A program made the translations under genes and the position numbers. DNA of 23,023 bases. Source: a virus. Under the pieces are notes generated by a model. That model saw nothing but the letters and a program-made list of their open reading frames with translations. It did not search any database and was not told the origin of the DNA. Shown piece by piece: positions 1-23,023 of the stretch; position 1 is the first letter of the stretch, and every line of letters starts with the position of its first letter. The DNA is taken from positions 1 through 23,023 of the IMG/VR virus record IMGVR_UViG_3300049222_000652, one strand, 5' to 3'.

Positions 1-138
1 AGGTACAGGAAACTCAAACTCACGAGTACCATTTTTAGCTTGTCTTTGTGTTGTTACTTCTCTGATTCCATAGTCTATAAGCATACGCTTTACAAACTGT
101 TCTTCGAGCATAAACTGCTCTTGTTGCCATCTAGTCAT
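1..138 (-). CDS. Small hypothetical protein, 3' end cut by window edge
   Basis: An open frame runs leftward from an ATG at 138-136 to the window edge without a stop, giving 46 visible residues that begin MTRWQQEQFMLEEQF. The N-terminus is rich in Glu and Gln and likely helical; no known domain is recognised. The start shares four bases (ATGA) with the stop of the upstream gene at 135-359, typical of translationally coupled phage genes. The start context AAAACTATG matches that of the other leftward genes. The frame and coupling are seen directly; the function is unknown. Confidence 0.6.
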   Translation of the reverse strand, partial: MTRWQQEQFMLEEQFVKRMLIDYGIREVTTQRQAKNGTREFEFPVP

Positions 139-359
139 AGTTTTGATTTTAAGTTATTATAATTCCACAGTCGGTTGTGAGTGAACTTTCTACTCTTCGT
201 AAAGGTAGATTTTTGACTAGAACGTACTTGTTTGTACTCTTTGTCTGTAAGTCCACTGCACTGACCACTATGTTCGTGCTTGAGTCTATGCCCTCTTGCA
301 CGTAATTTTTTCTGTTGTATAGAGTATTCGCATAGCTCTTTCATATTAGTTACTACCAT
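135..359 (-). CDS. Small basic hypothetical protein (74 aa)
   Basis: This leftward gene encodes 74 residues and is rich in Lys, Arg, His and Ser. The second half (SSQKSTFTKSRKFTHNRLWN) is strongly basic, which would suit nucleic-acid binding, but no domain is recognised. It overlaps the start of the upstream gene (353-544) by seven bases and the start of the downstream gene by four, so it is part of a tightly packed unit probably transcribed from the promoter-like motif at 557-587. There is no Shine-Dalgarno sequence. Existence is supported by packing and length only. Confidence 0.55.
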   Translation of the reverse strand: MVVTNMKELCEYSIQQKKLRARGHRLKHEHSGQCSGLTDKEYKQVRSSQKSTFTKSRKFTHNRLWNYNNLKSKL

Positions 360-544
360 GGTAGCTCGGTTTTAGGTACGTAGGTAAGACCTTTGTAGTT
401 AAACCATTCTGATTTACCTTCTTTGTCTGTATCTTCATTGTAGATAAAAGCAAAAGACTTTGGTAGTTCGCCTACTTTATAACCTTTATAAGTTTTGTTG
501 TTTAAGCGAATGTGATTGTTTGGTAAAAATTTAATTGTTTGCAT
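353..544 (-). CDS. Small hypothetical protein (63 aa)
   Basis: A 63-residue leftward protein beginning MQTIKFLPNNHIRLNNKTYKG. It has alternating hydrophobic and polar stretches and a Trp/Tyr-rich centre (SEWFNYKGLTYVPKTELPW), suggesting a compact beta-rich fold. No family is recognised. The start context AAAAAAACTATGC is the same CTATGC context seen at other genes in this block. The start lies only 12 nt beyond the end of the promoter-like motif at 557-587, so the transcript from that motif would have a very short leader. It overlaps the next gene by seven bases. Confidence 0.6.
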   Translation of the reverse strand: MQTIKFLPNNHIRLNNKTYKGYKVGELPKSFAFIYNEDTDKEGKSEWFNYKGLTYVPKTELPW

Positions 545-556
545 AGTTTTTTTATT

Positions 557-587
557 ATATTATCTGTAGTATTTCGTATTTAATTTG
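557..587 (-). promoter_or_regulatory. Putative phage promoter, copy C of five
   Basis: Read leftward, this site has CAA, 6 nt, TACGAAA, 7 nt, AGATAATAT, the same spacing as copies at 1473-1503, 2016-2046, 2504-2534 and 2624-2654. It overlaps the 3' end of the 560-718 gene and ends 12 nt before the ATG of 353-544. The orientation toward the leftward genes is why it is read as a minus-strand promoter. The motif is seen; promoter activity is inferred. Confidence 0.6.
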
Positions 588-718
588 TTAAAGTATATAT
601 TATCAGAGCGAAACGCTAATTTATATTCTTTTACTAGTGTTATAGCTTCACGTCTACTTTCCGCCGTGTCTATTTCTTCATCACCGTGAAAGGTGTTTCT
701 ATATATTATTCTGTACAT
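560..718 (-). CDS. Small hypothetical protein (52 aa)
   Basis: A 52-codon leftward frame starts at ATG 718-716 and stops with TAA at 562-560. The product begins MYRIIYRNTFHGDEEIDTAE and ends LNTKYYR. A TAESRREAITLVKEY segment is likely helical, and the N-terminus looks like a beta strand, so a small alpha/beta fold is plausible. No family is assigned. It lies between 353-544 and 721-987 with two bases before the upstream stop, which fits the tight packing of this block. Its last codons overlap a promoter-like motif. Confidence 0.55.
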   Translation of the reverse strand: MYRIIYRNTFHGDEEIDTAESRREAITLVKEYKLAFRSDNIYFNKLNTKYYR

Positions 719-720
719 AA

Positions 721-987
721 TTAGTCTCCTTTATAGTTTAGTTCTTTATAAAATTTCGCTGCCGCTTTAGTATTTAGTTTATATTTGCGCTCGTATTTTA
801 CTCTATTATCTACGTAGTCCGCTATTTTATCTTTCATTTCATCTTCTGTATTTGTAGAAAACGACATAATGTGATACGGGTAGAAGTTGAAGTACTTACA
901 TGTATAGCAACTACGAGTGCTGCCGTCATAAATAGTACGTTGCTCGTACTCATAAGGTATAAGTTTGTGGTATCTTTTACTATTCAT
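721..987 (-). CDS. Small hypothetical protein with a CxxC pair (88 aa)
   Basis: This 88-residue leftward product begins MNSKRYHKLIPYEYEQRT. It contains one CYTC pair (residues 27-30), which could hold a metal only together with other ligands or a partner, since no second pair is present. The C-terminal half is Lys/Tyr-rich and likely helical. The start overlaps the end of the 980-1105 gene by eight bases. No Shine-Dalgarno sequence is seen. The family is not recognised; the gene call rests on length and operon packing. Confidence 0.6.
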   Translation of the reverse strand: MNSKRYHKLIPYEYEQRTIYDGSTRSCYTCKYFNFYPYHIMSFSTNTEDEMKDKIADYVDNRVKYERKYKLNTKAAAKFYKELNYKGD

Positions 988-1105
988 TGCATATATTTTT
1001 AAAGTTAGAGTAATAAGTTAATATTGTTTCTTGTTGATGTAAAGTACACGTAGTAAATCCAAACTCACCGAATACTTTTTGAGCTATTTTATCTAGTTCT
1101 TGCAT
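980..1105 (-). CDS. Very small hypothetical protein (41 aa)
   Basis: A 41-residue leftward frame from ATG 1105-1103 to TAG at 982-980. The product begins MQELDKIAQKVFGEFGFTTC and has one short amphipathic helix followed by a polar stretch. The start context AAATAATTATGC resembles its neighbours, and it overlaps the next gene by eight bases, filling what would otherwise be a gap between 721-987 and 1118-1312. No family is recognised. It could be chance, but the packing argues for a real gene. Confidence 0.5.
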   Translation of the reverse strand: MQELDKIAQKVFGEFGFTTCTLHQQETILTYYSNFKNICNE

Positions 1106-1117
1106 AATTATTTGTTT

Positions 1118-1312
1118 TTAGAATATTGAGTTAAATACTCTTTCATTTATAAAATCATAGTGTTCATCGTTGAGGTAATCTACCTCTTCTTCTGTTAGTT
1201 CTCTGCCGTCTATATCTGCTGATACTAAAAAGGCGTCTACAAAGTCTGGATAGTCAGAGAAGTCTACTCCTTCGAACTCCATATTTTCTATTTGTGATAA
1301 GTTTAATTGCAT
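1118..1312 (-). CDS. Small acidic hypothetical protein (64 aa)
   Basis: A 64-residue, strongly acidic leftward product (many Asp and Glu, few basic residues) beginning MQLNLSQIENMEFEGVDFSD, with TEEEVDYLNDEHYDF near the C-terminus. Such small acidic early phage proteins sometimes mimic DNA or bind host enzymes, but nothing here proves that. The ATG follows AAATAACT, the same context as other genes in the block, and lies two bases past the stop of 1315-1440. No known domain is recognised. Confidence 0.6.
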   Translation of the reverse strand: MQLNLSQIENMEFEGVDFSDYPDFVDAFLVSADIDGRELTEEEVDYLNDEHYDFINERVFNSIF

Positions 1313-1314
1313 AG

Positions 1315-1440
1315 TTATTTATTTTGATTAATGAATTCTTTTATTATATTTTCTAATTGTAGTGTTTGATTTGGTGTAATGTCACCACTTGTTAAATTGT
1401 AATCTTCACATATTGAAGTAAAATCTATATATTCTAGCAT
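1315..1440 (-). CDS. Very small hypothetical protein (41 aa)
   Basis: A 41-residue leftward frame from ATG 1440-1438 to TAA 1317-1315. The product begins MLEYIDFTSICEDYN and ends with a helical tail LENIIKEFINQNK. It follows a promoter-like motif (1473-1503) by about 33 nt, and its stop lies two bases before the ATG of the next gene, so the two are probably co-transcribed. The start context is AATACTATG. No family is recognised. Confidence 0.55.
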   Translation of the reverse strand: MLEYIDFTSICEDYNLTSGDITPNQTLQLENIIKEFINQNK

Positions 1441-1472
1441 AGTATTATTATTTTATTAGTTATTATTTTATT

Positions 1473-1503
1473 ATATTATCTTACTATTTTTGTATTTAAT
1501 TTG
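1473..1503 (-). promoter_or_regulatory. Putative phage promoter, copy D of five
   Basis: Read leftward it has CAA, 6 nt, TACAAAA, 7 nt, AGATAATAT, with one departure from consensus in the middle block (TACA instead of TACG). It lies about 33 nt upstream of the 1315-1440 start and just downstream of the 1511-1660 stop, in the gap where a new transcript would be expected. The motif is seen; activity is inferred. Confidence 0.55.
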
Positions 1504-1510
1504 TTTACTT

Positions 1511-1660
1511 TTAGCCATATATTCCAAATGAAGTTGGCACATTACCATTTGCAACCGCTATTAATACAACTAGTGAACCACTTATTATTAAAGTTAATGC
1601 GCTGTAAATCAACGAGTTAGATATAATATTTACTATTTTATTATGGTGAAATTTATACAT
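1511..1660 (-). CDS. Small single-pass membrane protein (49 aa)
   Basis: A 49-residue leftward frame from ATG 1660-1658 to TAA 1513-1511. Residues about 17-37 (LIYSALTLIISGSLVVLIAVA) form one clear hydrophobic helix, preceded by a short positively charged N-terminus (MYKFHHNK) that predicts the N-terminus stays in the cytoplasm. Small inner-membrane phage proteins can act in host takeover, superinfection exclusion or lysis control; which applies here cannot be told. The start context AAAAACTATG matches neighbours. The hydrophobic segment makes a chance frame less likely. Confidence 0.6.
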   Translation of the reverse strand: MYKFHHNKIVNIISNSLIYSALTLIISGSLVVLIAVANGNVPTSFGIYG

Positions 1661-1700
1661 AGTTTTTACTTGTTTAAAGGTGATTATTCGTTTAGTGATT

Positions 1701-1736
1701 AAAAACAGTGGAGAGCTATTATCCTACTCCCCACTG
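1701..1736 (-). terminator. Rho-independent terminator after the 1747-1974 gene
   Basis: Read leftward, a 10-bp stem (CAGTGGGGAG with CTCTCCACTG, one G-U pair) with an 11-nt loop is followed directly by TTTTT. On the plus strand the same stem has an A-C mismatch and no T run, so the terminator works leftward. It sits ten bases past the stop of the 1747-1974 gene. Confidence 0.8.
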
Positions 1737-1746
1737 CGTGAAGTAA

Positions 1747-1974
1747 TTAAATTATTACTTTATCTCTCAATATTACAGGTATTGAAGTGCTACTTGTATA
1801 GCTTTTGTACTTTTCGAAGCAAGGCATTGACTCAAGCTTACTTTTCATTATGTCATACACTTTATCATGATTATACTTTACTTGTTTTCCATTTTTGAAA
1901 GTGACTTCAATTACTTGGTTTTTTCCGATTAGTGATTTTCTTACAACGAAGCGTTTAGATTTTAGATTTTGCAT
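1747..1974 (-). CDS. Small phage protein, paralogue of 2234-2464 (75 aa)
   Basis: A 75-residue leftward protein starting MQNLKSKRFVVRKSLIGKNQ. It is clearly homologous to the product of 2234-2464: both share SKRFV.RKSLIGKNQ.IEVTF, YNHD, and CFEKYKSYTSSTS.PVILRD in the same order. The pattern suggests a small beta-rich N-terminal half, a central helix (KVYDIMKSKLES) and a conserved C-terminal segment. There is faint similarity to KTSC-type small domains (VTFKNG followed by a helix), not enough for assignment. It has its own promoter-like motif (2016-2046) and a strong terminator (1701-1736), so it is probably a single-gene unit. Function unknown. Confidence 0.75.
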   Translation of the reverse strand: MQNLKSKRFVVRKSLIGKNQVIEVTFKNGKQVKYNHDKVYDIMKSKLESMPCFEKYKSYTSSTSIPVILRDKVII

Positions 1975-2015
1975 AGTTAATTTATTTAAGTTATTATTAT
2001 TTTTTAGTTACATTA

Positions 2016-2046
2016 ATATTATCTGAATGGTTTCGTATTTTGTTTG
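2016..2046 (-). promoter_or_regulatory. Putative phage promoter, copy B of five
   Basis: Read leftward: CAA, 6 nt, TACGAAA, 7 nt, AGATAATAT. It ends about 41 nt before the ATG of the 1747-1974 gene and is preceded by a GCTATACAC box (2053-2061). The spacing of the three blocks is identical in all five copies. Confidence 0.65.
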
Positions 2047-2052
2047 ACGAGT

Positions 2053-2097
2053 GCTATACACGCAAGCGTTTTACGGCGAAGCGAAGATGCTATACAC
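2053..2097. repeat. Two GCTATACAC boxes
   Basis: The 9-mer GCTATACAC occurs at 2053-2061 and 2089-2097, and again at 2542-2550; a variant (GCTATACGC) lies at 2663-2671. Each lies next to GC-rich sequence in an otherwise AT-rich region, and three of the four lie just upstream (leftward sense) of the promoter-like motif. It could be a binding site for an activator or the edge of a duplicated cassette; neither is shown. Confidence 0.5.
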
Positions 2098-2114
2098 GAC
2101 GCCCTTCGGGCGCC
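2098..2114 (-). other. GC-rich hairpin beside a GCTATACAC box
   Basis: Read leftward it forms GGCGCCC, loop GAA, GGGCGTC: seven pairs including one G-U. On the plus strand that pair would be A-C, so the leftward RNA is the better folder. There is no following T run, so it is not a classic terminator. It lies between the structured element at 2130-2166 and the promoter at 2016-2046. Confidence 0.6.
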
Positions 2115-2129
2115 ATTATGTTGTAGGAC

Positions 2130-2166
2130 GGAGTCTACTCTTCCGACTCTATTTCAAAGTCAGGCT
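2130..2166 (-). ncRNA. Candidate structured RNA element, copy 1
   Basis: This 37-nt stretch matches 2576-2612, although the flanking bases differ. Read leftward, CCTGACT pairs with AGTCGG (one bulged T), then CGGAAGAGTAGACTCC follows, identical in both copies. The stem bases differ between the copies but stay paired (GACT/AGTC here, GGTT/GACC in copy 2). It lies outside any credible protein gene, 3' of the 2234-2464 gene and 5' of a promoter-like motif. It could be an independent small RNA, a 3' end element or a protein-binding leader. The conservation and pairing are seen; RNA function is inferred. Confidence 0.45.
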
Positions 2167-2175
2167 TTAATACTA

Positions 2176-2218
2176 TGACATTAGCCTCATAAGTTATATA
2201 AGTAAGAGGCTATTGTCA
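2176..2218. terminator. Long hairpin after the 2234-2464 gene
   Basis: TGACATTAGCCTC and GAGGCTATTGTCA form a 13-position stem with one mismatch and a 17-nt loop, 15 nt past the stop of the leftward gene 2234-2464. The T run (ATTTTT) follows it only on the plus strand, so it is best explained as a 3' hairpin of the leftward gene or as a rightward terminator for an unseen transcript. Confidence 0.5.
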
Positions 2219-2233
2219 CATTTTTAGTAATTA

Positions 2234-2464
2234 CTACACGAGTTGCTTATCGCGTAGTATTACTGGAACTGAAGTGCTTGAAGTATATGATTTGTATTTT
2301 TCAAAGCAGTTCATTTCATTTAGTTTGTCTTTCATTATTTCGTAAGCTAAATCATGATTGTATGTAAATGTTTTACCTGATTTAAATGTTACTTCAATGA
2401 TTTGATTTTTTCCGATTAAAGATTTTCTAATGACGAATCTTTTTGATTGAATTGAATTTTGCAT
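2234..2464 (-). CDS. Small phage protein, paralogue of 1747-1974 (76 aa)
   Basis: A 76-residue leftward protein beginning MQNSIQSKRFVIRKSLIGKN, closely similar over its whole length to the product of 1747-1974. The C-terminal CFEKYKSYTSSTSVPVILRD is nearly unchanged, while the central YNHDLAYEIMKDKLNEMN differs more. The conserved Phe, Tyr and Ser/Thr-rich tail is probably functional. The leader is AT-rich, and the promoter-like motif at 2504-2534 ends 39 nt upstream. The arrangement promoter, gene, hairpin repeats that of the paralogue, so the cassette was duplicated as a unit. No function is known to me for this family. Confidence 0.75.
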   Translation of the reverse strand: MQNSIQSKRFVIRKSLIGKNQIIEVTFKSGKTFTYNHDLAYEIMKDKLNEMNCFEKYKSYTSSTSVPVILRDKQLV

Positions 2465-2503
2465 AGTATTTATTATTTATTAATTATTAAGTTATTTACA
2501 AAT

Positions 2504-2534
2504 ATATTATCTTAGTACTTCCGTAAAAAGCTTG
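2504..2534 (-). promoter_or_regulatory. Putative phage promoter, copy A of five
   Basis: Read leftward: CAA, 6 nt, TACGGAA, 7 nt, AGATAATAT, followed by ATTTG. The sequence TATATTTG fits the Bacteroidota -7 consensus TAnnTTTG, so a host-type sigma factor could read it. It ends 39 nt before the start of 2234-2464. Confidence 0.65.
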
Positions 2535-2541
2535 ACAGAAT

Positions 2542-2564
2542 GCTATACACCCCCCAGGGGGGGG
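2542..2564. repeat. GCTATACAC box joined to a C6-A-G8 palindrome
   Basis: GCTATACAC (2542-2550) runs into six Cs, one A and eight Gs (2550-2564). The block can fold as a short GC hairpin on either strand. It takes the same position as the hairpin at 2098-2114 relative to the box, promoter and structured element. Homopolymer runs like this are rare in such AT-rich DNA and could vary in length. Confidence 0.55.
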
Positions 2565-2568
2565 CGGC

Positions 2569-2616
2569 GTACAGTGGAGTCTACTCTTCCGGTCTTGTCT
2601 CAGAACCAGGCTGTAC
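2569..2616 (-). ncRNA. Candidate structured RNA element, copy 2
   Basis: Read leftward, an outer stem GTACAG/CTGTAC (2616-2611 with 2574-2569) encloses a second stem, CCTGGTT with GACCGG (one bulged T, one T-G pair), and the conserved CGGAAGAGTAGACTCC. The predicted start site of the promoter at 2624-2654 falls at about 2617, at the foot of the outer stem, so a transcript could begin with this structure. The pair that is T-G on the leftward strand would be C-A on the other, which favours the leftward RNA. It may be a free small RNA or the leader of 2234-2464. Confidence 0.5.
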
Positions 2617-2623
2617 TACAATA

Positions 2624-2654
2624 ATATTATCCTACAACTACCGTAAAACCCTTG
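2624..2654 (-). promoter_or_regulatory. Putative phage promoter, copy E of five
   Basis: Read leftward: CAA, 6 nt, TACGGTA, 7 nt, GGATAATAT. No protein gene starts within 150 nt. Its immediate downstream sequence is the structured element at 2569-2616, which makes this promoter the main reason to suspect a non-coding transcript. A GCTATACGC box lies 8 nt further upstream. Confidence 0.6.
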
Positions 2655-2900
2655 AAGAGTATGCTATACGCCCTGGCGGGCGGGGGCTAAAACGTAAAAA
2701 ATCTAGAGGTTTTATGTAAAACGGCCAGGGGCTGGGCAAAAATGTTTAACTTTGGCAAGTGGGCTATGTCAATATTTTTCTATATATAACACTTTACTTC
2801 TCTATTTCTAACAAAAAAGATGACACAAGCGTTATAAGTATTATAAGTAATAGGCAAATGTCACGTTTAAATAGCAAATTAACCAAGTGATTATAAAAAT
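2655..2900. other. Divergent intergenic region between leftward and rightward blocks
   Basis: No credible protein gene is seen here. It holds a GCTATACGC box with a GCCC-TGGC-GGGC hairpin (2663-2681), a second GC island GGCCAGGGGCTGGGC (2722-2736), GTAAAAC/CGTAAAA direct repeats, an AT-rich tract around 2771-2792 that could carry a rightward promoter (TCTATATATAAC), and a segment at 2821-2863 whose TGACA...TGTCA ends and TTATAAGTA repeats resemble the hairpin at 2176-2218. It is the natural place for divergent promoters or other control elements. That role is inferred. Confidence 0.4.
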
Positions 2901-3140
2901 ATGGCAAGACAAAGACTATCACCAGCCGCTAGGCGAGCAAAAGCAGCTAGAGATAAGGCTGCAGCAATGACTCCTGAGCGTAGAAGGAAGAAAGCAGAGA
3001 ATCAAAGGCGTAGAAGAGCTAATCCTTCAGCTTCAAAAGGTAAAGATTGGGACCATAAAGACAAAAGATGGGAAACTCCAGCTCAAAACCGTGGAAATGA
3101 TGGCGAAGGAACTAAAAAAGAAGGCAATAAAAACTATTAA
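2901..3140 (+). CDS. Small highly basic protein (79 aa)
   Basis: The first gene of the rightward block encodes 79 residues that begin MARQRLSPAARRAKAARDKA. About the first 42 residues are dense in Arg, Lys and Ala (RRRKKAENQRRRRANPS) and are likely helical; the rest is polar and disordered-looking with Gly, Asn and Lys. Such a charge pattern fits binding of nucleic acid or an acidic virion partner. Similar short Arg/Ala-rich proteins recur in marine phage genomes as hypotheticals (from memory). The ATG sits in AAAAATATGGC without a Shine-Dalgarno sequence. The function is not known. Confidence 0.7.
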   Translation: MARQRLSPAARRAKAARDKAAAMTPERRRKKAENQRRRRANPSASKGKDWDHKDKRWETPAQNRGNDGEGTKKEGNKNY

Positions 3141-3151
3141 ACAATAAAAAC

Positions 3152-3718
3152 ATGGCAAGAATTAAGACATATGGGCTAGATTCTGATATAAACGCAGCTG
3201 ATAAAGTTGTAGGAACAGACGGAACACCAGGTAGTGACCTTGGTAAAACAAAAAACTTTAGTGTAAGTGCGCTTAGATCATTTATCGGGTCGGGTGGAAA
3301 TTTAATAACTAAAAAAATTACAGTAACTACAGATCAATTAAAGACAATACACACAGGTCCTGTTACTTTAATAGATATTGCTGACAATGAGGTTGCTGAT
3401 GTTATTTCTGTTATTATAAAAACAAGTAATCAAACAGCTCAAAATAAGTTAACGTTTCCAGATCCGCTAACAATAGAGCCGGCTATATCTAACAGCACAT
3501 CTTATAACTACCCTATAGCAGCTGCCTCACTAAATAATACATCAAATATTATTTACAAGCCTATAGTTGCAGCTGGAGGTACTGACCCTGGTCCTATCGT
3601 AGGCGATGTTAGATTTAAAAGCACTAGCTCTTCAAATGCACCTACAGAAACAGGAACAGCAACCACAGAAGTTACTATTTGGATAACTTACCAAATAATA
3701 GATCTTACTGATATTTAA
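3152..3718 (+). CDS. Putative virion appendage protein with fibre-type N-terminus (188 aa)
   Basis: The N-terminus (MARIKTYGLDSDINAADKVV, then GTD and TKNF around residues 22-36) matches that of the 10240-10929 product (MARISTYVIDNNITAQDKVI, GTD, TKNF). This module recurs at the N-termini of phage fibre-like proteins and probably anchors them to the particle. The remaining 150 residues are beta-rich (Thr, Ile, Val) and end with VTIWITYQIIDLTDI, suggesting a small C-terminal beta domain. It follows the 2901-3140 gene by 11 nt. A structural role is likely; the exact place in the virion is unknown. Confidence 0.6.
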   Translation: MARIKTYGLDSDINAADKVVGTDGTPGSDLGKTKNFSVSALRSFIGSGGNLITKKITVTTDQLKTIHTGPVTLIDIADNEVADVISVIIKTSNQTAQNKLTFPDPLTIEPAISNSTSYNYPIAAASLNNTSNIIYKPIVAAGGTDPGPIVGDVRFKSTSSSNAPTETGTATTEVTIWITYQIIDLTDI

Positions 3719-3736
3719 AAAAAACGCTAAAACGCG

Positions 3737-3745
3737 TAACTATAT
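3737..3745 (+). promoter_or_regulatory. Candidate late promoter box TAACTATAT
   Basis: In a 57-nt gap, GCGTAACTATATAAATATT lies 30 nt before the ATG at 3776. Two other rightward gaps (8618-8626, 16787-16795) contain TAATTATAT or TAACTATAT at similar distance with ACG just upstream. AT-rich DNA produces such matches by chance, so confidence is modest. Confidence 0.35.
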
Positions 3746-3775
3746 AAATATTAATAACCTTTAAAACCAAAACCA

Positions 3776-4069
3776 ATGACAGTTTATTATTCGACTAACA
3801 CGTGGAGTAGTCAACCACAACCAGATGAAAACCGTTTAAAACTATGGAACCATATTGCCGATAAACAGAACTGGCGCATCGTTCAGCTACCAAACGGATA
3901 TTACCAAACAGAGTACAAAGATTTACGTGATAATGAAAATTGGCACGATGTAACTCGCAGAGAAACTATAGAAGCTGCAGAAACATCGATAGACAAGACA
4001 ATAGAGCATTATGTAAAAAAAATTGACTTTGTAAACGGACCAAAAGTGGTCAAAACATTTGAAAAATAA
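3776..4069 (+). CDS. Hypothetical protein upstream of groEL (97 aa)
   Basis: A 97-residue protein rich in Trp, Tyr and Asp (MTVYYSTNTWSSQPQPDENR; LWNHIADKQNWRIVQLPNGYYQTEYKD). The central part looks like a small beta sheet; the C-terminal half (RRETIEAAETSIDKTIEHYVKK) is a long helix. No family is recognised with certainty. It follows a gap with a promoter-like box and is followed after 21 nt by groEL, so it may share a transcript with the chaperonin genes. Confidence 0.6.
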   Translation: MTVYYSTNTWSSQPQPDENRLKLWNHIADKQNWRIVQLPNGYYQTEYKDLRDNENWHDVTRRETIEAAETSIDKTIEHYVKKIDFVNGPKVVKTFEK

Positions 4070-4090
4070 TTTAAATTAAAATTTAATTAA

Positions 4091-5656
4091 ATGGAATTTA
4101 ATAACCCTAGTCAGATAGTTAAAGATCTGACATTTGGCGATGCAGCCAACAGTAAAATAATGTCAGGCGTCGAAAAATTAACAAGCGCAGTAAAGAGTAC
4201 TTTAGGTGCTTCTGGAAAATGCGTAATTTATGAAGACGCACTTGGCCGACCGGTAATTACAAAAGACGGAGTAACCGTTGCAGAAAGCGTAGTCTTGATA
4301 GACCCGGTCGAAAATATTGGAGCAACCTTAATTAAAGAGGCTGCTGCTAACACAGTAAGAGAAGCAGGTGACGGTACTACTACAGCTACCGTTCTTGCTT
4401 ATTCTATATTAAAAAGTATAAACGATTCAGATAATGAAGAAACGATTAGAGACATTAAAGCTGGCATTTATAAATGTAGCGAAAAAGTTATGGTTTATCT
4501 TAATAAAACCAGTATACCGGTTAAAAATAAAATGCTCAAAGAAGTTGCTGCAATATCATGTAACAACGACAAAGAGCTTGGAGGCAAAATTGGAGAAGCT
4601 TATGAAAAAGTTGGAAAAGATGGAGTCGTTTTAATGGAAGAGTCCGAGACAAACGAAACTTATGTTGAGTTTGTTGATGGCGTTCAATTTGATTCTAGAC
4701 TAAAATCTCCACACTTAGCTACAGATAAAGAAAAATCTGTTTGTACGTTAGATAATCCTTATGTTCTTTTAGTTTCTTCGCCAATACCAAATATTAGAAA
4801 AATACAAAGTGTATTGGAGTTTGTTATTAAAAATAAAAAACCACTACTTATTGTAGCAGATGTAGAGCATCAACCATACGCAACTCTTATTGCTAATAAA
4901 GTTAAAGGTAATATTAAGGTTAACGTAGTAGATCCTCCTGGCTTTGGCCCAACAAAACTACAGTCTATGGAAGACTTAGCGTTTCTAACTGGAGCTAAAC
5001 TCATGAATGAAGAGCTAGGCGATGATTTAGATCTTATAGAGCCATCTGTTTTAGGTAAAGCAGTAAAAGCTGTTACAGATAATAGCAATACTGTTTTACA
5101 AGTAGAAGACAAAGGTGATGAGTTAAGCGATCGTATAGAAGATGTAAAGAAAAGTATAAAAGAAGAAACTAATGGATTCTTTAAGAAAAAGCTCGAGCAG
5201 CGCCTTGCAATGTTATCCGGTGTTGTCGGTATTATCAAAGTTGGTGCTGACAGTAAGGTAGAGCTCAAAGAAAAGAAAGATAGAGTTGAAGACGCTATAT
5301 ACGCTACTAAAGCAGCATTAAAAGAAGGTATTGTTGCTGGTGGAGGAGTTGCTTTATTAAACGCGGCTCAAAATGTTAAAGCAAATTCTACTGGTGAAAA
5401 AATATTACTTGAAGCCATTAAGGCCCCTTATAAAACTATACTTAGTAATGCTGGTATAGAAGAAAAATATTTTGACAGAAAAAACACTGGACTAGATGTT
5501 AAAACTGGCTTAAAAGTAAATATGATTAAACACGGTATTATAGACCCGGTTTTGGTTACAAAATCGGCGCTAAAAAATGCCGTAAGTGTTGCTACTACAA
5601 TTGTTTCAGCAGACTGTATAATAAGTAATAAAAGATTAGAAGATGCAAGCAATTAA
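4091..5656 (+). CDS. groEL: Phage-encoded chaperonin GroEL (Cpn60)
   Basis: The product is 521 residues and aligns along the whole GroEL fold. It forms a double-ring ATPase cage that folds proteins in the cytoplasm together with GroES. Equatorial motifs are intact: TLG at 37-39, TKDGVTVAES from 57, DGTTT at 94-98, RVEDAIYATKAA with catalytic Asp at 401, VAGGGVALL at 415-423, IIDP at 483-486. The apical domain (about 185-370) is divergent: where E. coli has YLSPYF, this protein has LKSPHL, and Gln239 stands where E. coli has Leu234, both in the substrate and GroES binding groove. The C-terminal Gly-Gly-Met tail is absent. It is followed by groES with a 14-nt overlap. Phage chaperonins are known but uncommon. 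Confidence 0.96.
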   Translation: MEFNNPSQIVKDLTFGDAANSKIMSGVEKLTSAVKSTLGASGKCVIYEDALGRPVITKDGVTVAESVVLIDPVENIGATLIKEAAANTVREAGDGTTTATVLAYSILKSINDSDNEETIRDIKAGIYKCSEKVMVYLNKTSIPVKNKMLKEVAAISCNNDKELGGKIGEAYEKVGKDGVVLMEESETNETYVEFVDGVQFDSRLKSPHLATDKEKSVCTLDNPYVLLVSSPIPNIRKIQSVLEFVIKNKKPLLIVADVEHQPYATLIANKVKGNIKVNVVDPPGFGPTKLQSMEDLAFLTGAKLMNEELGDDLDLIEPSVLGKAVKAVTDNSNTVLQVEDKGDELSDRIEDVKKSIKEETNGFFKKKLEQRLAMLSGVVGIIKVGADSKVELKEKKDRVEDAIYATKAALKEGIVAGGGVALLNAAQNVKANSTGEKILLEAIKAPYKTILSNAGIEEKYFDRKNTGLDVKTGLKVNMIKHGIIDPVLVTKSALKNAVSVATTIVSADCIISNKRLEDASN

Positions 5657-5900
5657 TTATTATTTAGTAGTTGACAAAATAAAAGAAGCGCCGAAGAAAG
5701 TAGGTGGCCTTGAGCTTACTGAATCTCAAGACAACGACGTAAGATATTTAAAAGGCAAAGTTATAAGTGTTGGTGATCAAGTTCCTGTAGTAAAAAAAGG
5801 TGATATAGTTAGATACGACAAACACCAAGGATATGGAATACATTACAACGAAAAACTTTATTATGTTATAAAAATATCTGATGTTGTTATAGTAGAATGA
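5643..5900 (+). CDS. groES: Phage-encoded co-chaperonin GroES (Cpn10)
   Basis: An 85-residue protein of GroES length and layout: N-terminal strand INYYLVVDKI, mobile loop APKKVGGLELTES (residues 16-28), core KGKVISVGD (38-45), KKGDIVRYDKHQGYGIHYNE (51-70) and C-terminal strand VIKISDVVIVE. In GroES the loop contacts GroEL through a Gly-Ile-Val-Leu segment; here it is Gly-Leu-Glu-Leu, an altered contact that may match the altered GroEL groove. The start overlaps groEL by 14 nt and the end overlaps the next gene by four, so the genes are coupled. The order groEL-groES is the reverse of the usual bacterial order. Confidence 0.88.
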   Translation: MQAINYYLVVDKIKEAPKKVGGLELTESQDNDVRYLKGKVISVGDQVPVVKKGDIVRYDKHQGYGIHYNEKLYYVIKISDVVIVE

Positions 5901-6337
5901 AGTTAAGCTCTAAAGATTTACGTGAAATTAAGTTGTTAAAATACTATAGGCTTGTTCGCAAATGGGCATGTAAAACCTACGAATTAAATGATGCTGATCT
6001 AGAATTATTAATATATTTAGATTGTAAAAATTTTTTCACGCGTAATGATTTTATTAATGGAGTCTATACTTATAGTTGGGATAAACATAGATGGGATAGG
6101 TTAAGAAAAAATGGCTGGATAGATGTTTTCAAAAAAAGAAATAGAACAACATCTAAATATTCTGTTTACAAAGTTTCTACTAAATGTAAGCATTTAATAA
6201 GTAGAATTTACAGAATACTACTAGGAGAAGAAGACTTACCAACATATAGCGCAAATAAATTCTATAAAAATAAAACATATACAGATAAAGTTTACAACAA
6301 GGCTATTGACGATATGATAAAAGACAACGAAAGATAA
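5897..6337 (+). CDS. Winged-helix-like DNA-binding protein, putative (146 aa)
   Basis: This 146-residue basic protein begins MKLSSKDLREIKLLKYYRLV. Residues 33-105 fit a MarR-like winged helix: DADLELLIYLDCKNFFTRND, then a helix WDKHRWDRLRKNGWID, a strand-turn-strand wing FKKRNRTTSKYSVYKVS, and a following helix KHLISRIYRILLGEE. If so it would bind DNA and might control late genes, but the fold is inferred from pattern only. It overlaps groES by four bases (ATGA). A structural or packaging role cannot be ruled out. Confidence 0.55.
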   Translation: MKLSSKDLREIKLLKYYRLVRKWACKTYELNDADLELLIYLDCKNFFTRNDFINGVYTYSWDKHRWDRLRKNGWIDVFKKRNRTTSKYSVYKVSTKCKHLISRIYRILLGEEDLPTYSANKFYKNKTYTDKVYNKAIDDMIKDNER

Positions 6338-6348
6338 AACAAACAACT

Positions 6349-6582
6349 ATGAACTTACCAATTACAGCAAAAGCACAATACTCAACACAAAAAGGCTTAA
6401 TAACTACTAGACCTATAATAGGTGGATCTTGTGATTGCACAGATGATTGCGATTGCAATTCTCCATCAAAATTAACAAAAGAAGGCAAATCAAAGTTATT
6501 AGCTTCACCGAAAGTCACAGGCGCATTTAGAGACGCTATTGAGTCTTCTCCAGCTACAAAAAAAGGTTGCAGATATAAATAA
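6349..6582 (+). CDS. Small Cys-cluster protein (77 aa)
   Basis: A 77-residue protein with a tight cysteine cluster SCDCTDDCDCNSP (Cys28, 30, 34 and 36), plus Cys74 near the end. The CxCxxxCxC pattern could bind a metal ion or form disulfides in a mature virion. The rest is polar with a helix (KLTKEGKSKLLASPKVTGAF). Its stop and the next start overlap by one base (TAATG). No family is recognised; it belongs to a series of small Cys-bearing genes here (also 6965-7528 and 7533-7676). Confidence 0.65.
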   Translation: MNLPITAKAQYSTQKGLITTRPIIGGSCDCTDDCDCNSPSKLTKEGKSKLLASPKVTGAFRDAIESSPATKKGCRYK

Positions 6583-6962
6583 TGGCTTTTAATCTAAAAT
6601 CAAAAGGAGAATTATTCGGTTACAATGAAGAACTATCTGAGTTTGGAAGACCAGTTTTTGAAAAAAAATTAGAAGATGGTATTATAGCTGAAGCAAACAG
6701 AGACGGCACAACTTATGTGAATAAAGATGTTTCAGATAAAAAAAAGAAAGACTCTATAGCTCACGAAAACGTTCATCACTGTCAGATGCTTCAAAATAGA
6801 CTAGATTATAATAATGATATTGTTACCTGGAAAGAAGACACTATTAGTCAGCCTAGAGTATACAAAAGACAGCAAGGCGCTTTAATATCAATGGAAACTG
6901 GAGAATCTGATTATGAAGGTGGTGATTTTCCATGGGAAGAAGAAGCTAATTTAAAATCTTAA
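6582..6962 (+). CDS. Putative zinc metallopeptidase-like virion protein (126 aa)
   Basis: The 126-residue product contains HENVHHCQM (HExxH at residues 61-65), the zinc-binding and catalytic signature of zincins, inside a predicted helix (DSIAHENVHHCQMLQNR). A WEEEAN segment at 118-123 could supply the third ligand (a Glu, as in gluzincins). The N-terminus MAFNLKSKGELFGYNEEL resembles that of the 7681-8601 product (MAFSMKKKLNNYG). If active it could cleave a virion or host envelope protein; the small size and lack of a signal peptide favour a particle component. HExxH alone can occur by chance; the motif plus its helical setting raise confidence only to moderate. Confidence 0.55.
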   Translation: MAFNLKSKGELFGYNEELSEFGRPVFEKKLEDGIIAEANRDGTTYVNKDVSDKKKKDSIAHENVHHCQMLQNRLDYNNDIVTWKEDTISQPRVYKRQQGALISMETGESDYEGGDFPWEEEANLKS

Positions 6963-6964
6963 AT

Positions 6965-7528
6965 ATGAGTTACAAAGGAAATATAATAACAAACAAAGCA
7001 AAGTCTTCGGCTTTTAAAATGAATGAAGCGCTTATGGAAGGTGCAAAGTTTGCTGCCGGCACAGGCGTTGACTATTCTAAAGCAGCTGGTGAAGGATTTA
7101 AGTCTTTTCTTCAAGACTCTGGTTTAAGTACTGAAAGCTTAGAATCAAAAGTTAAAGATCTAGAAGAACAGTTAAAAAATTCTAAAAAAAATGAATACAA
7201 AGCTGGATCTAAAAAAGCTGTAAACACTAATGATGTTGTTATAGAGCAAGTCGAAGATAAAAGCGCTGCTCAACTTAGAAAAACCACTAAAGGCAAAGGT
7301 AGAAACTTTAGATCAGTAGAAGAAGGCGCTGGTATGACAGAGGCTGGTGTAAAAAAATATAGAAAAGATAATCCCGGTAGTAAACTTAAAACAGCCGTTA
7401 CTAAGTGTGATGTTAAGGTTGGTACAAAAGCGTATAAGAGACAAAAAGCTTTTTGTTCAAGGTCTAAAAGTTGGACAGGAGAAAGAGGTAGAGCGGCAAG
7501 AAAAAGATGGTGTTGCAGTAGATTTTAG
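6965..7528 (+). CDS. Phage protein with basic Cys-containing C-terminal module (187 aa)
   Basis: This 187-residue protein has a helical N-terminal part with a short coiled coil (SLESKVKDLEEQLKNSKK, about 58-75) and a basic C-terminal module from about 121: GMTEAGVKKYRKDNPGSKLK, then a second part with Cys148, Cys164, SRSKSWTGERGRAARKRW and Cys183-Cys184. This C-terminal pattern (NPGSKLK.AVT, KRQKAFCSR, ARKRWCC) recurs in many marine phage proteins, where I recall it being classed as a domain of unknown function (DUF6321-like). The role is unknown; a nucleic-acid or virion interaction is plausible. Confidence 0.7.
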   Translation: MSYKGNIITNKAKSSAFKMNEALMEGAKFAAGTGVDYSKAAGEGFKSFLQDSGLSTESLESKVKDLEEQLKNSKKNEYKAGSKKAVNTNDVVIEQVEDKSAAQLRKTTKGKGRNFRSVEEGAGMTEAGVKKYRKDNPGSKLKTAVTKCDVKVGTKAYKRQKAFCSRSKSWTGERGRAARKRWCCSRF

Positions 7529-7532
7529 CGTT

Positions 7533-7676
7533 ATGAAGTCAAAAGGTTTAGGAGACACTATTGAAAAAATTACAAAAGCAACAGGAATTAAAAAAGTTGT
7601 AGAAAAATTACCAGGAGATTGTGGTTGCAAGAAAAGAAAAGATGCTTTAAATAAAGCATTTCCTTATAAAAAATAA
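7533..7676 (+). CDS. Small Cys-pair phage protein (47 aa)
   Basis: The frame is open from 7407, but the start that makes sense is ATG 7533, four bases after the previous stop; earlier starts would lie inside the conserved end of the 6965-7528 gene. The product is 47 residues: MKSKGLGDTIEKITKATGIK, a hydrophobic helical middle, GDCGCKKRKDALN (Cys30 and Cys32) and FPYKK. The DCGC-KKRK pattern with a preceding amphipathic helix is one I recall from other phage genomes, without a known role. Confidence 0.65.
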   Translation: MKSKGLGDTIEKITKATGIKKVVEKLPGDCGCKKRKDALNKAFPYKK

Positions 7677-7680
7677 AAGT

Positions 7681-8601
7681 ATGGCTTTTAGTATGAAAAA
7701 AAAGTTAAACAATTATGGTTTAGCTAAAAAAGATCCACCGATTAAAACAGAGCTTTTAGAAGAAGTAGATTTAGGTCTTGTTCCTAGTAAAAACATTAAG
7801 CCTACATACGAAGGTCATCAGTTTTCACATGTAGCTGAAATAAATAAAGATAAAAATTTAGTAACAAAAGGTCAAACTGATAAGTCTATAGGTTTTTTTG
7901 AAGCTGTAAATCCTTCATTAACAACAAAAGAATCACAAGAAGGAAAAAAAGTATCACAAAAAGAGTGGTTTTTTAAGCATTACGGGCAACCGGAAGTTTT
8001 AGAGCTTATGTCTAGGCAAGGATTAACTGCTGACGGTAAAAGACTTTCTGTTGAAGACCTAAAAAAAATGTACGAGCAAACTAAAAAAGCTAGAATACTT
8101 AAGGGTGAAGCCCCAGAACACGCTAGTGCGTCTGTTGTTACTAAGTATGAACCAAAAACAGGTTTGCATAGAAACGTTGGAATTGGTACTTCTATTGACG
8201 CATTAAAAGGAGAAGTTGGAGCAACTGGCCCAATGCTTGATGAAGAACTTACTCATTACAGTAATTACGACGCTTTGCAAGGTCGCATACTGGTTAATAT
8301 ACTAGGTGGAGATATAATGAAATCTACTAAAGGTAAAAACTTAACCATGGAGCAAAGAGAATACATTTCAAGACCTGAAGAAACAATGGGTACTTTTAAT
8401 CAATTTAGATCATTAATAAATCATAAGTATGGTAAAAAATACGATATTGATGATCTTAAAAAAATAGAAAATAAAATTCCAGAAGTTAAAGAACAATGGT
8501 TTTATAAGTCTTTTGACAAAAAAGACATAGTAAAAGCCTTAAACACCATAGCTTACGAAGAAGAAAAGCAAGATATTATTTCTAATTTTACAAACGCTTA
8601 A
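7681..8601 (+). CDS. Virion-type protein with degenerate metallopeptidase-like motif (306 aa)
   Basis: This 306-residue protein begins MAFSMKKKLNNYGLAKKDPP. Residues 187-192 (DEELTH), then YISRPEETMGTFNQFRSLIN (228-247), resemble the HELTH and YLxxPxExxARLxxxR layout found in some Bacteroidota and phage metallopeptidase-like proteins, with the first zinc His replaced by Glu188. So this may be an inactive relative or one with altered metal use; similarity is by pattern only and may be coincidental. No signal peptide or membrane segment is present. It lies five bases after the previous gene, within the virion-type gene group. Confidence 0.55.
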   Translation: MAFSMKKKLNNYGLAKKDPPIKTELLEEVDLGLVPSKNIKPTYEGHQFSHVAEINKDKNLVTKGQTDKSIGFFEAVNPSLTTKESQEGKKVSQKEWFFKHYGQPEVLELMSRQGLTADGKRLSVEDLKKMYEQTKKARILKGEAPEHASASVVTKYEPKTGLHRNVGIGTSIDALKGEVGATGPMLDEELTHYSNYDALQGRILVNILGGDIMKSTKGKNLTMEQREYISRPEETMGTFNQFRSLINHKYGKKYDIDDLKKIENKIPEVKEQWFYKSFDKKDIVKALNTIAYEEEKQDIISNFTNA

Positions 8602-8617
8602 ATACGTATATAACGTG

Positions 8618-8626
8618 TAATTATAT
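8618..8626 (+). promoter_or_regulatory. Candidate late promoter box TAATTATAT
   Basis: In the 56-nt gap before the exported-protein gene, AACGTGTAATTATATATTAT ends about 30 nt before the ATG at 8658. It is the second of three matches in late gaps (3737-3745 and 16787-16795). The long TATATA tract after it makes chance similarity possible. Confidence 0.35.
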
Positions 8627-8657
8627 ATTATATATATAAACAATAAAATTTAATAAA

Positions 8658-9053
8658 ATGAAAACACTAATTTTAACCTTAAGCTTGTTTTTTTCAAGCT
8701 TTTTAGTAAACCCAGAAGTAAAAACAGAATTTAAATCAAATGGTTTTTTAGGAAGCTGGCACAGTGATGGAAGCGATTACTCAATGTTGATAACTGAAAA
8801 AAATGGACAATTAGAAATATATAATTATTTTTTTAACAAATCAGTTGTTGACAATATAAAAAAAGTAGAATTACACACTGTAGAGGAAAAAGTAGTTAGG
8901 TTTACTAGAAAAAGAATGAAAACAACTATATTTTATGTAGAAAACAACCACAGAGTACAAGTAAAGTATAAGTTAATTAATGAAACTAAAATGAAAGCCA
9001 TTTTCAAAGGCGATTGGAATGGTACTATATATTATAACAAACAAAACAATTAA
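8658..9053 (+). CDS. Exported protein of unknown function (131 aa)
   Basis: The N-terminus MKTLILTLSLFFSSFLVNPE is a good secretion signal (short positive start, hydrophobic core residues 4-17, no lipobox Cys). The mature part of about 110 residues looks all-beta: FLGSWHSDGSDYSMLITEKN, then strands with YNYFFNK, VVRFTRKRMKTTIFYV and a closing GDWNGTIYYNK. Such small beta proteins with a GxW near the N-terminus recall lipocalin-like exported proteins of Bacteroidota; that is only a pattern similarity. The gene has its own upstream gap with a promoter-like box. In a phage, an exported product could alter the host surface or block superinfection (inference), and a gene gained from the host is also possible. 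Confidence 0.65.
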   Translation: MKTLILTLSLFFSSFLVNPEVKTEFKSNGFLGSWHSDGSDYSMLITEKNGQLEIYNYFFNKSVVDNIKKVELHTVEEKVVRFTRKRMKTTIFYVENNHRVQVKYKLINETKMKAIFKGDWNGTIYYNKQNN

Positions 9054-9064
9054 AACACAACAAA

Positions 9065-9841
9065 ATGGCAAATTACGGAAAAGGTATTGGACCAGCTAAG
9101 CTAGGAGTATCTAAAGCTATGGCTAAAAAATACTCTTCAATGAAACAGGCAGAACCAAAAACAGGTAAAGCAAAAAACAAAAAAGCTGATCCAGAAGGAG
9201 GATCTTATCAAACTTATCTTTCAGGTTTAAGAAGAAAATATCCAGAGGCTACAGGTGAAGATTTAAAAAAGAAAAAATTAATATCTAGCGACTATGTCGA
9301 TACTTATAATGATTTCTATAAATCCTTTCCTGTTGGAACAAATGATCCAAAACCGACAAGTTCCAATAAACAGACAGAACCAAAGACAGGTAAAAAACAA
9401 AAAGCTGATTCAGAAGGAGGAAGTTACCAAACTTATTTATCTGGACTAAGAAGAACGTACCCAAAAGCTACTGGTGAAGATTTAAAAAAGAAAAAATTAA
9501 TATCTGATGACTACGTTGAAGTTTATAATGATTTTTACAAGTCTTTTCCTGTAGGCACGAACGATCCTAAACCAAAAAGTTCTAGTAAGCAGGTAGAGCC
9601 AAAAACAGGTGGCAAGTCAATGTTTGACGCAGATGGAGATGGTGATACTGTTTTTAATGATAGTAATAACGATGGTACTATGTTCAGTAGGTTTATTACA
9701 AAAGCGAGAGAAGGTAGTAGAAAATCAGACGCGCAAGCACTTAGAGCTAAAAACACTCAACAAGCTGTAAATAATAAATTTAAAAAAGATATTAGCGAAA
9801 AAGGTTTTATTGAAGCATTTAAGCAAAACTTTAAGTTTTAA
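9065..9841 (+). CDS. Repeat-containing phage protein with calcium-loop-like segment (258 aa)
   Basis: The 258-residue product has an N-terminal MANYGKGIGPAKLGVSKAMA segment, two tandem copies of a roughly 74-residue unit (residues 27-101 and 102-174) and the start of a third (KQVEPKTG at 175). Each unit has GGSYQTYLSGLRR, TGEDLKKKKLIS, and YNDFYKSFPVGTNDPKP. After the repeats comes DADGDGDTVFNDSNNDG (188-204), an Asp-rich loop of the type that binds calcium, and a helical basic tail. It ends one base into the holin start. A structural or adhesive role in the particle is plausible; not recognised as a known family. Confidence 0.65.
   Translation: MANYGKGIGPAKLGVSKAMAKKYSSMKQAEPKTGKAKNKKADPEGGSYQTYLSGLRRKYPEATGEDLKKKKLISSDYVDTYNDFYKSFPVGTNDPKPTSSNKQTEPKTGKKQKADSEGGSYQTYLSGLRRTYPKATGEDLKKKKLISDDYVEVYNDFYKSFPVGTNDPKPKSSSKQVEPKTGGKSMFDADGDGDTVFNDSNNDGTMFSRFITKAREGSRKSDAQALRAKNTQQAVNNKFKKDISEKGFIEAFKQNFKF
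9143..9586 (+). repeat. Tandem in-frame repeat within the 9065-9841 gene
   Basis: Copy 1 spans 9143-9367 and copy 2 spans 9368-9586; the latter is two codons shorter. The protein repeats are almost identical over long stretches, with stepwise synonymous differences in the DNA, so the duplication is not brand-new. A third copy begins at 9587 but stops after about eight codons. Confidence 0.85.
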
Positions 9842-10239
9842 TGAAAAAAATTTGGCAATGGTTAACCGGTAGCGTCATCAAAGAAGTTGGTGACGTTATC
9901 GATAAACTAACGACTACCAAAGAAGAAAAGCTAGAAGCACAAAGACTAATAACTGAAATTCTCGAGAAAGCTGATAAAGAAGCACAAGAGCAAGTGACGG
10001 CAAGATGGCAAGCTGATATGGCTTCAGACAGTAAGCTATCAAAAAATATAAGACCTATGGTTCTTATTTATTTAACAGTTATATTTACTGCATGCGCTTT
10101 TTTTGATGGTAATATTGGTGAATTTAGTATTGCAGATGAATATATACCTATATTTCAGACCTTGCTCGTTACCGTTTACGGTGCTTATTTTGTAGGCCGA
10201 AGCTGGGAGAAAGCAAAATCAATGACAAAAAAAGATTAA
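9841..10239 (+). CDS. Holin of the 3TM superfamily type (132 aa)
   Basis: Holins make the inner-membrane hole that starts host lysis. This 132-residue product has an N-terminal amphipathic region (MKKIWQWLTGSVIKEVGDVI), a charged helical middle ending in VTARWQADMASDSKLSKNIR, then two hydrophobic segments, PMVLIYLTVIFTACAFFDG (about 72-90) and FQTLLVTVYGAYFVGRSWEK (about 105-124). The RWQADMASDS...SKN.RP and LLVTVYGAYF.GRS.EK patterns are hallmarks of the Holin_3TMs family as I recall it. The start overlaps the previous stop by one base (TAATG). No endolysin is recognised nearby. Confidence 0.85.
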   Translation: MKKIWQWLTGSVIKEVGDVIDKLTTTKEEKLEAQRLITEILEKADKEAQEQVTARWQADMASDSKLSKNIRPMVLIYLTVIFTACAFFDGNIGEFSIADEYIPIFQTLLVTVYGAYFVGRSWEKAKSMTKKD

Positions 10240-10929
10240 ATGGCAAGAATTAGTACGTATGTAATAGATAATAACATTACCGCTCAAGACAAGGTAATAG
10301 GTACTGATTCTTCTGGCGCAGTTACTAAAAACTTTAATTTAGCAGATTTAGGTGAATTTTTGTCTAAAGGCTATGCTAATGTAAACGGCCAACACTCTTG
10401 GACTTTTGTTAATCAGATACAAACCGGCGGGTTATATGGCCCTGCCAATGGCGCTTCAATAAGCACTTTAACTACTATAAAGTTAAATGAAATAACAAGC
10501 GGCGAAAAAAACATACAGAACTTTTTATTAGAATATAAAGGTAAAAGAATATTATTAGTTGATATAGTAGACCCCAACATATATGGTCTATTTGATGTGA
10601 CTAGCATTGCTGAAGATCAAACTAATTTAAATAATTATGATATAGGCTTAGACCATATATCAAGCAATGGGACATTAACCCTGGACAAAGTATATGCGAT
10701 ATCAATGTACGCTCAAGACGCGACGTATGCGCATAGACAAATAAACGCTTCAACGACTTGGACTATAAATCATAATTTAGGAAAGTTCCCAAGTGTTAGC
10801 ATAAAATTTTCTAGCAGCGACCAAATATATGAAAACGTTGGTGCTTTTGCTGGAGTAATATATACAGATCAAAACAACTTAACAATTAACCTAGCGGCCG
10901 CAGAGAGTGGGTACGCTTATTTAAACTAA
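10240..10929 (+). CDS. Putative tail-fibre-type protein with shared N-terminal module (229 aa)
   Basis: The first 36 residues, MARISTYVIDNNITAQDKVI followed by GTD and TKNF, match those of the 3152-3718 product. The C-terminus (TWTINHNLGKFPSVSIKFSS, then a Val/Ala/Gly stretch with VIYTDQNNLTINLAAAESGY) is a beta domain that recurs at fibre tips in marine phages. The order anchor, beta body, tip fits a short fibre or spike. It starts immediately after the holin stop and is followed by a longer fibre gene four bases on. The receptor is unknown. Confidence 0.65.
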   Translation: MARISTYVIDNNITAQDKVIGTDSSGAVTKNFNLADLGEFLSKGYANVNGQHSWTFVNQIQTGGLYGPANGASISTLTTIKLNEITSGEKNIQNFLLEYKGKRILLVDIVDPNIYGLFDVTSIAEDQTNLNNYDIGLDHISSNGTLTLDKVYAISMYAQDATYAHRQINASTTWTINHNLGKFPSVSIKFSSSDQIYENVGAFAGVIYTDQNNLTINLAAAESGYAYLN

Positions 10930-10933
10930 AAAT

Positions 10934-12724
10934 ATGGCAATTCCATTTTTAAATCACTTAGACTTACGAAGCGTATCGGAATTACAAAATGCGATACTTC
11001 ACAAAACAACAACAACAACCGCCTCTAACGTTGAGGGTAAATTTATTTACGATACAGGAACTAATACAATGCAGTATTATAACGGAACATCTTGGATTAA
11101 CTTGGATGGTTCTGGAGATATTTCTGCGGTTGTAGCTGGTGCAGGTTTAACAGGTGGCGGTACTTCTGGTTCTGTTACATTAAATGTAGGAGACGGTGCA
11201 GGTATTACGGTTAACGCGGATAGTATTGACGCAAATGTTGATGATATAACTACACAAATAGTATCTGATAATATTGTTGCTAAAACTGCTGCTGTTACAA
11301 ATGGCAGCGCTCAACTAGCTACTGGTGATCAAATATATGATTTTGTTACAGGTCAAGGATATATTGACGGTAACCAAACAATTTCATTAAGTGGTGATTT
11401 ATCTGGGTCTGGTACAACATCAATCAACGCTACTATTGTAGCTGATGCTGTTGAAGCCGGAATGCTTAACGATAATGTTATTTCAGGTCAAACAGCGTTA
11501 ACAAGTGGCTTAGCTGATGCGGATGAATTCTTGATTAGTGATGCGGGCACCATAAAGAGAATGGACACATCTGTTCTAAAAACGTATATGCAGAATAACC
11601 TTACCTTCAGTTCTGGAACAGTAACTGGTACCGGTACAACTAATGTACTTCCAAAATGGACAAATGGGGGTAATGGTGCTTTAGGAGATTCGAGTATCAG
11701 CGACAATGGAACAACTGTAACTATTACTGGTAACTTAGATGTTCAAGGAACAACAACCACCATAGACTCTACAACAGTTGCTATTGGTGATAATATGATG
11801 AAGTATGCTAAAGATAACACGGCTAACGCTTCGGATATTGGTTGGTATGGTAAGATTGTTTCTTCTGGAACAAAATACCCGGGTATGTGGTATGATGCCA
11901 GCACTGGCGTTTCAACGCCTAAATTCGCTTTAGGTATTGCTACTACAGAACCAACTGGCACGGGAACTATTGCTGTTACAGGTACATTAGTAGCTGATCT
12001 AGAAGGTAATGCTGTTACAGCTACAAGACTAGCGTCTGCACAAAACTTTTCTATAGATGGTGATATTACAGCCTCTGCGGTTAGCTTTAATGGTTCTGGC
12101 GCTGTTGTTTTAAACGCTAATATAGACGCTAATGTTGTTGGAGCCGCTGAGCTTAATGTTTCTGGCAATGGTACTTCAGGATATTTACTATCTTCTGATG
12201 GTGATGGTTCATTCAGTTGGGTCGCCGCTGGTTCAGCACCAAGTGATGCTACAATAACTTTAAATGCCGGTGATGGATTAGACGGTGGTGGAGCATTTAC
12301 CTTAAATCAGGCAAGTAACGAAACAATAACATTTAGCGCTGAAAACGCTAGTACAACAAATAAAGGTGTTGTAGAATTAGCAACTTGTGCGGAAGTTTTA
12401 ACTGGCACGGACGGTTCTAGAGTTGTGACACCAGACACATTGGCTTGTAAATCAGTTACAGCAACAATTTCAGCGGCTTCAGTTTCAGGTTCTAATTTAT
12501 ATGCTGAAATCACGCACTCTTTAGGCACTGAAGATGTAATGGTTGAACTATTTGATGCAAGCACAAAAGAAACAGTTTTTGCTTTAGTTGAAAGAAAAGA
12601 CAAATCAGGAACTAACTCCACAAGTAAAATTACAGTTTATTTTTCAGCAGTTCCTTCAAACAACATAGAAGTTCTTATTACATCATTAAAAGGAGCGACA
12701 GCAGGCACAGTAGCTTATAGCTAG
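10934..12724 (+). CDS. Tail fibre protein (596 aa)
   Basis: A 596-residue, Gly/Ser/Thr-rich, almost Cys-poor protein beginning MAIPFLNHLDLRSVSELQNA. It has repeated beta-strand modules: YNGTSWINLDGSGD, GAGLTGGGTSGSVTLNVGDG, SLSGDLSGSGT, ADADEFLISDAGTIKRMDTS, TGNLDVQGTTTTIDSTTVAI, and a closing domain SLGTEDVMVELFDASTKETV. These modules are common in phage fibres, which bind the host surface. It lies between two other fibre genes, all rightward. The end domain resembles the tip of the 10240-10929 product in its HSLG.E/HNLGK pattern. Confidence 0.85.
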   Translation: MAIPFLNHLDLRSVSELQNAILHKTTTTTASNVEGKFIYDTGTNTMQYYNGTSWINLDGSGDISAVVAGAGLTGGGTSGSVTLNVGDGAGITVNADSIDANVDDITTQIVSDNIVAKTAAVTNGSAQLATGDQIYDFVTGQGYIDGNQTISLSGDLSGSGTTSINATIVADAVEAGMLNDNVISGQTALTSGLADADEFLISDAGTIKRMDTSVLKTYMQNNLTFSSGTVTGTGTTNVLPKWTNGGNGALGDSSISDNGTTVTITGNLDVQGTTTTIDSTTVAIGDNMMKYAKDNTANASDIGWYGKIVSSGTKYPGMWYDASTGVSTPKFALGIATTEPTGTGTIAVTGTLVADLEGNAVTATRLASAQNFSIDGDITASAVSFNGSGAVVLNANIDANVVGAAELNVSGNGTSGYLLSSDGDGSFSWVAAGSAPSDATITLNAGDGLDGGGAFTLNQASNETITFSAENASTTNKGVVELATCAEVLTGTDGSRVVTPDTLACKSVTATISAASVSGSNLYAEITHSLGTEDVMVELFDASTKETVFALVERKDKSGTNSTSKITVYFSAVPSNNIEVLITSLKGATAGTVAYS

Positions 12725-12746
12725 TATTAAAATAATAATTTAATTT

Positions 12747-15700
12747 ATGTCAATTAAAATTCTTAATGGAATTGACGTGGACAACGGCGTGTTGTACACA
12801 GACACTGTAAATGATAGAGTAGGTATTGGAACTACTAGTCCTGATGCGCCTCTTCATATTAAAAGTACTAATTTCGAAATGTTAAAGCTAGAGCAAAACG
12901 ATGCTAATGGAGGTTTGATACGTTTTTTAAATACTGATGACACTGATGGTTGGTTTACTGGTATTGCTGGCACTGAAAAATTTATAATATCAAGAACAGC
13001 TGATAATACGTCTCCTATAATAACAGTTGAACAAAACGGCGACGTCGGGATTGGGACAGATAGTCCATCTTATAAACTGCATAATACAGGAACTACTAGA
13101 TTAGAGGGCAGAATAACATTAGGTGGAGATGTAAATAATTTTATAGAAGGGGTTGGAAATGGAATAAATTTCAAGACAACTGACGATTATAATTTTATCA
13201 AAGGAGCAAACACTTTATTTACTATAAAGAGTACTGGTAACGTCGGGATCGGAACGACTATTCCATCTACTAAGCTACATTTAGCTGACTCTAATGACGT
13301 TTATCTTACTCTAGAATCTACTAATGCAAGTACTGCAGAAGAAGTAGCAATTAAATATAGTAACTTTTCAACAGGTAGTAACTATTGGTGGACAGGTTTA
13401 AATCAATCTGCTAGTTACTCATTAGCCTATGGAACGACTTATTCCGGAGCTAATGTTAAAATGGAAATTTCAACCGCGGGTGACGCAACTTTTGGAGGTA
13501 CAGTTTATATCCCTTCAAAATTAGAACATACTGGAGATAGTAATACTTTTTTAAATTTTTCAGATGATACTATAACATTATCTGCAGGTGGTGCTGTTAC
13601 AACTTTACAAGGGAATGGTAACACAACTTTTGCAGGGGCTGTTTTTGTGGAAGATGATTTGTATTTAACAGATGCGGGAACAGTTAGAGGTAAAATACAG
13701 TTAAACGCAAGTGACAGAGATGACTTAGATATTAAAGCAGTTTCGTTAGGTAGTAAGATGAAATTCTTTACTGTTGATACAGAAAGAATGCGTATTGACT
13801 CAGACGGCAACGTCGGTATCGGGACTTCTTCTCCTACAGGAAAACTAGAAATTCAAAGAACCCAAATCACAACTCAATTTGATAGAGATTCTTTTTTAAG
13901 ATTGCACCCATCAACAACTACAAACTCAGGTGGTTTTACAAATATCTTTTTTGGAACATCACCAGTTAACAATTATGGTGTTGCTATTGGTGGCCTTAGA
14001 GCGGGAACTGATGGAACTCCATCATTTAGTGTTAGAATGTTAGATGATTCTATTACAGGTACAGAAGTTTTAAATATTGGTAGTACTGGCGCCGCAACTT
14101 TTGCAGGTAAAATTATAGCAGAAAAAGGTGTTCAATTTACTGGAGGTACTATCGCAGCAGCAACTACGGTTTTACACACAAACAACGTTGTTTATGCTCG
14201 TGGCGGAAGTGGTGGTATGTTCTTACAAAATGCGGATGGTTCTGATGGTATATTTATAGCAAATGACCATGTTAGACTTGAAACAGGAAGTGCTGAAAGA
14301 ATGCGTATTACCTCTAGCGGCGACGTTGGAATCGGAACAACTAGCCCTAGTGCTAAGTTAGAAGTAGAACAAAGTAATTCTAGCACAAATACAGTTTTTC
14401 TTTCTAATAGTTATAATAATAAAGGGTTTAGAACTGGACATTCTGGTTATGCTACATTTTCAGGTTATAATGATTCTAACAATACAACGAGCGGGAGCGC
14501 TTATGGTGCTTTGATAGGATTAAATACTTTTTATAACGGCACAAATTTTTATAACGAAAACCAATATATAGACCCTTCTAGCATTTTATTTAAAGACGGT
14601 AATATATTATTCCACACAAATGACATTTCTGCTAGTGGTAACTTTACACCAAGCGAAAGAGTTAGAATAACTAAAAACGGCAACGTCGGGATTGGGACGA
14701 ATAATCCTGGATCAAGACTAGAAGTAAACGGAGAAATTGACGCTAATGGAGGTGATGGTTATCGTATAGAAACAAAACCTTTTGCAACTTGGTCCTTAGA
14801 TTTACTTACTCTAGGTGATTGGGATGGTGAAGGATATGCTACTCGTATAATGGGTAGTAATTCGTCAGAAGTAATGAGAGTTACTGGAACAAACGTTGGT
14901 ATCGGGACAACAGCACCAGGAGCAAAGTTAGAAGTTAATGGTAATTCTAGATTTATTGGCTCAATGCAGTTTTATCAAGGTAGTACATCAAATCAATATT
15001 TAAATATATTACAATCTGGCGGAAGTACTTTTATAAACACAGGCACTTCTGGAGAAACAATATATTTTGGTGCACCCTCTAGTAATACAACAAATCTTTA
15101 TATACAAGGAACTGCTTCAATAAGTTCAATAGCTAACGCCACAACTGATACAGATAAGTTTTTAGTTTCACAAAGTGGCACGGTACAATACAGAACAGGT
15201 GCTCAATTAGCATCTGATATAGGTGCTGTTACTGGTGGCCCTTTTTTGCCAATTAGTGGAGGAACATTAACTGGTGGTTTAAGTATACCAGAATATTTAT
15301 ATCACTCTGGAGACCAAAATACAAATCTTCGTTTTCAAAGCGACTCAATAGAGCTCTACACTGGTGGTTGGAAAGTTTTTGGTAATACAACTTTAAAATA
15401 TGGAGCGCTTTATGGTGATAACGCTTTAAGAGTTTACGCAACACAAGCTGGTGGATATGTAAATGGATCTCTTGAAGTTAGCGATTATGTTAAAGCTGTA
15501 GACGGATATAAAGGATATGTCTCTTATTTTCATAATGCTGGATTTTTCCATAGCCCAAGAAGCCAAGATGGCGCCAACCCACTGTTTATTCCTATAAATT
15601 CAACAGGAATGAGTTCATCAGACCAATATTATAATACTTGGGTGCCTTTATACGCGGGTAGAGTTAGAAAAATTATAATAAAGCATATATCAGGAAGTAC

Positions 15701-15944
15701 ACCAGTTGCTACGGCTTGTACTTTTCGCAAAAAAATAAATGGAACATTAAGCGGCACAACTTACGCTGGAACCGTCACAGGTGGAGGCTCGGCAGGTATG
15801 AAAGTTACTTTTGATTTTGGAACTACTAATTTTACTTTTAACGCTGAAGACGAAGTGCAAATAGGAATTGTGACTGGGGTAGCAACTCAGCCAAGAATGG
15901 GGGGATGTTCTTGTCAAATATGGTATGAATATAATATAACTTAA
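12747..15944 (+). CDS. Long tail fibre protein with seven VGIGT repeats (1065 aa)
   Basis: A 1065-residue fibre beginning MSIKILNGIDVDNGVLYTDT. The repeated segment (N or D)VGIGT followed by SP-K-LEV-like residues occurs seven times, starting about residues 25, 98, 163, 352, 523, 643 and 714. This pattern is typical of long fibres of phages infecting Bacteroidota and marine bacteria, often ending in an S74 chaperone domain; no S74 motif is recognised here. The C-terminus instead has a beta domain (GRVRKIIIKHISGSTPVATA ... VQIGIVTGVATQP) with a CSCQIW end. DNA in the repeats is unusually conserved and GC-rich, which may allow recombination between units. Confidence 0.88.
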   Translation: MSIKILNGIDVDNGVLYTDTVNDRVGIGTTSPDAPLHIKSTNFEMLKLEQNDANGGLIRFLNTDDTDGWFTGIAGTEKFIISRTADNTSPIITVEQNGDVGIGTDSPSYKLHNTGTTRLEGRITLGGDVNNFIEGVGNGINFKTTDDYNFIKGANTLFTIKSTGNVGIGTTIPSTKLHLADSNDVYLTLESTNASTAEEVAIKYSNFSTGSNYWWTGLNQSASYSLAYGTTYSGANVKMEISTAGDATFGGTVYIPSKLEHTGDSNTFLNFSDDTITLSAGGAVTTLQGNGNTTFAGAVFVEDDLYLTDAGTVRGKIQLNASDRDDLDIKAVSLGSKMKFFTVDTERMRIDSDGNVGIGTSSPTGKLEIQRTQITTQFDRDSFLRLHPSTTTNSGGFTNIFFGTSPVNNYGVAIGGLRAGTDGTPSFSVRMLDDSITGTEVLNIGSTGAATFAGKIIAEKGVQFTGGTIAAATTVLHTNNVVYARGGSGGMFLQNADGSDGIFIANDHVRLETGSAERMRITSSGDVGIGTTSPSAKLEVEQSNSSTNTVFLSNSYNNKGFRTGHSGYATFSGYNDSNNTTSGSAYGALIGLNTFYNGTNFYNENQYIDPSSILFKDGNILFHTNDISASGNFTPSERVRITKNGNVGIGTNNPGSRLEVNGEIDANGGDGYRIETKPFATWSLDLLTLGDWDGEGYATRIMGSNSSEVMRVTGTNVGIGTTAPGAKLEVNGNSRFIGSMQFYQGSTSNQYLNILQSGGSTFINTGTSGETIYFGAPSSNTTNLYIQGTASISSIANATTDTDKFLVSQSGTVQYRTGAQLASDIGAVTGGPFLPISGGTLTGGLSIPEYLYHSGDQNTNLRFQSDSIELYTGGWKVFGNTTLKYGALYGDNALRVYATQAGGYVNGSLEVSDYVKAVDGYKGYVSYFHNAGFFHSPRSQDGANPLFIPINSTGMSSSDQYYNTWVPLYAGRVRKIIIKHISGSTPVATACTFRKKINGTLSGTTYAGTVTGGGSAGMKVTFDFGTTNFTFNAEDEVQIGIVTGVATQPRMGGCSCQIWYEYNIT
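12817..14912 (+). repeat. Seven GC-rich VGIGT-coding DNA repeats in the fibre gene
   Basis: Near 12817, 13037, 13239, 13805, 14317, 14677 and 14891 the sequence reads close to GGCAACGTCGGGATCGGGAC with few changes. The conservation is at the DNA level, stronger than the amino-acid motif alone needs, and stands out from the AT-rich surroundings. It is scattered along the gene, not tandem. Confidence 0.7.
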
Positions 15945-15945
15945 T

Positions 15946-16416
15946 ATGGCAAATATAAACGACAACATAAGAGGCAAAAAACTATTTAAAGAAGGTGGTT
16001 CAAAACAACAGGCTGTTAAAGGTTCTGACGGTGAATACACCGTATCTAAAGAAATATCTGATGATTTAACTGGTTTAACAGATATTAGCGACTTGTTTAA
16101 CAACGACGATATTTATCAAACTAATAAGTTTTTATTAAAACAAATTGAGGATTTAAGACAGGACGTAGAAGAGCTTCACGCGTTTATTAAAGATGCTTTT
16201 GGTAAAGATTCATCAAGTGCTGCATCTAAAGGAGATACAGGCGCTACAGGTCCACAAGGGCCTAAAGGAGACACAGGAGCAACAGGAGCAACTGGCCCAG
16301 CTGGTGCCGATGGTAAAAATGGTAGTGACGCTTCTGTAAGTGGATTTAAAGGTCAAAGAACAGTAGGTAAAGAAACTTGGACATTTGAGGCAGGTTTATT
16401 AAAATCAGTAAAATAA
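15946..16416 (+). CDS. Collagen-like virion protein (156 aa)
   Basis: The 156-residue product has a helical middle with coiled-coil character (NKFLLKQIEDLRQDVEELHA, about 60-79), then ten or so Gly-X-Y triplets (GDTGATGPQGPKGDTGATGA, TGPAGADGKNG; residues 96-127), then a short beta tip (KETWTFEAGLLKSVK). Gly-X-Y repeats form a trimeric collagen-like rod in phage fibres, with the coiled coil starting the trimer. It follows the long fibre gene by one base. A fibre shaft or connector is likely. Confidence 0.8.
   Translation: MANINDNIRGKKLFKEGGSKQQAVKGSDGEYTVSKEISDDLTGLTDISDLFNNDDIYQTNKFLLKQIEDLRQDVEELHAFIKDAFGKDSSSAASKGDTGATGPQGPKGDTGATGATGPAGADGKNGSDASVSGFKGQRTVGKETWTFEAGLLKSVK
16231..16326 (+). 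repeat. Collagen-like triplet repeat
   Basis: The segment encodes consecutive Gly-X-Y triplets with Ala, Thr, Pro and Lys in the X and Y positions. DNA repeats of the GGAGCAACA-type are visible and could expand or contract. Confidence 0.75.
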
Positions 16417-16423
16417 TAAAATT

Positions 16424-16762
16424 ATGACATACGATTGGAATTGTAAAACAGTAGATGTACACCCTCAAGCAGAAGGTGAAACAGATGTAGTGTATAATGT
16501 ACACTGGATTGTAACTGGAACTTCGGATCAATTAGATCCACAAGAAAACGCTTATTCAGCAACTAATATTGGAACTCAAGTAGTAACTTTAGACCCTGAA
16601 GCTGAGTTTATACCTTTTGACGAACTAACAAATGAAATAGTTGTAGAGTGGACAAAAGATGCTATGGGTGAAGAAAAAGCTCAAGCTATTGAAGATAGTT
16701 TAGCGGCTCAAATAGCAGAATTAGAAAATCCAACTTCTGTAACTATGACAATAGAAAATTAA
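16424..16762 (+). CDS. Conserved phage protein (112 aa)
   Basis: A 112-residue protein beginning MTYDWNCKTVDVHPQAEGET with VVYNVHWIVTGTSDQ, then YSATNIGTQVVTLDPE and FIPFDELTNEIVVEWTKDAM, and a C-terminal helix AQAIEDSLAAQIAELENPTS. The pattern VYNVHW...TG..., FIP.DELT...V..W.KDA.GEEK..., SLAAQI matches a small conserved phage family that I recall as DUF7936 (not checked). Function unknown, probably virion-related from its place after the fibre genes. Confidence 0.7.
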   Translation: MTYDWNCKTVDVHPQAEGETDVVYNVHWIVTGTSDQLDPQENAYSATNIGTQVVTLDPEAEFIPFDELTNEIVVEWTKDAMGEEKAQAIEDSLAAQIAELENPTSVTMTIEN

Positions 16763-16786
16763 AGTAATGCGTAAATACGTAATACT

Positions 16787-16795
16787 TAACTATAT
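16787..16795 (+). promoter_or_regulatory. Candidate late promoter box TAACTATAT
   Basis: In a 56-nt gap before 16819, TACGTAATACTTAACTATAT ends 24 nt before the ATG. This is the third match to the boxes at 3737 and 8618. It also resembles the leftward TACGRAA-TAC block, so the two promoter classes may be related. Confidence 0.4.
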
Positions 16796-16818
16796 GTTAA
16801 ACATTTAAATTAAATAAA

Positions 16819-17061
16819 ATGGCAGAAAAAATCGCAAAAAAAGAATTAACTAAGCTTCAAGACTTAGTGAAAAACTACAATCAACATCAATTAAAACTAG
16901 GCGAGCTAGAAGTTGAAAAGCATAGATTACTACACAGTATATCAAATGTTCAAGAAGAACTTCAAAAGTTTCAAGATGAATTAAAAGAAACCTACGGTGA
17001 AGTTAGCATCGACATCAATGATGGTAAAATTGCAAAAAATGAGCCTAGTAAGGAAGATTAG
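16819..17061 (+). CDS. Coiled-coil phage protein (80 aa)
   Basis: The 80-residue product begins MAEKIAKKELTKLQDLVKNY. Residues 8-58 are heptad-like (LQDLVKNYNQHQLKLGELEV, KHRLLHSISNVQEELQKFQD) and predict a coiled coil; the tail GEVSIDINDGKIAKNEPSKED is a short beta/disordered end. This family occurs beside packaging genes in marine phages (from memory) without a known role. A virion assembly chaperone or connector is possible. It follows a gap with a promoter-like box. Confidence 0.65.
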   Translation: MAEKIAKKELTKLQDLVKNYNQHQLKLGELEVEKHRLLHSISNVQEELQKFQDELKETYGEVSIDINDGKIAKNEPSKED

Positions 17062-17257
17062 TATAGGAAGAGACTATAAAAATGATGCCATGCACTATTC
17101 TGTTGGACAGGAAGTGTATGGTGGTCATATTATAGAAAATATAATAGAAGAAGATAACAAGTACTCTATTTATATTAAAAAAGACAATGAAGTTTTACCT
17201 TGGAAAGACTTTAACAAAAACATGGCTATTGCAGTTGAATATAACTTAGAGTACTAA
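17039..17257 (+). CDS. Small conserved phage protein (72 aa)
   Basis: The frame is open from 16997, but ATG 17039 is the better start: the preceding codons lie inside the conserved end of the 16819-17061 gene, and the 23-nt overlap is then modest. The product begins MSLVRKISIGRDYKNDAMHY and has VGQEVYGGHIIENII, YSIYIKKDNEVLPWKDFN and AVEYNLEY. The RKISIG.DYKN.AMHY.VGQ.VYGG pattern is one I recall from other marine phages near terminase genes; function unknown. The next gene starts at its last base. Confidence 0.7.
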   Translation: MSLVRKISIGRDYKNDAMHYSVGQEVYGGHIIENIIEEDNKYSIYIKKDNEVLPWKDFNKNMAIAVEYNLEY

Positions 17258-17847
17258 TGAATTCTTTATTTAATTTTATAATTAAACCTTTTGAAGAAAG
17301 AACAAATAATAAATTAAAAATAAACGAATCCGAGTTAATACTTAACACTGAAATGCAAAACCACCAATATGTTAGTAGGCACGGGATTGTTATTTCAACA
17401 CCTTTAGTGGGTTGTACTGAAGTTAGTATTGGTGATGAGATTATAGTTCACCATAATGTGTTTAGAAGATTCTACGACATAAGAGGTAAAGAAAAAAATA
17501 GTAAAAGTTATTTTAAAGAAGATTTATTTTTTGTTCAGCAGGATCAAGTTTACGCTTATAAATCAAATGATGAGTGGAAAGCTATAAAAGGTTTTTGTTT
17601 TATAAAGCCTTTAAAAGAAAACAACAGTTTTTCTTTAGAAAAAGAAATTGTTGGAAAAGGAGTTGTTAAGTATAGCGATGGTTATGTAGATGAAAACGCA
17701 TTAGTTTCTTTTAAGCCTGGATTTGAATACGAGTTTTTTATAGAAAACGAAAGACTATATAGGGTTCCAAACAAATTTATTACAATTAAATATGAACATC
17801 AAGGAGACGAAAAAGAATATAATCCAAGCTGGTCACAAAGCAGTTGA
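17257..17847 (+). CDS. Putative double-GroES-like phage protein (196 aa)
   Basis: The 196-residue product seems built from two similar halves. Half one (about 5-103) starts NFIIKPFEERTNN and holds VSRHGIVISTPLVGCTEVSI with GDEIIVHHNVF, ending LFFVQQDQVYAYK. Half two (about 113-180) starts FCFIKPLKENN and holds GKGVVKYSDG, VSFKPGFEYEFFIENERLYR, VPNKFITIKYE. Each half resembles GroES in order: an IKP strand, a flexible polar segment, GxVxxxxxG, a turn like GDE-I, and a final strand. No sequence identity as strong as in the 5643-5900 protein is seen, so this is a fold-level inference. It precedes the terminase genes. Confidence 0.5.
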   Translation: MNSLFNFIIKPFEERTNNKLKINESELILNTEMQNHQYVSRHGIVISTPLVGCTEVSIGDEIIVHHNVFRRFYDIRGKEKNSKSYFKEDLFFVQQDQVYAYKSNDEWKAIKGFCFIKPLKENNSFSLEKEIVGKGVVKYSDGYVDENALVSFKPGFEYEFFIENERLYRVPNKFITIKYEHQGDEKEYNPSWSQSS

Positions 17848-18067
17848 GGAATTAATAAAAGTTGCTGAAGAAAAAATTATTACAAATACAGAAGATGATG
17901 TTTCAGCTGATAGACTTAAAAATGCTGCGGCAACAAAAAAACTAGCAATATTTGATGCTTTTGAAATATTAACTAGAATACAAGAAGAAGAGCATATTTT
18001 AGAAGACAAACCAAAAGAAGAAACTAAAAAAACTTTTAGTGGTTTTGCAGAAAGGAGATCTAAATAA
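17792..18067 (+). CDS. Putative terminase small subunit (91 aa)
   Basis: A 91-residue helical protein directly before the large terminase (its last base is the first base of the terminase start, TAATG). It begins MNIKETKKNIIQAGHKAVEE and continues with VAEEKII, SADRLKNAAATKKLAIFDAF and EILTRIQEEEHIL, two or three helices and a charged tail. Small terminase subunits recognise phage DNA for packaging; they are variable and often only recognisable by position, as here. It overlaps the end of 17257-17847 by 56 nt in another frame, a large overlap for a phage gene. A later start cannot be excluded. Confidence 0.55.
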   Translation: MNIKETKKNIIQAGHKAVEELIKVAEEKIITNTEDDVSADRLKNAAATKKLAIFDAFEILTRIQEEEHILEDKPKEETKKTFSGFAERRSK

Positions 18068-20277
18068 TGTACGAGCAGAGTTTATATAAAATTATACAAC
18101 CTATAAAAATAAATACATTAAATAGATTAAATAAATCTAAAAAATGGAAATACGGTTACAACAAAGAAAATGATGTTGTAGTTATAAGTAAAACTGGCCA
18201 AATTGGAGAAATTTACGAAATACAAGGTCTTAAAATAGCGCTTCCTAAGCGACCTAAAGAAATACATAAAGGTGAAGATAGGTGGAAGCCTAAAGAATAC
18301 CCTAGAGAGCTTAAAAACATTAATAGCGTGTTTGAGTGGAGAGATTATCCAGAAGATTTTAAAGCTAAATGGGAAAATTATATTGATAATGAATTTAAAA
18401 AACGAGAAGAAGGTCATTGGTTCTATAATAGAGGTGTGGCTACTTACATTACTGGCACTCACTTTATGTACTTGCAGTGGAGCAAGATTGATGTTGGGAA
18501 ACCAGACTTTAGGGAAGCAAACAGATTATTCTTTATATTCTGGGAGGCTTGTAAAGCAGACGCACGATCTTACGGAATGTGTTACCTTAAAAACCGTCGT
18601 TCAGGATTTTCGTTCATGTCTTCAGCAGAAGCCGTTAATATGGCGACAATTACGTCAGATGCACGGTACGGTATCTTGTCTAAGTCTGGAGCCGATGCTA
18701 AGAAAATGTTCACAGACAAGGTTGTACCAATATCAGTCAACTACCCGTTCTTTTTCAAACCCATCCAGGACGGTATGGACAGGCCCAAGACAGAACTCGC
18801 TTATAGAATACCAGCCAGTAGGCTCACAAGAAAGTCAATACAAAACAAACAAGAACAAGAAACGCTCGAAGGATTAGACACTACTATTGATTGGAAAAAC
18901 ACAGGAGATAATAGTTATGATGGTGAAAAACTAGCTTTATTAGTGCACGATGAAAGCGGTAAATGGGAAAGACCAGATAATATATTAAATAACTGGAGGG
19001 TTACAAAAACCTGTCTTAGATTAGGTTCTAGAGTTATTGGAAAGTGTATGATGGGATCAACTTCTAATTCATTAGATAAAGGTGGAGAAAATTTTAAAAA
19101 ACTATATTACAACTCCGATGTTACTAAAAGAAACAGGAATGGACAGACTAGCTCAGGATTATATTCTTTGTTCATACCTATGGAGTGGAACTACGAGGGA
19201 TTCATTGATTCTTATGGACACCCTGTTTTCGATACTCCAGAAAAACCAGTAGAAGATACGTATGGTGATTTAATAGAGACAGGTGTTATAGAACATTGGC
19301 AAAATGAAGCCGAGGGTTTAAAAAACGACCAAGATGCGTTAAACGAGTATTATAGGCAGTTTCCTAGAACTGAAGAGCACGCGTTTAGAGATGAAACAAA
19401 AAACAGTATATTTAATTTAGTTAAAATATACGAACAAATAGATTACAATGAAGATCTATTAAACACAAACGTTGTTTCTACAGGAAGTTTTCAGTGGGAA
19501 AACGGAATAAAAGATACTAAAGTTAAATTTACACCAAATAAAAACGGAAGGTTTAAAATAACTTGGGTTCCTAGCTATAGTTTGCAAAACAAGCAAATTT
19601 TAAAAAATGGAATAAAATATCCTGGAAACGATCATATAGGCGCTTTTGGTTGTGATAGTTATGATATTTCTGGTACAGTTGATGGGCAAGGTTCTAAAGG
19701 TTCATTGCACGGCTTAACAAAGTTTAGCATGGAAGACGCGCCTCCAAATTCTTTTTTTCTTGAATACATAGCTAGACCTCAAACGGCAGAAATGTTTTTT
19801 GAAGATGTATTAATGGCTTGTGTATTTTATGGCATGCCTCTTTTGGCTGAAAATAATAAACCAAGACTTTTGTATTACTTTAAAAGAAGAGGTTATAGAG
19901 GATATTCTATGAACAGGCCAGATAAACTTTGGAATAAACTTTCTATAGCAGAAAAAGAAATAGGAGGTATACCAAACTCTAGCGAAGACATTAAACAAGC
20001 ACATGCAGCAGCTATTGAATCTTATATAGATAAATATGTAGGATTAAAATCAGATGCACAATATGGAGACATGTATTTTAATAAAACATTAAATGATTGG
20101 GCTAAGTTTGATATAAATAAAAGAACAAAGTTTGATGCCGCTATAAGCTCTGGTTTAGCTATAATGGCTTGCAATAGGCATTTATATAGACCTGTTGCTA
20201 AAGTAGAAAAACAACCAATAAATATAAAAATCGCTAAGTTTAGTAATAGTGGTAATTTATCAAAAATAATAAAATAA
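18067..20277 (+). CDS. Terminase large subunit
   Basis: The 736-residue motor cuts phage DNA and pumps it into the capsid with ATP. The N-terminal ATPase has a variant Walker A-type loop LKNRRSGFS (174-182), a Walker B-type LALLVHDES (289-297) with acidic Asp295 and Glu296, and a coupling segment MGSTSNS (329-335). The nuclease half begins about 520 with FGCDSYDISG (Asp530, a likely metal ligand), then ARPQTAEMFFEDVLMACVFY, LLAEN, LLYYFKRRGYRGY and a C-terminal KFDAAISSGLA carrying another Asp. The gene continues directly into the portal gene. Part of the ATPase coding region (18541-18840) has clearly higher GC than the rest. Confidence 0.92.
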   Translation: MYEQSLYKIIQPIKINTLNRLNKSKKWKYGYNKENDVVVISKTGQIGEIYEIQGLKIALPKRPKEIHKGEDRWKPKEYPRELKNINSVFEWRDYPEDFKAKWENYIDNEFKKREEGHWFYNRGVATYITGTHFMYLQWSKIDVGKPDFREANRLFFIFWEACKADARSYGMCYLKNRRSGFSFMSSAEAVNMATITSDARYGILSKSGADAKKMFTDKVVPISVNYPFFFKPIQDGMDRPKTELAYRIPASRLTRKSIQNKQEQETLEGLDTTIDWKNTGDNSYDGEKLALLVHDESGKWERPDNILNNWRVTKTCLRLGSRVIGKCMMGSTSNSLDKGGENFKKLYYNSDVTKRNRNGQTSSGLYSLFIPMEWNYEGFIDSYGHPVFDTPEKPVEDTYGDLIETGVIEHWQNEAEGLKNDQDALNEYYRQFPRTEEHAFRDETKNSIFNLVKIYEQIDYNEDLLNTNVVSTGSFQWENGIKDTKVKFTPNKNGRFKITWVPSYSLQNKQILKNGIKYPGNDHIGAFGCDSYDISGTVDGQGSKGSLHGLTKFSMEDAPPNSFFLEYIARPQTAEMFFEDVLMACVFYGMPLLAENNKPRLLYYFKRRGYRGYSMNRPDKLWNKLSIAEKEIGGIPNSSEDIKQAHAAAIESYIDKYVGLKSDAQYGDMYFNKTLNDWAKFDINKRTKFDAAISSGLAIMACNRHLYRPVAKVEKQPINIKIAKFSNSGNLSKIIK

Positions 20278-20280
20278 CAT

Positions 20281-22710
20281 ATGGCTGAGTCAGTTGTAAA
20301 AAGTTTTTTTCCTAGTCAAGTTGCTAGCGATCAAGAAAAAGCCTCTTTAGAATACGGTTTAAAGGTCGGTAGAGCTATTCAAGACGAGTGGTTTAAATCT
20401 ACTAACGGTAACAATAGGTATAAAAGTAATCAAAACACTTTTCATAGATTAAGGTTGTACGCTAGAGGAGAGCAATCAATACAAAAATATAAAGATGAGC
20501 TGTCTATAAATGGCGACTTGTCTTATCTTAATTTAGATTGGAAACCAGTGCCAATTATACCTAAGTTTGTAGATATAGTTGTTAATGGTATATCAGAAAG
20601 AACTTTTGATATAAAAGCATTTTCTCAAGATCCTTACGGTATAAGCAAAAGAACAGCTTATATGGAATCTATAATTAGAGACATGCAAACTAAAGAAATT
20701 AACGAATATGTTAATGAAAATTTAGGAGTAAACTTATTTGAAAATAAACCAAGTTTTTTACCAGAAACAAAAGAAGAACTTGAGCTTCACATGCAACTAA
20801 CTTATAAACAAAATGTTGAAATTGCAGAAGAGCAAGCAATAAATGTTTTATTAGAAGGTAATAAATATGATCTTACAAGAAAAAGAGTTAATTATGATTT
20901 AACTACTATAGGTATTGGCGCTGTTAAAAACAGGTTTTCAACCTCTGAAGGCGTTATAGTAGATTATGTTGATCCGGCTAATATGGTTTATTCTTACACA
21001 GAATCACCTTATTTTGATGATATATATTACGTAGGTGAAATAAAATCTGTTCACATAAACGAATTAAAAAAACAATTTCCTAGCTTAACAGATGATGATT
21101 TAGAAAGTATTAGTAAAACTTCGTTTCAAAATAACGGATTTTACGATAGGACAATAACTAACTATGATGAATCTGATTCTAACAGTGTTCAAATACTGTA
21201 TTTTAACTATAAAACCTACATGAACGAGGTTTATAAAGTCAAAGAAACAGCTACTGGTGCTGAAAAAATAATAATTAAAGACGATCAGTTTAATCCACCA
21301 GAAGAAATACTTGAGCAGTATGGTATACAAAAAGTTGGTAGATCTTTAGAAGTTTTATACGAAGGTGTTTTAGTTTTAGGTACAGATAAGTTACTTAAGT
21401 GGGAAATGGCTAAAAATATGCTACGGCCAAAAAGTGATTTTACTAAAGTTAAAATGAATTATAGCATTTGTGCACCTCGTATGTACAAAGGACAGATTGA
21501 GTCATTAGTTAGCCGTATAACTGGTTTTGCTGATATGATTCAATTAACTCATTTAAAGCTACAGCAAGTATTATCACGCATGGTACCAGATGGCGTTTAT
21601 TTAGACGCTGATGGTTTGGCTGAAGTTGATTTAGGTAATGGAACTAATTATAACCCACAAGAAGCTTTGAATATGTTTTTTCAAACAGGTTCTGTAATTG
21701 GTAGATCATTTACTCAAGAGGGTGATTTAAATCCAGGTAAAGTACCTATTCAAGAAATAGCAAGTGGATCTGGTGGTAATAAAATACCACAGCTTATAAA
21801 TACATATAATTATTATTTACAAATGATTCGCGATGTCACTGGTCTTAACGAAGCTAGGGACGGCAGTACGCCTTCAAAAGACGCTTTAGTTGGCGTTCAA
21901 AAACTAGCGGCCGCTAACTCAAATACAGCAACAAGGCATATATTAACTAGTGGTTTGTTTATAACTTCAGATTTAGCAGAAAATCTTTCATTAAGAATAT
22001 CAGATATATTAGAATTTTCACCAACAAGAGAAGCTTTTATACAACAAATAGGTGTTCACAATGTAGCGACACTAGACGAGCTTAAAGAACTTCATTTATA
22101 TGATTTTGGTATATTTATAGAACTACAACCAGATGAAGAAGAAAAAGCTGTTTTAGAAAACAATATACAAATGGCAATAGCTCAAAAATCTCTAGATTTA
22201 GACGACGCTATTGATATTAGAAACGTTAAAGATTTAAAATTAGCTAATCAACTTTTGAAACTAAGAAGAAAGAAAAAGTTTGAAAGAGATCAACTAGCGC
22301 AACAACAAAATATACAAGCTCAAGCTCAAGCAAATCAACAGTCTCAACAAGTTGCTGCTCAGTTAGAAGTTCAAAAACAAAACGCTTTGACTCAAAGTAA
22401 AATTCAATTAGAGCAAGCAAAGTCTAATTTTGAAACAGAGAAATTAATAAGAGAGGCTAATTTAAAGAAAGAACTTATGTCTTACGAGTTTCAGATTAAC
22501 ATGAAGCTTAAAGAAATGGAATCCAAGGTTGTTTCCATGAAAGACGAAGTTAAAGAAGATAGAAAAGACGAAAGAACAAAAATACAAGCAACACAACAAA
22601 GTCAATTAATAGCACAAAGAAAAGACAACTTACCACCGAAAAATTTTGAATCATCTGGAAATGACGTAATGCAAGGTGGATTTGGTTTAGGTTCTTTTGA
22701 ACCCAGGTGA
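20281..22710 (+). CDS. Portal protein
   Basis: The 809-residue product is the probable ring at the special capsid vertex through which DNA enters. It starts MAESVVKSFFPSQVASDQEK and has YARGEQSIQKYKDEL (about 60-74) and LNLDWKPVPIIPKFVDIVVN (about 79-98). The central region holds VTGLNEARDGSTPSKDALVG, VQKLAAANSNTATRHI (about 518-553), typical of the clip-stem region of portals. A long Gln/Lys-rich C-terminal helix (about 665-790) looks like a coiled-coil barrel or crown. It lies three bases after the terminase, the usual gene order. The family within portals is not named with certainty; size would fit the large portals found in Bacteroidota phages. Confidence 0.88.
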   Translation: MAESVVKSFFPSQVASDQEKASLEYGLKVGRAIQDEWFKSTNGNNRYKSNQNTFHRLRLYARGEQSIQKYKDELSINGDLSYLNLDWKPVPIIPKFVDIVVNGISERTFDIKAFSQDPYGISKRTAYMESIIRDMQTKEINEYVNENLGVNLFENKPSFLPETKEELELHMQLTYKQNVEIAEEQAINVLLEGNKYDLTRKRVNYDLTTIGIGAVKNRFSTSEGVIVDYVDPANMVYSYTESPYFDDIYYVGEIKSVHINELKKQFPSLTDDDLESISKTSFQNNGFYDRTITNYDESDSNSVQILYFNYKTYMNEVYKVKETATGAEKIIIKDDQFNPPEEILEQYGIQKVGRSLEVLYEGVLVLGTDKLLKWEMAKNMLRPKSDFTKVKMNYSICAPRMYKGQIESLVSRITGFADMIQLTHLKLQQVLSRMVPDGVYLDADGLAEVDLGNGTNYNPQEALNMFFQTGSVIGRSFTQEGDLNPGKVPIQEIASGSGGNKIPQLINTYNYYLQMIRDVTGLNEARDGSTPSKDALVGVQKLAAANSNTATRHILTSGLFITSDLAENLSLRISDILEFSPTREAFIQQIGVHNVATLDELKELHLYDFGIFIELQPDEEEKAVLENNIQMAIAQKSLDLDDAIDIRNVKDLKLANQLLKLRRKKKFERDQLAQQQNIQAQAQANQQSQQVAAQLEVQKQNALTQSKIQLEQAKSNFETEKLIREANLKKELMSYEFQINMKLKEMESKVVSMKDEVKEDRKDERTKIQATQQSQLIAQRKDNLPPKNFESSGNDVMQGGFGLGSFEPR

Positions 22711-22743
22711 TTATAGTAATTAACAATTATATAATATTTTATC

Positions 22744-23023
22744 ATGAAAAAAGAAGAAAAAAAACTTGTTCAGCAAGAAGAGGTTAAAGATGAAAAAACT
22801 CTCAACAATCCAGTTGTTCAAGACAACGAAGGCACAATTAAAGTAGATTTATCAAAATTAAACAAAAAACAAGAAGATGCCGTTCAAGAACAAAGCGCAG
22901 ATGCAAGCGATGATACTATCGAGCAACCCCAAAACGAGGGAAGTAGCAAAGAAGTGGTTGAAGAAGTACAAGACACCGTTCAAGATGAAGAGCAGCCAGT
23001 TATTGAAGAAATAATTGAAGAAA
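22744..23023 (+). CDS. Acidic protein after the portal, 5' part only (scaffold-like)
   Basis: An open frame from ATG 22744 runs past the window edge with 93 full codons visible. It is very acidic and low-complexity (MKKEEKKLVQQEEVKDEKTL, IKVDLSKLNKKQEDAVQEQ, EEVQDTVQDEEQPVIEEIIE), predicted disordered or helical. Such proteins next to the portal gene are often scaffolding or prohead proteins that shape the capsid and leave it. The rest of the gene, and probably the major capsid gene, lie outside the window. The assignment is by position and composition. Confidence 0.55.
   Translation, partial: MKKEEKKLVQQEEVKDEKTLNNPVVQDNEGTIKVDLSKLNKKQEDAVQEQSADASDDTIEQPQNEGSSKEVVEEVQDTVQDEEQPVIEEIIEE

Follow-up and report, generated by a model that had tools for sequence, protein, structure and literature searches.

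Promoter-like sites at the divergent junction

The window, that is, the whole stretch of 23,023 nucleotides analysed here (virus record IMGVR_UViG_3300049222_000652), is a marine fragment from a relative of the Flavobacterium and Cellulophaga podoviruses, and its end lies about 2.5 kb from a divergent junction. All five minus-strand sites claimed in the preliminary description were present (Table 1). Copy A overlaps the 3' end of a small ORF (560-718), and the 41-aa ORF behind copy B was read directly from the sequence. At copies C and D the gene is duplicated together with its 5' region (two 202-nt copies, 71% identical), and these two copies are therefore not independent. A fold search with the 76-aa protein produced a confident model and no useful match.

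Table 1. Predicted promoter sites and neighbouring features in the window.
Feature	Positions	Strand	Predicted +1	Matrix score	Context
Promoter copy A	557..587	-	552	26.3	before ORF 353-544
Promoter copy B	1473..1503	-	1468	24.0	before 41-aa ORF 1315-1440
Promoter copy C	2016..2046	-	2011	28.8	before ORF 1747-1974
Promoter copy D	2504..2534	-	2499	12.5	before ORF 2234-2464
Promoter-like copy E	2624..2654	-	2619	6.5	no own ORF before D
76-aa first early protein	2234..2464	-			conserved behind promoter in relatives; paralogue 1747-1974
Dyad element, TGACA...TGTCA	2820..2864				at divergent junction, upstream of first rightward gene (2901)
Dyad element, second copy	2175..2219				between ORF 2234-2464 and promoter C

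The consensus first proposed for the sites, CAA-6-TACGRAA-7-RGATAATAT, is one base too long as written and gave no matches even at three mismatches: the middle block is followed by 7 nt and then GATAATAT, or by 6 nt and then RGATAATAT. The block TACGRAA was present in three of the five copies, with B reading TACAAAA and E TACGGTA. At up to two mismatches the corrected consensus, CAA-N6-TACRRWA-N7-GATAATAT, gave exactly five matches in the window, all of them exact, against a mean of 0.02 and a maximum of 1 in dinucleotide shuffles, so that the sites are real and non-random. The distances to the following start codons also agreed with those given earlier (12 nt for A, 32 for B, 41 for C and 39 for D, copy E having no start codon of its own).

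When the window was scanned with a matrix trained only on relatives, the five sites were the only matches scoring at least 5. In block shuffles the best score had a mean of 8.3 and a maximum of 17.2, and by this control copy D is borderline and copy E is not significant alone. Copy E is the weakest of the five; copy D has a variant box, with TTTT for AAAA, and TATATTTG downstream.

The element in related phages

Uncultured relatives carry the same element, TTACAAACAAAATACGAA-N6-TTGGATAATATAA, adjoining the divergent junction, and the search of related phages yielded the motif in hundreds of copies. A scan of 2.04 Mb gave 410 matches, compared with one for the reversed matrix. The strong matches, found in 78 loci (L086-L163), were all on the early strand (398 of 398), as were the 41 matches in five records (41 of 41), and no strong match was found in the 828,231 bases of the loci with a terminase gene. 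When the upstream box was searched alone, GATAAT followed at the same distance in 77 of 79 matches; the control with the box backwards gave no match.

Counted from the G of GATAAT, the twelfth base downstream is almost always a purine: A in 419 and G in 348 of the 777 sites (767 together), against T in 10 and C in 0. The peak of leaderless ATGs (93) falls on precisely this base. The purine register and the leaderless peak together place GATAAT at -12 to -7 and the purine at +1.

Because of the fixed spacing, the single strand, the restriction to the early arm, the fixed purine and leaderless starts and the hundreds of copies, comparison strongly supports that part of the earlier proposal which spoke of a phage promoter class. 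The five sites are probably genuine promoters and belong to a single class specific to phages. The motif was not recognised as described in the open-licence papers searched, and may be in print elsewhere.

Five related phages (MW202828, elemoA, phi38:1, phi18:3 and Gundel_1) gave best motif scores close to the reversed control, bar one score of 15.1 in phi18:3 (control best 9.7), which was taken as chance; for phi18:3, Gundel_1 and phi38:1, this covers the scanned part of each record. In the phage collection searched, no cultured phage matched the relatives' sigma factor described below or the 76-aa gene.

A linked sigma factor

A sigma70-family factor of about 250 aa is encoded in 24 of 26 motif-bearing records, the other two records ending early, and the same sigma was found in none of five related phages without the motif. 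The protein matches PHROG 351, one copy scores above the cut-off for Sigma70_r4, and the best match in a PDB profile search was FliA (1.3e-10). The top matches of a fold search were likewise sigma factors, with moderate model confidence; both the sequence and the fold of regions 2 and 4 thus assign the linked protein to the sigma70 family. In relatives the gene belongs to the same arm and follows the first early gene at a distance of about 8 kb, which fits the earlier suggestion that a phage factor is encoded beyond the window; that this sigma recognises the motif is our inference. Motif and sigma distances were weakly correlated (r 0.25, p 0.007; partial r 0.19, p 0.044, n=27), most weakly for sigma region 2 (partial 0.07). 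The co-occurrence is confined to one clade, and may therefore reflect a single event. As far as was looked, the dyad element shares it.

That the phage sigma reads these promoters is, in our estimate, a matter of even odds. Comparison established the element itself, with its spacing, strand, register and restriction to one arm, and also that it co-occurs with the sigma gene; from these the following scheme may be put together. An upstream box around ACAAACAAAATACG would lie at about -36 to -23 and a -10 element, GGATAATAT, would place GATAAT at -12 to -7, and transcription would start at the purine 12 nt downstream of the G (+1). The element would drive short-leader or leaderless transcripts of the small early-arm genes at the divergent junction. 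Its most likely reader would be the host RNA polymerase core with the FliA-like phage factor, whose gene, about 8 kb downstream in complete relatives, the window's own phage probably also has outside the window. The first sigma would presumably be made from another promoter or by read-through; in one relative (G001) the 3 kb upstream of the sigma gene contain no copy of the motif, and transcription of that gene must accordingly begin by other means. We give this explanation as a whole a probability of about 0.5.

The transcription organisation of Bacteroidota phages is little known, and their hosts' primary sigma is unusual. Here one uncultured marine phage lineage offers a promoter consensus that is sharp, occurs in hundreds of instances, comes with a predicted start base and is linked to a sigma gene, which makes the pairing directly testable in vitro. 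If the pairing is true, it would provide a phage-sigma-inducible promoter for flavobacterial genetics.

Comparison with known promoter classes

In sigma28 promoters the G of the -10 element falls at -12. The GATAA core resembles the -10 part of the sigma28 (FliA) consensus, described as TAAAGTTT-n11-GCCGATAA (PMC2859248), and the best PDB sequence match of the phage sigma is FliA itself. Unlike sigma28 promoters as described there, the motif has no GCC before the core, has the upstream box ACAAACAAAATACG in place of TAAAGTTT and precedes no flagellar genes; GATAA is common to both, and the -35 region is unlike that of sigma28.

PMC8948821 describes phages phiEco32 and 7-11 as podoviruses whose arms diverge and which encode a sigma70-family factor of their own, traits they have in common with the relatives here. 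For 7-11 that account describes a sigma that has region 4 and promoters whose consensus has two parts, GTAAtg-(16)-aCTA; the present class differs in sequence and has a 14-bp upstream box. The relatives share with these phages a sigma70 gene and a conserved promoter class unlike the host consensus. Their location differs: the sigma promoters of phiEco32 and 7-11 are described as preceding middle and late genes (PMC8948821), whereas the present class is limited to the early arm and absent from the terminase loci.

Alternative readers of the sites

The main rival explanation is that host RNA polymerase reads the sites in its unmodified form. The sites would then be immediate-early promoters used with sigma-A or another host factor, as a strong non-consensus variant. 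The role of the phage sigma would be in the expression of later genes, perhaps close to the dyad; this element lies near the sigma gene and near where the late arm starts. We consider this less probable than reading by the phage sigma, though a serious possibility. The sites lie beside the divergent junction before small genes, and these small, variable junction genes resemble immediate-early genes; phiEco32 and 7-11 are described as using host sigma70 for their early genes (PMC8948821). Moreover, a few excellent copies occur in host chromosomes without the phage sigma, among them one gene family in three genomes.

The sequence of the sites bears on this reading. Sigma-A promoters of Flavobacterium psychrophilum have TAnnTTTG (PMC9723704), with an AT-rich -10 region in the same place as here, but the TTTG part is missing from nearly all motif sites. 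At -12 to -5 the GATAAT register reads GATAATAT rather than TAnnTTTG, and in the best (next possible) register TAnnTTTG was perfect in just 4 of 776 sites and had one mismatch in 125. In the window, copies D and E approach the host consensus. The preliminary description had held that only copy A fits sigma-A; against TTG-N17-23-TAnnTTTG, however, copies A, B and C each have at least three mismatches, E has two and D, with TATATTTG, is the closest with one. Further against host reading, related Flavobacterium, Cellulophaga and Tenacibaculum phages lack the element, and hosts seldom use it (5 of 199 genomes, in a sample centred on a genome picked by the motif).

A layout like that of T4 middle promoters, in which host sigma would act on the -10 while a phage activator bound the upstream box, which would substitute for the -35, seems rather unlikely. 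The box, at about -36 to -23, has its centre near -30, where that of the T4 MotA box also lies, and T4 middle promoters as described likewise combine an upstream element near -30 with a TATAAT-like -10 (PMC2988021). The box sequence, however, is unrelated to that of MotA, the -10 is not the host's, and a Pfam search with the 61 proteins from one relative revealed no MotA- or AsiA-like protein among the 25 families shown.

Phage N4 and the crAss-like phage phi14:2 carry an RNA polymerase in the virion. That such an enzyme reads the present sites is very improbable, although the late arm of the relatives encodes giant proteins of 2,435-3,859 aa: the giant protein of MW202828 had no PDB match, Pfam showed no polymerase family in it or in that of G001, no convincing catalytic set emerged from motif scans, and the two-part -35/-10 layout suits a sigma-type enzyme. 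A virion RNA polymerase was set aside as a candidate, the giant late-arm proteins having given no polymerase match in the searches made, though sequence alone leaves it a small probability. That the sites are instead a repeated protein-binding or packaging signal is most improbable, since their orientation is always that of the following gene and the start base coincides with the leaderless ATG.

Copies in host chromosomes

Rare motif copies were found in host chromosomes without the phage sigma. A large host regulon was considered and rejected, model R1 being found in 4 of 120 genomes and the pattern in the above 5 of 199; both samples were built around a genome to which the motif itself had led. 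With looser patterns, 60 relatives of genome G029 yielded 11 matches (3 in the control) and 60 relatives of G035 yielded 10 (6 in the control), and most host matches with two mismatches are thus near background. No host copy of the sigma was seen, P0001 matching none of five genomes. The matches of the sigma profile were weak (seven of ten genomes) and fell within region 4 of frames of 287-303 aa, which we take for host sigma factors. It is a long shot, but some marine flavobacterial chromosomes might keep genes of their own behind the phage promoter (one with a TerB domain, a family of small secreted proteins and a leaderless small ORF), which the sigma of an invading phage would switch on, making the borrowed promoter an infection sensor.

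The element in the window and its relatives

The terminase and portal of the window (23,023 bases of a virus record) matched PHROGs 6681 and 6547, and related terminases were present in 89 records of the phage collection, mainly Flavobacterium elemo and Cellulophaga phages, the closest being MW202828 (62.7%). The gene arrangement is given in the table below; chaperonin genes like the one at the start of the rightward arm are also present in the annotated relatives MW202828, elemoA and phi38:1.

Positions of the described features and contexts of the element in host sequences
Feature	Record	Position	Strand	Remark
Leftward genes	window	~0.1-2.5 kb	-	
Rightward genes	window	from 2.9 kb onward	+	include GroEL-like and structural proteins
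GroEL-like gene	window	4091-5656		at start of rightward arm
Copies A, B, C, D, E	window	557-587, 1473-1503, 2016-2046, 2504-2534, 2624-2654	-	
76-aa gene	window	2234-2464	-	first early gene, behind copy D
ATGCTATACRC repeats	window	2084-2111, 2537-2564, 2658-2685		directly upstream of C, D, E
Dyad element	window	2175-2219, 2820-2864		
ORF	window	8658-9053		
Sigma gene, broken frame	G001	58338-59098		
Sigma gene, broken frame	G004	35215-35968		
Palindrome	MW202828 (L164)	43.8-50 kb		
Host copy	G028			precedes TerB-domain gene adjoining parAB-like genes
Host copy	G029, G030, G112			precedes small secreted protein
Host copy	G027			follows tRNA-like sequence
Host copy	G035			precedes leaderless ORF

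The pattern CAA-N6-TACRRWA-N7-GATAATAT had five exact matches in the window, all on the minus strand, while 0.02 were expected from shuffles, which upholds the five-copy motif of the preliminary description as non-random. Its spacer was one base out where the last block is written RGATAATAT, and its middle block TACGRAA was present in three of the five copies and absent from the other two. The five sites are not fully independent since the genes behind copies C and D are duplicates. With a matrix constructed from 61 relatives' sites, copies A-E were the only matches in the window scoring at least 5, D and E remaining inside the shuffle range. The repeats upstream of C, D and E include GC-rich hairpin-like runs.

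Conservation and location of the element

Relatives of the 76-aa gene were found in 78 loci, and the same kind of element precedes the gene in nearly all loci listed; GATAAT was absent from the 180 nt upstream in two of the 78. The consensus of 160 non-redundant sites was TTACAAACAAAATACGAA-N6-TTGGATAATATAA. In 2.04 Mb of loci, including the training sites of the matrix, 410 matches scored at least 15, compared to one with the reversed matrix. Because GATAAT had served as the anchor in training, the test was repeated with the upstream box alone: GATAAT was at the fixed place in 77 of 79 matches, and the backwards box gave none. The search among relatives proposed earlier detected the motif in all 26 scanned, 24 of them picked by the 76-aa gene and two by terminase, with a total of 189 matches at one mismatch or fewer versus 21 for the backwards control.

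In five records joined from stretches, all 41 matches scoring at least 18 were on the early strand and confined to the 4.9-13.2 kb adjoining the divergent junction. Equal frequency inside coding regions, which would have spoken against the proposed promoters, was not observed: only three of the 41 were within ORFs of at least 60 aa, although these cover 91-92% of the sequence. Also in loci L086-L163, all 398 matches scoring at least 18 were on the strand of the early gene. The 80 terminase loci (828,231 bases) included no matches scoring at least 15. No description of this promoter class was found in the open-licence papers searched.

Predicted start site

The base 12 nt beyond the G of GATAAT was A in 419, G in 348, T in 10 and C in none of the 777 distinct sites, and 93 sites have their first ATG opening at least 30 codons exactly at this base, compared to 22 that have it earlier. 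With GATAAT taken as -12 to -7, this purine is the predicted +1 of the class (A, A, G, G and G in window copies A-E). An ATG begins at +10 in 254 of 776 sites (relatives L086-L305) and in the sequences listed frequently reads ATGTAA, a start codon followed by an immediate stop.

A phage sigma factor as candidate reader

Other phages are already known to pair a sigma factor of their own with dedicated promoters, and this class, with its putative sigma pairing, would join such systems. Pfam flagged one protein of record G001 for sigma70 region 2, and the relatives of this protein are sigma factors of ~250 aa; this identity is backed by PHROG 351, Sigma70_r4 above the cut-off in one copy, PDB profile matches with FliA on top, and a fold search (predicted model pLDDT 72.6, pTM 0.43). 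No cultured phage with this sigma was found in the phage collection. The reading frame is broken in two records, G001 and G004, by either sequencing error or decay.

The sigma was present in 24 of 26 motif-bearing records versus none of five motif-free relatives. The two motif-bearing records without it stop 7.6 and 4.2 kb past the first early gene, and the sigma gene usually follows at 8.1 kb (range 5.6-9.5; 27 loci). It was also found in nine of 34 further records, its lack from the other 25 saying little because these loci end no more than 6.3 kb beyond the early gene. One of these short loci, L088, carries the copy most similar to window copy D, so that for the window's own lineage the presence of the sigma is inferred rather than observed. 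Motif and sigma distances were correlated (Mantel r 0.25, p 0.007; n = 27, from 78 loci plus later ones), also when controlling for the 76-aa protein (partial r 0.19, p 0.044), and most weakly through sigma region 2.

Reading by host machinery has points on both sides. Start-site mapping in Flavobacterium (PMC9723704) gave TAnnTTTG variants and three other classes; a perfect TAnnTTTG box was found in just four of 776 sites. Rare good copies of the element, some of them preceding small or leaderless ORFs, occur in flavobacterial chromosomes or contigs (L320, L321, L322, L323, L326 and L327), and these may be phage-derived or a sign that the host can read it; the G112 secreted protein is weakly similar (27% identity) to the window ORF in the table. 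That the phage sigma reads the promoter class has, judging from sequence comparisons, a probability of about one half. It is held there because of these host copies, the co-occurring dyad element, the apparent restriction of the motif-sigma pairing to a single clade, the lack of a motif copy in the 3 kb upstream of the G001 sigma gene, and the precedent of phiEco32 and 7-11, the early genes of which are read by host sigma70 (PMC8948821).

Other repeats and records

The dyad element (44-48 bp, TGTGACAWTAG...CTAWTGTCACA) is present in the window and many relatives, with 336 distinct strings in this clade (both orientations counted) versus two for permuted arms. Copies are located at the divergent junction and close to the sigma gene, in the late arm including its start, and inside the early arm; the element is possibly an operator or a late promoter. 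The dyad scan of MW202828 and elemoA gave no matches. In MW202828 a repeated perfect palindrome, GTGTCGTTAACGACAC, precedes the early genes in place of the promoter element. Record G015, at 129,537 bases twice the usual length, has 20 promoter matches in the forward direction and carries the sigma gene twice, ~62 kb apart; a single genome was probably assembled head-to-tail in this record.

Follow-up and report, generated by a model that had tools for sequence, protein, structure and literature searches.

The question raised by positions 2,569 to 2,616 of IMG/VR virus record IMGVR_UViG_3300049222_000652 is whether a short sequence found twice on one strand, next to a stem that changes its bases and stays paired, encodes an RNA, and what such an RNA could do for the phage. 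The window, i.e., the whole 23,023-nt stretch analysed, is a 23 kb virus fragment in which late genes (GroEL/GroES, tail fibre, terminase, portal) run rightward from ~2900 and small genes run leftward. The terminase is closest to that of an uncultured 61 kb podovirus (62.7%), followed by those of Flavobacterium elemo podoviruses (46%). Within the late region, GroEL-like (521 aa) and GroES-like (85 aa) genes lie side by side at 4091-5900.

Two copies of the element in the window

We found the two copies that an earlier note on this DNA had claimed, with CGGAAGAGTAGACTCC identical on the minus strand at 2591-2576 and 2145-2130 (Table 1). When up to three mismatches are allowed, this sequence has three matches in the window (0.02 expected), and the two copies share 74% identity across 58 nt. 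The leftward order is promoter, copy 2, 76-aa gene, copy 1 and 75-aa gene, the genes being placed 487 bp and the RNA elements 446 bp apart. A putative tandem duplication of the element together with its 75-aa gene, followed by divergence, explains this arrangement, copy 1 and the 75-aa gene being the duplicate of copy 2 and the 76-aa gene.

A promoter predicted by the earlier note right at the foot of copy 2 is recovered as a GATAATAT-type -10 at 2618-2631 (-), although a simple sigma-70 scan does not report it. The motif also precedes leftward genes, at 2498-2511 (perfect match), 2010-2023, 1467-1480 and 551-564, and with one mismatch it has 18 matches compared to 4.9 expected. No clear promoter was recognised for copy 1, which may rely on read-through.

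Two further repeats mark this region. The sequence TGCTATACRC occurs at 2052, 2088, 2541 and 2662 (four matches vs. 0.08 expected, all within 2050-2675), where it adjoins GC-rich hairpins and promoters; it is also seen around the elements of relatives, at times within their P2 stem. In turn, a hairpin TGACRTTAGCCT...AGGCTAAYGTCA (window 2175-2223 and 2820-2868) recurs in many relatives, where it adjoins elements and the ends of genes; it has the appearance of a bidirectional terminator or operator.

Table 1. Coordinates of the RNA element copies and adjacent features in the window.
Feature	Position	Strand	Remarks
RNA element copy 2	2569..2616	-	Covariance-model match 51 bits; P1 GTACAG/CTGTAC (2616-2611 with 2574-2569), P2 with bulged U2608, invariant core, 3' ACTGTAC tail
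Core of copy 2	2576..2591	-	CGGAAGAGTAGACTCC, including the GAG/CTC mini-hairpin
RNA element copy 1	2123..2168	-	Covariance-model match 68 bits; AAAGCC-U-GACTTT-GAAAT-AGAGTC-GG, core, GTCCTAC tail
Invariant core of copy 1	2130..2145	-	
Phage-type -10 motif GATAATATTATTGT	2618..2631	-	Just upstream of copy 2; perfect match
76-aa small protein gene	2234..2464	-	Between copies 2 and 1; heads the leftward array; own -10 at 2498-2511
75-aa paralogue of the 76-aa protein	1747..1974	-	After copy 1; 74% aa identity
GC-rich hairpin and GTGTATAGCA motif (TGCTATACRC)	2541..2568	-	After copy 2, 5' of the promoter of the 76-aa gene
Inverted repeat TGACATTAGCCTC...GAGGCTATTGTCA	2175..2223	.	Flanked by the 76-aa gene and copy 1; a similar sequence lies at 2820-2868

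Structure and conservation

The family follows the consensus RGGC/UCUG-[covarying stem]-CGG-AA-GAGUAGACUCC-RNCCURC-U-rich. Its stem P2 consists of C-C/G-G pairs and a bulged U, followed by as many as six more pairs whose sequence is free. The compensatory changes that the earlier note had read from two copies extend through the family, as the stem adjacent to the core strongly covaries in sets of 56 and 110 distinct homologues. In the 110 sequences, 87% of P2 cells are paired; changes on both sides of a pair number 150, as opposed to 43 ± 11 in shuffles, which ignore relatedness, and at most 50 in slid registers. The covariation score is 0.304, compared to 0.119 in the same kind of shuffles and at most 0.066 in slid registers. 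The 110-sequence alignment was fitted to the model and is thus biased towards structure, but the same result was obtained with 56 sequences aligned independently by MAFFT. At the basal pair alone, 19 swaps from C-G to U-A were counted.

The covarying stem is found on one strand only, and many G-U pairs occur there; on the other strand they would be A-C, which bears out the earlier argument that a T-G pair points to the leftward strand. The bulged T proposed then also stands, though at another position: the best register is CC-U-GNN / NNC-GG, with C-C facing G-G at the base and the bulged U following, as indicated by the covariation of columns 8:54. On the same grounds we dropped our first register of P2, which had a T-G pair and no bulge. 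GNRA or GNRA-plus-one loops are present in 14 of the 131 copies vs. ~3.4 in shuffles, an approximately 4-fold enrichment. The P2 region measures 16, 17 or 20–23 nt, and since these differences are not multiples of three and shift the frame, a protein-coding region was ruled out.

As for the core, it is near-invariant: one search form with a relaxed CGGA gave no new loci, and relaxing the core hairpin gave seven, five of them genuine variants. The GAG/CUC mini-hairpin of the core is neither supported nor refuted, because the core hardly varies. An alternative GUAG/CURC helix, which the RNCCURC tail could form, competes with GAG/CUC and is paired in 95.5% of cases with no covariation. A U-rich stretch follows at a fixed distance, ~15 nt past the core, with a conserved T there (97% and 73%). 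The GTACAG/CTGTAC closing stem noted earlier is present in copy 2 as a related register of P1. Family-wide, P1 is optional: at least four pairs can form in 25 of 110 sequences (shuffled mean 14.8, maximum 22 in 200 shuffles), and a universal P1 is unsupported. The predicted folds of six members are no more stable than those of shuffled sequences (z -1.9 to +1.0), so the structural case rests on covariation.

Distribution and novelty of the family

Wider pattern searches placed the family at about 175 or more sites in viral contigs, with 1 to 10 copies per record. The exact 16-mer is present in 117 stretches of viral contigs, in the same context in nearly all of them, a few being chance matches. 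The carriers are Bacteroidota viruses, including three cultured marine groups; among cultured phages, Tenacibaculum phage Larrie carries three copies, Cellulophaga phages phi19:2 and phiST three each and Flavobacterium phage immuto one. The covariance model R1 found no match in 13 other Bacteroidota phage records (phi38:1, phi14:2, phi10:1, phi19:1, phi18:1, FCL-2, P12024S, elemoA, MW202828, crAss001, DAC15, B40-8 and MA9V-1), which is no proof of absence, given that the 635 kb phage LR745206, which had a BLAST match, likewise escaped R1.

Among 395 Bacteroidota genomes, one match was detected, a full element with its own promoter motif, at a locus that we read as a candidate prophage. A host chromosomal RNA was rejected, as the pattern search of genome contigs gave four matches, all devoid of the element structure; the plasmid search yielded nothing relevant. 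Among the collections searched, the element is thus almost restricted to phages and patchy in distribution.

Neither the window nor five homologous loci matched any Rfam 15 family at its gathering score. At E 10, window positions 2000-2900 matched only U6 (E 6.8), with no CRISPR-repeat (CRISPR-DR) family in the window region, and the tRNA/tmRNA search found none. In the literature, where our coverage was partial and an earlier catalogue listing is possible, no description of the element was found. On these comparisons, the element probably represents a new RNA family that matches none of those catalogued; to our knowledge, the small RNAs of Bacteroidota phages have been little explored. The homologue search with covariation statistics and the Rfam comparison, both proposed in the earlier note, are in keeping with its suggestion of a leftward small RNA or leader of no known class: many homologues carry further compensatory changes, the supported strand is the leftward one and no family is reached at gathering score. 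The covariance model could annotate at least 100 phage loci that are currently blank.

Genomic context and orientation

The genes flanking the element differ among copies and include genes that we judge TerL-like and DUF932-like by their sequences, and members of the 75-aa family. Two groups of phages can be distinguished. In group H, comprising many freshwater and large phages, Larrie and immuto, the copies are mostly antisense to the surrounding genes. In Larrie, annotated CDS are nearly all on the minus strand and 3/3 elements on the plus strand, so that the element is not a leader of annotated genes; in immuto, the element is on the minus strand and its flanking genes are on the plus strand. 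Both neighbours are on the opposite strand in 21 of 87 copies.

In group M, to which the window belongs, the element stands at the start of a co-directional gene array or close to it, shortly after the coding strand switches: downstream genes are on the same strand in 348 cases and on the opposite strand in 25, and upstream genes are evenly divided (198 vs. 197). A family of 72-136-aa proteins with invariant F, Y, HD and P usually accompanies the element in this group; it is encoded within ~1 kb in ~58 marine loci, upstream as often as downstream, and has no convincing Pfam or PHROG match.

Two arrangements of paired elements were also observed. At L046 4106-4996, a 296-aa gene, presumably DUF932-like and with relatives in L212 and L218, lies between two inward-pointing elements. 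A degenerate inverted copy (12 bits) in Larrie (17000-17059; L132 2192-2251, minus strand) faces the copy at 16933, and its GGGTAGACTCC could pair with GGAGTCTACCC.

Promoter motifs and terminators

Many copies have a promoter motif just upstream. A TAnnTTT[GA] motif lies within 75 nt upstream of 58 of the 131 copies, a moderate excess over 34 and 37 in control stretches, and 22 of the remaining 73 have a GATAAT-type -10. The host-type TAnnTTTG promoter motif is clear in individual cases of group H, e.g., the Larrie copy at 18782, which has the promoter TACCTTTG and a terminator AAACCTC..GAGGTTTT. By a crude scan, dedicated terminators on the element strand were found for only 9 of 112 copies; a general intrinsic terminator at the end of the element was thus rejected, and the 3' end is uncertain. 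In several phages (L200, L207, L219, L231, L237), a palindrome like TTTAGAATNATTCTAAA, to our mind reminiscent of a Fur-type box, is positioned ~25–45 nt past the core.

What the element may do

The reading that we favour, to which we give about an even chance, is that the element makes up the conserved body of a phage small RNA of ~60–120 nt that stands alone and targets a conserved host factor in trans. The RNA would be transcribed early and on its own, from host-type TAnnTTTG promoters in many phages and from the GATAATAT-type phage promoter in the group of the window. P2, whose sequence is free, would serve as a scaffold holding out the invariant core and tail for recognition; the near-invariance of the core suggests that the RNA touches a host-cell component which is itself highly conserved. 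Action in trans appears most likely because the core is constant across unrelated Bacteroidota phages, whereas orientation, copy number and neighbours vary. The target could be an RNA-handling machine of the host, e.g., RNA polymerase or an RNase, which would be turned to the advantage of the phage. In group M, the element would head the early operon and hence be made first. Against this reading are the rare terminators, the co-directional downstream genes of group M, as expected of a leader, the absence of a clear promoter for copy 1 and the lack of rRNA complementarity, the longest core matches to a single 16S and a single 23S rRNA from Bacteroidota being within the shuffled range, which also led us to reject rRNA mimicry. 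A wider version is possible but doubtful: a phylum-wide, phage-specific small RNA that would engage, in trans, a conserved machine of the host such as the Bacteroidota RNA polymerase, as a trans counterpart of putRNA or 6S RNA, and serve as a general takeover device of unrelated phages. That phages ranging in size from ~45 kb to several hundred kb share a near-invariant 11-nt core suggests a single conserved target in the host, and the four cultured phages with laboratory hosts make the element directly testable.

The strand bias of group M also suits a cis-acting nascent RNA which, like HK022 putRNA, would modify host RNA polymerase as it is made and suppress pausing and termination in the early operon. 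We regard this main rival as unlikely, even though the element, at ~65 nt with two hairpins, follows promoter motifs at the head of early operons there, and the conserved T past the core resembles part of a -10-like sequence or a U-rich pause. Such an RNA should lead a same-strand operon, and this holds in group M only: downstream of 3/3 Larrie copies only antisense genes are annotated, the 21 copies described above oppose both neighbours, and the downstream genes of the window carry -10 motifs of their own.

The near-restriction to phages, multiple copies, host-type promoter motifs and near-invariant core, as well as the patchy distribution with no R1 match in the 13 phage records, would also be expected of an RNA that counteracts a host defence system as a decoy or mimic (an RNA anti-CRISPR, an antitoxin mimic or similar). 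We hold this to be quite improbable, since variable defence targets should make a decoy vary more, and the window region gave no match to CRISPR repeats.

Still a little less probable is a 5' leader or riboswitch for the downstream gene, in the window that of the 75/76-aa proteins. The proximity of the 72-136-aa family in group M and a window duplication that spans both element and gene agree with it. Yet this gene is found equally often upstream, a separate -10 lies in the window between the element and the ATG of the gene that follows, and other copies are antisense or lie beside unrelated genes; elements are not consistently upstream of related same-strand genes. The antisense copies in Larrie and elsewhere imply that the element is not simply a gene leader, and the small RNA is favoured because copies can be antisense to all neighbouring genes. 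Finally, a DNA site (operator or terminator) is already disfavoured and highly improbable: inverted repeats are common in the region and copy 1, read on the plus strand, is scored as a stem resembling a terminator, but the stem covaries with G-U pairs on one strand only, GNRA-type loops are enriched and promoter motifs lie upstream.

Comparison with known systems

With HK022 putL and putR the element shares an early-region location, a length of ~65–70 nt, two hairpins, proximity to a promoter and a -10-like or U-rich sequence at a fixed distance (PMC9378689). In putL, a pause occurs 21 nt past stem II, and a -10-like sequence is present (PMC9378689). The two stem-loops within ~70 nt downstream of early promoters correspond here to P2 and the mini-hairpin. 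HK022 put RNA binds the zinc-binding domain of the beta-prime subunit and antiterminates, and by analogy RNA polymerase is a candidate partner of the element. In contrast to put, the element has up to 10 copies, many of them antisense, and is found in phages of Bacteroidota hosts; an informal comparison revealed no sequence relation.

Solitary CRISPR repeats and RNA anti-CRISPRs are likewise short phage RNAs with a conserved core; the element resembles both in these traits and differs in that its window region matches no Rfam CRISPR-DR family. T4 RNA C/D and lambda 6S are stand-alone phage small RNA genes without a known function, each confined, as far as we know, to one phage group. Unlike them, the element spans unrelated phages of a phylum and does so with a near-invariant core.
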